A stretch of DNA of 64,000 bases, taken from positions 1-64,000 of the forward strand of contig JADGRA010000032.1 in assembly GCA_017881265.1 (NCBI GenBank). The letters are read 5' to 3'. Position 1 is the first letter of the stretch. Each line of letters starts with the position of its first letter. This DNA is from Myxococcaceae bacterium (GTDB lineage Bacteria > Myxococcota > Myxococcia > Myxococcales > Myxococcaceae). The notes below the pieces were generated by a model. It was not told where the DNA came from, ran no database searches, and was given only the letters and a program-made list of their open reading frames with translations. Shown one piece after another: positions 1 to 64,000 of the stretch. Position numbers and translations under genes: made by a program.

Positions 1-1345
1 CCGCCGGCAGCACGTTGCGGACGGCGTCCGGGACGGCCGCCGCCGGGCCGGCGGCGCGCAGCGCGCCCGCCTCCCCCGGCCGCACGGTGAGGGTCAGGGC
101 TTGCGTGCGCAGCGTCTCGTAGCGGCGGTTCTCCGGGTCGAAGTAGGAAAAGGCCAGGGGTGGAATCTGGAAGGTGCCCGTCTGCTGCGCCATCACCAGG
201 TACTCTTGGCTGCGCTTGCCCTGGATGCGCTCGCGCACTGCGGAGATGCGGTCCTGGGAGGTCGGCTCATACAGCTTGAGGGCGGCCGGCGCGCTGGCCC
301 GTGGCAGCTGCACCTCCTTCAGGTTGCCCTGGCCTTCCAGGGTGACGCGCAGGGTGACGGGCGAGCCCAGCTCGGCGCTCGACGCCGACAGCTCGGCCGA
401 CAGCTGGAAGTTGCCGACGTTGGCCGGCTGGAACCCGGGCGGGGCGCCCGGCGGCAGGGGCTTCACCTTGAGGGTGAGGGCGTTGCCCACGCGGTGGTCG
501 CGGTGGCCGGCGAAGAGAAACCCGGTGGTGGCGTCCGCTTCCACCGGGCCGAGCTCGCGCGTCCCCGGCTTCACCGGAAAGAGGGCTTCGCGCCGCAGCA
601 GGTAGGCCCGGTAGGGGACCCCGTCCACCGTGCGCGGCTCGAAGGAGAGGTTGGTAGGACTGTCGATGTCCTCCGTCCAGAAGCCGTCCAGCTTGGGGTA
701 GGTGACGTTGTCCACCCTCGACAAGTCCACCCGGCTGTAAATCCAGAAGGAGAGCGTCACCTGCTCGCCGAGGTAGACCTCTTTACGGTCCACCTCGCTG
801 CGCAGAAACAGGTCGCTCTCGGCATGGGGCCGCGACGCCTCGCGCTCGCGTTCCCGCAGCGCGGCGAAGGGGTCCTCCGTGTCGCTGAAAGGCGAGGGGA
901 AGCCCGGCATCATGTTGGGGCGCTGGGCGGCCGAGGGCGGGGGCCCGGGCACGTGCCCCTTGCGCACCAGGATGGTGACGCTGTTGCTGCGCACGACGCC
1001 ATCGGGCGTCCGCAGCTGCGCCGGGGGCAGCGTCAGCTTGCCGACCTGCGTCGGGCGGAGGATGACGGTGACGGTGAGCTCCTGACGGATGACGGGACCG
1101 CCGGACCCGAGCTGGATGGTGCTCGACATGCCCCGCTGGGTACTCAGCACCTCGACGCCGTCGAAGGCGGGCAGCTGCAGGTCGGCGCCCCGCGGGGCGT
1201 TGGTGGCGCGCAGGGTGAGGACGAAGGTGTCCGACAGGCCGACCTCGCTGCGGTCGACCTCGGCCTGGACGTCCACCGCGGCCCAGGCGGCCGTCGCGGC
1301 GAGCACACCCCACAGTGCGCCCCAGGCGCTACCAGTCCTTCTCAT
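1..1345 (-). CDS. batD: BatD-like protein, partial (C-terminus beyond window)
   Basis: About 448 residues are visible and the frame is open to the window edge. Translation of the minus strand gives an ATG start at 1343-1345 and a signal peptide of about 22 residues (MRRTGSAWGALWGVLAATAA). Extracytoplasmic beta-sandwich sequence follows, with features of BatD/BAM proteins such as LSDTFVLTLRATN near the start and later YLGEQVTLSFWIYSR. BatD proteins are membrane-anchored periplasmic partners of the BatA/BatB von Willebrand proteins. The start overlaps the end of the TPR gene by 17 bases, so it is translationally coupled as the last visible gene of the operon. The membrane anchor expected near the C-terminus lies outside the window. 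Confidence 0.85.
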   Translation of the reverse strand, partial: MRRTGSAWGALWGVLAATAAWAAVDVQAEVDRSEVGLSDTFVLTLRATNAPRGADLQLPAFDGVEVLSTQRGMSSTIQLGSGGPVIRQELTVTVILRPTQVGKLTLPPAQLRTPDGVVRSNSVTILVRKGHVPGPPPSAAQRPNMMPGFPSPFSDTEDPFAALREREREASRPHAESDLFLRSEVDRKEVYLGEQVTLSFWIYSRVDLSRVDNVTYPKLDGFWTEDIDSPTNLSFEPRTVDGVPYRAYLLRREALFPVKPGTRELGPVEADATTGFLFAGHRDHRVGNALTLKVKPLPPGAPPGFQPANVGNFQLSAELSASSAELGSPVTLRVTLEGQGNLKEVQLPRASAPAALKLYEPTSQDRISAVRERIQGKRSQEYLVMAQQTGTFQIPPLAFSYFDPENRRYETLRTQALTLTVRPGEAGALRAAGPAAAVPDAVRNVLPA

Positions 1346-2255
1346 TCGGCTTCCTCGGCGGCTTCTTCTGCTGAAAGCGCCACAATTGTAGGTTCTTTTC
1401 GCTCTGTCGCATCGCATCCAGCAGTCGCTCGGTGTCCCGGCGGTCGAGCTGCCCCGCCTCCCCCACCCCGGCGTCGCGCAGCGGCTCCGGCAGCTCCGGG
1501 CCAGCGTCGGCGTCCCGCGCCGCCGGCCCGCCGTCCGGCCCTTCGTTGCCGGACTCGCCAGCCTCCGCCCCGCGCTGCTTCTGGCTCTGTCCGGCGTCGG
1601 AGCCTCCCCGCCCGCGGCCGGCGCCCGCATCTCCGGGGCCGCCATCGCCCCCCGTCCCGCCGTCCCCCTGCCCCGCGTCCCCGCTGCCGCCGTCGCCCCG
1701 GCCGGCGTCGCCCGGCCCGGCGTCGGGGCGTCCGGCGTCGGGCGACCCGGCGTCCTGCCCGCCATCGGGCGTCCCTCCGTCCCCGCCGGACTTGGGTGGC
1801 GGAAGCCGCCGCAGCAGCACCTCCAGGTTGTGCCGGGCCGCCTCGTCGGCTGGCTCCAGCAACAGGGCGCGGCGGTAGACGGAGATGGCCTCCTTTGTGC
1901 GGCCGAGTTCCGCCAGGGCGTTGCCCAGGTTGTAGAGGTCATGCTCGCTCAGCTCGCCCGGCTTCATCTCCGCGGCGCGCTGGTAAGCCTGGCGGGCCTC
2001 GTCGTGCCGGTTCAAGCGGTACAGCGCGTTGCCCTTGTCGTACTCGAGCGCCGCGCTGTCGGGCAGCTGCTTCTGGGCGACCTCGAAGTCGTGCAGCGCG
2101 TCCTCGTACCGCCCCTCGTCGTAGGCCTTCAGCCCCTCGGCCACCCTGGGCGGGTTGCGCTCCAGGGGCCCCAGCGCGAGGGCCTCCGGGGCGCCGAGCA
2201 GGCAGCTCCCCGGAAGAAGGCCGATGGCCAGGGCGCGCAGGGCCAAACGCCTCAT
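1329..2255 (-). CDS. batC: TPR protein of the Bat operon with Asp/Gly/Ala-rich tail (BatC-like)
   Basis: 308 aa. An N-terminal signal peptide (about residues 1-27) is followed by TPR repeats at about 38-150, with typical positions such as YDKGNALYRLNRHDEARQAY and LYNLGNALAELGRTKEAISV. Next comes a low-complexity stretch of about 80 residues built from DAG, DGG and GDAG units, then a short charged C-terminus. BatC in other bacteria is a periplasmic TPR protein that scaffolds the BatA/BatB complex. The gene overlaps batB by 4 bases and batD by 17. The Asp/Gly tract is unusual for the family and its role is unknown. Confidence 0.82.
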   Translation of the reverse strand: MRRLALRALAIGLLPGSCLLGAPEALALGPLERNPPRVAEGLKAYDEGRYEDALHDFEVAQKQLPDSAALEYDKGNALYRLNRHDEARQAYQRAAEMKPGELSEHDLYNLGNALAELGRTKEAISVYRRALLLEPADEAARHNLEVLLRRLPPPKSGGDGGTPDGGQDAGSPDAGRPDAGPGDAGRGDGGSGDAGQGDGGTGGDGGPGDAGAGRGRGGSDAGQSQKQRGAEAGESGNEGPDGGPAARDADAGPELPEPLRDAGVGEAGQLDRRDTERLLDAMRQSEKNLQLWRFQQKKPPRKPNEKDW

Positions 2256-3304
2256 GCCACACCTTTGCGGCGGCCGGGGAGGAGGAGTCCCACCACCAGC
2301 AGGAGCAGCCCCGGGGCGAGGAAGGACTGGAAGCGCTCGTCCCAGCGGACGGTGAGGCGGCTTTCGAGCTCACTCTTCTGCAGCCGGTCGATGCGCGCGG
2401 CCACCTCCGGTACCGCCACCCCTTGCGGCTGGTAGAAGAATTCGCCGCCCGTCAGCTGGGCCACCGCCTCCAGCCCGGCCCGGTCGAGCCGGGTGAGGAC
2501 GGTGTTGCCCGAGGCGTCCTTCTTGTAGCCGACCACCTCGCCGGTCTTGCCGAACTCGGGGATGGGCTCCCCCGACTCGCTGCCGATGCCGACGGCGTAC
2601 ACCTTGATGCCGGAGGCGCGCAGCGACTCGGCCGCCTCCATCTCCTCCCCCGACAAGTCCTCGCCGTCGGACAACAGCACCACCACGCGGTCCTTGGCGC
2701 CCCGGTCCACGCCCTCCAGCATGTTTTGCGCGAGCAGAAGCGCGGCGCCGATGTTGGTGCCGCCCTGCTGCATCTGTTCGGGGTCCACCGCGCGCAGGAA
2801 CAGCTTCGCCGCGGCGTAGTCGCTGGTGAGGGGGGATTGGATGTAGGCGTCCCCGGCGAAGGCCACAATCCCCACCCGGTCTCCCTTGAGGGAGTCGAGC
2901 AGGGTGTTGAGCTCGAGCTTCGCGCGGTCGAGGCGGCTGGGCGCCACGTCCCGGGCGAGCATGGACTTGCTCGCATCCAGGGCCACCACCAGGTCAATCC
3001 CGCGGCGGCGGGCGAGCTCGGTGCGGCTGCCGCACTGGGGCTGGGCCAGGGCGACGGCGAAGAGGGTGAGCGCGGAGGCCCGCAGCGCGGCCTGCAGCGC
3101 ACTGAGCAGGGTACTGGCGCCGGGGGCCAGCGCTTTGCCCAGCCGGCTGCCGAGGAGGGCCTGCACCCGGGCGCCCCGGCGCAGCGCCACCAACAGGGCG
3201 AGGAGGCCGAGGAGCAGCGCCACCAGGATGAGAAGCAGGTAGCCCGGATGGGCCAGCGCGAGTGGGTAGCCGAGGAAGCCGAAGCGGAGTGGGTTCTCGC
3301 TCAC
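2252..3304 (-). CDS. batB: BatB, membrane protein with von Willebrand A domain
   Basis: 350 aa. Two N-terminal membrane segments (about residues 20-42 and 65-85) precede a von Willebrand A domain. The domain carries a metal-ion-dependent adhesion site, VVALDASKSM, then GGTNIGAALLLAQNML and VVLLSDGEDLSG. A last hydrophobic segment, LAPGLLLLVVGLLLP, lies near the C-terminus. This is the BatA/BatB layout, in which the domain faces the periplasm. It overlaps batA and the TPR gene by 4 bases (ATGA) on each side. BatA and BatB are usually neighbouring paralogues, and here both have intact metal-binding motifs. Confidence 0.88.
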   Translation of the reverse strand: MSENPLRFGFLGYPLALAHPGYLLLILVALLLGLLALLVALRRGARVQALLGSRLGKALAPGASTLLSALQAALRASALTLFAVALAQPQCGSRTELARRRGIDLVVALDASKSMLARDVAPSRLDRAKLELNTLLDSLKGDRVGIVAFAGDAYIQSPLTSDYAAAKLFLRAVDPEQMQQGGTNIGAALLLAQNMLEGVDRGAKDRVVVLLSDGEDLSGEEMEAAESLRASGIKVYAVGIGSESGEPIPEFGKTGEVVGYKKDASGNTVLTRLDRAGLEAVAQLTGGEFFYQPQGVAVPEVAARIDRLQKSELESRLTVRWDERFQSFLAPGLLLLVVGLLLPGRRKGVA

Positions 3305-4323
3305 GGGAACACCCGCAAGAGGGTGAAGCGGAGCAGCAACTCGAGCGCGGCGAGCAGAAAGGCGGCGAACAGGAAGGGCGGGTACTCCTCGCGCATGTTG
3401 GCCATCGCCCCGCCCTCGAGCAGCTTGCTCTTGTCCAGCTTGTCCAGCACGGACCGAAGGCCGGTCTGCAGGGACTCCCGGTCGGTGGCGCGGTAGTAGG
3501 TGCCGCCCGTCTCGGCGGAGATGGCCTTCAGCAGCTCCGGGTTGATGGCGATGTCCATCTCCCGGTAGGTGGGGTTTCCGAAGAGGTCCGTCCCGTCCGG
3601 GAAGGGGACCCGTCCGCCCTTGCCCACGAGGATGGTGAAGATGGGGATGTGCAGCGACTTGGCCATGGCCGCTGCGTCCAGGGGCGAGATTCTTCCGGCG
3701 TTGTTGTCGCCGTCGGTGATGAGCACCACCACCTTGCTCTTCGCATCCGAGTCCCGGAGCCGGTTGAGGGAGACGGCGATGGCGTCGCCGATGGCGGTGC
3801 CGTCCTCGATGACGCGGGTGCGCAGCTGCTTCACCACTTCTTTGAGGACGCCATAGTCGAGGGTGAGCGGCGCCTGCGTGTAGGCCGCACCGGCGAACAC
3901 CACCAGGCCGATGCGGTCGTTCACCCGCGAGGAGATGAAGTCGGTCAGCGTCTCCTTAGCCACGCTGATGCGGTTGCCCCCGCCGCCGAGCGAGCGGAAG
4001 TCGCCGGCTTCCATGGAGGTACTGAGGTCCAGGGCGATGATGATGTCGATGCCCTCCACCGAGAGGTCCCGCGTTCTGGCCCCGGACGTCTGCGGACGGG
4101 CCAGGGCGATGATGGCCAGGGCCAGCGCGGCCATGCTGAGCAACGGCAGCAGCCCCGCGGCGCGCGCGCGCCAGCCCTTGGGGCCAAGCGCTAGCAGGTG
4201 GGTGGCCGAGAAACGCAAGGCCGCGCGACGGCGCTGCTCAGAAAAGCCCACCACCCCGACGAGGGGAACCAGAAGGAGCAGCCACAATAGGCGGCCGTCG
4301 TGCCAGAGCAGGTCAGACGGCAT
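3301..4323 (-). CDS. batA: BatA, membrane protein with von Willebrand A domain
   Basis: 340 aa with the same architecture as BatB: an N-terminal membrane helix (LLWLLLLVPLVGVVGF), a second helix near residue 60, a von Willebrand A domain and a C-terminal helix (FLFAAFLLAALELLLRF). The metal site reads IIIALDLSTSM, followed by DGTAIGDAIAVSLNRL and VVLITDGDNNAG. Family knowledge links Bat proteins to MoxR ATPases and envelope or oxidative stress tolerance; the biochemical role is not settled. The start overlaps the end of the upstream membrane-protein gene by 11 bases. Confidence 0.88.
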   Translation of the reverse strand: MPSDLLWHDGRLLWLLLLVPLVGVVGFSEQRRRAALRFSATHLLALGPKGWRARAAGLLPLLSMAALALAIIALARPQTSGARTRDLSVEGIDIIIALDLSTSMEAGDFRSLGGGGNRISVAKETLTDFISSRVNDRIGLVVFAGAAYTQAPLTLDYGVLKEVVKQLRTRVIEDGTAIGDAIAVSLNRLRDSDAKSKVVVLITDGDNNAGRISPLDAAAMAKSLHIPIFTILVGKGGRVPFPDGTDLFGNPTYREMDIAINPELLKAISAETGGTYYRATDRESLQTGLRSVLDKLDKSKLLEGGAMANMREEYPPFLFAAFLLAALELLLRFTLLRVFP

Positions 4324-5269
4324 CGGCGGGCACCACGGACGGCGGGGGGACGGGGGACGGCAGGGGGGCGGTGGCCTCCACCAGCAGAAAGGCGTACCCC
4401 AGCGCCCAATCGCAGGCCGCTAGGGCGATGTCGGCCCGGGCGAATTTCGCCACGTCGCACTGGTCGACGAAGCGGTGGAGGTCCGCCGGGGCGACCCCGG
4501 GCGGGTCGAGGCGCTCCACCTCCCGCACCAGCTCGCCGCTCGTGCACTCCAGCGCCTCGAAGCCAAAGCGCTCGCCTAGGTAGCCGCGGACAATCTCCGA
4601 CAGCCGGAAGTGGTACTCGCGCACCAGCCCCTTGCCGAGCAGGTCCTCGGCGCGCAGGGCCTCCAGCGCCTCCCGGGTGCGCTCCGGCAAGGGACGCGGT
4701 GGAACGACACTGAGGCGCGTGCGCCGCTGGGCGAGGGCGCGCCGGACGTACAGGACGGCAGCCACCAGCGCGGCAAGCCCGAGCAGCAGCCACAGCAGCC
4801 GCCAGCTGCGCATCGGCACGTCGGCGTTGGGCTTGATGTCCATCAGCTGGGCGCCATTCTTCGCGGCATCCGGCGGGAGGCTGGACAGCCCTTCCACGGA
4901 GGTCCCGGCCACCGAGGCCGTGCGCGCCGTCCCGCCTCCCACAACGTCGAAGACGAGGGTGGGAATGACGTGCTCGCCAAGCTCGAAGAGCGCCAGTTCC
5001 AGCCGGAAGGTGGTGGTGCTCTGGCCCGGGCCATCGGTGCGCTGGCGGGCACTGGACCTCAGGCCGAAGGCGCCGAGGTCCGCCAGGGTGCGCAGCTCCC
5101 AGCGCGCGTCCGGGGAATGCACAACCTTCACCGTGTAGGTGAAGGGTTCCCCGAGACGGACCTTCTCGGCGGACACCTCCGGCGAGATGCGCGGGGGCAG
5201 GCTGCCCGCGTCCGGGGACGCCGGGGCCACCAGCACCAGGAGGGCGAGCGCGACGGGGGCGAGACTCAT
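4313..5269 (-). CDS. Signal-peptide membrane protein of the moxR-bat operon
   Basis: 318 aa. I placed the start at ATG 5267-5269, because it gives a clear signal peptide (MSLAPVALALLVLVAPASP) and a 4-base overlap with the DUF58 gene; the frame stays open upstream but that part reads as a shadow. An extracytoplasmic beta-rich region (to about residue 170) is followed by one membrane helix (LLWLLLGLAALVAAVLYV), then a cytoplasmic region with charged helices. The position between DUF58 and batA is where a DUF4381-like or short BatD-like protein is commonly found. I cannot decide between these from sequence alone. Confidence 0.75.
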   Translation of the reverse strand: MSLAPVALALLVLVAPASPDAGSLPPRISPEVSAEKVRLGEPFTYTVKVVHSPDARWELRTLADLGAFGLRSSARQRTDGPGQSTTTFRLELALFELGEHVIPTLVFDVVGGGTARTASVAGTSVEGLSSLPPDAAKNGAQLMDIKPNADVPMRSWRLLWLLLGLAALVAAVLYVRRALAQRRTRLSVVPPRPLPERTREALEALRAEDLLGKGLVREYHFRLSEIVRGYLGERFGFEALECTSGELVREVERLDPPGVAPADLHRFVDQCDVAKFARADIALAACDWALGYAFLLVEATAPLPSPVPPPSVVPADAV

Positions 5270-6147
5270 GCTGCCAGCCTGCGGGCCCGGAGTCGGAAAA
5301 AGCGCACCAGCGCCTCCCCGTGGTCCTCCCCGGCTCGCAGCTCGACCGCGTCCAGTTCCAGGCGGCGAAACACCCGGGTGCGCTCGGCCCGCCGCGCCTG
5401 CATGGCCAGCTGGAAGCCGGTGGCGGCGATGGGGCTCGAGGTGTCGACCAGGGTGCGCTGGCCGCTCTCCGGGTCCTCCAGCTCCACCAGCCCCAGCTTC
5501 GGGAAGGCGTCCTCGAAGGGGTCGCGCACCACCACCGGGATGACGTCGTGCGTGCGGGCGGCGGCCCGCAGGGGCGTCTCGTAGTCCCGGACGAGGAAGT
5601 CGCTGATGACGAAGGTGACGGCGCGCCGCTTGGCGACGCGCAGCAGCCAAGTGAGGCCGGCGGCGAGGTCCGTGCCGCGGCCGACGGCGCGGTGCTCGAG
5701 AATCTCAGTCACCACCCGCAGCACGTGCTTTCGGCCCTTCTTCGGCGGGATGACCAGCTCCACCTGGTCGCTGAACAGCACCAGGCCCACCCGGTCGTTG
5801 TTGGCGATGGCGGAGAAGGCAATCTGCGCCGCGACCTCGGCCGCCATCTCCCCCTTGGTCTTCCCTTGGGAGCCGAAGCCCTGCGAGCCGGAGATGTCCA
5901 CCAGCAGCATCACCGTCAGCTCGCGCTCCTCGGTGAAGACCTTGACGTGGGCATCGTTCATCCGCGCGGTGACGTTCCAGTCGATGGAGCGAATCTCGTC
6001 GCCCGGCTGGTAAGGGCGCACCTCGGAGAAGGCCATGCCCCGGCCTTTGAAGACGGAGTGGTACTGGCCGGCGAGCAGGCTGGACACCACCCGGCGGGTG
6101 GCAATCTCCAGCCGGCGGATGCGTCGAATGAGTTCCCTGGGCAGCAC
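5266..6147 (-). CDS. DUF58 domain protein with von Willebrand A-like fold
   Basis: 293 aa. The DUF58 signature YQPGDEIRSIDWNVTAR lies near residue 50, followed by a metal-site-like MLLVDISGSQGFGS and later RGTDLAAGLTWLL and TFVISDFL. DUF58 proteins are cytoplasmic partners encoded directly after moxR in many bacteria and are thought to be MoxR clients or adaptors. There is no membrane segment, consistent with the short cytoplasmic subtype. It lies 30 bases after moxR and overlaps the next gene by 4. Confidence 0.88.
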   Translation of the reverse strand: MLPRELIRRIRRLEIATRRVVSSLLAGQYHSVFKGRGMAFSEVRPYQPGDEIRSIDWNVTARMNDAHVKVFTEERELTVMLLVDISGSQGFGSQGKTKGEMAAEVAAQIAFSAIANNDRVGLVLFSDQVELVIPPKKGRKHVLRVVTEILEHRAVGRGTDLAAGLTWLLRVAKRRAVTFVISDFLVRDYETPLRAAARTHDVIPVVVRDPFEDAFPKLGLVELEDPESGQRTLVDTSSPIAATGFQLAMQARRAERTRVFRRLELDAVELRAGEDHGEALVRFFRLRARRLAA

Positions 6148-6177
6148 GGGGCGGGCGCCTTGGCGGTGGCAGTCGGC

Positions 6178-7167
<990 letters not shown>

Positions 7168-7172
7168 GGTAC

Positions 7173-7178
7173 CCTCCT
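7173..7178 (-). promoter_or_regulatory. Ribosome binding site deciding the moxR start
   Basis: The minus strand reads AGGAGG here, with 5 bases to CTG at 7165-7167. No ATG, GTG or TTG in the moxR frame lies between this site and the GTG at 7132-7134. The site therefore supports a CTG start. Confidence 0.6.
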
Positions 7179-7318
7179 GTCACAACGGGCGGCGGACTGT
7201 AGGTGCTCTGGCCGAATTCAGACAACAAGAGAGGACTCCGAGGAATTCCGCGCCTGTGCATGGCCGGGCGAGGAGACGCGTTTGACAGCATCCGCCCGGG
7301 CGGCGTCTGCTTCGACCC

Positions 7319-7342
7319 AGGGAGGTGCAAGGCGGCCTCCCT
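7319..7342 (+). other. Weak hairpin in the gap before the small plus-strand gene
   Basis: AGGGAGG (7319-7325) can pair with CCTCCCT (7336-7342) around a 10-base loop, about 70 bases upstream of the ATG at 7410. It could be a leader structure. The rest of 7168-7409 holds nothing I recognise apart from the moxR ribosome binding site. Confidence 0.25.
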
Positions 7343-7409
7343 CCTTTGGACGGCACCCCGCGCCCGACAGAGAGAAGGCTGGGCAATTGGTCGGACCGAG
7401 GCGCTCTTT

Positions 7410-7862
7410 ATGATGACCTCCTCGCGTGCCGAGGCGTACTTGGGCCTACCGGAGTGGGCCCGGCGGATTACGCGACACGTGGAGGTCTCCTTCCACGAGT
7501 CGTTGCTGGGCACCTGGCGGCCCGACGGGACCGAGGCCGACGCGCCGATGGTCCTGGAATTGGACAGCACCGCGCCGAGCGCCCAGGCGCTGCTCGACAC
7601 CGGCCAGATGCGTTCCGGGGGCACGCTGGTCCTCGGCGGCCTGGTCGCCCAGGGCGAAGTGCAGGGAGAGCGGCACGTGGACTGGGACAGCGGGCGCATC
7701 GGCCTGCGTCTGCGCTTCACCGGAGACGATGGCCAGCCCTACCTGTTGGTGGGTGGCTGGGCGCCGGACCCACTCGCCGGCGGCGAGCCCTTCCGCTTCC
7801 GGCTGGAAGCGGCTGACGGCGCGGTGGCTGGGCACGCGGTGGCCCACACCGCGCGACCCTAG
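7410..7862 (+). CDS. Small hypothetical protein
   Basis: 150 aa from ATG 7410 (a second ATG follows at 7413). No signal peptide or membrane segment is visible. The middle is rich in beta-type residues (LGTWRPDGTEADAPMVLELD, then GRIGLRLRFTGDDGQPY), and the protein ends in VAGHAVAHTARP. I do not recognise the family. The frame is open further upstream to 7203, but that part is less protein-like. The gene stops 4 bases before the convergent ahpD. Codon use fits the neighbours, so I think it is real. Confidence 0.55.
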   Translation: MMTSSRAEAYLGLPEWARRITRHVEVSFHESLLGTWRPDGTEADAPMVLELDSTAPSAQALLDTGQMRSGGTLVLGGLVAQGEVQGERHVDWDSGRIGLRLRFTGDDGQPYLLVGGWAPDPLAGGEPFRFRLEAADGAVAGHAVAHTARP

Positions 7863-7866
7863 CGCC

Positions 7867-8385
7867 TCACATCTCCAGGGCCACCGCCACGCCGTGCAGG
7901 GTGGCGGCGATTCGCACCGCGTCGTGCACCTGGTCGGTGGACAGCCCCGCGCCGAGGACGACTTCCTCGTGGCTCCGCACGCACATCTCGCAGCCATTCA
8001 CCGCGCTCACCGCCAGGCAAAACAGTTCGAAGTCGGCCTTGTTGGTGGCCACCTGGGCGAGCCGCTGCATGCGCAGCCGCGCTGGCTTCTCGGCGTACTC
8101 GGCCTTTCCGACCATGTGCCGGAAGCGGTAGTAGACGTTGTTCATCCCCATCAGCGCCGCGGCCGCCTTGGCGTCGTCGACCACGGCCGCTGGCACCGTC
8201 ACCAGCGCGTCCTCGAGGACGGCCTGGCGCAGGGTGGGGTTGCGCGAGGCGATGGCGGTGGCCACCGCCACGCCCCACACCTGCTCGAGGCTGAGCGTGC
8301 CCGGCTGCAGGACGGCGCCGAGGTTGAGGCGCAAGTCCTTGGCCACCTCGGGAATGGCGCCGCGGAGCGTTTCCAGGGCGTGCAT
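7867..8385 (-). CDS. ahpD: Alkyl hydroperoxide reductase AhpD
   Basis: 172 aa. A carboxymuconolactone-decarboxylase-type fold with the redox motif C132-EM-C135 followed by H139 (CEMCVRSHEE), the AhpD active site. AhpD reduces oxidised AhpC, taking electrons from a dihydrolipoamide carrier in the mycobacterial system. The start ATG (8383-8385) overlaps the ahpC stop by one base, so the two proteins are translationally coupled. Length matches the family. Confidence 0.93.
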   Translation of the reverse strand: MHALETLRGAIPEVAKDLRLNLGAVLQPGTLSLEQVWGVAVATAIASRNPTLRQAVLEDALVTVPAAVVDDAKAAAALMGMNNVYYRFRHMVGKAEYAEKPARLRMQRLAQVATNKADFELFCLAVSAVNGCEMCVRSHEEVVLGAGLSTDQVHDAVRIAATLHGVAVALEM

Positions 8386-8936
8386 CAGCTGGCCTTCTTC
8401 AGCTGTGCGGTGAGGGTCTCCTTGCCCTTCTCCCAGTTGCATGGGCAGAGCTCGTCGGTCTGCAGCCCGTCCAGCACGCGCAGCACCTCGGGCACGCTGC
8501 GGCCCACCGACAGGTCGTTGACGCTCGCCCAGCGGATGGTGCCCGTCGGGTCGATGATGAAGGTGGCCCGAAGCGGAACGCCGTCCTTGTGCAGGATGCC
8601 GAGCTGGGTGGACAGCTCGCGCTTGGTGTCGGCGAGCATCGGGAAGGGCAGCGTATTCAGGTCCTTGTGGTCCTTGCGCCAGGCCAGGTGCACGAAGTGC
8701 GTGTCGGTGCTCGCGCCGAGGACCTGCGCGTCGCGCTCGAGGAACTTGCCGTTCTGCTTGCCGAACTCGGCAATCTCGGTGGGGCAGATGAAGGTGAAGT
8801 CCATCGGCCAGAAGAAGAGGACCTTCCACTTGCCCGGGAAGTCCTGCTCGGAAATCTCGCGGAACTCCTTGCCCTTCTCGAGGCTCACCACCGACTGCAG
8901 CTTGAACTTGGGAAGCGTGTCTCCAACCGTCAACAT
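8385..8936 (-). CDS. ahpC: Peroxiredoxin AhpC (AhpD-dependent type)
   Basis: 183 aa from ATG 8934-8936, which has AAGGAG 5 bases upstream. The peroxidatic cysteine is C51 in FTFICPTE, and the resolving cysteines are C164 and C166 in DELCPCNW. This arrangement and the coupled ahpD match the mycobacterial AhpC-AhpD pair rather than the AhpC-AhpF pair. It reduces hydrogen peroxide, organic peroxides and peroxynitrite in the cytoplasm. A divergently transcribed regulator gene starts 187 bases away and is the obvious candidate regulator. Confidence 0.94.
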   Translation of the reverse strand: MLTVGDTLPKFKLQSVVSLEKGKEFREISEQDFPGKWKVLFFWPMDFTFICPTEIAEFGKQNGKFLERDAQVLGASTDTHFVHLAWRKDHKDLNTLPFPMLADTKRELSTQLGILHKDGVPLRATFIIDPTGTIRWASVNDLSVGRSVPEVLRVLDGLQTDELCPCNWEKGKETLTAQLKKAS

Positions 8937-9049
8937 GACAACTCCTTGGAATGGGGAACAGCAACCCTTGGTTACTGGCAACGCCGAACACATGGCGCAA
9001 GCAACTCTAAGAATTCCAAATTGATGGAGACTGCTATCACCAATTAGCC

Positions 9050-9063
9050 GTTGCTATAGCAAC
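9050..9063. promoter_or_regulatory. Perfect 14-base palindrome between ahpC and the divergent regulator
   Basis: GTTGCTATAGCAAC equals its own reverse complement. A partial copy (GCTATCACCAA, 9033-9043) lies about 20 bases to the left, toward ahpC. The surrounding 9000-9063 is AT-rich for this genome. It sits 60 bases before the regulator ATG (9123) and 114 bases before the ahpC ATG, so it could be the operator for either. The match to known OxyR or NorR sites is not convincing. Confidence 0.5.
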
Positions 9064-9122
9064 GTCCAGCCGGTGTCTCATGGACCGGCATTTCGGTGCC
9101 TTCTCGGCTATGGTGCGGGGGC

Positions 9123-10652
9123 ATGGCCGGCCCCTCAGAAACCCCGTCGCCGCTGGACCTGGTGCAGGACGTCACCGCCCTGGCCGGGGGTGGGCCGCCC
9201 GATGCGGGTGCCCTCGACGACTTGCTGCGGCGGGGGCTGGACTGGCTCGAGCGGGTGGCGCCGTATGAATTGGCCACCATCTTCGTGCTGGACGGCGCGC
9301 GCTTGCGGGTGCGGGCGGCCCGGGGACCGCTGGCAGCCCGGGTGAAGGGGCATGCCCTGGCCCTGGAGCGTTACCCCAGCCTGCGCGAGGCGATGCAGAC
9401 GCGCCGGGCCCGCGTCTTCCGGGAGGAGGACCACCGGGATGGGGACGGAGACCCCTTCCACGGCGTGCTGGAACTGCCGCCCGGGCATGCCTGCCTGGTG
9501 GCGCCCCTGTGGGCGGGCGAGCAGACGTACGGCGTCCTCACTCTGGACCGCACGGTGTGCGAGGCCTACGCGCCTTCGACGGTGAGTCTGGTGGAGGTGT
9601 ACGCGCAGCTGCTGGCCATCGCCATCCAGTCCGCCGGGCACACCGCGGCGCTCGAGCGGCTGCACCGCCAGGACCACGTCCACGCCAAGCTGCTGGAGGC
9701 GGAGCTGGCCGGCGACGCCGAGGGGCTGGAGACGTCCAAGAGTCCCTCCATGCGGCGGCTGTTGGCCCTGGCCCGCCCGGTGGCGCACTCCGACAGTCCG
9801 GTGCTGCTGCGGGGGGAGACCGGCACCGGCAAGGAGCGGCTGGCCCGGGCGCTGCACCGCTGGAGTCCCCGCGCCGAGCACCCCTTCGTCACCCTGCACT
9901 GTATGGCGGTGCCACACACGGCCCTGGAGGCGGAGCTACTGGGGCACGCCGTGGGGGCGGCGGACCGCCCGGGGCGGCTGCTGCTTGCCAACGGCGGGAC
10001 GCTGCTCCTCGACAGCGTGGAGGAACTCCCGCTGCCCCTGCAGGGGAAGCTGTTGCGCGTGCTGGAGACGGGGGCCTTCGAGGCCGTCGGCGGCGAGCGC
10101 AGCACCCGGGTGGACGTGCGCCTGTTGGCGGCGACGACGGTGGACCTCGAGCAGCAGGTGGCGGCCGGGCGCTTTCGCGCCGACCTCTACTTCCGCTTGG
10201 CCGCCTTCCCCCTGGAACTGCCGCCCTTGCGCGAGCGCCGGGAGGACCTGGCGCTGCTGTGCCAGGCCCTGCTCGCCGAGTTTGGACGGCGCACCGGCAA
10301 GCACGGACGCTTCGTCACGCCGGAGGGGCTGGAGCGCCTGGCGGGCTACGAGTGGCCGGGCAACGTGCGCGAGCTGGCCAACCTGCTGGAGCGCGCCTGT
10401 ATCCTCAGCCCGGGCCCTGCCCTGGGGCCCGAGGTGCTGGACGTCGCAGGGCGGCGGCGCCGCCCGGGCGGCCCGGCAGCCGTGCCCGAGTCGGCCACCC
10501 TGGCCGAGGTGCAGCGCGCCCACATCGAGCGCACCCTGGCAGTCGCCGGCGGGCGAATTTACGGCCGTGGCGGCGCCGCCGAGCGCCTGGGCCTCAAGCC
10601 CTCCACGCTGCAGAGCAAGATGGCGAAGCTCGGCCTCGTGCGGCCCCGCTGA
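9123..10652 (+). CDS. NtrC/NorR-family regulator with degenerate sigma-54 activator motifs
   Basis: 509 aa from ATG 9123 (an upstream ATG at 9096 would add nine residues). GAF-like domain at about 10-180, AAA+ domain at about 200-430, Fis-type helix-turn-helix at about 470-505 (GGAAERLGLKPSTLQSKM). Walker A is intact (GETGTGKE, 231-238). The sigma-54 contact loop GAFTGA is missing: the region reads GHAVGAADRPGR (274-285). Walker B is LLLDSVEE (294-301), with Ser in place of the usual Glu. It is divergent from ahpCD and likely regulates them. It probably cannot work as a standard sigma-54 activator. Confidence 0.85.
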   Translation: MAGPSETPSPLDLVQDVTALAGGGPPDAGALDDLLRRGLDWLERVAPYELATIFVLDGARLRVRAARGPLAARVKGHALALERYPSLREAMQTRRARVFREEDHRDGDGDPFHGVLELPPGHACLVAPLWAGEQTYGVLTLDRTVCEAYAPSTVSLVEVYAQLLAIAIQSAGHTAALERLHRQDHVHAKLLEAELAGDAEGLETSKSPSMRRLLALARPVAHSDSPVLLRGETGTGKERLARALHRWSPRAEHPFVTLHCMAVPHTALEAELLGHAVGAADRPGRLLLANGGTLLLDSVEELPLPLQGKLLRVLETGAFEAVGGERSTRVDVRLLAATTVDLEQQVAAGRFRADLYFRLAAFPLELPPLRERREDLALLCQALLAEFGRRTGKHGRFVTPEGLERLAGYEWPGNVRELANLLERACILSPGPALGPEVLDVAGRRRRPGGPAAVPESATLAEVQRAHIERTLAVAGGRIYGRGGAAERLGLKPSTLQSKMAKLGLVRPR

Positions 10653-10675
10653 AGGGCGCCCCGCCCCCCGTGGTT

Positions 10676-12262
10676 TCACGGCGGGGCCTGTTCCGGCTGT
10701 GGCCGGTGCTCCAGCCGCTGCGTGGGCAGCCAATCCGGGTGGGTGCGCAGGAAGACGAGAAATTCCTCGCGGACGAGGCAGCGCAATTCGAAGGCCTCGT
10801 CGGAGGTGGCGGCGCTCGCCAGCAGCCTGACGGTGGCCGTCTGCTCCGTTGCGTCGACGAGCTGCGCCTTGGCCACACGCCCGTTCCACAAGGACTTCCC
10901 CGGGCCGGCAAGAATGCGCTCGAACTCTTTGCGCACCTGGGCCATGTCCACGCGGTAGTCCAGCTGCAGCAGCACCGCGCCCAGCATGTCCACGTTGCCC
11001 AGGCTCCAGTTCTGGAAGGGCTTCTCGAGGAAGTAGCTGACGGGCAGCACCATGTGCCGGTTGTCCAACAGCCTGAGCACCACGTTGCTGAGCGAAATCT
11101 CGGCCACCGTCCCGCTCTCCCCCTCCACCACCACCTTGTCCCCAATGCGAATGGGCTGGGCCAGCGACAGCTGGATGCCCGAAAACAGCGCACCGATGGA
11201 CTTCTGCGCGGCCAGGCCCACCACCACGCCCAGCACACCGGCGGAGGCGAGCAGCGACAGCCCCACCGAGCGCACGCCCTCGAATTGAATGAGAAAGGCC
11301 GCCAGGCCGAGGCCGTAGACGACGACGGTGAGGACGCGCCACAGCAGGGCGAACTGTGTACGTGCCCCGGCGGCAGCGCCGCCGCCGCGGGCCACCAGCG
11401 TGCGTTCCATGGCCGCGCTCGCCACGGCCAGGGCGCGCAGGGCGAACCAGGTGGCAGCCACAATCGCGAGGGTCTGGCAGACAAAGCCCACCCCGCGCTG
11501 CCAGGCCGGCGTCAGGAAGAGCTGGGCCTCGACGGCGCGAAAGGCGGCAATGCCCACGGGCAGCTTGAGCGGACCACGCGCGCTTTGCACCAACTCGCTG
11601 TCCCACGACAGCGGGGTGAGACGCGCCAGGCGCCCAAGGACGGCCAGCAGCAGCTTCTCGCCGAGCCACGCCACCACCAGCGCGAGCAGCAGGGCCAACA
11701 GCAGGCCGAGCCACTGCCACAGCTCCATTCCGAAGCGGGTGGCGAAGAGAAACTCCGGCATCCGCTCGCCCAGCGGAGGGCCGTACGCTTCGTAGAGGGC
11801 ATCCACCGCCCGCACGGTGTCGCGGCTGAAGAGCCACACCGGCGCCTCGGCCGTCCGCACCCGCACCAGCCGCACCGGCGTCGGCCGTCCGTCCAATTCG
11901 AGCGTCGTCAGCACCACCGAGGACGGCCCGCCCTCGCCCTCCTTGGAGAGGGCGGCGAGGTCCAGGGGCTGTCGGTCCAGGAGGAAGCGCAGCCGGCGGG
12001 CAAGCCGCGCTCCCTCCACGGCCTGCTTGTCCGCAGGCACCTCATCGAGCCACAAGTCCTGGGCCGCCAGGCCGAAGCGTCCCTGGCGCGCCTCGGCCAG
12101 GAAGCCCTGCACGGTGGCGGAGGGGCTCGAGCGGTCGAGTTCCCTGGGCGGCTCACCGAGGCCCTGGTTGAGTGCCCAGCAGGGCGAAGCGACAAGAAGC
12201 CCGAGGCACAGCAGTCCAGCCCTTTGCAGCCGCACGGCGCCGACTGGCACAAGGAGTCGCAC
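10676..12262 (-). CDS. MscS-family mechanosensitive channel
   Basis: 528 aa. Signal peptide (to about residue 30), a periplasmic N-terminal domain, then several membrane segments from about residue 175. The pore-helix region is SVGLSLLASAGVLGVVVGLA, followed by AQKSIGALFSGIQLSLAQPI and the beta-domain start RIGDKVVVEGESGTVAEISL, all typical of MscS. These channels release solutes on hypo-osmotic shock. It is longer than E. coli MscS (286 aa) because of the extra periplasmic domain. It starts 8 bases after the Fis-like gene, so the two are probably co-transcribed. Confidence 0.9.
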   Translation of the reverse strand: MRLLVPVGAVRLQRAGLLCLGLLVASPCWALNQGLGEPPRELDRSSPSATVQGFLAEARQGRFGLAAQDLWLDEVPADKQAVEGARLARRLRFLLDRQPLDLAALSKEGEGGPSSVVLTTLELDGRPTPVRLVRVRTAEAPVWLFSRDTVRAVDALYEAYGPPLGERMPEFLFATRFGMELWQWLGLLLALLLALVVAWLGEKLLLAVLGRLARLTPLSWDSELVQSARGPLKLPVGIAAFRAVEAQLFLTPAWQRGVGFVCQTLAIVAATWFALRALAVASAAMERTLVARGGGAAAGARTQFALLWRVLTVVVYGLGLAAFLIQFEGVRSVGLSLLASAGVLGVVVGLAAQKSIGALFSGIQLSLAQPIRIGDKVVVEGESGTVAEISLSNVVLRLLDNRHMVLPVSYFLEKPFQNWSLGNVDMLGAVLLQLDYRVDMAQVRKEFERILAGPGKSLWNGRVAKAQLVDATEQTATVRLLASAATSDEAFELRCLVREEFLVFLRTHPDWLPTQRLEHRPQPEQAPP

Positions 12263-12270
12263 GGGGGAAA

Positions 12271-12540
12271 CTAGCGGCCGGCGCCGCCCACTTTGCCGCG
12301 CACCTTGAGCCGCTTCAATTTGCGGGCGAGGGTGTTGCGGTCGACGCTGAGGAAGGCCGCCGCCGTCGAGAGCTGTCCCTCGTTGCGCTCGAGCGCCTGG
12401 CGGAGGACGGCGCGGTCCACCTGGTCGAGCAAGGTGCGGTACAGCTCCGGCACTTTGCGACCATGAAGCTGGTCGAGGAAGTGGCCCAGGCGGAGGTACA
12501 CCAACTCTTCCAGCGGCAATTTCAGTGGGTCTGCAGCCAC
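12271..12540 (-). CDS. Small Fis-type helix-turn-helix protein
   Basis: 89 aa, GTG start. The C-terminal half is a Fis-type helix-turn-helix (LSTAAAFLSVDRNTLARKLK) preceded by the dimer-type helices of this family (VDRAVLRQALERNEG). There is no AAA or receiver domain, so it is a stand-alone DNA-binding protein like Fis or the output domain of an NtrC protein. It lies just before the MscS gene and divergent from the tetraheme cytochrome gene, and may regulate either one. Targets are unknown. Confidence 0.72.
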   Translation of the reverse strand: MAADPLKLPLEELVYLRLGHFLDQLHGRKVPELYRTLLDQVDRAVLRQALERNEGQLSTAAAFLSVDRNTLARKLKRLKVRGKVGGAGR

Positions 12541-12647
12541 GAGCGCCCCACGGTGGAGACGACGAAGGGCCGTCGCTTACAGCACCCTCCAGGGGCGCAG
12601 GTCAACGACGGCGCGCACGCCCCGGTTGCTGTGGTAGACGTCCGGGA

Positions 12648-14192
12648 GTGGAGGTGACGCACGTTCGGCGGAAGTTTCCGCCCCGCCGCTGGCTGTCTCT
12701 AGCCGTCGCGGCCCTCCTGCTTGGCTGGTGCGTCAAGAGCGCCCTCGCCCCGCGCCCGGCCGTCCCGGCGCAGGACGCTGGCAGCACCACCCCCCTGGCC
12801 CTCTTCGTCACCGCGGACCTCCAGGGCCAGCTGCTTCCCTGTGGGTGCAGCGAGGGCATGCGCGGAGGCCTCGGCCGCGCCGCCGCGCAGCTGGCCCGGG
12901 CCCGGGCGGCGGGACTGTCCGTCGTGTACCTGGACGCGGGCGACGCGCTGTTTGCCCGCGCGGGGCTGCAGCCCGACGAGGCGGTGGAGGACGAACGCAA
13001 GGCCAAGGCGGTCGCCGAGGCGATGCGGGCCATGGGCCTGGCAGCGCGCGCCACGGGCCCGCTGGACGACGTGCAGGGCGCAGCCTTCCGGACCTCGCTC
13101 GGGCTGCCCGAAGTCCCCGACGGCACCGGCCGGGTGCTGGCCGTCGCCGGCCACCGCCTGGGGGTGGTGGCGGCGCACTCCGCCAAGGGACTGGGCGAGG
13201 GAGCCGCCCAGGTCCGGGCCGAGGGGGCAGACTTCGTCGTCGCCCTGTACGGCGGCTCGCTCGAGGCCGCGCTGGGCGCGTTGCGGGGCGTCGACGGCGT
13301 CGACCTGGTGGTGACGGCGCAGGAGGCCGCCGTCGTCACTGTGGATGACGACAGCCGGCTGGTGAAGGGCGCCGTCCCGGTGGCGCGCGTGCAGAGCCGG
13401 GGCCGGGCGCTCTTGCGCCTGGACTTGCGCTTCGACGGCTCGGGCCGCTTCCAGTTTCTCAGCTCCTCGCAGGACGTGGAGCGCGAGGCGGCGACGCAGG
13501 ACGAGCGGATTGCCCTCTTGAAGAGGGAGCTCGCGCTTCCCGGCCAGAGTGCCGAGCGCAAGCGCGTCCTCAGCGAAAGGCTGGCGACTCTCGTCGACAA
13601 GCGCGCCGCGCTGGCACCGGCACCGACTGCGTCTGGCACCAACGGCTTCACCGTCCGCTTCATCCCGCTGGAAGCGACGCTGCCCAGCGACCCGGCCGTC
13701 GACCGGGTGGTGGAAGAGTTCGACGCGGATGTCTCCAAGCTCAACCTGGCCTGGGCCAAGGCCCACGGACAGGATTGCGCCGCACCGAAGCCGGGCGAGG
13801 CGGCCTACCTCGGCAACGCCGCCTGCGAGAAGTGCCACGCGGCCACCTTTGACGTCTACCGGAAGACGGGCCACGCGCGCGCCTACCGGGAACTGGAGCA
13901 CGTGCACAAGCAGTACCGGCTGGAGTGCGTGGCCTGCCACGTGGTGGGCATCCAGCAGCCGGGCGGGGTGTGCCGGGTGGACCGCGTCGCCGGGCGGGAC
14001 GCGGTGGGGTGCGAGAATTGCCATGGGCCAGGCTCGCTGCACGCCGCCCTGCCCAACGACCAGTCCATGCCCCGCAACGCCCCGACGCGTGCGGTGTGCC
14101 TAGGCTGCCACACGCCGGAAAACTCCCCGCACTTCGACTACGCCGTGTACCTGCCCCGGGTGCTGGGGCCCGGGCATGATGCGAAGCGTTGA
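12648..14192 (+). CDS. Tetraheme c-type cytochrome with nucleotidase-like N-terminal domain
   Basis: 514 aa from GTG 12648 (GTG 12654 is also possible). A signal anchor (LSLAVAALLLGWCVKSAL) is followed by a region resembling 5'-nucleotidase/metallophosphoesterase domains (LFVTADLQGQLLPCGC, VVYLDAGDALF). The C-terminal third has four CXXCH heme sites: CEKCH, CVACH, CENCH and CLGCH. It is therefore an exported, membrane-anchored multiheme electron carrier. Similar fusions occur in Deltaproteobacteria-type genomes; substrate and electron partner are unknown. A coiled-coil-like charged segment joins the two halves. Confidence 0.78.
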   Translation: MEVTHVRRKFPPRRWLSLAVAALLLGWCVKSALAPRPAVPAQDAGSTTPLALFVTADLQGQLLPCGCSEGMRGGLGRAAAQLARARAAGLSVVYLDAGDALFARAGLQPDEAVEDERKAKAVAEAMRAMGLAARATGPLDDVQGAAFRTSLGLPEVPDGTGRVLAVAGHRLGVVAAHSAKGLGEGAAQVRAEGADFVVALYGGSLEAALGALRGVDGVDLVVTAQEAAVVTVDDDSRLVKGAVPVARVQSRGRALLRLDLRFDGSGRFQFLSSSQDVEREAATQDERIALLKRELALPGQSAERKRVLSERLATLVDKRAALAPAPTASGTNGFTVRFIPLEATLPSDPAVDRVVEEFDADVSKLNLAWAKAHGQDCAAPKPGEAAYLGNAACEKCHAATFDVYRKTGHARAYRELEHVHKQYRLECVACHVVGIQQPGGVCRVDRVAGRDAVGCENCHGPGSLHAALPNDQSMPRNAPTRAVCLGCHTPENSPHFDYAVYLPRVLGPGHDAKR

Positions 14193-14279
14193 CGCTCCCG
14201 TCATCCGCCTCGTACGCTGGTGGCCTGTGAAGTTCCCCTGCCGTCGCCCGTCGCGCGACGCCCACGGGCCCGACGCCTG

Positions 14280-16322
14280 ATGACGCCGCTCCCCACCCTC
14301 CTCAGCCTCAGCCTGACCCTGGCCACCGGCGTCGCGCCGCCGGCGCCCGAGACGCCGCAGGCCGTCGTTGCCCCGCAGCCCAAGCCCCCCGAGGCGAATC
14401 CCGCCGCCGAAGACATGCGGCCGGCGGCGCCGGCGGAGGGCGAGGAAGGCGACGAGGCAGAAAAGGCCAGCCCCGAGCTGGAGGAAATGCGGGCGCTGGA
14501 GGACGCCACCATTGAGCCGGCCCATCCGTCCGCAGCCGGGCTGCAGTCCGTACTCCGGCTCGGCGCCTCCAGCCCGTTGCGCGCCCGCATCGACGACGGC
14601 GCCGACGGCTGGGCGGTGGACGCGGTGGCCGGCCCGGAGCTGAGCCTGGTGACGGACGTCGCGGCGCTGGACATGTCGCTGCTCACCGGCAGCTACGACA
14701 TCCCGGTGGAGATGCAGCCGCTGGTGGCCCAGTACATCCGTTTCTTCCAGGGCCCCGGGCGCAAGTGGTTCCGGGTGTGGATGTCGCGCAGCTCGCGCTA
14801 CATCCCGATGATGGCGCCGGTGTTGGAGGCCTCTGGGCTGCCGCGCGACACCGTCTACCTGGCAATGATTGAGAGCGGCTTCTCTCCCGAGGCCTTCTCC
14901 TGGGCCCGCGCCGCCGGACCCTGGCAATTCATCAGCAGCACGGGCAAGCGCTTCGGCCTGCGGCAGGACTTCTGGGTGGACGAGCGACGGGACCCCCTGA
15001 AGGCCACCCGCGCTGCCAGCCGCTACCTGCGCGAGCTGCACGACGCACTCGGCACCTGGTACCTGGCCTGGGCCGGCTACAACGCCGGTGGGGAGAAGCT
15101 GCGCCGCCTGGTGGAGCGGCGTGGCACAGACGACTTCTGGGAACTCTCCGAGGGCCGGGGGCTGGCCAAGGAGACGAAGCACTACGTGCCGAAGCTCATC
15201 GCCTGCGCGCTGGTGGCCAAGCACCCCAAGGCCTTCGGCTTCAGCGATGACGAGTTCTCCTGGCAGCAGCCGCTTGCTTTCGACGAGGTGCCGGTGGTGG
15301 AGCCCACCGACCTCGAGGTGCTGGCGCGCGCCGCCGGGGTGGGCGTGGAGGAGATTCGCGCCCTCAACCCCGAGCTCCGGCGCTGGTGCACGCCGCCGGC
15401 CAGCAAGGAGCAGCCCTATCGGCTCCGGGTGCCCCCGGGGAAGCGCGACACCTTCCTCGCCAACATCGGCAAGGTGTCGCCGCGGGACCGCCTCACCTTC
15501 CGCATCCACCGGGTGGGGCGCGGCGACACGCTGAGCCGCATCGCCGCCAGCTACCACTCGGCCCCGGAGGCCATCGCCCTCTTCAACCACCTGAAGAACG
15601 TCAGGGCGCTGCGCATCAACACCGAGTTGGCCATCCCGGTGCCTGCGGCGCGCGCCGGAGCCGCCAAGGACGGCGCCCTGGCGAGTAGCGGTCAGGGCGT
15701 GGACGCCGCCGCCGAGGCCCTCGAGCGGCAGGTAGCCCGGGCCCGGGCCCACGGGGTGACGGTGGCCAAGCCGGAGGAGGAGGTGCCGGCCGGGACACAG
15801 ACACGCAAGTCCCTGTCGGCGGGCGTGGTGCGCACCGAGACTGTGGACGGCAAGACGCGCGTCAGCTACGGCGTCCAGTCCGGCGACTCGCTGTGGACCA
15901 TCGCCACGCACTTCGGCGTCTCGGTGGAGGATTTGAAGCGCTGGAACCACTTCGGCTCCCTCGGCCGCCGCTCGCGCGGCCTGCAGATTGGGACCCTCAT
16001 CGAGGTGTGGCCGGCGCCGGGCGTGACCCTCCCCGCGGCGACCGCCGCCAGCCAGCCGCCTGCGATGTCTGCCGGCCAGCCGGTGGCCCTAACCAGCAGC
16101 CCCGGCCTCGCCACGGCCGCCCCGGCGCCGGCCGCTGCCGCTGCGCCCGCGGTGGCTGCGGCCGGGCCGCGCCCCACCAGGCACCAGCTGGCGGCCGGCG
16201 AGACGCTGTGGAGCGTGGCCCAGCGCTACGGCGTCTCGGTGGAGGACTTGAAGCGCTGGAACCGCATCACCCAAGCGCGCAGCGTCCGGGCTGGGACGCA
16301 GCTCAGCCTGGTGGGCCCCTAG
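14280..16322 (+). CDS. mltD: Lytic transglycosylase with three LysM domains (MltD-like)
   Basis: 680 aa. I chose ATG 14280 because it opens a signal peptide (MTPLPTLLSLSLTLATGVA). The SLT catalytic domain has Glu198 in AMIESGFSPEAFSWARAAGP, followed by WQFISSTGKRFGL and YNAGGEK. Three LysM peptidoglycan-binding repeats start near residues 411, 530 and 634 (RVGRGDTLSRIAASYHS, GVQSGDSLWTIATHFGVS, LAAGETLWSVAQRYGVS). The last two are near-copies, sharing GVSVEDLKRWN. The enzyme cleaves peptidoglycan to anhydromuropeptides. Pro/Ala-rich linkers separate the repeats. It is followed 80 bases later by an aminopeptidase lipoprotein. Confidence 0.9.
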   Translation: MTPLPTLLSLSLTLATGVAPPAPETPQAVVAPQPKPPEANPAAEDMRPAAPAEGEEGDEAEKASPELEEMRALEDATIEPAHPSAAGLQSVLRLGASSPLRARIDDGADGWAVDAVAGPELSLVTDVAALDMSLLTGSYDIPVEMQPLVAQYIRFFQGPGRKWFRVWMSRSSRYIPMMAPVLEASGLPRDTVYLAMIESGFSPEAFSWARAAGPWQFISSTGKRFGLRQDFWVDERRDPLKATRAASRYLRELHDALGTWYLAWAGYNAGGEKLRRLVERRGTDDFWELSEGRGLAKETKHYVPKLIACALVAKHPKAFGFSDDEFSWQQPLAFDEVPVVEPTDLEVLARAAGVGVEEIRALNPELRRWCTPPASKEQPYRLRVPPGKRDTFLANIGKVSPRDRLTFRIHRVGRGDTLSRIAASYHSAPEAIALFNHLKNVRALRINTELAIPVPAARAGAAKDGALASSGQGVDAAAEALERQVARARAHGVTVAKPEEEVPAGTQTRKSLSAGVVRTETVDGKTRVSYGVQSGDSLWTIATHFGVSVEDLKRWNHFGSLGRRSRGLQIGTLIEVWPAPGVTLPAATAASQPPAMSAGQPVALTSSPGLATAAPAPAAAAAPAVAAAGPRPTRHQLAAGETLWSVAQRYGVSVEDLKRWNRITQARSVRAGTQLSLVGP

Positions 16323-16402
16323 GCCTTTCCTCTTCCCGGCTGAATGAAATTGGACGGAGGCCCGAGCGTCATGCCGCCAAGTCTCCCCCTTCCCCCCCAC
16401 CC

Positions 16403-19129
16403 ATGACCCTCCCGCGCTGCCTTTCTGTGCTGTTGCCGCTCCTTTTGTGCTGCGCGACCCCGCCCGCCCCCCCCGCCGGGCAGCCGGTGCCGCCAGCGCC
16501 GGGCGTCGTCGTCGCCCCCCAGGGCCTGGCGCCCGAGCCGCCCCAGGGCATGCGCCTGCCCGCCACCCAGAAGGCACTGGCCGAGCGGGTGGAGCTGACC
16601 ATCGACCCAGCGGCGCCCAGCTTCCAGGGCACCGCGGAGCTCGAGATGGAACTCGCGGCACCGACGGACGTCGTCTGGGTCAACGCCCGCCAGCTGAGTG
16701 TGACGCGCGCCGCGGCACAGCTGGGCGAGGCGGAGGTGGTGGCGGAGCGTTACCCCTCCCCGGAACGCGTGGCGCTGCGCTTCCCGCGGCCGCTACCTGC
16801 CGGCCGGCTGACGCTGCGCCTGGCCTTCTCCGGCGCCATCTCCAGCACCGAGGACTCCGGCGTCTTTCACCAGAAGGAGGGCGGCGACTGGTACGCCATC
16901 ACGCAGTTCGAGGAGACGGATGCGCGCCGCGCCTTTCCTTGCATGGACGAGCCGACGGCGAAAATCCCCTGGGAGCTGACGCTGCGCGTCCCGAAAGCGC
17001 TGACCGCCGTCTCCAACACCCCCATTGCCTCCGAGGAGTCCGCCGGCGAGGGGATGAAGCGGGTGCACTTTCTCCGCACGCGGCCGCTCCCCTCCTACCT
17101 GGTGGCCTTTGCGGTCGGTCCCTATGACGGGGTGGATGCCCGGCCGGCGGGCCGGAACAAGGTGCCGATGCGGGTCTACGTTCCCCACGGCCGTGCGGCG
17201 GAGGCGGCCTATGCGGTGCGCACCTCTCCGGAGCTATTGGAAACGCTGGAGGCGTACTTCGGCATCCCCTACCCCTACGAGAAGCTCGACCTGGTGGCCA
17301 TCCCCCTCACCGTGCACTTCGGGGCGATGGAGAATGCGGGGCTGGTGACGGTGGCCGCCCACCGGCTGCTGGCGCGCAAGGAGAACGAGTCCCTCGACTT
17401 CGAGCGGACGTGGGCCGTCTACGCGGCGCACGAATTCGCGCACCAGTGGTTTGGCGACCTGGTGACGATGGCCTGGTGGAACGACATCTGGCTCAACGAG
17501 GCCTTCGCCACCTGGATGGAGAACAAGGCCGTGGGCGCCTGGGCGCCGTCCTGGGGCATGCAGGTGGTGGAAGTCACCGATCGGAGCGACGCGGCCACCC
17601 GGGACACGCTGGCATCGGCGCGCAGCATCCGCCAACCCATCGAAAGCTACGACGACATCAACAACGCTTTCGACGGGATTACCTACCAGAAGGGCGCGGC
17701 GGTCATCCGGATGTTCGAGACGTACCTCGGCCCGGAGAAGTTTCAGCACGGCGTGCACCGCTACTTGTTGGCACACGCCGATGGCAATGCCACCGCCACG
17801 GACTTTCTCGCGGCCATCTCCGAGGCCACTGGGCAGGACGTGGCACCGCCCTTCGGGACGTTCCTCGACCAGTCCGGCGTCCCGGAGCTCACCGTCCAGC
17901 TGTCTTGCCCGGCTGGAAAGACGGCTGAGCTGCAGCTGGTCCAGGAGCGACTGCTCCCGGTGGGCACGGCTGCCACGGGCGACCGGCGCTGGCAGCTGCC
18001 GGTCTGCGCCCGCTGGTCGAGCGCCGGCAAGGCGCACCAGGCGTGCACGCTGATGACGGCCGCCACCGCCACCCTGCCGCTGGCCGGCGGCCCCTGCCCC
18101 ACCTGGGTGCTGCCCAATGCCGGGTACGCCGGCTACTACCGCCTCAACCTGAAGGGCAACCTGCTGCGGCAGCTGGTGACGCATGGCACGTCCCAGCTCA
18201 GCGAGGCGGAGACGGTCGGCCTGCTGGGCGACGTCGCCTCGCTGGTGCGGGCCGGGCGGTACCCGGAGGGCGAGGGGATGGAGCTGTCCACCCATTTCGC
18301 CGGTGCCAAGCGGCGGCAGGTGGTGGAGGAGGCCATCAAGCTGGCGCGCGTCCGGCCGGACTTCCTGGAGGGCCCCGCAGCCAAGTCCTACCCGGCGTGG
18401 GTCCGCCGCCACTTTGGCCCGCGGGCGCGGGCCCTGGGGCTCAAGCCGCACCCCGGCGAGGACGAGGACACCAGGCTGCTGCGGCCGCTGCTGGTGCGCT
18501 TCGTCGCCCAGCAAGGCGAGGACCCGGTTCTCATCCAGGATGCGCGCAGTGTGACGGCGCAATGGCTGAAGGACCCGACCTCGGTCGACCCGGAAGTGGT
18601 GGACACCGCCCTCGTCGTCTCCGGCACCTTCGGCGACGCCCGGCTGCACACGACGCTGGTGGAGCGGCTGAAGGCCAGTCCGGACCGGGCCACGCGCTCC
18701 CACCTCACCACCGCCCTCGCCGCGTTCCGCGACCCGGCGCTGGTGCAAGCCAACCTGGCCCTGGTGCAAGCCGCGCCCATCGACCCGCGCGAGCTCACCC
18801 GCCTCTTCTACGGCGGGCTCGACTGGCCCTCCAGCCGCGAGCTCGTCTTCCAGGCGGTGAGCAAGCACTTCGACCAGTTCGCCTCCCGGCTTCCTGAACG
18901 GAGCGCGGGGTACCTTTTCTACCTGGGGAGCGCCTTCTGTGACAGCGCGCACCGGGCGCAGGTGGAGGCGGCGTTTGCGCCGCGGGCCGAGAAAGTCCTC
19001 GGTGGCAAGCGCGAGCTGGCACAGACGCTGGAAACGGTAGACCTCTGCATCGCCGACCGCGCGGTGCAGGTGCCGAGCATCAGCGCGTACCTGGGGCGCC
19101 AGCCGCGCTCGCCGCCGGTTGGCCTCTAG
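16403..19129 (+). CDS. M1-family zinc aminopeptidase, predicted lipoprotein
   Basis: 908 aa from ATG 16403. The N-terminus (MTLPRCLSVLLPLLLCCATP) is a lipoprotein signal with a lipobox-like LLCC, so the enzyme is probably membrane-tethered outside the cytoplasm. The aminopeptidase motif GAMEN (307-311) and the zinc site HEFAH (343-347) with the distal Glu366 in NEAFATW are intact. An ERAP1-type C-terminal helical domain fills the second half. It removes N-terminal residues from peptides. An extracellular tethered form suits a predatory or proteolytic lifestyle, which is inference. It overlaps the convergent AAA gene by 4 bases. Confidence 0.93.
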   Translation: MTLPRCLSVLLPLLLCCATPPAPPAGQPVPPAPGVVVAPQGLAPEPPQGMRLPATQKALAERVELTIDPAAPSFQGTAELEMELAAPTDVVWVNARQLSVTRAAAQLGEAEVVAERYPSPERVALRFPRPLPAGRLTLRLAFSGAISSTEDSGVFHQKEGGDWYAITQFEETDARRAFPCMDEPTAKIPWELTLRVPKALTAVSNTPIASEESAGEGMKRVHFLRTRPLPSYLVAFAVGPYDGVDARPAGRNKVPMRVYVPHGRAAEAAYAVRTSPELLETLEAYFGIPYPYEKLDLVAIPLTVHFGAMENAGLVTVAAHRLLARKENESLDFERTWAVYAAHEFAHQWFGDLVTMAWWNDIWLNEAFATWMENKAVGAWAPSWGMQVVEVTDRSDAATRDTLASARSIRQPIESYDDINNAFDGITYQKGAAVIRMFETYLGPEKFQHGVHRYLLAHADGNATATDFLAAISEATGQDVAPPFGTFLDQSGVPELTVQLSCPAGKTAELQLVQERLLPVGTAATGDRRWQLPVCARWSSAGKAHQACTLMTAATATLPLAGGPCPTWVLPNAGYAGYYRLNLKGNLLRQLVTHGTSQLSEAETVGLLGDVASLVRAGRYPEGEGMELSTHFAGAKRRQVVEEAIKLARVRPDFLEGPAAKSYPAWVRRHFGPRARALGLKPHPGEDEDTRLLRPLLVRFVAQQGEDPVLIQDARSVTAQWLKDPTSVDPEVVDTALVVSGTFGDARLHTTLVERLKASPDRATRSHLTTALAAFRDPALVQANLALVQAAPIDPRELTRLFYGGLDWPSSRELVFQAVSKHFDQFASRLPERSAGYLFYLGSAFCDSAHRAQVEAAFAPRAEKVLGGKRELAQTLETVDLCIADRAVQVPSISAYLGRQPRSPPVGL

Positions 19130-20877
19130 CCTTCCTCGAGCAGCAACTTGAGCTCGCGAATGCGCCGGGTAATGACGTCCCGCTCCATCGAGCGGTAGGC
19201 CTCCGGGAGCAGCTCCCGGCTGGTGCACTCCTGCACCGCGGCCAGATTCTGCAGCTCGAGCTCCAGCGGGTAGGAGGGCGGGACGAAGTCGCTCACCACC
19301 GCCCGGACGTCGGCCTCGGTGGGCTGCTCGCGACCCTCATTGAGGGCGGCGAATTTGCTTCGCACCAGGATGGCCTCGATGTCCGCCCCGGACAGCTGCG
19401 CTCCCTTGGGGAGCACGGCGGCGAAGGACGGGACGTCGAGATTCATCTTCAGCTTCTTGGCCACCACCTTGTACAGCTCGTCCCGCTCGGCGTCCGACTG
19501 CGGGTAGAAGAGCGCCACGTGTTCCTCGGCCCGTCCCTGGCGCTTCAGGTCGATGGGAAGCAGGTCCGGCCGGCAGGTGAGCAGGAACCAGACAATCTTC
19601 CCCCGGTACTCGGTGTTCCCCATGAAGGAGGCGATGGAGGCAAACACCCGGGAGGAGGTGCCCGAGTCCCCCGAGGCGTCGCGGTTGCCGAGGAAGGCGT
19701 CGGCCTCGTCAATCATCACGGCCACCGGCCAGAGGGCCTTCAGCAGGTTGAAGATTTTCTCAAGGTTGGCCTCGGTGACGCCCTGCCATTGGCTGCGGAA
19801 GTTGAGGAACTTCACGCAGGGGATGCCAATCTCCCCGGCGAAGCAGGTGGCGAGAAACGTCTTGCCGGTGCCCACCGGGCCGGCCACCAGGTAGCCCATG
19901 GGCAGCACCTCCAGACGTCCCTTCTTCAGGGCGCTGGCCGCCTGACGCAGCATCTGCTTGGCCCGCGCATGGCCGGCCACCGCGTCCAGCGCGTGCGCCG
20001 GCTCGATGAATTCGAGGAGGCCGTGGCACTCCGCCTGGATAATCTCCTTCTTCTTGTCCTTGAGGAGCTCCGGCGTGATGCGGATTTGCCGCTCGGTGGC
20101 CTCGGTGAGGACGCGGTCGAGGTTGATGCGGGACAGTCCGGCGGTGGTTTTGGCCAGCGCGGCCAGCCCGACGTCGGACACCGAGGCGAGCTTCCGCCCG
20201 TCCAGTTTGGTCTGCACGAAGTCCAGCCGCTCCTCCTCGGTGGGCAGCGGCAATTCGATGCTCGCCACGTAGGGGTTGCGCGCCAGCCGGGGGGAGATTT
20301 CCGCCAGGTTCTCCACCAGCAGCACCACCGAGAGGTCGCCGGCAAGAAACTGCGGGTCGCAGGCCCACTTCACCAGCGTGGCCAGGCTGAAGCGGTCCTC
20401 GCTGGAGAGCGCGCCGATGTCCGCGCCGGGGGCCAGCGTCTCGGCGAAGTCGATGACGAGCGCCAGGGACTGGCCGTCGGCCAGGCGCATCCGCAGGTAG
20501 TTCTCGGCAATCTGCAGCGCCCGCCCGGGGTCCCGGGGCATCACCTTGGCGTAGTCCGTGCCGTACAGCGTGTCGTAGGCGGCCATCGCCCGCGCCAGGT
20601 CCTTCTGGGTGTCCGGCGAGGCGGCCCGGATGCCACTCGAGCGGTCATAGAAGAGGACGTGGTCCCGGCCGCCAAACAACTCCTCGGCGAGGAAAGTCTT
20701 CAACGGCCCGAAGGTGCGCTGCCCTTCGGCGTCCTGCAGCGGTTGGAGGTCCCGCACGCTGCCGTGCAGCAGGAAGGTACTGACGGTCTTGGTGTAGTAG
20801 GCCTGCGCCAGCTTGCGGGCCCATGCCGGCAGCCCCTGCAGCGGGTCCGCAGACTCCGACTTCCGTGTCCGGGCCAC
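19126..20877 (-). CDS. AAA+ ATPase with a degenerate N-terminal lobe (Ycf46-like)
   Basis: 583 aa. The C-terminal AAA+ module is complete: Walker A GPVGTGKT, Walker B VAVMIDEADAF, sensor-type LLTCRPDLLPIDLKRQGR. The first 280 residues look like a second AAA-type lobe with a Walker-B-like LALVIDFAETL but no Walker A, as in Ycf46 and related two-lobe ATPases. No membrane segment is seen. It lies 65 bases after the PEGA kinase gene on the same strand, so the kinase may control it. The substrate is unknown. Confidence 0.8.
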   Translation of the reverse strand: MARTRKSESADPLQGLPAWARKLAQAYYTKTVSTFLLHGSVRDLQPLQDAEGQRTFGPLKTFLAEELFGGRDHVLFYDRSSGIRAASPDTQKDLARAMAAYDTLYGTDYAKVMPRDPGRALQIAENYLRMRLADGQSLALVIDFAETLAPGADIGALSSEDRFSLATLVKWACDPQFLAGDLSVVLLVENLAEISPRLARNPYVASIELPLPTEEERLDFVQTKLDGRKLASVSDVGLAALAKTTAGLSRINLDRVLTEATERQIRITPELLKDKKKEIIQAECHGLLEFIEPAHALDAVAGHARAKQMLRQAASALKKGRLEVLPMGYLVAGPVGTGKTFLATCFAGEIGIPCVKFLNFRSQWQGVTEANLEKIFNLLKALWPVAVMIDEADAFLGNRDASGDSGTSSRVFASIASFMGNTEYRGKIVWFLLTCRPDLLPIDLKRQGRAEEHVALFYPQSDAERDELYKVVAKKLKMNLDVPSFAAVLPKGAQLSGADIEAILVRSKFAALNEGREQPTEADVRAVVSDFVPPSYPLELELQNLAAVQECTSRELLPEAYRSMERDVITRRIRELKLLLEEG

Positions 20878-20942
20878 GTGCCCTCTCCTTCTGCCCGCCC
20901 ACGGGGGCGGGGTGCCCCCAGTCCAGGGACGGGGGGGTAGAC

Positions 20943-23213
20943 TTAGCGACAGTTGGGCGCGCGGCGCAGCACAACCCGCACCGGCGTGGCCGGGCCTGGC
21001 GTTTCCGGCAGCTTGAGGGGCACCTGGGCCGTCTCGAAGCAGCGCTTGCGCAGGGTGAGGGCCGAGGCAGTCGCCGGGACGTGGCCGACGACGGGGGTGA
21101 CGCCCAGCTGGCGCTCGCCGCTGAAGACGGCCGCCCCGGGCGGCTGGGAGGTGACGCGTACGGCGTATTCCAGCGGCTCGAGGACGGCCCGCACTTGCAG
21201 GGCGTCCTCGGTGGTGTGGGCCAGCACCGAGGAGACGTACGGCCGGAACCCGGCGTGCCGTACCTCGACTTGCTGGTCCGTCCCCACCGGCACCTCGCCG
21301 GCCCAGAAGCCATGCACCCCGGCGCGCTTTACCGGGGCCCCGTTGAGGCGCACCTCGGCGTCGTCGGGGTCCGGTAGCACCACCAGCCGGGCCGTCCCGG
21401 CGGTGCGCTGCAGCACTACCGAGAAGGGCGTGGCTTCAGTGCCGCGCGCCACCGTCAGCGTCCCCACCGAGGGCTTGAAACCGTCTGCCGTCACCATCAC
21501 CACCACCGAGCCCGCCGGCACCCGTTGAAGCAAGGGCCACGTCTGCGGGGTGCCCAGCTCGCGCCCATTCACGTTGACCCGGGCATGGGCGCGCACCTCA
21601 GGCGGGGACAGTTCCAAGAGCAGCACGCCCTGCGGCTCGCGCAGGGCGAAGAAGGCACCCAGGGTGGCGGCGGCCAAGAGGGGCACCCCCCATAGCCAGC
21701 CCCCCAGCTTGGACGGACGCCGGCCAGCGCCGAAGAGGGCGGGAAGCGCCTCGGGCGGAGGCGGCACTTCGGTCGCCGGCGCCGGAAGGGCCGGCGTCTC
21801 GGCACCGGACTCCAACAGGGGAGGGCCGGGTTCCGCGCCAGCGGGCGCGGGCCGGGGGGAAATGAAGGTGGGCGCCGAGCTCGGACTTTGGGGCGGCTCG
21901 GCCGGGGCGGCGGTCAGCCGGGGCGGGGGCGCGTCCAGCGCCGGGTCCGTGACGGGTTCCGCCTGCAGGCGGGCCGGCGCTGCACTCTGGTGCACGGGCG
22001 GCCCCCCGTGCAGGTACTCGCTGCCGTCCACCAACAGGGTGGCCCCGTCCTGGGCGTGCACTTCCTGCTGGGGGGCGGTGGCCGTCAGCTTGGGGATGGG
22101 CGCGGCGGCGGGCCGCACCACCACCGCCCCTCCCGAACCGACGGCGCCGTTGCCCACCGGCTGCATGCCGGGGGCCGGCAGGCTGCCGTGCTGGGCGTCC
22201 ATGGCCTGCAGCAGGCTTTCCGGCGCCTTCACGTCCGCGTACTCGGCCAGGCGTGCCTTCTCGCGGTCCACCTCCTCGGCGAAGGTGGACTTCATGTACT
22301 GCATCAAGTCCTTGCGGCTGAAGATGCTGTCCGAGGTGATGAGGAAGCGCTGCAAGTCATCCGCCAGCTCGCTCGCATACTGGTAGCGGGTGTTGACGTC
22401 CTTGGCCAGCGCGCGCAGGGCAATCTTCTCCAGCGCCTCGGGAATGCGACGGTTGTAGGTGGAGGGGGGCAGGACCTCGGCCTTGCGTACCTTCTCCAGC
22501 ACCGCGAAGTCCGAGTCGCCGACGAAGAGTCGCTCGCCGGTGAGCAATTCGTAGAGGCACACGCCGATGGCGAACACGTCGCTGCGCCGGTCGAGGGGTA
22601 GCCCCCGAATCTGCTCCGGGCTCATGTAGCCGAACTTGCCCTTGAGGATGCCGGCCTGCGTCTTGGTCACCTTTCCGGCCGCCTTGGCGATGCCGAAGTC
22701 GATGACTTTCACCTCGCCCTCGAAGGAGATGAGGACGTTCTGGGGCGAGATGTCGCGGTGGACAATATTCAGGTCGCGCCCGTAGCTGTCCTTCTTGCGG
22801 TGGGCGTAGTCGAGTCCCTCGCACAGCTTGGAGACGACGTAGCAGACCAGCGGGACCGGCGGCGGCTCCCCCTTCTTGCGGGCCCGGTCAAAGATGGAGC
22901 GCAGGTCCTTGCCAGGGACGTACTCCATCGCGATGTACAGGCCCTGCCCGATGCGGTTCAGCTCATAAATCTGGCAGATGTTGGCATGGGTGAGCTGGAC
23001 TGAGATTTTCGCCTCGTCCTGGAACATCGCGATGAACTCGCTGTCCTCGGCGATGTTGGGCAGGATGCGCTTGATGGCCACCAGGCGCTCGAAGCCGCCC
23101 GCGCCGAAGGCCTTTCCGCGCCACACCTCGGCCATGCCGCCGATGTTGATGCGGTCGAGCAGCAGGTAGCGCCCGAAAGGAATCGGCTGCTTCTTCAGAG
23201 CCGGGGCGGTCAA
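20943..23213 (-). CDS. Ser/Thr protein kinase with membrane helix and PEGA-type C-terminus
   Basis: 756 aa, TTG start (23211-23213); no ATG or GTG fits before the kinase core. Kinase domain at about 10-290: GGMAEVWRGK, VAIKRILPN, catalytic loop HRDISPQN, and VKVIDFGIAKAAG. The ISPQN form of the loop is a hallmark of myxobacterial kinases. A Pro/Ala-rich linker leads to one membrane helix (LGGWLWGVPLLAAATLGAFF), then an extracytoplasmic part with repeated PEGA-like units (VNGRELGTP, VRLNGAPVKRAG). PEGA domains probably bind cell-surface polymers, so this looks like an envelope sensor kinase. Confidence 0.92.
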   Translation of the reverse strand: MTAPALKKQPIPFGRYLLLDRINIGGMAEVWRGKAFGAGGFERLVAIKRILPNIAEDSEFIAMFQDEAKISVQLTHANICQIYELNRIGQGLYIAMEYVPGKDLRSIFDRARKKGEPPPVPLVCYVVSKLCEGLDYAHRKKDSYGRDLNIVHRDISPQNVLISFEGEVKVIDFGIAKAAGKVTKTQAGILKGKFGYMSPEQIRGLPLDRRSDVFAIGVCLYELLTGERLFVGDSDFAVLEKVRKAEVLPPSTYNRRIPEALEKIALRALAKDVNTRYQYASELADDLQRFLITSDSIFSRKDLMQYMKSTFAEEVDREKARLAEYADVKAPESLLQAMDAQHGSLPAPGMQPVGNGAVGSGGAVVVRPAAAPIPKLTATAPQQEVHAQDGATLLVDGSEYLHGGPPVHQSAAPARLQAEPVTDPALDAPPPRLTAAPAEPPQSPSSAPTFISPRPAPAGAEPGPPLLESGAETPALPAPATEVPPPPEALPALFGAGRRPSKLGGWLWGVPLLAAATLGAFFALREPQGVLLLELSPPEVRAHARVNVNGRELGTPQTWPLLQRVPAGSVVVMVTADGFKPSVGTLTVARGTEATPFSVVLQRTAGTARLVVLPDPDDAEVRLNGAPVKRAGVHGFWAGEVPVGTDQQVEVRHAGFRPYVSSVLAHTTEDALQVRAVLEPLEYAVRVTSQPPGAAVFSGERQLGVTPVVGHVPATASALTLRKRCFETAQVPLKLPETPGPATPVRVVLRRAPNCR

Positions 23214-23298
23214 CGCAGGAGAGCTGGGAGTGGGCAGAGGACCCGCAATGGTAGCGACGCGCCGCCGACCCGGTCAACGCGCGATGGCGGTGCACATC

Positions 23299-24084
23299 CT
23301 ACTCTCCCGTGAAGCGCGGGGGGCGCTTTTCCAGGAAGGCGGCCACCCCTTCCAGGAAATCCTTGGAGCCGAGCAGCTTGAGCTGCCCGTGGACCTCGGC
23401 CTCGAGCGCGGCATCGAAGGAGCTGGCGAGCGCGCCATAGACGCTCTTCTTCACCGCCTGGTGCACCAGCGGCGGCCCGGCCGCCAGAGCGCGGAGAAAG
23501 TCCGTCGCCCCGGCTTCCAGCTGCGCCGCCGGAAACACCCGGTTGGCCAGGCCGATGGACTTCGCCTCGGCCGCGTCCACCATGTCCCCGGTGAACATCA
23601 GCTCCAGCGCCCGGCCGAGGCCCACCAGCCGCGGCAGCGTCCAGCTCCCACCGCCGTCGGGCATCAGCCCGCGCTTGACGAAGATTTCGCCGAAGCGCGC
23701 CCGGTCCGAACAGAGGCGAAGGTCGCAGGCCAGCGCCAGGTCGCACCCGAAGCCGGCGGCCACCCCGTCCACCACCGCCACTGTGGGCAGCGGGCTGTCG
23801 CGCAGGGCACGGATGAGGCCGTGAAAGTGGGTGCGCATCCGGCCCTCGACGGTGCTCGCGTCCAGGCCCTCGGCGGCGGCCCACTTGAGGTCGAGCCCGG
23901 AGCAGAAGGCCCCGCCCGCGCCGCCGAGCGCCACCACCAGGGCCCCCGCCTCCGGGGCGGCCTGCACGGCCTCGCGCACGGCCTGGTTGACGGGGACGGT
24001 GAGCGCGTTCTTCGTCTCCGGGCGGTTCAGCGTAATCCAGCGGATGGTGCCGTCGTCACGGACGAGGACTTCGGTGGAACCCAT
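23299..24084 (-). CDS. Enoyl-CoA hydratase/isomerase family protein
   Basis: 261 aa from ATG 24082-24084 (an in-frame start at 24123 adds 13 unlikely residues). The crotonase fold shows ALGGAGGAFCSGLDLK (CoA pocket and first oxyanion-hole segment) and VDGVAAGFGCDLALACDLRL (second oxyanion-hole segment). The usual Glu of the first catalytic position in hydratases is not evident (FGEIFVKRGLMPDGGG carries E and D), so the exact reaction is uncertain. It could be hydratase, isomerase or another crotonase activity in fatty-acid or amino-acid degradation. No other beta-oxidation gene is nearby. Confidence 0.82.
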   Translation of the reverse strand: MGSTEVLVRDDGTIRWITLNRPETKNALTVPVNQAVREAVQAAPEAGALVVALGGAGGAFCSGLDLKWAAAEGLDASTVEGRMRTHFHGLIRALRDSPLPTVAVVDGVAAGFGCDLALACDLRLCSDRARFGEIFVKRGLMPDGGGSWTLPRLVGLGRALELMFTGDMVDAAEAKSIGLANRVFPAAQLEAGATDFLRALAAGPPLVHQAVKKSVYGALASSFDAALEAEVHGQLKLLGSKDFLEGVAAFLEKRPPRFTGE

Positions 24085-24163
24085 AGGGGCCGCAGTTTGA
24101 ATGGGCGGGGCGAGGGGGCGCAAGCGCCTCGACGCACCCTTTGGGGGGTGGCCCGCGTGCCCT

Positions 24164-24973
24164 TCAGCGCACGCGCACGCCGTGCGGCAGCGGGGCGGCG
24201 GTCTCGTCGGCGAAGTCCATGAAGTTTTCCATCTCGCGCACGGTGTCCTCGGTGGCCTGCACCTCCACCGAGAGCGCGTCCAGCTGCCGGGTGATGTGCT
24301 CCGGGTCGCGAATGGCGATGGACTGCTCGTGCGTCAGCCGGAGGAGGTCCTCGATGCTGGCCAGCTGGTGGCTCACCACCGCGCGGCTCTCCTCGGCCTG
24401 GGTGAAGCGCTGCAGGCGCTTGCTGAGAATCTCCACCCGCTTCTGCTTCACCTCGCGAAGGCGCGCGCTGGCCTCGTTGCCCGCATCCGTCCGGAGCTCC
24501 TTCAGCTCGGCGTCCAGCGCCTGGCGGTCGGCGACGCTGAGGTAGCGCCGGTAGCCATTCAGCGTGCTGAGCAGCCGCAGGAAGGAGGTGAGGAGCGCGT
24601 CGACCCGGCTCTCGCTGGAGGCCGCCAGCACGCGGCCGCCGGGAAGCCGGCGGTAGTTGGCTTCAATCTTCTCCTTGAGGTCGCGCAGCTGGTGGTAGTG
24701 CTCGCGCTGGCTGGGAGCGAGCTCGGCCAAGAGGCTCTCCACCTCCGCCTCGCCGCTGGCCGGGGCGCCCCTGGCCCGTGCCGCCCGGCGGAAGCGCGGG
24801 TCGATGCCCACCACCAGCAGGTAGAAGCCTTCCAGGGCAGCCGCCACCGCCACCGGAAGCGTCTGGCCAGTCACCAGGGTGGCCCCCACCGCACCGGACA
24901 GTCCGATGAGGTTGGCTGGCGCCAGAAGCGCCGTCTTCAGCCAGGCGAGGGAAGAAGGGGCTGTGTCACTCAA
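24164..24973 (-). CDS. Membrane-anchored coiled-coil protein of the PspA unit
   Basis: 269 aa. Two adjacent hydrophobic segments at about residues 16-37 (LLAPANLIGLSGAVGATLVT) and 39-56 (LPVAVAAALEGFYLLVVG) form a hairpin anchor. Over 200 residues of charged, heptad-like helix follow, for example LRDLKEKIEANYRRL and ASIEDLLRLTHEQS. I do not recognise the family. It overlaps the binding-protein gene by 4 bases and is the third gene after pspA, so it probably acts with PspA at the inner membrane. The long helices resemble PspA partners in form only. Confidence 0.7.
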   Translation of the reverse strand: MSDTAPSSLAWLKTALLAPANLIGLSGAVGATLVTGQTLPVAVAAALEGFYLLVVGIDPRFRRAARARGAPASGEAEVESLLAELAPSQREHYHQLRDLKEKIEANYRRLPGGRVLAASSESRVDALLTSFLRLLSTLNGYRRYLSVADRQALDAELKELRTDAGNEASARLREVKQKRVEILSKRLQRFTQAEESRAVVSHQLASIEDLLRLTHEQSIAIRDPEHITRQLDALSVEVQATEDTVREMENFMDFADETAAPLPHGVRVR

Positions 24974-26136
24974 GGTCCGCGTGCCTCCACCAGGCCGCGC
25001 AGCGCCGAGAGGTCAAGCGTCTCGCCGGCCCCGCGCAGCGGCTCCGTCCGACGCTCCAGCTTGGCAAACAGCTGCAGCGCACTCTGGTACAGCTCCTCGT
25101 ACGTGACTGGGGCCTCGCCCGCCAGTCCGAAGAAGGCCAGGTTGTCCTTCAGGGTGGCTGGAGCGCTGCTCCGCACCGCCTCCGAGGGGTCCCCCAGCTG
25201 GGGGGCCACGTCGCCCAGCAGGCGGGCTCCCGGGGCGGGGTCCTTCAGCTGGGCCGTGTCCGCGTCCAGAAGCCCCCGGACGATGCGCCGGACGGCGTCC
25301 GGGTAGCGGGCGGCGAATTCCCCGCGCGCCACGAGGACGGTGGCCACCAGGTGGGGGGCATCCGCCGTGGTGGCCAGCACCGTGCCGCCTCGCTCCCGAG
25401 CCGCCGCCTCCACGTCCGCCGCCATCCCCACCACCGCGTCCGCCCGCCCCTCGCGCAGGGCGCGCCCGGCGTCGAAGGCGGAGGCCAGGTCCACCCAGCG
25501 CACTTCCGAGGGCGCCAGGCCGGCCCGCATCAGCAGCCACAGCGCGAAGTACTGGCCGGAGGACTGGGGCGCCGTCCCCAGTCGCTTGCCCTTCAGCCCG
25601 CCCAGGCTGGACACCCCCACCGCGGCGAGGACGTCCTCCCCCCGGCTGCGCCCCAGCAGCATCTCCACCCGCGGGGCCGCATCCCGAAGGGCGACCGCCC
25701 AGGCGGCGAGTCGGTCCACGGTGACGGCCGCCAGGTCCACCCCACCGTGCTCGCCACCCGCGGCCAGGGCGGCGCGCAACTCCTCCTCGCGCGCGAAGGG
25801 AATGGCCCGGGCGTCAATGGCGTAGGCGGACTTGAGGAGCCCCGGCCGCGGGTCGGGCCCGGTGTCCCCGGTGGCCAACAGCAGCGGCGCGGCGCTGCCC
25901 CGGGGGACGAAGCCGATGGCGGTGGGCCGAAGCGGGATGGAGGCCACCTCGTCCCCGGGGGCGGTCACCCCGGCCGGAAAATCCCCCGCGGACAGGAGGG
26001 CCCGCTGGCGCAGCGAGGGGAACACCCGGCCCTGCAGCACCTCCAGCCAGCCGGTGGCGGAGGCGAGGGCCCACAGGCCGATGAGCAGCACAAGGGCCAG
26101 GAAGAGGTACAGCCCGCCTTTGCGTCGCCAGGCCAC
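24970..26136 (-). CDS. Membrane-anchored TauA/SsuA-like substrate-binding protein
   Basis: 388 aa, GTG start. A single N-terminal helix ([20 protein letters not shown]) is followed by a periplasmic binding-protein fold of the NMT1/TauA type: [19 protein letters not shown] and [15 protein letters not shown] are characteristic. The helix has no lipobox or clear cleavage site, so the domain is probably held at the outer face of the inner membrane. No permease or ATPase gene is near, so it is unlikely to serve a normal ABC importer. It lies between pspA (32 bases before) and the coiled-coil gene (4-base overlap). Confidence 0.78.
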
Positions 26137-26168
26137 GGACGTCGCGCCTCCCCGCAGGACGGGAGGCG

Positions 26169-26903
26169 CTACTTGACCTCGACCTTCTTGCCGATGGTCT
26201 TCTCTGCCGCCTCGCCCGTCTCGGAGACGGGAGCGGGGCTGGAGATGCCCATCTCCATCTTGAACTGCTTCACCAGTTCCATCGCCTGCAGCTTCTCGGC
26301 CTCTTCTTCAATCTGCAGCGACTGGTGGTCGACGCCTTCCAGCGCCATCTGCATGCGCGCCTCGTTGACGGCCGCCGACTCCTGCACCTTGCGCAGCATC
26401 TCGTCGTGGGTGGCGTCGATGCCGGCGACCTGGAAGGACTCCATGGCGTCGGCAACCTTCGCTTGCCACTTGGCGCGCCGCGCGTCGCGGATGGCGCCCA
26501 TCGCCTCCTGGGTCTTCTTGTCCTTCTCCCGCATGAACATCTTCTTGACGGTCAGCGCCTTGTCGTAGGCGGCCCGGGCGGTGCTCAGCTGCTCCTCGTT
26601 GCGGGCGAGCGCCGACTTCTCCATCTGCAGCCGGGTGGCGTACTGGGCGGCGAGGTCGTCGCGGCTGGCCTGGATGGAGGCCTTCACCTTGGCGGTGAGG
26701 TCATTCACCTCGGTGCGGTACTTGAGGTTTTCCTTCTCGAGCAGGGTGACGTTGGCCCGCACCATGGCGATGGATTCGTTCATCCGCGGAACCTGGTCGT
26801 TCAGGTCGCGGATGTTCTGTTCGAGGATGAGCTCCGGGTCTTCGATGCTGCTCACGAAGAAGCCGAAGAAGCTGCGCATCGCACGTCGGAAGCGGTTCCA
26901 CAT
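26169..26903 (-). CDS. pspA: PspA/IM30-family membrane-remodelling protein
   Basis: 244 aa. An all-helical PspA/IM30 protein with an amphipathic N-terminal helix ([20 protein letters not shown]), then [20 protein letters not shown] and long coiled-coil helices. PspA proteins are bacterial ESCRT-III relatives that bind stressed inner membrane and limit proton leakage. There is no pspF, pspB or pspC nearby; instead an anchored binding protein and a coiled-coil membrane protein follow. I found no sigma-54 promoter of GG-N10-GC form in the 110 bases upstream. Confidence 0.9.
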
Positions 26904-27013
26904 GGGGTTCTCGTTCCTGGGCCGGTCTGACGCCTGGTGGATTTAGCACGTTCCCGCCCGAAGACGACGTCCGGCGGGGCGCTCCATTGCCTTTGTGACG
27001 CCCGTGGGGCGCC

Positions 27014-27430
27014 TCACCGCTTCGGAAGCCATTGTGGGCCGAAGGCGTCCGGAAGCAGGGCCCCGAGGGTGGACGTCGACACTGCACCCGACACGGTGCG
27101 GCTGTGGATGGGCAACGCTGCATCGGCGAATTCCGCCAGCACCTGCCGGCAGGCTCCGCACGGCGGCACGGGCTGCGGCCCGTCGGCAAGCACCAACAGC
27201 GCGCGCAGCCGGCCATGTCCGCCCGCGACGCCCGCCGCCACCGCGTGGCGCTCGGCACACACGGTGAGGCCGTAGGAGGCATTTTCGAGGTTGGCGCCCA
27301 CGCTGACGCTGCCGTCTTGGAAGAGGGCTGCGGCGCCGACGGCGAAGCCCGAGTACGGCGCGTAGGCACGGGCGCGGGCCGCGGCGGCGGCGCTCGCGAG
27401 TGCCTCCCAGTCGATGGAGGTGTCGGCCAT
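27014..27430 (-). CDS. cdd: Cytidine deaminase
   Basis: 138 aa, the dimer/tetramer short form. Zinc site CAERHA with catalytic Glu, and PCGACRQVL providing two more Cys ligands. GANLENASYGLTVCAERH matches the family. It converts cytidine and deoxycytidine to uridine and deoxyuridine in pyrimidine salvage. It belongs functionally with the nucleoside phosphorylases encoded 2-4 kb away on the same strand. Confidence 0.94.
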   Translation of the reverse strand: MADTSIDWEALASAAAAARARAYAPYSGFAVGAAALFQDGSVSVGANLENASYGLTVCAERHAVAAGVAGGHGRLRALLVLADGPQPVPPCGACRQVLAEFADAALPIHSRTVSGAVSTSTLGALLPDAFGPQWLPKR

Positions 27431-27506
27431 GGCATGCCCTTTCTAACAGTCCCGGTGGGGGCTGCAGGCGGCGAGCGCAGCGGTTGCTACAGTGGCGCGC
27501 TCCTCG

Positions 27507-28655
27507 ATGACTCCCTCCTCGGCGTCCGGCAGGCTTCCTGGGGCAGCGCTCCTTCTGGGGCTGCTGGTCCTCGCCCTCCTCAACGCGCTGGCGCTGCGCA
27601 CCAACGACTTTCAAGTCTTCCACACCGCCGGGGCCCGGGCGCTTCGCGGCGAGCCCCTGTACCGGGCCGAGGACGGGCGCTTCCCCTTCAAGTACGCCCC
27701 GGTGGTGGCCCTGCTGCTGGCGCCAGTGGGGGCCCTGCCAGTCCGCCCGGCGAAGGCGGTCTGGGTGCTGGCCTCGGCGCTGGCCGTCTTTGCCTTCCTG
27801 CGCGAGGCGGCCCGCCTCGCCAGTCCGCCCCCATACCGGGCGCTGCACCCCCTCATCCTGTTGCTGCTGTTGCCCTACGTCTGGCACCTCTTCTCGCTGG
27901 GCCAAATCGACGGCTTTCTCCTGGCCGCCATGGCGCTGAGCGAGCGCTGGGCCGCGCGCCGCCCCCTGCTGTCCGGCCTCCTGTGGGCGCTGGTGGTGCT
28001 GACCAAGCCGCCCTACCTCGTCTTCCTCGCCGTGGCCGTGCCGGCCCGGCAGTGGCCACGGCTGCTGGCGCTTTTGGGAGGGCTGGCGGCCCTCAGCGCC
28101 CTGGCACTGCCGGTGTGGGGCGTACAGGCGCTGCAGGCCTGGGTGGCAGTCCTCGGGCAAAGCACCCCGGAACTCCTCTGCTCGCCCCAAAACCAGTCGC
28201 TGTGGGCACTGGGCTGCCGCTACGGGCCACCGGGGGCGCTGGGCATTGCCGCCACCGTCGCCCTCGGCACGCTGGCCCTGACCGCGGTGGCCGTATCGGC
28301 GGCCCGGGCCGCGCCGGCGGACGCAACTGCCACCGGCACCTCGGCCGCGCTTGCCGCCACGGCACTAGTTTCGCCCTTGGGGTGGTGGACGAATTTCATC
28401 GCCCTGGCGCCGCTGGTGTACGGACTTCTCGCCCGTGCCCTGGGCAGCCCGCACCGCTGGCGGCTGGCCGCTGCGGTGGCCCTTCTCGGCCTTGGCGCCG
28501 TGGCCGTTCTGACGGCCGAATTCATCTCCCCCGACGCCTTCGTCTTCTGGCTGCGCCAAAGGCACTACGGGCTGGCCGGCTTGGGGTGTGCCCTGGTGGG
28601 GCTGGCCAGTCGCCCGGCCGGCTACTCCCAGCCGATGACGACTTCGTCGATGTAG
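27507..28655 (+). CDS. GT87-type integral membrane glycosyltransferase
   Basis: 382 aa from ATG 27507 (GTG 27492 would add five). About ten hydrophobic segments. The start of the mature protein shows the GT87/DUF2029 pattern TNDFQVFHTAGARALRGEPL and later PQNQSLWALG. GT87 enzymes are polyprenyl-phosphate-mannose-type mannosyltransferases in actinobacteria; acceptor and donor here are unknown. The gene overlaps the 3' end of the convergent PilZ gene by 34 bases. Confidence 0.82.
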   Translation: MTPSSASGRLPGAALLLGLLVLALLNALALRTNDFQVFHTAGARALRGEPLYRAEDGRFPFKYAPVVALLLAPVGALPVRPAKAVWVLASALAVFAFLREAARLASPPPYRALHPLILLLLLPYVWHLFSLGQIDGFLLAAMALSERWAARRPLLSGLLWALVVLTKPPYLVFLAVAVPARQWPRLLALLGGLAALSALALPVWGVQALQAWVAVLGQSTPELLCSPQNQSLWALGCRYGPPGALGIAATVALGTLALTAVAVSAARAAPADATATGTSAALAATALVSPLGWWTNFIALAPLVYGLLARALGSPHRWRLAAAVALLGLGAVAVLTAEFISPDAFVFWLRQRHYGLAGLGCALVGLASRPAGYSQPMTTSSM

Positions 28656-28996
28656 CGCGCGATGGCCAGTTCGCCTTCGGTGCTGAGCTCGACGAAGCGC
28701 ACGTGAAAGCCGAGTGCACCTTGGCGCTCGCGGCTTCCCACAATCTCGCCCCGGGCCGCGATTTCCTCCTCCTGCCCGGGCAGCGTGACGCGGACTTCGA
28801 CGTCCCGGCAGGCCACCGGGTGGCCGGCCGCCCAAAAGACGCCCCCGGTACTCAAATCCCCGGAGGTTTGCTCGAATTGTTCCGCCTCCCGGTCACAGCG
28901 GACGCGGAAGGTGAAGGGCACGCGCGGGGAGTCCCGGCGGTCATGGACGCCTGAGGGAGCGATGGACATGGATGCCGACCCCACTACCGTCATCAT
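28622..28996 (-). CDS. Single-domain PilZ protein
   Basis: 124 aa from ATG 28994-28996, or 115 aa from ATG 28967-28969; no convincing ribosome site decides between them. PilZ elements are visible: the RxxxR-like start DRRDSPRVPF and GDLSTGGVFW for the D/NxSxxG motif, followed by EVRVTLPGQEEEI. PilZ domains bind cyclic di-GMP when both motifs are intact. The Arg pair is present, so binding is plausible. Stand-alone PilZ proteins often regulate motility or polysaccharide export. Confidence 0.82.
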   Translation of the reverse strand: MMTVVGSASMSIAPSGVHDRRDSPRVPFTFRVRCDREAEQFEQTSGDLSTGGVFWAAGHPVACRDVEVRVTLPGQEEEIAARGEIVGSRERQGALGFHVRFVELSTEGELAIARYIDEVVIGWE

Positions 28997-29006
28997 AGGT
29001 TGAATT

Positions 29007-29837
29007 CTACATGCTTGCTGCACCTGGAAGAAAGCCCGTCAAGAGGCGCAGCAGGGTCGCCGCCGCCCCACCAGCGGCCGCCTGGACGTCCTCATGCTGC
29101 AGCGGGCCGTTCCCCAGGCCTGCCGCGGGGTTGGCGATGCAGCTCAGGGCGAGGACGGGCACGCCCTGGTGCACTGCGGCGATGACTTCGGGAACGGTAC
29201 TCATCCCGACGCAGTCCGCCCCCAACTGCCGAAGCATCCGCACCTCGGCAGGGGTTTCATAGGACGGGCCGGCCACCATGGCGTAGACGCCCTCGGCAAG
29301 GGGGATGCGAAGGCCCGCGGCGGTGGCCTTCAGCGACGCGCGAAGCGCGGGGGAGTAGGCCGCCGTCAAATCCGGAAAGCGGGGGCCGACCGCCTCCTCG
29401 TTGGGCCCGTGCAGGGGGTTACCGCCAGAGAGGTTGAGGTGGTCCGTCACCAGCAGCAGGTCCCCGGGCTGCAGCCCCTGGCGGATGCCGCCCGAGGCGT
29501 TGGTGAGGACCAGGGCCCGGATGCCCAGCCAGCACAACAGGCGCACCGGGACGGCGGCCTCCGCGGCGCTATAGCCTTCATAGGGGTGAAGCCTTCCCTG
29601 CAGCACCGCCACCGGGACGCCAGCCAGAGTCCCCAGCAACAGCTGCCCCGGGTGTCCCTGGACGGAAGCCTGCCCCAGGTGGGGGATGTCGCCGAAGGGG
29701 ATGGCCACCGCGCCAGTGCAGCTGTCCGCCACGGCGTGAAGGCCACTGCCCAGCACCAGTCCCACCTTGGGAGAGAATCCGGGGGCGCGTGCGCGCACCA
29801 CGGCCGCCGCCGCGTCGAGCTGTTCCTTCAGCCTCAC
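29007..29837 (-). CDS. Purine nucleoside phosphorylase
   Basis: 276 aa from GTG 29835-29837, which overlaps the deoA stop by 4 bases (GTGA). Trimeric-type PNP motifs: VGLVLGSGLH (phosphate loop), GRLHPYEGYS, TNASGGI, and the purine-site segment MVAGPSYETPAE followed by VGMSTVPEV. It cleaves inosine, guanosine and deoxy forms to base plus ribose-1-phosphate. Coupling with deoA makes a purine plus pyrimidine phosphorolysis pair. Confidence 0.93.
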   Translation of the reverse strand: MRLKEQLDAAAAVVRARAPGFSPKVGLVLGSGLHAVADSCTGAVAIPFGDIPHLGQASVQGHPGQLLLGTLAGVPVAVLQGRLHPYEGYSAAEAAVPVRLLCWLGIRALVLTNASGGIRQGLQPGDLLLVTDHLNLSGGNPLHGPNEEAVGPRFPDLTAAYSPALRASLKATAAGLRIPLAEGVYAMVAGPSYETPAEVRMLRQLGADCVGMSTVPEVIAAVHQGVPVLALSCIANPAAGLGNGPLQHEDVQAAAGGAAATLLRLLTGFLPGAASM

Positions 29838-31144
29838 GGATGGGCCTCGAGCCGCTCCAGCAGCAGCGGGACGGCCGGGGGGGCCACGTCGGCGAGGCGG
29901 TAGGCGCCGGCCGCCCGGGCCAGTACCTCCGACAGCACCGGCCCTGGCGCGTGGTGGTGCACCCGAAGCAGAGCCTCGCCCTGGCGCACGCGGTCCCCTT
30001 GGGTGCGCAGCACGGTGAAGCCGACGGCCGGGTCGACGCTGTCCTCCGCGCGGAGGCGCCCAGCCCCCAAAAGCACGGCGGCGCGGCCGAGCGCTTCGGT
30101 GTCGATGCTGGCCACCACGCCGTCGGCCGTCGCCCGGACGTCGGTGTGCAGCGGGGCGCGCGGAAGGCCTGCCAGAAGCGCCTGGGCGTCGCCTCCCTGG
30201 CGCTTCACCACGGCGCGCAGGCGGTCGAGACCGCGCCCCTCGGACAAGGCGCGCGCGAGCAGCCCCCGCGCCTGTTCCGGCTCCGGGCTGACGCCACCCA
30301 GGCACAGCATCTCCGCCCCCAAGGCGAGGGTAACCTCCCGGACGTCCTCCGGGCCGCGGCCGGAGAGCACTTCCACCGCCTCGGCCACTTCCAGCGCGTT
30401 GCCCACCGCCTGGCCCAGCGGCCGGTCCATGCGGGTGAGCCAGGCCACCGCTGGACACCCCATGGCCGCGGCGAGGTCCACCAGCGTGCGGGCCAGCGCC
30501 CTCGCGTCTTCCGGCCGCTTCATAAAGGCGCCCGAGCCCACCTTCACGTCCAGCACCAGGCCGTCGAGGTCCTCGGCCAGCTTCTTACTGAGAATGCTGG
30601 AGGCGATGAGGGGCACCGAGGCGACGGTGGCGGTGACGTCCCGCAGCGCGTACAGGCGGCGGTCCAGCGGGGCAAGGGCTTCGGTTTGTGCGGCGAAGCA
30701 CATGCCCAAGTCCTCCACCATGGCCTCGGCCTCGCGCAGGGGCAGCGCGCTACAGAAGCCGGGAATGGAGGCCAGCTTGTCCAGCGTCCCGCCGGTGTGT
30801 CCCAGGCCCCGGCCAGACACCATCGGCACCCGGACGCCGCAGGATGCCACCAGCGGCGCCAGCACCAGGGACACCTTGTCGCCGACGCCGCCGGTGCTGT
30901 GCTTGTCCACCTTCTTCCCGGGTACCCGGCGTAAGTCCAGCGAGGCGCCCGAATGCAGCATGGCCTCCGTCCAGGCGCGCAGCTCGGCCGAAGAGAGTCC
31001 CCGGAAGTAGATGGCCATGCACAGCGCCGCCATCTGGTAATCCGGCACCCGGCCTTCGGCGTAGTCACGCAGCAGCGAGCGGATGTCGACGTCGGAGAGG
31101 ACGCCTCCATCGCGCTTCGCTTGGATGAGTTCGGCGGGCGTCAC
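29834..31144 (-). CDS. deoA: Thymidine / pyrimidine-nucleoside phosphorylase
   Basis: 436 aa, GTG start. The family signature is present: KVDKHSTGGVGDKVSLVLAP and VSGRGLGHTGGTLDKL, with LDVKVGSGAFM further on. It converts thymidine or uridine plus phosphate to base plus (deoxy)ribose-1-phosphate. Product sugar phosphates would pass to the mutase and to deoC encoded upstream. It is separated from the preceding outer-membrane gene by 99 bases holding a 17-bp hairpin. Confidence 0.94.
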   Translation of the reverse strand: MTPAELIQAKRDGGVLSDVDIRSLLRDYAEGRVPDYQMAALCMAIYFRGLSSAELRAWTEAMLHSGASLDLRRVPGKKVDKHSTGGVGDKVSLVLAPLVASCGVRVPMVSGRGLGHTGGTLDKLASIPGFCSALPLREAEAMVEDLGMCFAAQTEALAPLDRRLYALRDVTATVASVPLIASSILSKKLAEDLDGLVLDVKVGSGAFMKRPEDARALARTLVDLAAAMGCPAVAWLTRMDRPLGQAVGNALEVAEAVEVLSGRGPEDVREVTLALGAEMLCLGGVSPEPEQARGLLARALSEGRGLDRLRAVVKRQGGDAQALLAGLPRAPLHTDVRATADGVVASIDTEALGRAAVLLGAGRLRAEDSVDPAVGFTVLRTQGDRVRQGEALLRVHHHAPGPVLSEVLARAAGAYRLADVAPPAVPLLLERLEAHP

Positions 31145-31171
31145 GGTGCAGCATCCGTCAGACGCCAGCTC

Positions 31172-31213
31172 GGCGCGCTGCCACCCCCCTCGCTTCGGGG
31201 GTGGCGGCGCGCC
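31172..31213 (-). terminator. Strong 17-bp GC hairpin between outer-membrane gene and deoA
   Basis: 31172-31188 pairs with 31197-31213 (GGCGCGCTGCCACCCCC with its complement, one T-G wobble) around an 8-base loop. No U-tract follows on either strand. It lies 31 bases after the upstream gene's stop (on the minus strand) and 28 bases before deoA. It could attenuate or terminate transcription, or stabilise the upstream mRNA. Confidence 0.5.
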
Positions 31214-31243
31214 CAGGAGATGCGAGGCCGAAACGCGGGCGGC

Positions 31244-31945
31244 CTAGTGGAACTTGTAGGCGACGCCGGCCAGGGCCTCGAGCGCGAACGACGTCGCGGT
31301 GTTGGCGTGGGTGGGGATGCTCGGGCCCATCGCCAGCTTGAAGGTAATGAGCAGTTCCGGCATCACGGCGTATTCCGCGCCGCCGCCGAAGAGGATGGGG
31401 ATGGTGAAGTTGGTGACGCTGTTTGCGAACGTCATGTACATGGGCAGCTCGATGGACGCGTTGAAGATGAGCTTGTCGTTGAACGGAATGCCCAGCTGTA
31501 CGCCCAAGGGGAGGTTGATGCCCGTGACGTTACCGCTCGTGTAGACCAGGAAGCCCGGGTTGAAGGTGCCTGCCAGCTTCAGGCCGGAGATTTCGGCGAT
31601 TTTCATCCGGAGCAGCAGTTGGAAGTCGAAGTTGAAGGTACTTCCGCCGCAAGCAGATGCGAACCCATTGCTGAAGCAGTAGTTCAGCTCGCCGGCCGGG
31701 CCGCCCCAGTTCATGGCAAGCCGGCCGCCAATGTCGAACGTCGGATTGACGCCGTAGACGTAGTCGAGCCACAGGCCCGGCCAGGCTATCTGGGCGCGGA
31801 CGACGTTGGCGCCCTCACCCACCGTCTGGCCCGAATCGACCGTCCAGCGCGGCGGCGTCGCCGTCGTCTGGGTTTGAGCGCCGGCCGCCCCAGCCACCAA
31901 TGCCACGCAGAGGACTGCCCCTCGAACCACCCTGTTGTTGCGCAT
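31244..31945 (-). CDS. Outer-membrane beta-barrel-like protein, paralogue 1
   Basis: 233 aa with a signal peptide (VVRGAVLCVALVAGAAGAQT) and a strong ribosome site (GGGAGGGAGA) before ATG 31943-31945. Alternating aromatic/polar strands, Gly-rich turns and a C-terminus of AGVAYKFH suggest a small outer-membrane barrel. It aligns by eye with the next gene: WTVDSGQTVGEG against WSVESGKMVGSG, FTIPILFGGGAEY against FAIPILFGGGVEY. Family not recognised. Its place beside deoA suggests a link to nucleosides, which is inference. Confidence 0.68.
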   Translation of the reverse strand: MRNNRVVRGAVLCVALVAGAAGAQTQTTATPPRWTVDSGQTVGEGANVVRAQIAWPGLWLDYVYGVNPTFDIGGRLAMNWGGPAGELNYCFSNGFASACGGSTFNFDFQLLLRMKIAEISGLKLAGTFNPGFLVYTSGNVTGINLPLGVQLGIPFNDKLIFNASIELPMYMTFANSVTNFTIPILFGGGAEYAVMPELLITFKLAMGPSIPTHANTATSFALEALAGVAYKFH

Positions 31946-31980
31946 TCTCCCTCCCTTTCCATTGAGCGCGTAGGTCTAGG

Positions 31981-32664
31981 TCAGAACTTGTACGCCGCGC
32001 CCATCAGTGCGTACAGCGAAAATTGAGCGTTCCCGCCGATGTAGCCTCCGCCGGTAAAAACGGTCGGTCCGAGCTTCAATTTGAAGGTCAGCGCGAAATC
32101 CCTTCGCAGCAGGTACTCCACGCCGCCACCAAACAGAATCGGGATGGCAAAGGTGGTGGCGTGGCCCCCGCCGGCAAACAGGACGTACATCGGCAAGTCG
32201 AACGAGGCATTCAGCGACAAGAGGCGATTCACCGGGAAGCCGAACTCGATGCCCACCGGGAAGGTGATGCCAAACAGCGTGAATCGCGAGGGGAAGTACA
32301 GCAGAAACCCGGGGTCGAAGCGGGCCGCGATGCGCACCCGGCCGTTGTCGAACAAAGACGTCCGGGCGAGAAACTGAAAATCCATCCCGGGAATGCAGCA
32401 GGCCTCCACCACCCCCTCCGGCGCGTAGTTGAAAGCAAACTTGCCGCCAATTTCCGTTGTTGGGTCGGTGCCGTGGATGAGTTCCGCCCAGACGCCCGGG
32501 AAGCCGACCTGGCCCCAGAAGACGGTGTTGCCGCTTCCCACCATCTTCCCGGACTCGACACTCCACGACGGCTCCTCGGCGGCCTTTAGCGGGAGCGCCA
32601 GGAGCAAGACTCCCAGCGTCGCACCCCGCACCGCCGCACGCCCGCTCCACCCTCGCGCTCCCAC
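31981..32664 (-). CDS. Outer-membrane beta-barrel-like protein, paralogue 2
   Basis: 227 aa from GTG 32662-32664, two bases after the mutase stop (an upstream GTG at 32700 would overlap the mutase gene). Signal peptide (ATLGVLLLALPLKAAEE), beta-strand pattern, and a terminal Phe (GAAYKF) typical of barrel-assembly signals. Clear paralogue of its neighbour (about 35 bases between them), with shared segments PGFLLYFPS/PGFLVYTSG and NASFDLPMY/NASIELPMY. Both have cysteines in the same loop region. Function unknown; a porin role is possible. Confidence 0.68.
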   Translation of the reverse strand: MGARGWSGRAAVRGATLGVLLLALPLKAAEEPSWSVESGKMVGSGNTVFWGQVGFPGVWAELIHGTDPTTEIGGKFAFNYAPEGVVEACCIPGMDFQFLARTSLFDNGRVRIAARFDPGFLLYFPSRFTLFGITFPVGIEFGFPVNRLLSLNASFDLPMYVLFAGGGHATTFAIPILFGGGVEYLLRRDFALTFKLKLGPTVFTGGGYIGGNAQFSLYALMGAAYKF

Positions 32665-32666
32665 GT

Positions 32667-34427
32667 TCAGCCACGGTCCTTCTCGAGGCCGCGCGCGCAC
32701 GCCAGGGCCAACAGACTGTCTGCCAGCGCCGCCACCGTGGCCGAGACGCGCACGCGGACGTCCTGAAGCGCCTCACCCGCACCGGGCGCGCCTTGGGCCT
32801 CCAGGTACAGTTTGAGCTTCGGCTCGGTGCCGGAGGGGCGCAGCATCACCCGGGCGCCGCCCGCCAACTCGAAGGCGAGCAGGTCCGACTTGGGCAGCTC
32901 GAGCGCCCGGCTCTCCCCCAAGGACGTGCGCCGCCCCGTCGCGTAGTCCCGCAGGGCAAGCACCGGCCGCTCGGCAATGGCCGCCGGTGGGTCCTGGCGG
33001 AAGCCCTCCATCACCCGGGCAATGGTGGTCACGCCGGAGGCCCCGGGTAAGGTGATGCTGCGCTGCAGCGAGGCATACACGCCGTACTTCTGCGAGATTT
33101 CATCGAGGACGTCGGCCACCGTCTGCCCGCGCGCGCGCGCCCACCCCGCCAGGTCCGCCATGGCCACAGCGGCTCCCATCCCGTCCTTGTCGTGGACGGC
33201 CGGCCCCACCGCGTAGCCAAGCGCTTCCTCGTACGCGAAGACGAGGTGCGCACCGGACGCCTCGCGTGCAAGCGCCGCGTTGGAAATCCACTTGAAGCCG
33301 GTCAGCGTCTCGGCGTACTCGGCGCCCAGGTGCTGGGCGATGTGCCCCAGCTGCGGCGAGGACACCACCGTCGCCAGCACCAACGGCCTCGGCTTCCGCG
33401 GCCCTTGCGTCAACAGGTAGTGGCCGAGGAGGACGCCGACCTCGTTCCCACTGAGTTGCCGCAAGTCGCCCCGGCGCGTGCGGACGGCCACCGCCAGCCG
33501 GTCGGCATCCGGGTCATTGGCGAGCAACAGGTCCGCCCCCACCATGTCTGCCAGGCGCCGGGCCCGGTCCAGGGCCCCGGGTTCCTCCGGATTGGGAAAG
33601 TCCACCGTCGGAAAGTCCGGGTCGGGCTCTTGCTGCTCTTCGACGACGTGCACGCTTTCGAAGCCGGCGCGCTGCAGGGCCTCCACGGCGAGGCTACCGC
33701 CCACCCCGTGCATGGCCGTGTAACAGACGACGACGTCTCTGCCCCGTCCCGGGTGTCGACACTCGGCGAGGATGGCGTCGAGGTAGCGCTGGCGCACATC
33801 CGGCCCCACCTCGCGCAGCAGCCCCTGCGCGCGCGCCTCGTCCGCGGCGAGAACGGGCACGGCAGTCGCCGGGCCCGCCCGTGCCATCTCCGCGGCGATG
33901 AGGGCCTCGTCCGCGGGTAGCACCTGGGCGCCGTTGGGCCCGTACACCTTGTAGCCGTTGTAGCCCTTCGGGTTGTGGCTGGCCGTTACCACCACGCCGG
34001 CGGCTGCCCTGAGGGCCTCCACGGCGAAGGCGGCGAGCGGCGTGGGCGTCCCAGCCGGAAACACCCATGCCGGAATGCCGGCCGCGGCCAGCACCCCGGC
34101 CGTCTCCGCGGCAAACGCGACGCTGTGGTGGCGGCCGTCGCGCGCCACCACCACGCCGCGCCGGGCCGCCTCCGGGACGCTGCGCAGAAGCCAGCGCACC
34201 AGGCCAGCGGTGGCCCGGCGGACCACGGCCCGGTTCATCCGCCCGGGCCCCGCCCCCATCAGCGCCCGCAGGCCCGCCGTGCCAAAGGCCACCGGTCGGG
34301 CGAAGCGCTCGTGCACTTCGGACAGCTGCTCGGCGCGCACCAGGCCCTGCAACTCCGCACGCGTCGACGGGTCCGGGTCGCCGGCCAGCCAGCCGTCAAT
34401 GGCCTCACGCAACTCGGGTTGAGTCAT
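32667..34427 (-). CDS. Phosphohexomutase-family protein (phosphomannomutase/phosphoglucomutase)
   Basis: 586 aa. The alpha-D-phosphohexomutase domains are in order: FGTAGLRALMGAGPGRMN, the phosphoserine loop VTASHNPKGYNGYKVYGPNG, the metal loop LLANDPDADRLAVAV, the sugar loop FAYEEALGYAV, and the phosphate loop RPSGTEPKLKLY. The length fits the PGM2 / phosphopentomutase-like group. Among nucleoside-catabolic genes (deoC upstream, deoA and PNP downstream) it could supply phosphopentomutase activity, linking ribose-1-phosphate to deoC. This is inference; hexose-phosphate activity is equally possible. Confidence 0.88.
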   Translation of the reverse strand: MTQPELREAIDGWLAGDPDPSTRAELQGLVRAEQLSEVHERFARPVAFGTAGLRALMGAGPGRMNRAVVRRATAGLVRWLLRSVPEAARRGVVVARDGRHHSVAFAAETAGVLAAAGIPAWVFPAGTPTPLAAFAVEALRAAAGVVVTASHNPKGYNGYKVYGPNGAQVLPADEALIAAEMARAGPATAVPVLAADEARAQGLLREVGPDVRQRYLDAILAECRHPGRGRDVVVCYTAMHGVGGSLAVEALQRAGFESVHVVEEQQEPDPDFPTVDFPNPEEPGALDRARRLADMVGADLLLANDPDADRLAVAVRTRRGDLRQLSGNEVGVLLGHYLLTQGPRKPRPLVLATVVSSPQLGHIAQHLGAEYAETLTGFKWISNAALAREASGAHLVFAYEEALGYAVGPAVHDKDGMGAAVAMADLAGWARARGQTVADVLDEISQKYGVYASLQRSITLPGASGVTTIARVMEGFRQDPPAAIAERPVLALRDYATGRRTSLGESRALELPKSDLLAFELAGGARVMLRPSGTEPKLKLYLEAQGAPGAGEALQDVRVRVSATVAALADSLLALACARGLEKDRG

Positions 34428-34593
34428 GGTGGGCTTCGGGGCGCATCCGGCCTGCCGGCCACAGGCTCACGGGACACGGGGGGGAGCAGTTTCGGGGTGG
34501 ACTGTGCCGCGAAGCGCGGGTGGCTGCCCACAGCTTTCGTCTCGGCGTCCGGAGAACTTTCAGGTGCGCCCTCAACTGTCCGTTTGTGAACGC

Positions 34594-34607
34594 CCCGGGG
34601 CCCCGGG
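34594..34607. terminator. GC palindrome just after the deoC stop codon
   Basis: CCCGGGGCCCCGGG is a perfect 14-base palindrome ten bases downstream of the deoC stop on the minus strand. No U-run follows. It may terminate or slow transcription before the 189-base gap to the mutase gene. The rest of 34428-34616 shows nothing clear. Confidence 0.3.
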
Positions 34608-34616
34608 CCCTCCTCA

Positions 34617-35438
34617 CTATTCGGTAACCAGGGACACCGAGGCTGAGGTGCCAAGGCGGCTGGCGCCGGCGGCCACCATGGCCAGCGCCTGCGCGCGCGT
34701 GCGGATGCCCCCCGAGGCCTTCACGCCGAGGGCGTCGCCGACGACGGCCCGGAGGAGGGCGACGTCTTCCAGGCGCGCGCCGGGGTGGCCCACGCCGGTG
34801 GACGTCTTCACCGCGGCGCACCCGGCGACAAGGGCGAGTCCGGCGCCCAGCGCCACCGCCGGACGGGCGAGGAGGCCCGTCTCCAAAATGAGTTTCACCG
34901 GCCACGGCCCGGCCGCCTCCACTACCGCGCGCAGGTCCGCCAGGGCCGCGTCCACGTCGCCTTCCCGCAGCGCCCCCAAGGCGGCCACCGCGTCGAATTC
35001 CCGGGCCCCGTCGGCCAGCGCCAGCCGCACCTCCAAGGCCTTCACCTCGGGCCGGTGGGCCCCGTGCGGAAAGCCCACCACACAGATGGGCACCACCGGG
35101 GCGCCCCCGAGGGCGTCCACAACGGTACGGACGTGGGCCGGGTGCACGCAGCAACCGGCAAAACCATGGGCCGCCGCCTCGGCGGCGAGCTGCCGCATCT
35201 CCGCGCCCAGCGCATCCGGCCGCAGCAGCGTGTGGTCGAGGTAGGGCGCGAGCGCCGCGGCTGAGGTCAGCGCCGACGCCGCCGCCGGGCCCGAGGGCAG
35301 CTGGGGCACCCCGCCCCCTGGACGCTGCAGGCCGAAGGCCGCGGGCCGCAGCGCGGGCGGAAAGTCTGCCGAGCCGGGCCAGGCCGCCACGGCCGCCGCC
35401 CAGGCGCGCAGCGCAGCCCAGTCGAGAGACGCACTCAC
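34617..35438 (-). CDS. deoC: Deoxyribose-phosphate aldolase
   Basis: 273 aa. Aldolase motifs: LAPYLDHTLLRPDA, CCVHPAHV, LILETGLL, the Schiff-base Lys in AAVKTSTGVGHPGA, and GVKASGGIRTRAQA. It splits 2-deoxyribose-5-phosphate to acetaldehyde and glyceraldehyde-3-phosphate, the last step of deoxynucleoside breakdown. About 55 extra N-terminal residues, Pro/Ala-rich, precede the barrel. The start overlaps the GltJ-like stop by 4 bases. Confidence 0.93.
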   Translation of the reverse strand: MSASLDWAALRAWAAAVAAWPGSADFPPALRPAAFGLQRPGGGVPQLPSGPAAASALTSAAALAPYLDHTLLRPDALGAEMRQLAAEAAAHGFAGCCVHPAHVRTVVDALGGAPVVPICVVGFPHGAHRPEVKALEVRLALADGAREFDAVAALGALREGDVDAALADLRAVVEAAGPWPVKLILETGLLARPAVALGAGLALVAGCAAVKTSTGVGHPGARLEDVALLRAVVGDALGVKASGGIRTRAQALAMVAAGASRLGTSASVSLVTE

Positions 35439-36715
35439 AGGCTGGTGGTGAGAACGAGCGGAATCTCCACGTCCACGTCGCCGCCACTGAAGGCCGCGAA
35501 CACCATGCGGCGGGCCCGGGCCTTGAGGCAGCTGCCGAGGTCGGTCCCTTCGAGGTCCCGGCGGTCCAGCTGCACCTGCTTCACCGTGCCGGAGCTGCCT
35601 ACGGTGGCCAGCAGGCTGACCTTGCCCCCACGAAAGCCGGGGTTTTTCCGCAGCTGCGCCTCGATGCAGGACTGAAACGCGCTCTGCGTTTGGCCAACGA
35701 CGCGCGCCACCTCCTGGTTGCTGGGGCCGCCGCCCCCCCGCGCCGCCGTCGAGGTGTCGGCGCGTCGCACCCGAGGGCCGACATCGGGCTTCTGCGCGTC
35801 CCCGTAGAGGGCCCGCAGCTCAGCCGTCTTCGGCCCGTCCGGGGCGGGCTTGGCCGGCGCCGCCTTCGCCTCCGGGGCCGGGGCCGGCGCCGGATGCTTG
35901 GGGGGCGCGGCGGGGGCCGGCGCGGGCGTCGTTGGCTTGCCGAGCAGCATCTCCCGCAGCTGCTGCACCCGCGGCACCGGCACCGGTGGGGCGGGCGTGG
36001 GGGCAGCGGCCGGGTCGGTCGGCTCAGCGTGCGCCTGCACCACCACGGGCTCCTTGCGCAGGGAAACCAGAAGTCCGAGGCCCCCCACCGGCAGCACCAG
36101 CGCTGCCGACAGCGCGATGGCCAGCTTCCAGGGGCTGCGGCGCTGCAGCCCCGAGGAGACGACGTCCGACTCCGGCCGCGGCGTCCGTCCCCGGGGCCGG
36201 GCGCGGGCCAAGTCCAGCTCCAACTCCTCCTCCGCCGGGGCAGCCGGGGCGGCGCCCGTCCGCCGGGGTGTTTTGGCAATCTCCGCCGGCGTGGAGGAGC
36301 GCGCCGGCGTGCGGGGCCCGGCGGCGGAAATCGCCTCCGCGGGCGTCAGGGGGCCGTGGGCCGGGGTGGCCGGGAAGCCGGCCTCCTCCAGCACGGGAAA
36401 CAGTTCCGGCACTTCGAGGGCCCGTCGCCAGCCATCGAAGCCATCCCGCCAGACGAAGGTGCGCCCGTGCACCTCGCCGGTGCGGATTTTGTCCACCAGG
36501 GTCCGGGCGTCCAGGGGGCCCACCTGCCTGGTCTGCACGAGGATGAACCAGTCCGGGTCGGAGGGCACCGGTTCCGGCTCGGCGTCCTCCCAGGAGGCCC
36601 GGCCCGCGGAGACACGGACGCGGGCCCCACACTCCGGACACGTCACCGCCTCGGGTCGGTCCCCCCCCTTGGGCAGGGAGAGGGCGCGTCCACAGCTGTT
36701 GCAGGGGATGCTCAA
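35435..36715 (-). CDS. GltJ/AgmX-like protein: zinc ribbon, GYF domain, membrane helix, TonB-like end
   Basis: 426 aa, TTG start (36713-36715). N-terminal zinc ribbon with two Cys pairs (IPCNSCGRAL, TCPECGARV), a GYF_2 domain (GPLDARTLVDKIRTGEVHGR, then VWRDGFDGW), a Pro/Ala linker, one membrane helix (LAIALSAALVLPVGGLGLLV) and a C-terminal AgmX/PglI-type domain (AFQSCIEAQLRKNPGFRGG). In Myxococcus, GltJ (AgmX) belongs to the Agl-Glt gliding machinery, with cytoplasmic ZnR/GYF and periplasmic TonB-like parts. This protein is shorter, so it may be a paralogue. It is coupled to deoC. Confidence 0.8.
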   Translation of the reverse strand: MSIPCNSCGRALSLPKGGDRPEAVTCPECGARVRVSAGRASWEDAEPEPVPSDPDWFILVQTRQVGPLDARTLVDKIRTGEVHGRTFVWRDGFDGWRRALEVPELFPVLEEAGFPATPAHGPLTPAEAISAAGPRTPARSSTPAEIAKTPRRTGAAPAAPAEEELELDLARARPRGRTPRPESDVVSSGLQRRSPWKLAIALSAALVLPVGGLGLLVSLRKEPVVVQAHAEPTDPAAAPTPAPPVPVPRVQQLREMLLGKPTTPAPAPAAPPKHPAPAPAPEAKAAPAKPAPDGPKTAELRALYGDAQKPDVGPRVRRADTSTAARGGGGPSNQEVARVVGQTQSAFQSCIEAQLRKNPGFRGGKVSLLATVGSSGTVKQVQLDRRDLEGTDLGSCLKARARRMVFAAFSGGDVDVEIPLVLTTSL

Positions 36716-36800
36716 GCGCCTGTCCCCATGGTAACCCGTGTCGGTTGACTTCGGGGGGAAGCGCCACTAAGGACGCCGCCCTTTAGAACAGGTGGGGGCA

Positions 36801-37076
36801 ATGCCCGCGATGGACCTCGGCAACAAGCACGTTTGTTTCAAGTGTGGCACCAAGTTCTACGACCTCAAGAAGCCCGAGGCGTTGTGCCCGAAGTGTGGCG
36901 CGGACCAGAAACAGAGCCCGGCCAACCGCCCGGCGCCCGAGCCCCGCAAGGGCCGACTGGCGGCCGTCCCCAAAGTCATCGAGCCGGTGGTGCCCGCAGA
37001 ACCTGAGGGCGTCGTCGAGGAGGAGGAGCTCGAGACCTTCGAGGACGAGGCCGAGGTCGAAGAAGACGAAGCCTGA
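36801..37076 (+). CDS. FYDLN-acid domain zinc-ribbon protein
   Basis: 91 aa from ATG 36801 (GGTGGGGG upstream). The zinc ribbon [20 protein letters not shown] and CPKCG match the small FYDLN family (TIGR02300-type). It is followed by a basic then strongly acidic tail ([20 protein letters not shown]). Function is unknown in all species; the acidic tail suggests binding to a basic partner. Stand-alone gene between divergent and convergent neighbours. Confidence 0.85.
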
Positions 37077-37084
37077 GTCCTCGG

Positions 37085-37561
37085 CTACCCCCGGGTAGCG
37101 AGCCAGTCCGCCACCGCCTGTCCCGTCCCGAAGGGCCACGGGCGAAGGCGTTCGGGGAGAACCTTCCGCAGCTCGGCGATTTCCTCGCCCAGCTGGATGG
37201 TGCCACTGGCCCGCACGTGGAAGGCGATGATGACTTCGTTGCGCTCGCTGAAACCGTAGACGCCGAGCAGCCGAACCACCTCGCCGGCCAGGCCCACTTC
37301 CTCCTTCAACTCCCGGAGGGCGCCTTCGGCCGGCGTCTCGCCGCGCTCGAGAAACCCGCTGACGAGGCCGAACCATTTCTCCGGCCAGCCGTGGTTGCGC
37401 ACCAGCAGCACGTGCCCCTCGTGCTCCACCAGCGCCGCCACCACCGGCAGCGGGTTGTCGTAGAAGACGAAGCCGCAGTCCGCGTCCGGGCAGCTGCTGC
37501 GCGCACGGCCGCCCTGCTCGCGTGACTCGAGCGCTCGGGCGCACCGGGGGCAGTACCTCAT
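37085..37561 (-). CDS. Nudix hydrolase with N-terminal zinc ribbon (NudC-like arrangement)
   Basis: 158 aa from ATG 37559-37561; the longer open frame upstream overlaps the next gene as a shadow. A zinc ribbon (YCPRCARAL, CPDADCGFVFYDNPLP) precedes the Nudix box GFLERGETPAEGALRELKEE, which has the conserved GX5EX7REXXEE residues. Such enzymes hydrolyse nucleoside diphosphates linked to another group, for example ADP-ribose or NADH. Overlaps the cupredoxin-like gene by 4 bases. Confidence 0.9.
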   Translation of the reverse strand: MRYCPRCARALESREQGGRARSSCPDADCGFVFYDNPLPVVAALVEHEGHVLLVRNHGWPEKWFGLVSGFLERGETPAEGALRELKEEVGLAGEVVRLLGVYGFSERNEVIIAFHVRASGTIQLGEEIAELRKVLPERLRPWPFGTGQAVADWLATRG

Positions 37562-38349
37562 GGCTTGCCTCCAAAGCTGAAGTCGATGGGCGCGCCTGCC
37601 TGCCCCACCTGCACCCGCTGGGAGGCCTCGCCCAGCCTCGGGTGCCAGACGTGGACTAAGGCCTCGCCTGGGGCCAGGCCGGTCAGCCGGAAGTGTCCGT
37701 CCGGCCCGGTGGTGGTGAAGTGGGAATGCGCGAAGGTGCGGACGACGGCGTGCATCCACGGGTGCACGTCGCAGCGGATGTCCAGCACTTGGGGCTCCTG
37801 GGGCAGCGGACGCTGGAGCTGCATGTGCTCGAGCGGCATCGCCACGTTGAAGGCCGTCTGCCCCTGCATGAAGCCGTGCACGGTGTGGGTGAGGGGGTCC
37901 GAGTTACGAATGTGCAAACTGCCACCCGCCCGGGCCGCCAGGACGGGAGGCCAGTACAGGCACCCCCGCTGGTCGAGCACCACGGTGGGCCCGGCGGGGG
38001 CCGCCGGGGAAGCCTCGGCGGGCGCGTCCACCCACACCACCACATCCGCCACCCCGCCCGCCCCATCCACCCGGAAAGCATTCTCGGTCACCGAGGCGCC
38101 GCAGACACTTTGGACCGAGGCGTTGGTGGCGAGCGCCAGCAGCACCGGCCGCGGCCCGCGCCACAAGACGCGGCCGTCGAGGCTTGCTGCCTCCGCGGCG
38201 GCGGCCGTGGGCGCCGAGCGGCGCTCGAGAGGTCGCTCGGCCGCTTGCGCCGCGCGGGAACCGGCGTCGGAGGCGGTGGGTGTCGGCTGGGAACAGCCGA
38301 GCGAGGCGCCAAGAAGCGCCGGAAGGGCAAGTCGGTGGAAGGTGGGCAC
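37558..38349 (-). CDS. Lipoprotein with cupredoxin-like and carboxypeptidase-regulatory-like domains
   Basis: 263 aa from GTG 38347-38349. The start gives a lipoprotein signal (FHRLALPALLGASLGCS). A segment with NSDPLTHTVHGFMQGQTAFN, then VLDIRCDVHPWMHAVVRTF resembles the copper-site region of methylamine-utilisation or plastocyanin-like proteins (His, Cys, His, Met). The end (DGHFRLTGLAPGEALVHVWH) is a carboxypeptidase-regulatory-type fold. Such proteins often occur near c-type cytochromes. Probably an exported electron-transfer or copper protein. Start is inferred because no ATG fits. Confidence 0.72.
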   Translation of the reverse strand: MPTFHRLALPALLGASLGCSQPTPTASDAGSRAAQAAERPLERRSAPTAAAAEAASLDGRVLWRGPRPVLLALATNASVQSVCGASVTENAFRVDGAGGVADVVVWVDAPAEASPAAPAGPTVVLDQRGCLYWPPVLAARAGGSLHIRNSDPLTHTVHGFMQGQTAFNVAMPLEHMQLQRPLPQEPQVLDIRCDVHPWMHAVVRTFAHSHFTTTGPDGHFRLTGLAPGEALVHVWHPRLGEASQRVQVGQAGAPIDFSFGGKP

Positions 38350-38415
38350 GGGCCCAAACTTGCCATGACGACGTGGGCGTTGGCGCGCAGAGGGGTTGCT
38401 GTTAGAAGGCCCCCC

Positions 38416-39162
38416 GTGCAGGACAAACTGATGGCCCTGGCAGAGCTCCAGAAGCTGGACCTGGAATCCGCCGCACTCCGCAAGGCCGCGGAGGTGTACC
38501 CAAGACAGATGGCAGAGCTCGAGCGCGAGTTCGGCGCGGCACGCGGAGCGGTGGAAGCCGAGCGGGCCCGACTCCTCGACGTCGAGCGACAGCGCCGCAC
38601 TCTGGAGCAGAACATCGCCGACGAGAAGGAGAAGGTGAAGAAGTGGGAGGGTCGGCTGGCGGAGCAGCGCTCGACCCGCGAGTACGCCGCGCTGGCGCGC
38701 GAAATCGACATTGCCAAGAAGGCCAACCTCACCATGGCCGAGGAGCTGGTCGAGCTGGGCAAGGGGATGGCCACCCTGCGCGAAACCGTCAAGCAGAAGG
38801 AGCAGGAGCACCTGGCCCGCGTCGAACAGGTGGCCGGTCGACTCGCCGAGCTGCGCCGCGAGTCGGAGAATTTCGCCGCCCAGGTGAAGGGCCTCGACGG
38901 CCGCCGCGCGGCCGCGGCCGCCCAAGTCCACCCGCCGCTGCTGCAGCGCTACGAGACGGTGCGCCGGCGGAGGATGCCGGCGCTGGTGACGGTGGTGGCC
39001 GGCACCTGCCAGGGCTGCAACATGAACGTCCCCCCCCAGCTGTACAACACCCTCAAGACGACGCTGGGGACGGACGTCTGCCCGTCCTGCCACCGGATTA
39101 TTTGCGCGCCCGAGGCCATTGAGCCGGTCGCGCCCGCCCGGGCCCCTGCCGCCAAGGGATGA
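38416..39162 (+). CDS. Coiled-coil protein with C-terminal zinc ribbon (CT398-like)
   Basis: 248 aa from GTG 38416. About 190 residues of charged helix (EYAALAREIDIAKKANL, ARVEQVAGRLAELRRESE) lead to a C4 zinc ribbon: GTCQGCNMNVPPQLYN and CPSCHRIICAPE. This is the DUF164/zf-RING_7 family, of which chlamydial CT398 interacts with sigma factor and secretion parts. The stop overlaps the RNase HI start by 4 bases, so the two are coupled; they are often adjacent in other genomes. Confidence 0.87.
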   Translation: MQDKLMALAELQKLDLESAALRKAAEVYPRQMAELEREFGAARGAVEAERARLLDVERQRRTLEQNIADEKEKVKKWEGRLAEQRSTREYAALAREIDIAKKANLTMAEELVELGKGMATLRETVKQKEQEHLARVEQVAGRLAELRRESENFAAQVKGLDGRRAAAAAQVHPPLLQRYETVRRRRMPALVTVVAGTCQGCNMNVPPQLYNTLKTTLGTDVCPSCHRIICAPEAIEPVAPARAPAAKG

Positions 39163-39800
39163 GCGCAGCGGAGACTTCCCCGGCGCAGCTGCTGCGGGCC
39201 ATCGCCCGCCTGGAAGCCCTGGAACGCACCCTGCTGGCCCTCCCCGGCCTGGACGCCACGCACGCCCGCGGCCTGTTGCTTTCGGCCGCCAACACGCTGG
39301 AGGCCGCCGACGTCCGGCCCCCGGGTGACGGCGCGCAGCGCACGCGTGACGCCCCTTCCGCGGCCTCCTCGCACCACCCGCCTCGGCACCTGCGCGTCTT
39401 CTCGGACGGGGCGAGCCGCGGCAACCCGGGCCCGGCCGGCGCCGGGGCGGTGCTGGCGCTGCCTTCGGGCGAGGTGGTGGAACGTCTGGGGCTGTACCTG
39501 GGCCGGCAAACCAACAACCACGCCGAGTACATGGGCGCCATTGTCGGGCTTCGACGCGCCCAGGCGTTGGGGGCGGAGGAAGTCGACTTGGTGGCCGACA
39601 GCCAGCTCCTCATCCGTCAGCTGGGCGGGCGCTACCAGGTGAAGAGTGCCACCCTGCGGCCACTGTACGAGGAGGCCCGGACGCTTCTGGCCTCCTTCCG
39701 CCGACACCGGCTGACGCACCTGCCGCGGGAGGAGAACCGCGAGGCCGACGCGATGAGCAACCGGGCCATTGACGAGCGCCTGGACGGCCAGCCGGTGTAG
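39159..39800 (+). CDS. Ribonuclease HI family protein
   Basis: 213 aa. About 75 extra N-terminal residues precede an RNase H fold with all catalytic acids: D83 (FSDGASRGNPGP), E123 (NNHAEYMGAI), D147 (VADSQLL) and D197 (ENREADAMSN). It removes RNA from RNA-DNA hybrids. The short C-terminal type without the basic protrusion resembles the RnhA/YpdQ-like subgroup. Coupled to the zinc-ribbon gene and followed 64 bases later by rnpB. Confidence 0.9.
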   Translation: MSAAETSPAQLLRAIARLEALERTLLALPGLDATHARGLLLSAANTLEAADVRPPGDGAQRTRDAPSAASSHHPPRHLRVFSDGASRGNPGPAGAGAVLALPSGEVVERLGLYLGRQTNNHAEYMGAIVGLRRAQALGAEEVDLVADSQLLIRQLGGRYQVKSATLRPLYEEARTLLASFRRHRLTHLPREENREADAMSNRAIDERLDGQPV

Positions 39801-39864
39801 CCCCCCCCGGGGGTTGGGCCCCTCGCTGGCGCGCCGGGCCCGCCTCCTGCTAGAGCCTGCACTT

Positions 39865-40268
<404 letters not shown>

Positions 40269-40277
40269 GCTGTTTTT

Positions 40278-40826
40278 TTAGGGCTGGGCCAGCACCCTTG
40301 CCAGCAGCACGCGGTTGTTGTCCGTGCGCACGCCTTCGGGGGCGGCCCGCACCGGAAGCCGCCCATCGGTGCGCGGTAGCCAGAAGCCCACCCAGAGGTC
40401 CACCGCCCGCTGGGTGCTGCCGGCCGGAAGGCCAATGGCGAAGGTGTCCTCGATGGTTTCCCCGACGCGCCAGCTGCTGGTGGGGCGCTTGCCGCCTCCC
40501 GGGACGTGGTCGTAGTTGGTGCGCGCCCCCTTTCCTTCTGGGTCCTCGGCGTGGACGAAGACTTGCCAGTCCTCGGGCAGCGGCTGCAACACCCGGAAGT
40601 ACAGCTTCACCTCGGTCACGTCCCCGGGGGTCAGCACCGGCGGGTTGAAGGAGGCGGCCAGCAGCTCCACCTTCCCGTCGAAGTTGGCGCCATTGCGCAC
40701 GCCCGCCGCGCGGCTGCCGGGACGCGCCGCCGGCGCCGAGGCGCCGGGGGACTGCTTGTCGCCCCCGGGCGCTTCGACGATGCAGCCAAGAGGGAGGAGG
40801 GCGAGGAGGAGACGGAGGTGTCGCAT
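40278..40826 (-). CDS. Small lipoprotein, hypothetical
   Basis: 182 aa from ATG 40824-40826. Lipoprotein signal MRHLRLLLALLPLGC with a good lipobox, then an Ala/Pro/Gly linker. The rest looks like a beta-sandwich (VTEVKLYFRVLQPLPEDWQV, AVDLWVGFWLPRTDGRLPVR), similar in style to proteins that follow sugar or sulfatase modules. Family not recognised. The stop codon lies in the rnpB terminator. Confidence 0.72.
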   Translation of the reverse strand: MRHLRLLLALLPLGCIVEAPGGDKQSPGASAPAARPGSRAAGVRNGANFDGKVELLAASFNPPVLTPGDVTEVKLYFRVLQPLPEDWQVFVHAEDPEGKGARTNYDHVPGGGKRPTSSWRVGETIEDTFAIGLPAGSTQRAVDLWVGFWLPRTDGRLPVRAAPEGVRTDNNRVLLARVLAQP

Positions 40827-40901
40827 GAGGGTGGGTGCCCTTCCACCAATAGGCGCTCGACGCTGCAACCGCCAGCGTCTTGTTGTATTCGAGGCGCCCC
40901 C

Positions 40902-42350
40902 ATGCCGGCCGCCTCTTTCCCCCTGCTTGCCCTCTCGACGCCGCTGGGCCTGGACGCCACTACCCTCACCGCCCTGGGCGTGCTGTTGGGCGGGGCCGCG
41001 CTCGGTTGGCGCCTGTGGCACCAGTCGAGCCGCCCCCGTCCCCCGCCGGCCCCGAAAGAAGCCCCGCCGGTGCTGCGGCCGCCGGCCGCCCCGGAGGCCC
41101 TGCAGCACCGCGCCGAGGCGCACGCGGCCCGCGAGCGCGCGGCGGCCCTGGCCGCGGAACGGAACGAGCGGGCCGCCCTGGCCGAGCGTTCAAGTGACGC
41201 CGCCAGCCGGGGAGCGCTGGAGGCGGAGACCCGCCGCCTCAAGGAAGCTGAGGAGGAGGCCAAGCGCGCGGCCTACCGTGCGGAGAAAGCCGTGGTGCAG
41301 GAGGCGCGCGCGGCGCGGGCCGCCGCGGACGTGGAGGCCGCCCGGCTGAAAGAGCTGGCCGAGGCGCAGGCGCGCGAGCGGGCCGCCCGGGCCGCCCAGG
41401 CCGAGGCGGAGGCCGCCCAGGCGCGCCGTCGGGCCGAAGCCGGACAGACGCTGGCCGCCGGCCTGGAAAAGACGCGCTCCCTGGGCTTCGTGGCGCGCCT
41501 CAACGGCGTCCTCGGGGGCCACCGGAAAGTCGACGCGGCGGTGCTGGCCGAGCTTGAGGAGGCCCTCTTCACCGCGGACATCGGCGTGCGCACCGCGGCC
41601 CGGCTAGTGGAGACGGCGCGGGAGCAGGCCCGGGGCAGCGAGCTGGCCGATGCCTCCCGGGTGAAGGCGCTCATCGAGGCGGAGGTGGCCCGCATGGTGG
41701 AGCTGCCGACGCCACAGTCTCTTCAAGGCGGAGGGCCGCCGCACGTGGTGATGGTGGTGGGCGTCAACGGCGCCGGGAAGACCACCACCATCGGCAAGCT
41801 GGCGGCCCGGCTTTCGCGGGCCGGGAAGCAGGTGGTGCTGGCCGCCGGTGACACCTTCCGGGCTGGCGCGACGGAGCAACTCGACATCTGGGCAGGCCGG
41901 GCCGGGGCCCAGCTGGTGAAGGGCGCCGAGGACTCAGACCCCGGCGCCGTCGTCTACCAGGCGGTGCAGCAGGCGGTGGCCTCGCACGCCGACGTCGTGC
42001 TCGCCGACACCGCGGGACGACTGCACACCAAGGCGCCGCTCATGGAGGAGCTGCAGAAAATCAAGCGCGTGCTGGGCAAGGCCCTCCCCGGGGCTCCCCA
42101 CGAGGTGCTCCTCGTCCTGGACGCCACGGTGGGCCAGAACGCCATTGCCCAGGCGCAGCGCTTTCACGAGGCGGTGGGCGTCACCTCCATCGTCCTCACC
42201 AAGCTCGACGGCACGGCCAAGGGAGGCGTCATCATCGGCATCGCCGACGAATTGAAGCTGCCCGTCTCCTGGGTGGGCGTCGGCGAGAAGGTGGAGGACT
42301 TGCGCCCCTTCTCGCCGTCCGAATTCGTCCAGGCGCTCTTCGCGCCCTGA
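40902..42350 (+). CDS. ftsY: Signal recognition particle receptor FtsY
   Basis: 482 aa from ATG 40902. An N-terminal membrane segment ([18 protein letters not shown]) is followed by an Ala/Arg/Glu-rich coiled region (about 60-200), then the NG domain: [21 protein letters not shown]1 [10 protein letters not shown] near residue 287, [16 protein letters not shown], and [10 protein letters not shown]. FtsY docks ribosome-SRP complexes at the inner membrane for co-translational insertion. The membrane-spanning N-terminus with coiled A region is larger than in E. coli in helix content, as in other myxobacteria. Confidence 0.95.
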
Positions 42351-42585
42351 CCTGCTGCCGGCGCCCGGCGCGCAGGTGCTATCGCATCCTTGGAGACAAT
42401 CCCCGCCCCGGTGTTGTTGGGGGCCCCTCTTCGCCCTGTCGAAACACTCGGCCTCCAATGAACAGGCGCTCCCGTGTGTCCCTAAGACCGCCGCCCCGGC
42501 ACCCATCAGCCACGTAGCCCGTACCCTCTGTCGCTTTCCCGGGGTCGTGCTAGGACCGGGCTACGACCTTCGGAGGAGGTGCGCC

Positions 42586-42840
42586 ATGAGCCGCAAGACA
42601 GAATGCCAAGACGACTTCCCCGGGTTTCGAGCACTCGCGTAAACGGAGGCGAGGGGTATCCCTCCGAGACGCAGGTCCGACGCGGGGACCGGGTCGTCCA
42701 CGGGAACAAGGAGCTGCTCGAGAAGCTCGGACGGAACGACCCCTGCCCGTGCGGCACGGGTAAGCGGTTTCAAGCGTTGCTGCCTGCAAGCCGGAAGGTA
42801 CGAGGGCAGCGAGCGGAACTCCTACGTCCGGGGCCGTTGA
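42586..42840 (+). pseudogene. SEC-C zinc-motif protein readable only through apparent frameshifts
   Basis: A strong ribosome site (AGGAGG, 42573-42578 region) precedes ATG 42586, but that frame stops after 18 codons ([18 protein letters not shown]). A second frame carries [18 protein letters not shown] and [14 protein letters not shown], the SEC-C motif start; the motif's CC pair ([20 protein letters not shown]) lies back in the first frame, ending at TGA 42838-42840. One extra T at 42768-42770 explains that break, and the first break needs two further single-base changes near 42631-42640 and 42653-42656. It is either a recent pseudogene or sequencing errors. Confidence 0.7.
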
Positions 42841-42850
42841 GTTGACGCCG

Positions 42851-44527
42851 CTACCGTTCTATCTGCCGCATCAGCTTCTCCACCTCGGCCTCGGACGGCA
42901 TGCCCGGAACCTCCGCCGCCCCGAGGTCCTCGTCGCCGTGTGCCTCGGACCACCAGCGCCGCTGCAGCGCCCGCAGCGTCTCGGCCTGGCCCGGGTGCCG
43001 CTGTGACAGCAGGGCGGTGAGGCTGTTCGCATCCGCCCAACCCCAGCGGTGGGTGTCGACGTAGGCGCGCAAGTCCCGGACGAAGACGCTGTCGCCCAGC
43101 AACGCGCGCTGCCGGACATGCAGCCCGGGCGCCTTGCCGTACACCAGCGCGGCGTACGTCGTCTCGTCGGGGAAGGCCGACGTCGCCCGGTCCGCGGCGG
43201 CGTCCTGCCCCCCCAGCATCCGCCACATGCGGTACGCCCCGCTCACCTGCTGGGCATCCACCGCCCGGGCGGCCTCGGCGCCGTGCGTCCACTCGACGGC
43301 CAGCAGCGCCACCGCCTGCGCCAGGGCCTCGTCCGCCACCGGTGCGGCGATGGGGTCCGAGCCGACGAGGCCCGGAAACCACTGGTGTGCCAACTCATGG
43401 GCGAGGGCGAAGTCCAACAGCGCGCCCAGGGTTTCCGTGGCGCCGGCGGGCACGTCGGCCTCAGAGAGGCCGAGGGTGCGCCCGGGATGTTCGGTGAGTT
43501 GCACCAGCGGGGTGGACAGCGTCACCAGGCCTGGAAACTCCATCCCGCCGGCACCGCCGGTGAGGGGCGCCGCCACCAGGCGCAGCGTCCGGTAGGGGGT
43601 GGGCCCCAGCCGGCGCTCCATCGCGGAGAGCAACTCCGCCGCCTCATCCAGCAGCCGCTCGGCGGGACGGGCGAGGTCGCCCGGGAAGAGGCTTTCCACC
43701 GTGACGTCCGCCAGCTGGCGCCGTGCGCTTCGGTAGCCGCGCGTCACCAGCAGCGCCACGTCGCGGGTTGCGGCGATGCCGAAGCGAAAGCGGGTTCCCC
43801 CTTGGGCCGTCGCCGTCTCGCCGAGCGCCGCTCCGGCCGACACCGCAGCCCAGCCGCGCGGGACGGTGACGGAGAGCAGGACATTGGCCGCGTCGTACAG
43901 GGCCAGGTCGCCAATTCCGGTGGGCCCGGCGCCCCGGCTCCCGTCGGGCAAGGTGACGGGGGGCCTCGGCAGAATGCCCACCAGGCTCAGCGCCTCCGGG
44001 TAGGCCGCGAAGGCCCCGTGGTCCGCCCGGCCGCCGACGCTGCTCGGCGCGAGCGCCGAGAGAGGCGAGCTGCCCGTCTCGCCGCGCGGGACCCGGGCCA
44101 GCAGCTGCAGCTCCACCCGCACGCGCTCGCCGGCTGGAAGGGCCCTCGGGAACTCCACCCGCACCAGGTCATCGGCCACGGGCACCAGCGTGGCCGGCTC
44201 CCCATTCACCAGCGGCTGGTGCAGCCGCACGACGGCGCTGCCGAAGGCGTTCGGCGTGAGGCGCAGCTCCAGGGAGCGACTCGCCGCCTTGGGCGTCCAG
44301 GCAAGCGACACCCGGCCCGCCACGCTGCGCTCGGCCGGCTCCACGACGAGGTCCGCCTCGAGAAAGGGCAGCGCCTGCAAGGGGCCGAGCACCGCCTCGG
44401 CACGGCCGCGCTCGCCCTCGCGCAGCGACGTGAGGCACGCCTGGACCTCCGGCGAGGCCACTTCCGCCGCCCCCGCCGGCGGCTGCAGGGCAAGCCAGAG
44501 CGCGAGGAGGGGCATGGTGGAGCGCAT
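42851..44527 (-). CDS. M1-like zinc metallopeptidase, short form
   Basis: 558 aa with a signal peptide (MPLLALWLALQPPAGAAE). Gluzincin site HELAHQWFPGLVGSDP, with VADEALAQ giving the distal Glu at the right spacing. The GAMEN element is replaced by GGMEFPGLVTL. The protein lacks the long C-terminal helical domain of the window's other M1 enzyme. Probably an exported peptidase; substrate unknown. The gene converges on the SEC-C locus. Confidence 0.85.
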   Translation of the reverse strand: MRSTMPLLALWLALQPPAGAAEVASPEVQACLTSLREGERGRAEAVLGPLQALPFLEADLVVEPAERSVAGRVSLAWTPKAASRSLELRLTPNAFGSAVVRLHQPLVNGEPATLVPVADDLVRVEFPRALPAGERVRVELQLLARVPRGETGSSPLSALAPSSVGGRADHGAFAAYPEALSLVGILPRPPVTLPDGSRGAGPTGIGDLALYDAANVLLSVTVPRGWAAVSAGAALGETATAQGGTRFRFGIAATRDVALLVTRGYRSARRQLADVTVESLFPGDLARPAERLLDEAAELLSAMERRLGPTPYRTLRLVAAPLTGGAGGMEFPGLVTLSTPLVQLTEHPGRTLGLSEADVPAGATETLGALLDFALAHELAHQWFPGLVGSDPIAAPVADEALAQAVALLAVEWTHGAEAARAVDAQQVSGAYRMWRMLGGQDAAADRATSAFPDETTYAALVYGKAPGLHVRQRALLGDSVFVRDLRAYVDTHRWGWADANSLTALLSQRHPGQAETLRALQRRWWSEAHGDEDLGAAEVPGMPSEAEVEKLMRQIER

Positions 44528-44664
44528 GCTGATTCGACGCCCATGCTAGCAGCGCGCCCGAGGCAGGTACCCCTGCGGTGCGCCCCCCTTTGTGGCGCTT
44601 CTGTCCCGGCCTGCAGTAGGCACGTGTGGGCTGAACCCAACACGGCCTCGGGGAGTCGTCCAAA

Positions 44665-45333
44665 ATGTTTCTTGGACATGTCGGCGTGGGACTCGCGCTC
44701 AAGCGCGCGGCGCCTGCCTGTAGCGCAGGCGTCCTGGTGGCGGGCGCGCTGCTGCTGGACTGGCTTCTCGGCCTCTTCGTCCTGGCAGGCCTCGAGGAGG
44801 TCCACGTCCCCTCCGACTTCGCGCGGGCACACTTCCTCACCTTCACCTTCCCGTGGTCCCACGGGCTGCTGGCGACCCTCGGTTGGTCGGCCCTGGCCGC
44901 GGCCTTGGCCGCGGCGCTTTTGCGCGGTCGGGCCCGGGCTGCCGGCGCGCTGGTGGTGGCCGCGGCGGTGACCTCGCACTTCCTCTGCGATGCCGTCGAG
45001 CACGTGCCGGAGCTCCCGCTGCTGGGCCCCTCCTCGGCCCGGGTGGGCTTGGGCCTGTGGCGCTGGATGCCACTGGCCCTGGCACTGGAGGTCGCCCTGG
45101 CTGCCCTCGGCCTGTGGCTGTACCGCCGCGCGACACCCGGCGGCTTCCCCTGGGGGATGGCCTTTCTGCTTCTGGGCGTGGCGGCGGTGGCCCTTCCCGG
45201 CCAGCTGCTGGGCGCCGAGGCCCCGCCGACGCACTTGCTGGCGGCCACCTGGCTGTTGCAGGCGCCCCTCCTCGGGCTTCTCGCAGCGTGGCTGGACGCA
45301 CGGCGACGGACGCATGTGCCGCCGCCCGGCTGA
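44665..45333 (+). CDS. Multi-pass membrane protein, possibly YdjM/DUF457-like
   Basis: 222 aa with about six hydrophobic segments. It begins MFLGHVGVGLALKRAAP and carries FPWSHGLLATLGWS and AAVTSHFLCDAVEHVP; His/Asp residues in these positions resemble the inner-membrane metal-dependent hydrolase family (YdjM, PF04307). The match is by pattern only. A small imperfect hairpin (44623-44644) lies 20 bases before the ATG. A lipoprotein gene follows 24 bases later. Confidence 0.65.
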   Translation: MFLGHVGVGLALKRAAPACSAGVLVAGALLLDWLLGLFVLAGLEEVHVPSDFARAHFLTFTFPWSHGLLATLGWSALAAALAAALLRGRARAAGALVVAAAVTSHFLCDAVEHVPELPLLGPSSARVGLGLWRWMPLALALEVALAALGLWLYRRATPGGFPWGMAFLLLGVAAVALPGQLLGAEAPPTHLLAATWLLQAPLLGLLAAWLDARRRTHVPPPG

Positions 45334-45357
45334 GGTGGGCTAGCCTGGCCCCCGCGC

Positions 45358-45834
45358 GTGCGTCCCTGGGTGCTGCTGCTGCTGTGGGCCTGCGGCTGTG
45401 CCGCGCCGCCGGCGCCTCCCCCCGAGCCGCCGGCGCGCCCAGCCCCGCCGCCCAGTCCCCTCGCCGGCTGCCCGGCTGACCTCTCCGGGGTTTGGCGTCA
45501 CAGCGAGGACGACAGCTTCCGCTACCTGGCGCGGGATGACGGCGGCGTCCTCCTCCTCGAGGTGCACCACGTGGCGGCCGACGGGGGCACGGAGGCCTCG
45601 CAGTTGGTGCTGGTGCGTTCCCCGGGCAGCTTCGTCGGGGCGGTGGGGGTCGCCCGCTTCAACGGCGACGCCGGGTGCGCCGCGCTCTTCCCCGCCGAAG
45701 TCGTCAGCTGCGCCGATGCCGGGCTTGTCGTGTACACCGTCCAGCGCTTGAGGGTGGACGGGGCCTGCCGGCCCGTCGAGCCCGGTGTCCACCGGCTGCA
45801 CCGCCTGGTCCGCGTGCCCCCAGACGCAGGCTAG
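45358..45834 (+). CDS. Small lipoprotein, hypothetical
   Basis: 158 aa from GTG 45358. Lipoprotein signal MRPWVLLLLWACGCAAPP, a Pro/Ala-rich linker, then a small beta-type domain beginning CPADLSGVWRHSEDDSFRYL and carrying several more Cys. The SGVW...Y start resembles lipocalin-like small outer domains, but I do not recognise it with certainty. It converges on the glycosyltransferase gene 77 bases away. Confidence 0.65.
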   Translation: MRPWVLLLLWACGCAAPPAPPPEPPARPAPPPSPLAGCPADLSGVWRHSEDDSFRYLARDDGGVLLLEVHHVAADGGTEASQLVLVRSPGSFVGAVGVARFNGDAGCAALFPAEVVSCADAGLVVYTVQRLRVDGACRPVEPGVHRLHRLVRVPPDAG

Positions 45835-45865
45835 GGGGGGTGCCGCTGCCAGCGTCGGCCCCTCT

Positions 45866-45893
45866 CCGCCCCTTAGGGCCCGGCGGGGGGCGG
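45866..45893. terminator. Hairpin between two convergent genes
   Basis: CCGCCCC (45866-45872) pairs with GGGGCGG (45887-45893) around a 14-base loop, in the 76-base gap between convergent genes. No T-run on either side. It could serve both genes. Confidence 0.3.
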
Positions 45894-45910
45894 GAAGTCC
45901 TGGGCGGGCT

Positions 45911-47410
45911 TTACGCTTCGGCTGCCAGGGCGACGCGGACTTCGCGCCGGACGGGCATCCGGCCCTGGAAGAGGCTCATCAGCCCGACGTAGAGGAAGCC
46001 CACCTGGAAGAGCACCAGGAAGGGAACCGACGTCCAGATGCCCGCGTCCACGGCAAACCAAAGCGCTCCGGTGAAGTACAGGCCGAAGCACAGCTCCACC
46101 ACTGGCATCAGCGTCTTCTTGCCGCGGTAGCCGCGCTTCACCGGGCCGAGGACGTCCTTGCCTTCGCTCCCCGTCTTGGGGGTGCGGGTGAAGCCGCTCT
46201 CCTGGCTGAGGAGCGCCTCGACCACGGCCTTGGCGTTGTTGATGGCGAGCCCGATGCCGAGCGACATGAGAAAGGGCAGGTAGCGGACGCGCTCCCACCA
46301 GTTGAGTCCCTGCTCCCGTTGCGCGGCGACGTAGAAGAAGCACACCGAGGCGGTGGCAGTGATGCAGAAGGGCAGGTCCAGGAACAGCGTCGAGTAGAGC
46401 CCATGGTTGAAGCGGACCACCATCGACAGCGGCATCAGGACCGAGAGCAGCACCATCAACAGGTAGGCCAGGTTGTTGGTGAGATGAAAGAACGCCTCCT
46501 GCTTCAGGGCGAAGGGCAGGTTGCTCCGCAGGATGGTGGGGAGCAGCTTGCGCGCCGTCTGGATGGAGCCCTTGGCCCAGCGGTGCTGCTGGCTCTTGAA
46601 GGCGTTCATGTCCACCGGCACTTCGGCTGGCGAGACCACCTCCGGCAGAAACACGAATTGCCACCCGCGCAGCTGGGCGCGGTAGCTCAGGTCCAGGTCC
46701 TCGGTGAGGGTGTCATGCTGCCAGCCGCCGGCGTCGGTGATGCAGGTGCGCCGCCAGATGCCCGCCGTCCCGTTGAAGTTGAAGAAGCAGCCGGAACGGT
46801 TGCGCGCGGTGTGCTCGATGATGAAGTGGCCATCGAGAAAAATGCTCTGGGCCTGGGTTAGGATGGAGAAGTCGCGGTTGAGGTGTCCCCAGCGCACCTG
46901 CACCATGCCCACCTTCGTGTCGGCAAAGAAGGGCACGGTGCGCTCGAGGAAATCCGGGGTCGGGACGAAGTCGGCGTCGAAGACGGCGACGAATTCGCCG
47001 GTGGCCAGCGTCAGGCCATGGGCCAGCGCTCCCGCCTTGAAGCCCAGGCGGTTGGTGCGGCGGACGTAAGAGATGTCCGTGCCGTGGGTCCGGGCGCGCT
47101 CCACCGCCGCGCGGGCGATGCCGGTGGTTTCGTCCGTCGAGTCGTCCAACACCTGGACCTCGAGGAGGTCGCGTGGGTACTCGATGCGACACACCGCCTC
47201 AATCAGCCGCTCCACGACGTACATCTCGTTGAAGACGGGCAGCTGGATGGTGACCCGGGGCAGCCGGGTCAGGCGCCCGTTGGGCGTCGGAAGATTGAAT
47301 TTGTGGCGGTAATACAGAAACGCCATCCGGTAGCGATGTGACCCGTACACGGCCAAAACGCACAGGACGGCGAAGTAGACGCCGAGAAAAACGAATTCGA
47401 CCGTGGTCAT
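45911..47410 (-). CDS. Processive family 2 glycosyltransferase (CesA/CslA-type)
   Basis: 499 aa. One N-terminal membrane helix, a GT-A domain with D,D,D,QxxRW elements (VLDDSTDET, VAVFDADFVP, LTEDLDLSYR, QQHRWAKGS) and four or five C-terminal helices. This is the cellulose/mannan-synthase-like group that makes and exports a polysaccharide, or transfers glucose to lipids as in ceramide glucosyltransferase-like enzymes. No BcsB, BcsC or PilZ module is fused. A good promoter lies 150 bases upstream. Confidence 0.9.
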   Translation of the reverse strand: MTTVEFVFLGVYFAVLCVLAVYGSHRYRMAFLYYRHKFNLPTPNGRLTRLPRVTIQLPVFNEMYVVERLIEAVCRIEYPRDLLEVQVLDDSTDETTGIARAAVERARTHGTDISYVRRTNRLGFKAGALAHGLTLATGEFVAVFDADFVPTPDFLERTVPFFADTKVGMVQVRWGHLNRDFSILTQAQSIFLDGHFIIEHTARNRSGCFFNFNGTAGIWRRTCITDAGGWQHDTLTEDLDLSYRAQLRGWQFVFLPEVVSPAEVPVDMNAFKSQQHRWAKGSIQTARKLLPTILRSNLPFALKQEAFFHLTNNLAYLLMVLLSVLMPLSMVVRFNHGLYSTLFLDLPFCITATASVCFFYVAAQREQGLNWWERVRYLPFLMSLGIGLAINNAKAVVEALLSQESGFTRTPKTGSEGKDVLGPVKRGYRGKKTLMPVVELCFGLYFTGALWFAVDAGIWTSVPFLVLFQVGFLYVGLMSLFQGRMPVRREVRVALAAEA

Positions 47411-47561
47411 CTTTGGCGCAGGCCCCTCCCGCGAGAACCCGTCCCGCGGTTCGCTTCACGACCGCCGAGGGACGAAATACCCCTCAGGCCCCAGCCCCAG
47501 GGCCCAACGGCTGGCGTCTCCGATGTCTGCCGCTCCCCTTCCCTGGACGCGGCGGCGCGGG

Positions 47562-47590
47562 ACAATAGGGATGGGCCCTTCCCCTGTCAA
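47562..47590 (-). promoter_or_regulatory. Sigma-70-type promoter of the glycosyltransferase gene
   Basis: On the minus strand TTGACA (47585-47590) is followed by a 17-base spacer and TATTGT (47562-47567). The -35 box is perfect and the -10 matches four of six. Transcription would start near 47555, giving a leader of about 145 nt. No hairpin leader was identified. Confidence 0.65.
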
Positions 47591-47681
47591 ACGATTCTAG
47601 CGATTCCGGTGGCTTAGCAGAGTTGGCCCTGCAAGCTTGTCCGTTTGCGTCACACTCCAGCGTCGCGGCGCGGTGCCCGAC

Positions 47682-49076
47682 TTACTGGGCGCGTCCCGCC
47701 GCCTGCGGGCTCGCAGGCCCGGCGGGGGGCTCGCCCTGGGCGGCGGGCGGGTTGGCGGTGACACCAGGGCTGGCGGAGGCCGTCGGCCGTCCTGGGGACT
47801 CCCCCGACACATCGTGCAGGTAGTTGAGGGCCAGGCGCAGCTGCTCGTCGTTGAGGCTGGCCGTGAGGGGCCAGTCATGCGCCTGCAGCACCCGGGGAAC
47901 CCGGGCGTCCACGGCACCCGGGTTGCGCAGGTGGTGACGCAGGTCCTTCTCGCGAGGCATGTGCGTGCTGGCGCCGTCGCGGCTATCGGGGACGACGACG
48001 TCGGGCTGGATGCCGGACTCCTGGATGCTGCGGCCCTTGGGCGTGAAGTAGCGCGCGATGGTGAGCTTCAGGCCGCTTCCGTCCTCCAACTCGATGACCG
48101 TCTGGACCGAGCCCTTGCCAAAGGTGGGCGAGCCGACGATGAGGGCGCGGGCGTGGTCCTGCAGCGCGCCGGCCACAATCTCCGCCGCCGAGGCGCAGCC
48201 GCCATTGACGAGGACCACCAGAGGGTAGGGCTTCTCGGTGTCCCGGTCGTGGCTCTTCTCCTCGGTGACGTTGTGCGGCCCTCGCCCGCGGGTGGTGACG
48301 ATGGTGAGCTTGCCCGGAAGAAAGCGGTCGCTCACCGCCACCGCCTGGTCGAGCAAGCCACCCGGGTTGTTGCGCAGGTCGAGCACCAGCCCCCGCAACT
48401 CGTGCCCGCCGTTGAGCGTCCGCAGCCGGTCGAGTTCCCGCTTCAGGTAGATGTCGGTGCGCTCCTGGAAGTTCTTCAACCGGACGTAGCCGATGGTCCC
48501 GTAGAGCGACCCCTCCGCCGAGACAATCCGCACGTGGTCCCTCAGGATGGTGATGTCCTGGGGCTGGGCGAAGCCAGCGCGCATCAGCGTCAGCGTCACC
48601 CGCTTGCCGGCCGGCCCGCGCATCTTCGCGGCCGCGCGGGCCACGTCCATCAGGCGGGTGCTCTCGCCGTCGATGGCGAGAATCTCGTCGCCGGCGTGCA
48701 CGCCGGCACGCGCCGCGGGCGTGTCGTCCATCGGGGCGACCACCACCAGCACCTCGCCCTTCTTGGCGATGTCGAGCCCCAGCCCGCCGAACTCGCCGGA
48801 GGTGTCAATCTTCATCTCCTTGAAGACGTCGGGCGGCATGAAGACGGTGTGCGGGTCCAGCGTGTCGAGCATCCCCTTGATGGCGCCGTACATGAGCTGC
48901 TTGTCGTCCACTTTCTCCACGTAATTGTTCTGCACGTAGCTGAGGACGCGGGCGAAGAGCTCGAGCTGCTTGTACGTCGTCTCGGTCTGAGCAGGCGCGG
49001 GGGGCGTCGCCGGGGCGGCCACCGCGTGCGCGGCGGCGAGCACCAGGACGGCAGCGGCACGGCGGAGGGAGAACAC
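47682..49076 (-). CDS. ctpA: Carboxy-terminal processing protease (S41, CtpA-like)
   Basis: 464 aa. Signal peptide, N-terminal helices, a PDZ domain at about 90-165 (GGLGLDIAKKGEVLVVVAPM, HAGDEILAIDGEST) and the S41 core: RGLVLDLRNNPGGLLDQAV, the nucleophile Ser296 in NGGCASAAEIV, and Lys321 in GSPTFGKGSVQTV. It cuts periplasmic proteins near their C-termini. A Pro/Ala tail of about 50 residues ends the protein. The Cys before the nucleophile (GGCAS, usually GGSAS) is unusual but not catalytic. Confidence 0.94.
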   Translation of the reverse strand: MFSLRRAAAVLVLAAAHAVAAPATPPAPAQTETTYKQLELFARVLSYVQNNYVEKVDDKQLMYGAIKGMLDTLDPHTVFMPPDVFKEMKIDTSGEFGGLGLDIAKKGEVLVVVAPMDDTPAARAGVHAGDEILAIDGESTRLMDVARAAAKMRGPAGKRVTLTLMRAGFAQPQDITILRDHVRIVSAEGSLYGTIGYVRLKNFQERTDIYLKRELDRLRTLNGGHELRGLVLDLRNNPGGLLDQAVAVSDRFLPGKLTIVTTRGRGPHNVTEEKSHDRDTEKPYPLVVLVNGGCASAAEIVAGALQDHARALIVGSPTFGKGSVQTVIELEDGSGLKLTIARYFTPKGRSIQESGIQPDVVVPDSRDGASTHMPREKDLRHHLRNPGAVDARVPRVLQAHDWPLTASLNDEQLRLALNYLHDVSGESPGRPTASASPGVTANPPAAQGEPPAGPASPQAAGRAQ

Positions 49077-49174
49077 CTCGGCAAGCTTAGTCGACCGCCG
49101 CCGCGCGGGGCGAACCCCCCGGGGGCCGACGGGCCGCCCCGGGGGAGCGCCCCGGACACCATCCTTTAAAATAT

Positions 49175-49186
49175 TACGTATACGTA
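49175..49186. promoter_or_regulatory. Palindromic operator/promoter region of the marR gene
   Basis: TACGTATACGTA is a perfect 12-base palindrome inside an AT-rich stretch (about 49162-49198) that stands out in this GC-rich window. A second TATACGT follows at 49189-49195. It lies 14 bases before the marR ATG, so bound repressor would block its own promoter. No ribosome site precedes the ATG, and the transcript may be leaderless. Confidence 0.6.
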
Positions 49187-49200
49187 CTATACGTTAACGG

Positions 49201-49668
49201 ATGAAAGCCGCCGTCCGCCGACTCGCCCTCATCCCGGGCATCCACCGGGCCACCCACCGCATCGGCCTCTGGCTGGAAGCGGCCCAGCCCCGCCTCGACG
49301 TCAGCCAGGGCGAGGCGCACCTGCTCGCACACCTGGCCGAGGCGGGCACCTGCTCCGTCGCGCAGCTGCACCGGGCGTTCGCCCACAAGCGGTCGTCCCT
49401 CACCACCTACCTCGACCGGCTGGAACGCCGCGCCTACGTCCTGCGCACCGCGCACCCGGAGGACCGCCGCTCCTTCCTCGTGGCGCTGACCCCTGCAGGC
49501 AGTGCTGCCGCGGGCCGGGTCCACCGGCGGCTGGCCGCGCTGGAGTTGGCGACCCTGCGGCAGCTCAGCGACCGGGATGTCCTCGCCGTGCGCGCCGCGC
49601 TCCAGGCCCTGCAGGACGCGACCGAGCCCAAGCGCCGCCCCACCCGAAAGAAGGGAGTTTCCCGGTGA
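49201..49668 (+). CDS. MarR-family transcriptional regulator
   Basis: 155 aa. Winged helix-turn-helix: SVAQLHRAFAHKRSSLTTYL (recognition helix) and the wing LRTAHPEDRRSFLVALTPAG. Dimerisation helices flank it. The GTGA overlap with the SRPBCC gene shows the pair is coupled, so the regulator probably controls that gene and itself through the palindrome just upstream. The ligand is unknown. Confidence 0.88.
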   Translation: MKAAVRRLALIPGIHRATHRIGLWLEAAQPRLDVSQGEAHLLAHLAEAGTCSVAQLHRAFAHKRSSLTTYLDRLERRAYVLRTAHPEDRRSFLVALTPAGSAAAGRVHRRLAALELATLRQLSDRDVLAVRAALQALQDATEPKRRPTRKKGVSR

Positions 49669-50201
49669 CCTCCGGACTTGCCCTCCGCGTCGCTGCGGAA
49701 GTCCTCGCCACCGCGCCCGGCCCCGACGTGGCACTCGAGCGGGCCACGCGCGTGGGCGTCCAGACGTGGGAGGCGCCGCCGGAGCGGGTCCTTCCGCTGC
49801 TGACGCCGCTCGGAGAAAAGGCCTGGGCCGCGGACTGGGCGCCCGACATCCGCTGGCAGGCTCCAGGCAACGGCGAAGGCACCCTCTTTGTCACGCGCTC
49901 GCACGGCGGGAACGAGACCCTGTGGGTGCAGCAAACCGTCGACGCCGTGAACCTCCGCGTCGCCTACACGCACCTGCGCCTGGGCGTGCTCCTGGTGGAA
50001 CTCAGCATCACCCTTCTGCCCCTGCCGGAGGAACGGACGCGCGGCGAGGTCCGCTACACCTTCACCGCGCTCTCCGAGCGAGGCAACGCACGCATCGCCG
50101 AGATGACCGAGCAGCACTTCGCCGATGTCATGAGGGACTGGGAGCGCGCGCTGAACCACTTCCTACGGACGGGCCGGAAACTGGACGCACCCCACCCATG
50201 A
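49665..50201 (+). CDS. SRPBCC (START-like) family protein
   Basis: 178 aa from GTG 49665, overlapping marR by 4 bases. A helix-grip fold is suggested by EAPPERVLPLLTPLGEKAWA, TLFVTRSHGGNETLWVQQTV and the C-terminal helix IAEMTEQHFADVMRDWERAL. Such proteins bind hydrophobic ligands in a deep cavity. Paired with MarR it could bind or process the inducing compound. Its last 74 bases overlap the 3' end of the convergent hydrolase gene. Confidence 0.75.
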   Translation: MTSGLALRVAAEVLATAPGPDVALERATRVGVQTWEAPPERVLPLLTPLGEKAWAADWAPDIRWQAPGNGEGTLFVTRSHGGNETLWVQQTVDAVNLRVAYTHLRLGVLLVELSITLLPLPEERTRGEVRYTFTALSERGNARIAEMTEQHFADVMRDWERALNHFLRTGRKLDAPHP

Positions 50202-51054
50202 GGCCTTCCGCCTCGGCGAAGTCCCCCAGGCGGCGCACCATCTCGCGGGGCCGTTCCATCTGCGGCACGTGTCCCACCGCCTCCACCACCTCGATGCGGG
50301 CGCTCGCCGGCAGGTGCGCCCGGTAGTAGGCCAGCATCTCCGCCGGCAGCAGCTTCTCGCTGCCACCCCACAACAGCAGCGTCGGGACGTCGACGCGTGC
50401 CAGCGTCTCCGGGGACAGGTGGTCTTCCACCGTCGCCTTCGCGCGGATGGCTCGCACCGCCGGGGTGTTGTGCACCTTGCGCATCTGCGGGGCGAAGAGG
50501 AGCGCGGTCACCGGCGCACGGTGGAAGAGGCGCCGGGTGAAGGCCAGTCCGTCGCGGGCGGTGTGGACTTCGAGGCGCCCCATCAACTCCGCGAAGCGTT
50601 CCGGCGGCAGCCGGGCCCCCGCCGGAGCCAGCAGTCCAAGCGCGCAGACATCCTCGGGATGGTCGACCGCCAGCGTCAGCGCCAGTGCGCCGCCGAGCGA
50701 GTTCCCCACCACCAGCGCCGGCTCCTTCACCACCTGCTGGCAGAATCCGTGCAGGACGGCCAGGTGCTCGTCGAGGGCCAGCGGCCCGGACTCCGGAAGC
50801 GGGGAAAACCCATTGCCCGGCAGGTCGAGGGCGTAGACGCACGAGAAGCGCGCCGCCAGGCCGAAAAACATTCGCGCAAACCCGTTGGCGTTGCCGCCAA
50901 GCCCGTGCAGCAGCAGCACCGGGGCCCCCGTGCCGCGTCCGGCGAGCCGGTAGAAATGGACGGCATGACCGCCGACACGTTGGGTGGACGACTCGACACC
51001 CCGCGCGACCAGCGCCCGGCGCACCACGGTGTGCAGCGTCTCCAGCAGGTCCAT
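50128..51054 (-). CDS. Alpha/beta-hydrolase
   Basis: 308 aa. Oxyanion strand LLLHGLGGNANGF, nucleophile elbow VVGNSLGGALAL (Ser), an Asp-bearing segment near VPTLLLWGGSEKLL, and His in VVEAVGHVPQMERP. An esterase, hydrolase or C-C hydrolase of the BphD/MhpC type; the substrate is not deducible. It lies 12 bases after the envC-like gene on the same strand, so it may be read with the ftsEX operon. Confidence 0.88.
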   Translation of the reverse strand: MDLLETLHTVVRRALVARGVESSTQRVGGHAVHFYRLAGRGTGAPVLLLHGLGGNANGFARMFFGLAARFSCVYALDLPGNGFSPLPESGPLALDEHLAVLHGFCQQVVKEPALVVGNSLGGALALTLAVDHPEDVCALGLLAPAGARLPPERFAELMGRLEVHTARDGLAFTRRLFHRAPVTALLFAPQMRKVHNTPAVRAIRAKATVEDHLSPETLARVDVPTLLLWGGSEKLLPAEMLAYYRAHLPASARIEVVEAVGHVPQMERPREMVRRLGDFAEAEGLMGGVRPVSGPSVGSGSARAPSPS

Positions 51055-51066
51055 CGTCGCGCCTTC

Positions 51067-52233
51067 CTAGCGCACTTCGCCATGCGCTGCCGTCGCGTCC
51101 GCGCCCGCGGCCCGGCTGTACGCGGCGGCGCCGAGCCATGGCGCGGGGTCCACCGCAAGGCCCTGCCGGCGAATTTCGAAGTAGAGCAGCGGCCCCTGCA
51201 GCGAGCCGGTATCCCCCACCGTACCCAGCACATCGCCTTCGAAGACGTGCGCACCGAGCGGCCGCATCACCTCGGCCAGGTGGGCCACCACCGAGTGGTA
51301 GCCGTCGCCCTGGTCGACAATCACGACGTTGCCATAACCGCGCATCCACCCGGTCCAGACGACGGTGCCCGGCGCCACGGCGTGCACCGGCGTGCCACTC
51401 GGGGCACGGATGTCGATGCCGCGACGCAACGTCACCGTGTTGAAGCGTGGCTCGAGCACCTTGCCAAAGCCCGCCTCGATGTGGCCGGGAGCCGGAAGCG
51501 GAAGGCGTCCGCGCAGGGCGCCGAACCCGCTGGTTTCCGGCCGCGCGTCGAGCTCCGCCACCAGCTGGTCGAGCCGACTCTGGGCTCGGTCCAGTTCAGC
51601 GAGAACGCCTCGGCTGGCGCGCGCCTTGGCCTGCAGCAGCAGCAGTGCCTCGGACAGCTCACCCTTTTGCTCGTTGGCCAGCGCGCTTTCCTCCCGGAGT
51701 CCGTCCAGGCGCTCGGCGAGCGAGACCTTCAACCCGTCCAGCTCGGCCAGCGAGGCGCGCTGAAATTCCTCCACCGCGCGCATTTCCTCGAGCGCCACCA
51801 TGTCGCCGTGGAGCAAGGTGGACAGGGCCCGCGTCCGCCAGACCAGCGAGGCGAGGTCGCGCGCCGGAAGCAACACTTCCAGGGCACTTCTCCGGGTGAG
51901 GCGGTCCAGCGCCCACAGGCGCGGCTCCATCTGGTGCACCCGCGTCTCGAGGACGGCCCGCGCCAGGGCCTCTTGGACCTCGACGGTGGCCAGGCGTCCG
52001 CGGAGGGCACGTACCTGGGCGGCCAGCGCCTCAGCCCGCGACGCCGCCCCCCGCGCCAGACGCTCGTACACGTCGAGCACCGCCAGGGTGCCCCCCTGCT
52101 GCGCCTGAAGCAGCGCCAAGGCGGAGCGCTGCGCGGCCAGACGCTGCTCCCCGCGGCTGCGCTCGGCACGGACGTCCTCCGGCCGTGCGCTCCCGAGCGG
52201 CAGCAGGGCGAGCAGCAACCACGCCCGCCTCAT
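51067..52233 (-). CDS. EnvC-like LytM protein without zinc ligands
   Basis: 388 aa from ATG 52231-52233, overlapping ftsX by 4 bases. Signal peptide (MRRAWLLLALLPLGSA), a long coiled coil (about 25-235), then a LytM/M23 fold (RGIDIRAPSGTPVHAVAPGT, GYGNVVIVDQGDGYHS). The first zinc His is Arg270 (LRRGID) and the HxH pair is L349/Y351 (LLYFEIR), so it cannot bind zinc normally. EnvC of E. coli is likewise non-catalytic and activates amidases under FtsEX control. The operon context strongly supports the same role here. Confidence 0.87.
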   Translation of the reverse strand: MRRAWLLLALLPLGSARPEDVRAERSRGEQRLAAQRSALALLQAQQGGTLAVLDVYERLARGAASRAEALAAQVRALRGRLATVEVQEALARAVLETRVHQMEPRLWALDRLTRRSALEVLLPARDLASLVWRTRALSTLLHGDMVALEEMRAVEEFQRASLAELDGLKVSLAERLDGLREESALANEQKGELSEALLLLQAKARASRGVLAELDRAQSRLDQLVAELDARPETSGFGALRGRLPLPAPGHIEAGFGKVLEPRFNTVTLRRGIDIRAPSGTPVHAVAPGTVVWTGWMRGYGNVVIVDQGDGYHSVVAHLAEVMRPLGAHVFEGDVLGTVGDTGSLQGPLLYFEIRRQGLAVDPAPWLGAAAYSRAAGADATAAHGEVR

Positions 52234-53129
52234 GCGCGCAGGGCCCGGCTGACAGCGAGGAAGCTGCCCAAAAGCCCCAGCAAGGCCCCGACGCCCAACA
52301 GCTCCAGCGTGCTCCGGAGCCCCCACAGCGCGGCGGCCGGGCTGGGGACCCTGAGGAACGCGAAGAGCGTCTCGAGCGGTGGCGCCACCCAGTGCAGCAC
52401 CGCGGCCAGGCCGACCAGCGCCAGCGCAGCGCCCGCCATCCCCTGCAACAGGCCCTCGATGAGAAATGGCGCCCGGACGAAGCGGTCCGTGGCGCCGACC
52501 AGCTTCTGAATTTCGACTTCCTCCCGCCGCGCATAAATCGCCAGCTGCAACGTCGCGCTCACCACCACCACCGTCGCGCACAAGAGGATGGCGAAGGCGA
52601 AGAGGCCCCCCCAGCGCAGCGCGCGGGCCAACGCGCCGAGGCGCTCCACCGCCGCCTCGCCCCAGTCCACGGCGGTCACCGGGGCCTGCCTCTGCAGCTC
52701 ATCGGCAAGCTGGCGCAGCGCAGCTGGGTCCCGCCAGGCCGGGGGCACTTGCAGCTCGAGCGAGGGTGGCAACGGCTCACTCGCCAGGCCCCGGAGGGCA
52801 TCCGCCGCCGGTCCGAGCTCGCGGGTCAACCGCTCCACCGCGGCCCGGGGCGTCACCAGCTGCACCCCGAAGCCCCGTCCCCGCAGGGCGGCGGACAGCA
52901 CGTCCACGTCGGCTTGCGGAGCCCCTGGCCGCAGCCACACCGTCACCTGCACCTCGGTCCCGAGGCTCCTCAGCAAGTGCTCGACCGCCAGCGAGCCGGC
53001 GCGGCCGAGACCCAAGGTGAAGAGGGCGATGCCCAGGGTGAGCACCGCCACCACATGTGGAAAGGGCTGGTGGCGAATGCCCTGCAGCGCCGAGCGCCAG
53101 AAGACTTCCGCCTTCGCAACTCCACCCAT
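52230..53129 (-). CDS. ftsX: Cell-division permease-like protein FtsX
   Basis: 299 aa. One N-terminal helix (HVVAVLTLGIALFTLGLG), a periplasmic loop of about 110 residues (VTVWLRPGAPQADVDVLS), and three C-terminal helices, the FtsX plan. REEVEIQKLVGATDRFVRAP is the typical cytoplasmic motif. FtsX passes FtsE ATPase activity through the membrane to EnvC. It is coupled to the EnvC-like gene and lies 26 bases after ftsE. Confidence 0.93.
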   Translation of the reverse strand: MGGVAKAEVFWRSALQGIRHQPFPHVVAVLTLGIALFTLGLGRAGSLAVEHLLRSLGTEVQVTVWLRPGAPQADVDVLSAALRGRGFGVQLVTPRAAVERLTRELGPAADALRGLASEPLPPSLELQVPPAWRDPAALRQLADELQRQAPVTAVDWGEAAVERLGALARALRWGGLFAFAILLCATVVVVSATLQLAIYARREEVEIQKLVGATDRFVRAPFLIEGLLQGMAGAALALVGLAAVLHWVAPPLETLFAFLRVPSPAAALWGLRSTLELLGVGALLGLLGSFLAVSRALRA

Positions 53130-53155
53130 CTGGCCTTGGCTTCTCCCCTCGCCTG

Positions 53156-53845
53156 CTAGCCGGTGCGACGAACGGCCTCGGACTGAGCGGTGTCGGAGAC
53201 CACCCGCCCGCGCTCCAGGCGAATGACGCGCTTCTGGTAGCGCTCGAGCAGCGTCGCGTCGTGGGTGGCGACAACCACCGTCGTCCCACGCACATTCACC
53301 TCACAGAGGAGGTCCAGAATCTCGACTGTCAGGCCAGGGTCGAGATTTCCAGTCGGCTCATCCGCGAGGAGGATGGTCGGGTCGTTGACCAGCGCCCTCG
53401 CGATGACGACCCGTTGCTGCTCACCACCGGACAATTTCAGCGGCAGCGACTCCGCTTTGTGCTGCAGGCCGACCAGCTTGAGCATGCGCAGCACGCGCTC
53501 CCGGGACTCGGAGCGCGGCGTGCCCAGGACGTCGAGCGTGAAGGCCACGTTGTCCAGCACCGTCCGGTGGGGAAGAAGTTTGAAGTCCTGGAAGACGACG
53601 CCGATGTTGCGCCGGAGGTACGGCACAGAGGCGGCGCGGATACGCGCCACGTTGCGACCTCCCACCAGAATCTGACCCCGGGTGGGCTTCTCGTCGCAGA
53701 ACACCAGCCGCAGCAGCGTCGTCTTCCCGGCCCCGGAGGGGCCGGTCAGGAAGACGAATTCACCCTTGTCGACGGTGAGATTCACGTCAGTCAACACCGG
53801 GGGGTCCCCAGGGTAGGACTTGGTGACGTGAAACATTTGAATCAT
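53156..53845 (-). CDS. ftsE: Cell-division ABC ATPase FtsE
   Basis: 229 aa. Walker A GPSGAGKT (35-42), signature LSGGEQQ (138-144), Walker B ILLADEP (158-164), and the D-loop GNLDP. This is the FtsE/MacB subgroup of ABC ATPases. It drives FtsX to control peptidoglycan hydrolysis at the septum. First gene of the ftsE-ftsX-envC-like operon; 73 bases separate it from the divergent gene to its right. Confidence 0.94.
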   Translation of the reverse strand: MIQMFHVTKSYPGDPPVLTDVNLTVDKGEFVFLTGPSGAGKTTLLRLVFCDEKPTRGQILVGGRNVARIRAASVPYLRRNIGVVFQDFKLLPHRTVLDNVAFTLDVLGTPRSESRERVLRMLKLVGLQHKAESLPLKLSGGEQQRVVIARALVNDPTILLADEPTGNLDPGLTVEILDLLCEVNVRGTTVVVATHDATLLERYQKRVIRLERGRVVSDTAQSEAVRRTG

Positions 53846-53918
53846 CGGTGGAGATCATCGCACAGGGGGCACCCCGGCCGCGATTTCCACTAGACTCGGC
53901 CTTCGACGAGGAGCCCGG

Positions 53919-54464
53919 ATGTCCGACCTACTCGACCTCCCAGGAGGTCCCCCTCAGCTCGAGCCTCCTGAGCTCGGGCCCGAGCCCGACCGTCCTCCGC
54001 GAGCCGGGGGCGCGCTGCTGCCCTGGCTGCTGGCCTTCATCGCGGTAGCCGTGCTGGGGGGCGTCTTCGTCTACGGGAAGAAGGTCGTCGACGACCAAGC
54101 GGCGCGCACCCTGAATGCGCAGCGGCTGGCCGAGGAGTACGGCGCCCGCACCGGTCGGCTGGAGCAGGACCGAAAGGACGCCCTCCGCCAGTCGATGGAC
54201 CTGTCCCAGAAGCTGGAAGAAGTGGGCGCCGCACGCGCTGCCCTGGCCGACCAGCTGAAGGACAAGGAAAGCGCCCTCGCCAACCTCAGCCAGCGGCACG
54301 ACGCCCTGTTGACCGAGCTTCGTGCCGCGGTCCGGACGGCCAAGAACAAGGCTGCCCTGCAGAAGCGCATTGCCTTGGCGCTGAGCCATGATGCCTCCGC
54401 CGCCGCACCCGATGCGGGCGCGGCCACCGCGGCCCGACCGCATCCGCATTCCCGCAGCCAATGA
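53919..54464 (+). CDS. Single-span membrane protein with coiled coil, hypothetical
   Basis: 181 aa. A Pro/Glu-rich cytoplasmic head of about 28 residues, one helix (LLPWLLAFIAVAVLGGVFVY), then a coiled coil with heptads (SMDLSQKLEEVGAARAALA, QLKDKESALANLSQRHD) and a short Ala/His tail. Divergent from ftsE. The layout resembles small division or envelope scaffold proteins, but I do not recognise it. Confidence 0.65.
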   Translation: MSDLLDLPGGPPQLEPPELGPEPDRPPRAGGALLPWLLAFIAVAVLGGVFVYGKKVVDDQAARTLNAQRLAEEYGARTGRLEQDRKDALRQSMDLSQKLEEVGAARAALADQLKDKESALANLSQRHDALLTELRAAVRTAKNKAALQKRIALALSHDASAAAPDAGAATAARPHPHSRSQ

Positions 54465-54477
54465 GGAGGTGCCTGTC

Positions 54478-54777
54478 ATGAAGCTACCGCCCCTGCGCTT
54501 CGCTCTCGCCGCCCTGCTCGCCGGAGCGCCGGTGTGGGCCGACGACTCGATCAGCGTCGAAGTGGGAAAGACGGTGGTGGTGGATGTCGGCCACGCCAAG
54601 GGACTGAACTGCGACGACCTGTCGGTGGCCCGGGTGGAGATTCGGTCCGCGACGGCCAAGACGAATCAGCTCGTCATCACCGGGCTGAAGCCCGGGCGCA
54701 CGTACTGCCGCGCCGGGATGCCCGTCCCGGGGCCCACGGTGCTGGTGAACATCGAAGTCGTCCCGAAGAACGACTGA
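54478..54777 (+). CDS. Secreted pilus-assembly N-terminal-type domain protein
   Basis: 99 aa from ATG 54478, preceded by AGGAGG. Signal peptide (LRFALAALLAGAPVWA) and one domain like the N-terminal domain of Flp-pilus secretins and RcpC-type proteins (SISVEVGKTVVVDV, VARVEI, NQLVITGLKPGRTY). No secretin part follows, so it is a stand-alone domain. Its partner is unknown. A 13-base gap from the upstream gene suggests co-transcription. Confidence 0.75.
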   Translation: MKLPPLRFALAALLAGAPVWADDSISVEVGKTVVVDVGHAKGLNCDDLSVARVEIRSATAKTNQLVITGLKPGRTYCRAGMPVPGPTVLVNIEVVPKND

Positions 54778-54804
54778 CGCCCCGCGCCGGGACGGACGGC
54801 GTCC

Positions 54805-55320
54805 TCAGCTGGCGAGGCGTACAGAGGCAAGCAGCGTTTCAAAGACTGCTGCGTCGCCTGGCTCGTAGCGCAGCTTGAAGAGATGGACGATGGCGCACAC
54901 GCCGTCGCGCTGAAGGTAGAGCAGGACGTGCTTCTCGCGCGCCGTTTCCCCCGCGCTCGCCGGGACGATGAACTCCACCCGCGCCCGGTCGCCCTGCTGG
55001 GAAAGGCGGGTGTCCTCACGCAGCGGCTGGGCGAGCTGCCGGCCAGCCCAGTCGTGGTCGCGGCAGGAGCGTGGGCTCGGGTCGCCTGGGCTGGCTGCCA
55101 ACGTCAGGGAGACGACGAGGCCGGCGCGCTCGGCAGTGCCGGACACCCGCGCGCCTCCCTTGAGTTGTTGCACCGGGCTCATCTCGAAGCCGGGAAGCTC
55201 CACCAGCAGCTTCCACGGCCGGTCCGGAAGCCCGACCGCGACGACGGCGTCCCCGGCGAAGGCGCCACTGGCGCCGATGAGGAGGGCGCACAGCAGGCCG
55301 GGGAAGGGCGGGCGGCTGAC
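54805..55320 (-). CDS. Secreted hypothetical protein, unusual start
   Basis: About 171 aa. A signal peptide (SRPPFPGLLCALLIGASGAF) and a beta-rich domain (RPWKLLVELPGFEMSPV, KHVLLYLQRDGVCAIVHLFK) are clear, but no ATG, GTG or TTG lies near the signal. GGGAGG at 55327-55332 sits 6 bases before GTC at 55318-55320, where a GTG would be expected. Either GTC is used or a G was lost or miscalled. It follows the glutathione peroxidase by 35 bases. Function unknown. Confidence 0.6.
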   Translation of the reverse strand, partial: VSRPPFPGLLCALLIGASGAFAGDAVVAVGLPDRPWKLLVELPGFEMSPVQQLKGGARVSGTAERAGLVVSLTLAASPGDPSPRSCRDHDWAGRQLAQPLREDTRLSQQGDRARVEFIVPASAGETAREKHVLLYLQRDGVCAIVHLFKLRYEPGDAAVFETLLASVRLAS

Positions 55321-55326
55321 CCGACG

Positions 55327-55332
55327 CCTCCC
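55327..55332 (-). promoter_or_regulatory. Ribosome binding site before a GTC codon
   Basis: The minus strand reads GGGAGG, then six bases, then GTC at the start of a signal peptide. No standard start codon is in frame nearby. Confidence 0.45.
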
Positions 55333-55355
55333 GCGGCGGTGGTGCCCGGACTGCC

Positions 55356-55934
55356 TTAGGACTTCGGCAGGACTTGCTCGAGCTTCTGCGTCAGCACAGC
55401 GCCCGTCGGGTCGGTCTTGCTGTCGAAGTGTTCCACCACGGTGCCGTCGGGCGCCACCAGGAACTTGTTGAAATTCCATGTAATGGGACCGCCCTGCTTT
55501 CCGGGAAGACTGGTGAGGTACTTGTAGAGTGGTGCGGCCGATTCGCCCTTCACGTCGATTTTCTCGAAGAGCGGAAACGTCGTCTTGTACTTGAGCTCGC
55601 AGAAATTCTTGATTTCGGCGTTGCTCCCCGGCTCCTGCCCACCGAAATCATTCGACGGGAAGGCCAGCACCACCAGGCCCTTGTCCTTGTACTTCTCGTA
55701 GAGAGTCTCGAGCCCGGCGTACTGCGGGGTGTAGCCGCACTGCGAGGCGGTGTTGACGATGAGGAGGGCCTTGCCCTTGTACTGCGCGAGCGAGGCGTCC
55801 TTGCCGTCGATGGTCTTCACCTTGAAGTCGTAGACGGACATGGGCGTTCCTTGGGCAGCCGCCTCGCCGGCGAGGGTGGCCGAGGCGAGGAACGGCAGGG
55901 CAACAGCGAGAGTACCGAGTAGCTGGGTGCGCAT
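55356..55934 (-). CDS. Glutathione peroxidase family protein, exported
   Basis: 192 aa. Signal peptide (MRTQLLGTLAVALPFLASAT) and a thioredoxin-fold peroxidase: peroxidatic Cys66 in NTASQCGYTPQY, Gln in FPSNDFGGQEPGSN, and Trp/Asn in TWNFNKF. The Cys form without selenocysteine usually takes electrons from thioredoxin. Periplasmic location is unusual for this family and fits peroxide defence of the envelope. Confidence 0.92.
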   Translation of the reverse strand: MRTQLLGTLAVALPFLASATLAGEAAAQGTPMSVYDFKVKTIDGKDASLAQYKGKALLIVNTASQCGYTPQYAGLETLYEKYKDKGLVVLAFPSNDFGGQEPGSNAEIKNFCELKYKTTFPLFEKIDVKGESAAPLYKYLTSLPGKQGGPITWNFNKFLVAPDGTVVEHFDSKTDPTGAVLTQKLEQVLPKS

Positions 55935-55952
55935 TCTACAGTTCTCCGAGAA

Positions 55953-56405
55953 GTGGACGAGACAACCCCAACGGGCCCACTGCCTAACCTCAACCCCTCC
56001 CCGGTGCCTCTCTTTCGGGCAGAGCGCACCCGGACCAGGCCCTGGCCGCTCACCCTGCTCTGCCTGGGCAGTCTCCTCGCGCTCGCGTTGACTTGGTGGC
56101 TGGCACTGACGGGCGGGGCGGCCCGGGCCTTCGGCCCGGGCTACTGGGCTTATCTCGTCGCCACCAGCGGGGCGCTGGCGGGAGCGCTGTGGGGCCTCTG
56201 GCGGCTGCGGCGCTGGGCGCTGTGGGCCTTCCCGGCCGCCCTGTTGCTGGACGATGGGGTGCTAGCTGCCATGGGGGAGCTTCGTCCAGCGGCCGTCGCC
56301 ATCGAAGCGGCCCTCGTTCTCCTCGTCCTCGGGCACTTCCGGGCCTTCGCCCGGGACGTCGGGGGAAACCCTGGCCCGACGGCCGGCCAGACGAGGCGCC
56401 GCTAA
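55953..56405 (+). CDS. Small multi-pass membrane protein, hypothetical
   Basis: 150 aa from GTG 55953, or 133 aa from GTG 56004; the first start would leave only 18 bases to the divergent peroxidase gene. Four hydrophobic segments (LTLLCLGSLLALALTWWLAL, YWAYLVATSGALAGALWGLW, WALWAFPAALLLDDGVLAAM, VAIEAALVLLVLGHF). No recognised family. Its end overlaps the convergent gene by 4 bases. Confidence 0.6.
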   Translation: MDETTPTGPLPNLNPSPVPLFRAERTRTRPWPLTLLCLGSLLALALTWWLALTGGAARAFGPGYWAYLVATSGALAGALWGLWRLRRWALWAFPAALLLDDGVLAAMGELRPAAVAIEAALVLLVLGHFRAFARDVGGNPGPTAGQTRRR

Positions 56406-56908
56406 CCGTCCTTCTCGGAGGTGAGGTAGCCGAGAATGACCTCATCCAGGGACTTCTCGGACACGAGGTCCTCCCCGAACAGGGTCTCCTCGACGCCTGA
56501 GGCCTCCACCGGCGCAAGCTCAAGGAGGGGAATGGGCAACGGGGCCACCGGGGGAGCGGGGGCGCTGGGCGGGGCCTTCGGCACGTCGTCGGCGAGCTGG
56601 CCGGGCTGGTAGGCCCGCGCAGCATTGGCCATGTCCGTGCCGTCGTACCGGCCGGCGCGGACGGCGTACAGCATCTCCTTGTGTTGCTCCTCCATGCGCT
56701 GACGGACTTGCTCGGCCAGATTGGGCGCGCCGAGCAGCTCGGCGTACGACGTCTTCTTCTGGGCGAGGATGTTTCCCCCGACGTACAGCAGCGTCACGAT
56801 GGTGGGGTTGTTGACCCCCGAGTCCTCCGTCTGCACGTGGTACACCCGCTGACGGTGGGTGATGTTGTGGTTGAAGCCGGAGACGGCTCGATCGAAGGTT
56901 CTGGCCAT
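56402..56908 (-). CDS. Conserved hypothetical protein
   Basis: 168 aa from ATG 56906-56908; the open frame extends upstream but without protein-like sequence. Residues 1-90 carry a strongly patterned domain (GFNHNITHRQRVYHVQTEDS, PTIVTLLYVGGNILAQKKTS, MEEQHKEMLYAVRAGRYDG) that I believe is conserved in myxobacteria and relatives. A Pro-rich linker and an acidic tail follow. No signal or membrane segment, so cytoplasmic. Function unknown. Confidence 0.68.
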   Translation of the reverse strand: MARTFDRAVSGFNHNITHRQRVYHVQTEDSGVNNPTIVTLLYVGGNILAQKKTSYAELLGAPNLAEQVRQRMEEQHKEMLYAVRAGRYDGTDMANAARAYQPGQLADDVPKAPPSAPAPPVAPLPIPLLELAPVEASGVEETLFGEDLVSEKSLDEVILGYLTSEKDG

Positions 56909-57006
56909 CCGGACAGCGCACTCGAGCGCTAGACGCCACAGGACGGTAGCAACGCCGTCGCGCCGGGCGCAAGAAACCGGGACGAATTCCTCGTGGAGTA
57001 CACAGC

Positions 57007-57627
57007 CTACCGGGCCACGGTGACAGACAAGGCAGCCGCCTCCTCGGGTGTATTCACGCTCAGCAGGGCACGGCCCAGCGGGTCCACCTCGAGCAGCGCC
57101 GACTTGCCCAGCCGCCGCGTGCGCACCGTCTGCCACAGCTCGCGCAGCGACGGGCTGCTGGCCAGGGCCTTCTGCCACCCGGGCGCCAGAGCCGAGCGGT
57201 AGCACGCCAGCAGGGGCTCGAGCCGCCCGTCCACATCGAAGCCGACGGCGTCCACGCCCTCGCTTCGCTCGGCAACCAGACGTTCGACCACGGCCGCGGT
57301 GACGAAGGGCATGTCGGCCGCCACCACCAACACCCACACGGTGTGCGCATGGGCGAGCGCGGCCTGCACCCCTCCCGGGGCGCCGCGGTCCGGGACGACG
57401 TCGGGCACGGACCGCACCGCGAAGCCGGCGTAGGGGGCCGGGTCCGAGGTCACCAGTAGCGCCTCGGCGAAGCGCGGCGCCAGCGTCAGCAGGTCGGCCA
57501 GCAGCGGTCGCCCATCTCGCTGCAACAGGCCCTTGGCCACCCCGCCCAGCCGGCGCCCCCGTCCGCCGGCGAGGATGGCCAGCGTGACGTCGCCGTGCGG
57601 GCGGGCGGACGCGGGCCCGGGTGTCAG
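57007..57627 (-). CDS. mobA: Molybdenum cofactor guanylyltransferase MobA, probable CTG start
   Basis: 206 aa from CTG 57625-57627. The nucleotide-binding start LAILAGGRGRRLGGVAKGLL is essential for the family, so GTG 57538-57540 (VAKGLL) is too far in. Upstream in frame, the only plausible start is CTG with GGGAG 6 bases before it. Later motifs are PGGVQAALAHAH and VVAADMPFVT. MobA attaches GMP to molybdopterin to make the bis-MGD cofactor used by formate dehydrogenases, consistent with fdhD about 1.1 kb away. Confidence 0.82.
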   Translation of the reverse strand: MTPGPASARPHGDVTLAILAGGRGRRLGGVAKGLLQRDGRPLLADLLTLAPRFAEALLVTSDPAPYAGFAVRSVPDVVPDRGAPGGVQAALAHAHTVWVLVVAADMPFVTAAVVERLVAERSEGVDAVGFDVDGRLEPLLACYRSALAPGWQKALASSPSLRELWQTVRTRRLGKSALLEVDPLGRALLSVNTPEEAAALSVTVAR

Positions 57628-57633
57628 CGACCG

Positions 57634-57638
57634 CTCCC
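57634..57638 (-). promoter_or_regulatory. Ribosome binding site deciding the mobA start
   Basis: GGGAG on the minus strand, six bases before CTG 57625-57627. It is the only such site near the essential LAGGRG motif. Confidence 0.5.
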
Positions 57639-57676
57639 GGAGCCGGGCCCGGCCGGTAGGCGCCTGCCCAAGGGCT

Positions 57677-58663
57677 TCACCCGCCCACCTTGTTCGCCAC
57701 CACCTTGGCCAGCTCCAGCACCTCGACCGGCACGGCGATGACGACGGTGTTGGCCACCGAGGAGCCCAGCCCGTCGAGCGTCTGCAGGGTGCGCAACTGC
57801 ATCGCGCCGATGCTGCGCGACATGGTGTCCGCCGCCTGGGCCAGGTTGATGGCCGCGTCGCGGTCGCCCTCGGCCTTGGTGATGGTGGCGCGCTTCTCTC
57901 GCTCGGCCGACGCTTGCCGCGACATCATCCGCTTGAGGTCCTCCGGCATGTTGATGTCCAACAGCCGGATGGAGTCGACGTGGATGCCCCAGGCGCTGGC
58001 GCGGCTCTCCACCACCTGGGCAATCTTCGCCTGAATCTGGTCTCTCTCGCTGAGGAGCTCATCCAGCGTCATGCTGCCGATGACGTCGCGCAGCGAGGCC
58101 TGGGCGTACTGTGAGATGGCGTAGCGGTAGTCCTGCACGGTGATGACGGCGCGTTCGGGGTCCTTCACCATGAAGAAGATGACGCCGTCGACCTGGACCG
58201 GGACATTGTCGCGGGTGATGACCTGCTGGTGCGGCACGTCCAGGGTGAGCAGCCGCGTGTCGACGAAGCGCACGTTGTCGAACACCGGGAACACCAGCAT
58301 CAGCCCGGGCCCCTTCAGCCCGTGATAGCGCCCCAGCCGCAGGATGACGCCGCGCTCCCACTGCGCGGCGATGCGGATGATGCGGCTGACCCATGTGGCC
58401 AGCACCAGTGCGAGGATGCTGCCGAGGGGGAGGACCAGGCCGACGCCGGAAACGCCGCCCGACCCGAGGCCCACCGCCGCCGCAATGGCCGTTCCCGCTG
58501 CCCACACCACCAGGAACACCACCGCGCGCAGCGGGCGCCCGAGTGACACGTGTTCGAAGGTGGGTCGGGCGTAGGCGCGTTGAGTTTGCGCCTCGCGCGC
58601 CTCGCGTGCGCTCGCCCGCGCCTCTTGCATCAGTTCCTTCGCCTCGGACATTCGCGTCGCCAT
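57677..58663 (-). CDS. Slipin/stomatin-like SPFH protein
   Basis: 328 aa from ATG 58661-58663 (GGAGGGG upstream). Charged N-terminal helix, two membrane segments (VVFLVVWAAGTAIAAAVGLG, GLVLPLGSILALVLATWV), then the SPFH domain: QWERGVILRLGRYHGLKGPG, RLLTLDVPHQQVITRDNVPV, YAQASLRDVIG. Stomatins form membrane rafts and often pair with an NfeD protein; no nfeD gene is present here. It is read with mobA, 49 bases upstream of it. Confidence 0.9.
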   Translation of the reverse strand: MATRMSEAKELMQEARASAREAREAQTQRAYARPTFEHVSLGRPLRAVVFLVVWAAGTAIAAAVGLGSGGVSGVGLVLPLGSILALVLATWVSRIIRIAAQWERGVILRLGRYHGLKGPGLMLVFPVFDNVRFVDTRLLTLDVPHQQVITRDNVPVQVDGVIFFMVKDPERAVITVQDYRYAISQYAQASLRDVIGSMTLDELLSERDQIQAKIAQVVESRASAWGIHVDSIRLLDINMPEDLKRMMSRQASAEREKRATITKAEGDRDAAINLAQAADTMSRSIGAMQLRTLQTLDGLGSSVANTVVIAVPVEVLELAKVVANKVGG

Positions 58664-58736
58664 GGCGTGCGCCCCTCCTTGCCCCGCGCGGCAGCATCGC
58701 ATGCGGGCCGAGGAGGGGTTAGCCTGCTCAGCTGCC

Positions 58737-59585
58737 ATGGCAAAGCCGGGAATGTCGGAGCGGCCCGTGCGCCGCATCCAGGCGGGGAACCTCGCCTCGG
58801 TGGTCACCGATGTGGTGGCCATCGAGGAGCCGCTCGAGATTCGCGTCGCCGGCGACGCGGTCGCCGTCACCATGCGCACGCCAGGGGCCGACGCCCCGCT
58901 GGCCGCCGGTTTCTTGTACGCCGAGGGCATCATCCGAAGCGTGGACGACCTCGGGACGCTGAGCCACTGCGGCCGGGTGGACGAGGAAGGCTACGGCAAC
59001 GTCCTCGACGTCATCCCAGCGCCCGGCGTGCACCTGGACCTGGAGCGCGTTCAAGCCACCCGGCGGGGAAGCCTCACCACCGCTGCCTGTGGCGTGTGCG
59101 GGCGGCGCAGCGTCGACGACCTGCTGGCGCTGGTGGAGGCCCTTCCGGTGGCGGAACGCATCCCGCGCCAGCTGGTCGGGGCCTCGCCAGAGCTGCTGCG
59201 GGCTGCCCAGGGCACCTTCAGCCGTACCGGCGGCACGCACGCCGCGGCAATTCTCGCCGCCGATGGCAGCACCCTGGCCGTCCACGAGGACGTCGGGCGC
59301 CACAACGCGGTGGACAAGGTGGTGGGCACGCTGCTGCTGCAGGCCCGACTGGGCCACCCTCGCGCTCCGGCCGCCGGACTGCCACCGGCGATGCTGGTGG
59401 TCAGTGGGCGCTCCAGCTTCGAGATGGTGCAGAAGGCGGCGATGGCGCGGATTCCCGTCCTGGCCAGTGTCGGCGCCGCGAGCACGCTGGCCATCGACTT
59501 GGCGCAGCGGGCCGGCGTCACGCTGGCCGCCTTCGTGCGCAGTGGGACCTTCAACGTCTACACCCACGCCGAGCGGCTCGAGTGA
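58737..59585 (+). CDS. fdhD: Formate dehydrogenase accessory sulfurtransferase FdhD
   Basis: 282 aa from ATG 58737. Active-site Cys118 and Cys121 (TAACGVCGRRS), plus DVGRHNAVDKVVG and SGRSSFEMVQKAAMARIPVL, typical of FdhD. It passes sulfur from IscS to the molybdenum cofactor before insertion into formate dehydrogenase. Divergent from the slipin-mobA pair. No formate dehydrogenase is in the window. Confidence 0.94.
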   Translation: MAKPGMSERPVRRIQAGNLASVVTDVVAIEEPLEIRVAGDAVAVTMRTPGADAPLAAGFLYAEGIIRSVDDLGTLSHCGRVDEEGYGNVLDVIPAPGVHLDLERVQATRRGSLTTAACGVCGRRSVDDLLALVEALPVAERIPRQLVGASPELLRAAQGTFSRTGGTHAAAILAADGSTLAVHEDVGRHNAVDKVVGTLLLQARLGHPRAPAAGLPPAMLVVSGRSSFEMVQKAAMARIPVLASVGAASTLAIDLAQRAGVTLAAFVRSGTFNVYTHAERLE

Positions 59586-59588
59586 CGC

Positions 59589-60404
59589 CTAGCCGACCGC
59601 CAGGTCGACTTGCTGGGCGTCCGAGACGGGTGTCCCGAGAAAGCGCGCGCTCACGTCGACGAAGCGGTCCGGGATGTCGGTGACGTAGAAGCGTTCGGTC
59701 CGCCCCCCCGGGCCGGCGGTTCCCGCCTTGCCCGCGGCCAGCACCTGCGAAACGGCCTCGGCGGTGGCGTCCCCCGAGTCCACCAGGGCCACGTCCGCGC
59801 CGAGCACCTCCTGGAGGACCCCGCGCAGCAGCGGGTAATGCGTGCAGCCCAGAACGACGGTGTCCATGCCATGGCCCAGCAAGGGCTCCAGGTAGCTGCG
59901 GGCGATGAGCCGCGGGACGTCTCCTGTCAGCCACCCCTCCTCGGCCAGCGGGACGAAGAGGGGGCAGGCCCGGGCATGCACAGTGAGTCCGGAGCGCTCC
60001 GCGGCCAGTGCACGCTGGTAGGCGCCCGAACGGATGGTGCCCGGGGTACCGAGGACGCCCACCACCCCGGTGCGGGTCCGCGCCGCGGCCGCCCGCGCCC
60101 CCGGTTCGATGACGCCCACCACCGGAACGCTCAGCGTCGCACGCAGCGCCGGCAGTGCCACCGCCGAGGCCGTGTTGCAGGCGACGACGAGAAGCTTCAC
60201 GTCCAGGGAGGTGAGGAAGGCGGCGTTGAGCTGGGCGTAGCGCGTCACCACCCCGGCGCTCTTGGTGCCGTAGGGCACCCGGGCGGTGTCGCCGAGGTAG
60301 ACGATGGATTCGTCCGGCAGCCGGGCCCGCAGCGAGCGCAGCACCGTCAGCCCCCCGACACCGGAGTCGAAGACACCCAGCGGGCGGCGGTCGACAGAAG
60401 TCAT
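59589..60404 (-). CDS. murI: Glutamate racemase
   Basis: 271 aa. GVFDSGVGGLTVLRSL, Cys76 in LLVVACNTAS, and Cys187 in VVLGCTHYPLL are the two catalytic Cys sites with their flanks. It makes D-glutamate for peptidoglycan. Four bases separate it from the convergent fdhD stop. Confidence 0.95.
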   Translation of the reverse strand: MTSVDRRPLGVFDSGVGGLTVLRSLRARLPDESIVYLGDTARVPYGTKSAGVVTRYAQLNAAFLTSLDVKLLVVACNTASAVALPALRATLSVPVVGVIEPGARAAAARTRTGVVGVLGTPGTIRSGAYQRALAAERSGLTVHARACPLFVPLAEEGWLTGDVPRLIARSYLEPLLGHGMDTVVLGCTHYPLLRGVLQEVLGADVALVDSGDATAEAVSQVLAAGKAGTAGPGGRTERFYVTDIPDRFVDVSARFLGTPVSDAQQVDLAVG

Positions 60405-60434
60405 CCGCCCTGCCCTACCACGAAGCGTGCCAGC

Positions 60435-61484
60435 TCAGTTCAGCGGGACGGTCACCACAGTCGCGGAGGTGCCGTCGTAGAAGTGGCCCGGCTCAATCAC
60501 CGTCGTCCCGGTGCCGGAGTGAAGTACGGGGGAGGGGGGAGCGCCGAGGGCGTTGACGGTGAGCCCGTACGTCGTGCCGGCGGGGAGGGCGGGCAGGTGC
60601 TTGAAGGGCGCCACGACCGTGTCGCACGGCCATCCCGCGACGTTGTAGCCCAAGTTGCCGGAGGCCAGGAAACCCACGGTCACCGAGGCCACCTGGCCGG
60701 CGCTGCAGGCCGTGGAGCCCGGGTATGTCCAGGCAACCCCCACCCCGCCCACCGTCCAATCCAACGTGACGCTCTGGGAGACGGGTGTGCTCGTCAGGGT
60801 GACCGGGACGCTCTGGCTCTGTGCGAAGGCGTACGAGAGCCCCGTCTGGTAGGCAACCAGCTGCAGGGTATGCGCGCCCGCCGACAGGGGGGGCGTGGAG
60901 ACTTGCCCCGCCTCGGTGCCCTGGCTGCAGTCGTAGGTTTGCGCGGGGGTGTTGGCCCCGTCGACGTAGAGGGCCACGGAGTCCATTCGGTCCGGGTCCG
61001 AGCTCCCGGAGACGGTGCAGGGCGGGGCGTAGCTGCCCACGGTGGGAGCGAAGGTCCAGGAGAGGTTGGCGACCGCAGCGCCTCCGCCCCCGGATTTCAG
61101 GTCGATGCTGAGGGGGGCCGTGCTGTAGGCGACGACATTGGCCGTCCCGCTTCCCGTCCAAATGGCGTTTCCGCTGACATCCAGGCCGGTGAGATTCACC
61201 ACGTAGCTGCCCGGCGCGTAGCCGTAGACCACCACCTGGCCAGGCGGGTTCCCTACCGAACAACCAAAGGTGTCCGGGACGATGGGGGCCGGGTCGCTGG
61301 GGATGCTCACCCGGACTTGCACCACCGCCGGCGTCTGCGCGCAGCTCGCTCCTGCGAACGTCCAGCTGACCGCGATGTTGCCGGTGGCGCCGTGGCCGGG
61401 CGGCGGGGGCCCGTAGTAGTAGGTGGGGTAACAGCCGGCGCCGACGGCGCCGAGAACGAGAAAGGCACGAGCAGGTAGGCGCAT
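60435..61484 (-). CDS. Lipoprotein with three repeated beta domains
   Basis: 349 aa. Lipoprotein signal MRLPARAFLVLGAVGAGC, a Tyr/Pro-rich linker (YPTYYYGPPPPGHGATGN), then three repeats of about 100 residues. Each starts with a W-T motif (VSWTFAG, LSWTFAP, LDWTVGG), carries two Cys that could pair, a GQV-type strand, and ends with a LDL/VTL strand. An immunoglobulin- or lectin-like fold is likely. Function unknown. It is divergent from the Tol operon. Confidence 0.7.
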   Translation of the reverse strand: MRLPARAFLVLGAVGAGCYPTYYYGPPPPGHGATGNIAVSWTFAGASCAQTPAVVQVRVSIPSDPAPIVPDTFGCSVGNPPGQVVVYGYAPGSYVVNLTGLDVSGNAIWTGSGTANVVAYSTAPLSIDLKSGGGGAAVANLSWTFAPTVGSYAPPCTVSGSSDPDRMDSVALYVDGANTPAQTYDCSQGTEAGQVSTPPLSAGAHTLQLVAYQTGLSYAFAQSQSVPVTLTSTPVSQSVTLDWTVGGVGVAWTYPGSTACSAGQVASVTVGFLASGNLGYNVAGWPCDTVVAPFKHLPALPAGTTYGLTVNALGAPPSPVLHSGTGTTVIEPGHFYDGTSATVVTVPLN

Positions 61485-61637
61485 GAGGCGGGGTCTCCTC
61501 TTATTCCCCTAACATACGTGGGGGGGCGCGCTCCTATTCACTCGGGCGGGCACCAGCCGAGCCCCTCGCCGATGGGCGAAAAAGCTGTGGTCGAGCGTTT
61601 GACCGTCCCCGGGACTGCTGGTAGCCCCTTGGGAGTG

Positions 61638-62342
61638 ATGACTCAGCTCCCCCCGTTGGTCGCGGCCATTAACTACCTGGACCTCGTCGAGAAGAGCTCG
61701 GCGGTCGAGATTGCCGTGCTCGTGCTGCTGGTCGTCGTCTCGGTAGTGTCCTGGGCGCTCATCGCCCTGAAGGGCCGACAGCTCTCCCGAGCCCGTGCCC
61801 AGTCGGTCACCTTCCTCGACACCTTCTGGAAGGCCAGCCGTCTGGACGCCATCTACCAGTCCGCCCGCGGCCTGGACTCCTCGCCGCTCTCCAAGGTCTT
61901 CTGCGCCGGCTACGAGGAGCTTTCCAAGCTCGCCCAGTCCAAGGACCCGGACGCCGGGCCAATGTCCGAACGACTGGGAGGCATCGAAAATGTCGAACGT
62001 GCGCTCAACCGCGCCTCCTCCTCGCAGATTAGCGAGCTCGAGTCCCGGGTCAGCTTCCTCGGCACCGTGGGAGCCACCGCACCCTTCGTCGGCCTCTTCG
62101 GCACGGTGATGGGCATCCTCGGGGCCTTCAATGAAATCGCCGAGAAGGGCAACGCCAGCCTCTCGACGGTGGCTGCGCCCATCGGCAACGCCCTGTTCGC
62201 GACCGCGGCCGGCCTGTTCGCCGCCATCCCCGCGGTGGTGGCCTACAACGCCTTCGTCAGCCGAATCCGCGTCTTCGACGTGGAGATGGCAAACTTCTCC
62301 TCGGACTTCCTCAACATCGTCAAGCGCCACTTCTTCAAATGA
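61638..62342 (+). CDS. tolQ: TolQ/ExbB-type proton channel subunit
   Basis: 234 aa from ATG 61638; an in-frame ATG at 61572 gives a less typical N-terminus. Three membrane helices: AVEIAVLVLLVVVSVVSWAL, then VSFLGTVGATAPFVGLFGTV and AAPIGNALFATAAGLFAAIP. These match TolQ/ExbB pore helices. With TolR it uses the proton gradient to energise TolA across the envelope. First gene of tolQRAB. Confidence 0.92.
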   Translation: MTQLPPLVAAINYLDLVEKSSAVEIAVLVLLVVVSVVSWALIALKGRQLSRARAQSVTFLDTFWKASRLDAIYQSARGLDSSPLSKVFCAGYEELSKLAQSKDPDAGPMSERLGGIENVERALNRASSSQISELESRVSFLGTVGATAPFVGLFGTVMGILGAFNEIAEKGNASLSTVAAPIGNALFATAAGLFAAIPAVVAYNAFVSRIRVFDVEMANFSSDFLNIVKRHFFK

Positions 62343-62361
62343 CCGGAGCGTCCAGCACACC

Positions 62362-62802
62362 ATGGCGATGAGCGGAGGCCGCGGCGCTCCCGGCCGCACG
62401 ACGATGAGCGAAATCAACGTCACGCCCATGGTGGACGTGATGCTGGTACTCCTCATCATCTTCATGGTCACCGCCCCACTCATCCAGCAAGGGGTGAAGG
62501 TGAACTTGCCCGACGCGCGGGCCCAGCCGGTGGAAGCCACCGAGAAGCGCCTGGTGCTGAGCGTCGACCGCGAGGGGAACACCTACATCGGCGACACGCC
62601 CGTCCCCAGCGACCAGTTGGAGGAGAAACTCCGGGCCAACGCCAAGGCGCAAGCCGACAAGGAAATTTACCTTCACGCCGACCGGGACGTTCCCTATGGC
62701 GCTGTGGTGGAAGTCATGGCCGCCGCCCAGCGGGCGGGAATCCCCGCAGTGGGAATGATTACCGACCCGGCCGGCGCTCCCAGGAAGAAAGACCGGCGGT
62801 AA
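62362..62802 (+). CDS. tolR: TolR/ExbD-type proton channel subunit
   Basis: 146 aa from ATG 62362; the longer frame before it overlaps tolQ. Membrane helix with the key Asp in INVTPMVDVMLVLLIIFMVT, then a periplasmic domain (LVLSVDREGNTYIGDTPVPS, IYLHADRDVPYGAVVEVMAA). It lies 19 bases after tolQ. Confidence 0.93.
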   Translation: MAMSGGRGAPGRTTMSEINVTPMVDVMLVLLIIFMVTAPLIQQGVKVNLPDARAQPVEATEKRLVLSVDREGNTYIGDTPVPSDQLEEKLRANAKAQADKEIYLHADRDVPYGAVVEVMAAAQRAGIPAVGMITDPAGAPRKKDRR

Positions 62803-62826
62803 GCGGTTTGTTCGGGAACGGATGAC

Positions 62827-63567
62827 GTGACCGCACCCTCCCCGACCAGTCTCCTCGGCACCCCACCCCAGCCCCTGGGGCGCTTCCTTGTGCCGTCGCT
62901 GCTCGTCCACGCCGTCCTGCTCGGGATGGTGCTTGGCTATGGCGCTCTCACCGCTCGACCCATGCTGGACCTCGACCAGAAGCCCATCCGGGCGACCTTG
63001 GTGAGGCAGGGCGCGCCACGCGACGAGAAGCTGCTCCCGCGCATCGAGGAGGCGCCGCCGCCTCCCAAGGAGCAGGCCCCTCCTCCGGCACCCGCGCCAG
63101 CGGTCGTCCCCGCCCTACCGACGCCAGCCGCGGCAGCCAAGACCAAGACGACCGGCCAGAAGACCGGCGATGACCGGCAGAAGCTGCTGGGCGCCTTCGA
63201 CCAGCTCAGCAAGTCGAAGCGGCCCCCGGAGACGTCCGGCGCGCTGGACGGCGACCCGTCCGGCGACGCGGCAGAGTCCGAAGGCGAGCGCTACTACGGC
63301 CAGCTCAGCGGACAGGTCAAGCGCTTCTATAACGTCTCGGAGACCATCCCGGACCAGGAGCGGACTCGGCTCGTCGCCCAGGTGGCCCTCTTCATCGACC
63401 CGAGCGGCCAGCTGGCGCGTAGCCGGCTGGTGAAGTCGAGCGGCAATGACCTCTTCGACAGTGCCGTCTTGGAAGCGGTGAAACGGGCGGCACCCTTCGC
63501 CCCACCCCCCGGCCACCTTCGCAACGCGCTGCAGAAGTACGGAATCGTGCTTCAGTTCCGGCCCTGA
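62827..63567 (+). CDS. tolA: TolA/TonB-like energy-transducing protein
   Basis: 246 aa from GTG 62827. One membrane helix (LVPSLLVHAVLLGMVLGYG), a Pro/Ala/Lys-rich linker, then a TonB/TolA C-terminal fold (VAQVALFIDPSGQLARSRLV, DSAVLEAVKRAAPFAPPP). Sits between tolR and tolB, so TolA is the likely identity, although the end resembles TonB. Confidence 0.88.
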   Translation: MTAPSPTSLLGTPPQPLGRFLVPSLLVHAVLLGMVLGYGALTARPMLDLDQKPIRATLVRQGAPRDEKLLPRIEEAPPPPKEQAPPPAPAPAVVPALPTPAAAAKTKTTGQKTGDDRQKLLGAFDQLSKSKRPPETSGALDGDPSGDAAESEGERYYGQLSGQVKRFYNVSETIPDQERTRLVAQVALFIDPSGQLARSRLVKSSGNDLFDSAVLEAVKRAAPFAPPPGHLRNALQKYGIVLQFRP

Positions 63568-63583
63568 AGGAGACTCTCTCCCC

Positions 63584-64000
63584 GTGCAGCCGACTCGACT
63601 CGCCCGCCTCCTCCTGTTCCCCCTCGCCTTGCTGGCCAGCCGCGGGTACGCCCAGGCGCCCATCCTGGAGATTTCCGGGGCCAACTTCCGACCCCTCCCC
63701 ATCGCCATCCCCGCGCCGCAGGCGTTGTCCGACGACGCCCGGCCGGCGGCTGCCAGCTTCGATGAGGCGTTGGTCCTCGACGCCACCGCCGCAGCCATTT
63801 TTCAGGTACTCGACCGCAAGAGCTTCCTCGCCGACGCCCGTGAGGGCTTCACGGCCGCCAGCATCACCTTCTCGCGCTGGGCCGACGTCGGCGCCGATGC
63901 GCTGGTAAAGGTGCAGCTGGCCGTGGACGGCACCAGCCTGCGCGGCGAGATGCGACTCTTCAGCGTGGCTTCGGGGAAGGAGGAGCTTCGCCTGGTGCAC
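63584..64000 (+). CDS. tolB: TolB, partial (runs off the window)
   Basis: 139 codons from GTG 63584 (AGGAG 11 bases upstream). Signal peptide (LARLLLFPLALLASRGYAQA) and a TolB N-terminal domain (LPIAIPAPQALSDDARPAAA, AAIFQVLDRKSFLADAREG). The beta-propeller that binds Pal lies outside. Next in order after tolA, as in other tol-pal operons. Confidence 0.9.
   Translation, partial: MQPTRLARLLLFPLALLASRGYAQAPILEISGANFRPLPIAIPAPQALSDDARPAAASFDEALVLDATAAAIFQVLDRKSFLADAREGFTAASITFSRWADVGADALVKVQLAVDGTSLRGEMRLFSVASGKEELRLVH

Follow-up and report, generated by a model that had tools for sequence, protein, structure and literature searches.

Introduction

Proteins of the PspA family form ESCRT-III-type polymers on the inner membrane, and one may ask how such bacterial ESCRT-III proteins are disassembled and whether an ATPase takes part in this process. 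The way in which AAA-less PspA proteins regulate their assembly was stated to be unknown in a recent paper (Ravi et al., 2024; PMC11237479). The locus described here is found in a 64,000-nucleotide stretch of DNA, termed the window (positions 1 to 64,000 of contig JADGRA010000032.1, assembly GCA_017881265.1), from a Myxococcaceae bacterium. In this locus PspA is accompanied by a single, well-defined AAA+ ATPase and by one partner in the membrane, which makes the question of ESCRT-III disassembly directly testable, also in the model organism Myxococcus xanthus. It is probably, in addition, a case of a binding protein that survived the loss of its transporter beside a membrane-remodelling protein.

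The pspA, SBP, and CC genes

Three genes follow one another on the minus strand, i.e., pspA (26169–26903; 244 residues), the gene of a membrane-anchored substrate-binding protein of TauA/SsuA type (SBP; 24970–26136; 388 residues) and the gene of a membrane coiled-coil protein (CC; 24164–24973; 269 residues). There are 32 bases between pspA and the SBP gene, while the SBP and CC genes overlap by 4 bases, so that genes, order and spacing are exactly as given in the preliminary description of this DNA. The window PspA is the sole PF04012 protein of the genome (58.8 bits vs. the curated cut-off of 33.9), and a search of PDB sequences with it led to Vipp1/PspA chains. It scored 11.2 bits against the classical-PspA equivalog TIGR02977 (NCBIfam), far below the cut-off of 242.95. 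Its identity to 80 orthologues was 65–88%, and about 79–84% to the named loci of Myxococcus, Corallococcus, Archangium, and Hyalangium. All 79 named orthologues carry the motif KT[ILM][GA] within their last 30 residues, after a variable linker; in the window the ten-residue C-terminal tail is encoded at 26172–26201 (minus strand). The motif is absent from the canonical PspA paralogues of two loci (L119 and L120), whose genomes hold the other PspA type as well.

Upstream of pspA, at a distance of 63–87 bases, the promoter-like motif GCAAT-N16-CGTC is located (26966–26990, minus strand). The more general pattern GCAAT-N16-18-CGT[AC] precedes pspA in 28 of 45 Myxococcaceae loci, the window included, vs. 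0.36% of shuffles, and in none of 25 loci from other groups; these counts are suggestive only, since the pattern was derived from part of the very set in which it was counted. The pattern resembles an ECF sigma-factor site, and pspA may be expressed from an ECF-type promoter. No strict sigma-54 motif was found ahead of pspA among the upstream sequences listed.

The SBP matches the NMT1 family with 42.9 bits and the SsuA family with 59.7 bits. It contains a single hydrophobic helix (residues 6–28), predicted to span the membrane, shows no obvious lipobox and has a two-lobed domain at about residues 65–388 with strongly conserved positions. In the structure model (mean pLDDT 89.4) the N-terminal membrane helix is followed by the complete two-lobed domain, and in the fold search E. 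coli TauA was the nearest structure (6ssy; Z 29.7, 2.6 Å, 283 residues aligned). The SBP had no match in the plasmid collection that was searched with it. CC is modelled with a membrane hairpin at residues 19–57 and then long helices (pLDDT 84.7). It constitutes a conserved family across Myxococcota and Acidobacteriota that has no significant match in Pfam or other protein families, and the assignment of CC as an XpaC/TelA-type protein was dropped accordingly. The fold search with CC returned helical bundles only, many of them BAR-like, with Z up to 10.8, which is still within the noise quoted for models of this kind; among the matches listed there was no PspA or ESCRT-III chain, and the profile comparison of PspA with CC was empty.

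The preliminary description had pointed to the absence of pspB and pspC. This holds for the whole genome, where neither protein was detected (PF04024, PF06667), while the E. coli control was positive. It had also pointed to a binding protein that lacks a permease beside it, and indeed no permease or ABC ATPase gene adjoins the SBP gene; elsewhere in the genome, which is 95.7% complete, a close relative of a cognate permease was likewise not found, the only TauC/SsuC-like match being weak and partial (27% identity, E 1.9e-5).

Conservation in Myxococcota and the full operon of other phyla

The gene order, whose conservation the preliminary description had left to be checked, is conserved: PspA and CC occur together in 46 Myxococcaceae-type loci, in 41 of them with the SBP in between. 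In five relatives (L157, L167, L168, L169, and L171) the SBP is missing and PspA and CC remain neighbours; in two cases about 1 kb separates them, and no SBP is found in that stretch. Since the presence or absence of the SBP requires five changes on the CC tree, on scattered branches, it was probably lost several times. The SBP is thus the dispensable part of the trio, while PspA and CC stay together. Two families lack it as well, namely f10, represented by L111 with PspA and CC only, and f7, in which PspA is followed by a protein of 64–68 residues that is reduced to the CC hairpin (L114, 4998–5192; L108, 3604–3804; L116, 5533–5733). In family f3 two consecutive CC genes follow the SBP (L069, 3338–5215; L073, 191–2205).

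Two single records may be mentioned here. In L142 the stretch that separates pspA and CC holds a TruB-like gene of the opposite strand (8122–8928), and the SBP is missing. L175, titled Comamonas sp. KCTC 72670, holds a Myxococcus-like locus and is probably a mislabelled or contaminated record.

Named genomes were scanned with PspA as the query, the CC alignment having no conserved stretch. Outside Myxococcota, PspA proteins of 65–71% identity were found in Acidobacteriota, in one Cloacimonadota and in one Methylomirabilota locus. The order of genes in the full form is a coiled-coil protein (PSPL), PspA, an SBP fused to an OmpA domain (SBP-OmpA), an ABC permease, an ABC ATPase, CC and an AAA+ ATPase. 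In the 18 loci of these three phyla, some of which end at contig ends, PspA and SBP-OmpA are present in all, the ABC ATPase in 17, CC in 16, the permease in 15 and the first coiled coil in 13, and tblastn with the window AAA+ protein detected an orthologue of 48–52% identity immediately after CC. The permease and the ATPase that accompany SBP-OmpA are TauC/TauB-like. The PSPL coiled coil, which heads both this operon and a second cluster of some Myxococcaceae, has no Pfam family (L062, 6396–7100; L063, 4374–5009; L216, 6290–6988). The SBP of Myxococcaceae and SBP-OmpA have similar N-terminal anchors, and in a tree with eight ordinary SBPs as outgroup they group together with support of 89/89, which is moderate, and the stems are long; the topology does not fix the direction of change. 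Since the PspA orthologues of Acidobacteriota lie in the full operon, the trio would be a reduced PspA-linked ABC system. The preliminary description, in contrast, took the transporter-free form as the basic state, which is not supported: the homologous, OmpA-fused SBP of Acidobacteriota sits beside an ABC permease and an ABC ATPase, in operons whose PspA is 65–71% identical to that of the window, and a binding protein found next to a permease elsewhere is what the preliminary description itself had named as counting against its view.

These data bear on the proposal, which builds on the preliminary description, that the SBP is a sensor that binds a periplasmic small molecule or lipid and recruits or releases PspA through CC, thereby replacing PspB/PspC. 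A genome devoid of PspB, PspC and a cognate permease, a complete TauA-like fold with strongly conserved positions, the overlap of the SBP and CC genes and the retention of the SBP in most loci all speak for it. However, PspA and CC occur without any SBP in the five relatives and in f10, f7 combines PspA with a bare hairpin, and the homologous SBP of the full operon is associated with a transporter. Since five relatives on scattered branches retain PspA-CC and lack the SBP, the latter is unlikely to be an essential sensor that recruits PspA, and the proposal as a whole is regarded as rather improbable; a modulatory sensing role of the SBP is what it may retain.

The AAA+ ATPase linked to PspA

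Further along the minus strand, at 19126–20877, a gene of an AAA+ ATPase of Cdc48/Vps4 type is located (583 residues; PF00004, 72 bits), which was overlooked in the preliminary description. One AAA domain is recognisable in this protein, at residues 330–455, and its N-terminal half is not recognised as AAA. Between pspA and this gene, on the same strand, lie the genes of the SBP, CC, an enoyl-CoA hydratase family protein and a Ser/Thr protein kinase with PEGA domains (20943–23213, minus strand). The kinase gene is also found directly above the AAA+ gene in relatives, and it is absent from the Acidobacteriota operon. The distance from CC to the AAA+ gene is 4.1 kb in the window, and in all 20 chromosome-level Myxococcaceae the latter is located 7.8–11.6 kb downstream of CC (start to start) on the same strand; elsewhere, e.g., in two other Myxococcota families (f11 and f31), it is placed directly below CC. 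These two families have a cluster similar to the full operon of Acidobacteriota, with a divergent PspA (PF04012, 35.6–40.9 bits in four of them) and an AAA+ protein of 43–44% identity. As regards the rest of the window, it also contains a bacterial class A RNase P RNA (39868–40269; 283 bits).

The linkage of PspA with the ATPase was surveyed in 195 Myxococcota genomes, of which 116 hold PspA together with a close AAA+ protein and 69 hold neither; 5 have PspA without AAA+, and another 5, all drafts, have AAA+ without PspA (Fisher P about 3e-40, a statistic that ignores the relatedness of genomes). In four genomes (G036, G037, G042, and G163) the AAA+ gene is on another contig. Three reduced genomes (G044, G049, and G053) hold PspA with SBP- and CC-type genes and no detected AAA+, and hence the ATPase is not indispensable. 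Two of these three genomes are probably those of loci L214 (G044) and L213 (G053), whose PspA carries the KT tail motif, as does that of L113 (G042), in which CC was not detected. This weakens the idea that the KTIG tail is read by the ATPase alone, for L213 and L214 keep the tail where no AAA+ was detected.

One could go further and regard the locus as a bacterial counterpart of ESCRT-III/Vps4, in which the KT(I/L/M)(G/A) tail of PspA would be a docking site, the hairpin protein the partner of PspA, the AAA+ protein the ATPase, and the transporter-less SBP a tethered ligand sensor of membrane remodelling. In this complete form the scheme is considered doubtful.

Import and envelope functions as alternatives

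The enoyl-CoA hydratase family gene (23299–24123, minus strand) occupies the place at which most relatives have a lipoprotein-like gene, a LolD-like ATPase gene and a LolC/FtsX-like permease gene, followed by the kinase and AAA+ genes. It is a lineage-specific replacement of these three genes and probably stands outside the system. The lipoprotein of the relatives has no match in the window genome, and the FtsX protein has distant relatives only. Part of Myxococcaceae possess, alongside the trio, the second cluster, of the order PSPL-SBP-OmpA-permease-ATPase-CC2, which is absent from the window genome.

It is very unlikely that the SBP serves as an orphan subunit of an importer whose permease is encoded at another place in the genome: the TauA/SsuA fold and the second cluster of some relatives, which includes an SBP-OmpA, a permease and an ATPase, would fit this idea, but the nearly complete window genome has neither that cluster nor more than one weak, partial permease match, and the SBP is still conserved there. 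Equally little probability is given to a service of SBP and CC to the LolD/FtsX-type transporter and lipoprotein that most relatives encode just downstream, e.g., in the handling of envelope lipids or lipoproteins. In many Myxococcaceae the series PspA-SBP-CC-lipoprotein-LolD-FtsX is continuous and the lipoprotein gene is found in 43 of the 46 loci, yet the window genome keeps SBP and CC after the loss of the lipoprotein, with only distant FtsX relatives, and in families f7 and f10 the lipoprotein-LolD-FtsX genes are present although the SBP is missing. The retention of the SBP in a genome that has neither an SsuC-type permease nor the LolD/FtsX set argues for a role other than import.

A probable reduced membrane-remodelling system

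The reading preferred here, with a probability of roughly 55%, is that the locus encodes a reduced PspA-linked membrane-remodelling system, with PspA, CC and the AAA+ ATPase as its core and the SBP as a ligand-binding tuner. In this mechanism PspA would supply the ESCRT-III-type membrane polymer, CC would probably anchor PspA or serve as its adaptor through the membrane hairpin, and the Cdc48/Vps4-type ATPase would probably be the remodelling motor that acts on PspA polymers; these roles, and the contacts between the four proteins, are putative. In the full form the core would be tied to SBP-OmpA, with its OmpA domain of peptidoglycan-binding type, and to an ABC importer of TauBC/SsuBC type. 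Myxococcaceae would then, on the simplest reading, have lost the OmpA domain together with permease and ATPase of the importer, a direction (loss rather than gain) that we infer, and the SBP would stay as a periplasmic ligand-binding module tethered to the inner membrane, which probably tunes the core in response to a ligand rather than imports a solute. Several observations stand against the reduced system: neither the profile comparison nor the fold search related CC to PspA/ESCRT-III, the AAA+ gene is undetected in the three reduced genomes and lies on another contig in four others, and the long stem branch of the SBP leaves room for the independent recruitment of an ordinary SBP.

Relation to known systems

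The closest counterpart in print is a single sentence of one paper, which notes that genes of an ABC ATPase, a permease and SBP-OmpA may accompany those of PspA, TM-bearing Snf7 homologues and a double-AAA ATPase, with OGG56892.1 as an example (Ravi et al., 2024; PMC11237479). The Acidobacteriota loci match the operon so described, and the window shares with it PspA, a membrane coiled coil, an AAA+ protein with one inactive AAA half and an SBP of the periplasmic-binding-protein fold. Unlike that operon, the window form has no OmpA domain, ABC permease or ABC ATPase, and its AAA+ gene is placed three genes below CC. CC may be the TM Snf7-like protein of that text; neither sequence nor fold comparison confirmed this, so that the picture of two ESCRT-III proteins rests on the literature. 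The same paper reports a joint occurrence of PspA and Snf7 in Deltaproteobacteria (AKJ06548.1; Ravi et al., 2024). There, as in the window, PspA lies beside a second membrane-remodelling-like coiled coil, no binding protein is mentioned in the text, and the neighbourhood may be this very locus.

The preliminary description took the module for a candidate uncharacterised system, which stands for the transporter-free Myxococcaceae form and not for the full operon type, already covered by the sentence cited above from PMC11237479. A survey of Psp contexts mentions no binding protein (PMC9239133), and literature searches on PspA, including that of Myxococcus xanthus, gave no account of this locus. 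The literature examined contains no description of the form without a transporter, of an SBP that can be dispensed with, of the KT(I/L/M)(G/A) motif, of the ECF-type promoter-like motif or of a survey of the PspA/AAA+ linkage.

With the classical Psp response (PspF-PspABC) the locus has the PspA family in common, whereas the window genome lacks PspB/PspC and has an ECF-type promoter-like motif. With the sulfonate importers TauABC/SsuABC it shares the SBP fold, whereas the window SBP is membrane-anchored and has no permease or ATPase. The archaeal Meth_adaptin ESCRT loci (PMC10936438) likewise combine ESCRT-type genes with a transporter-type (ProX-like) binding protein, but they are archaeal, their SBP belongs to another family, and their partners are different. 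The system of PspA, CC, AAA+ and ABC transporter had thus already been glimpsed in print, and in Myxococcaceae it is met in what is probably a slimmed-down form.
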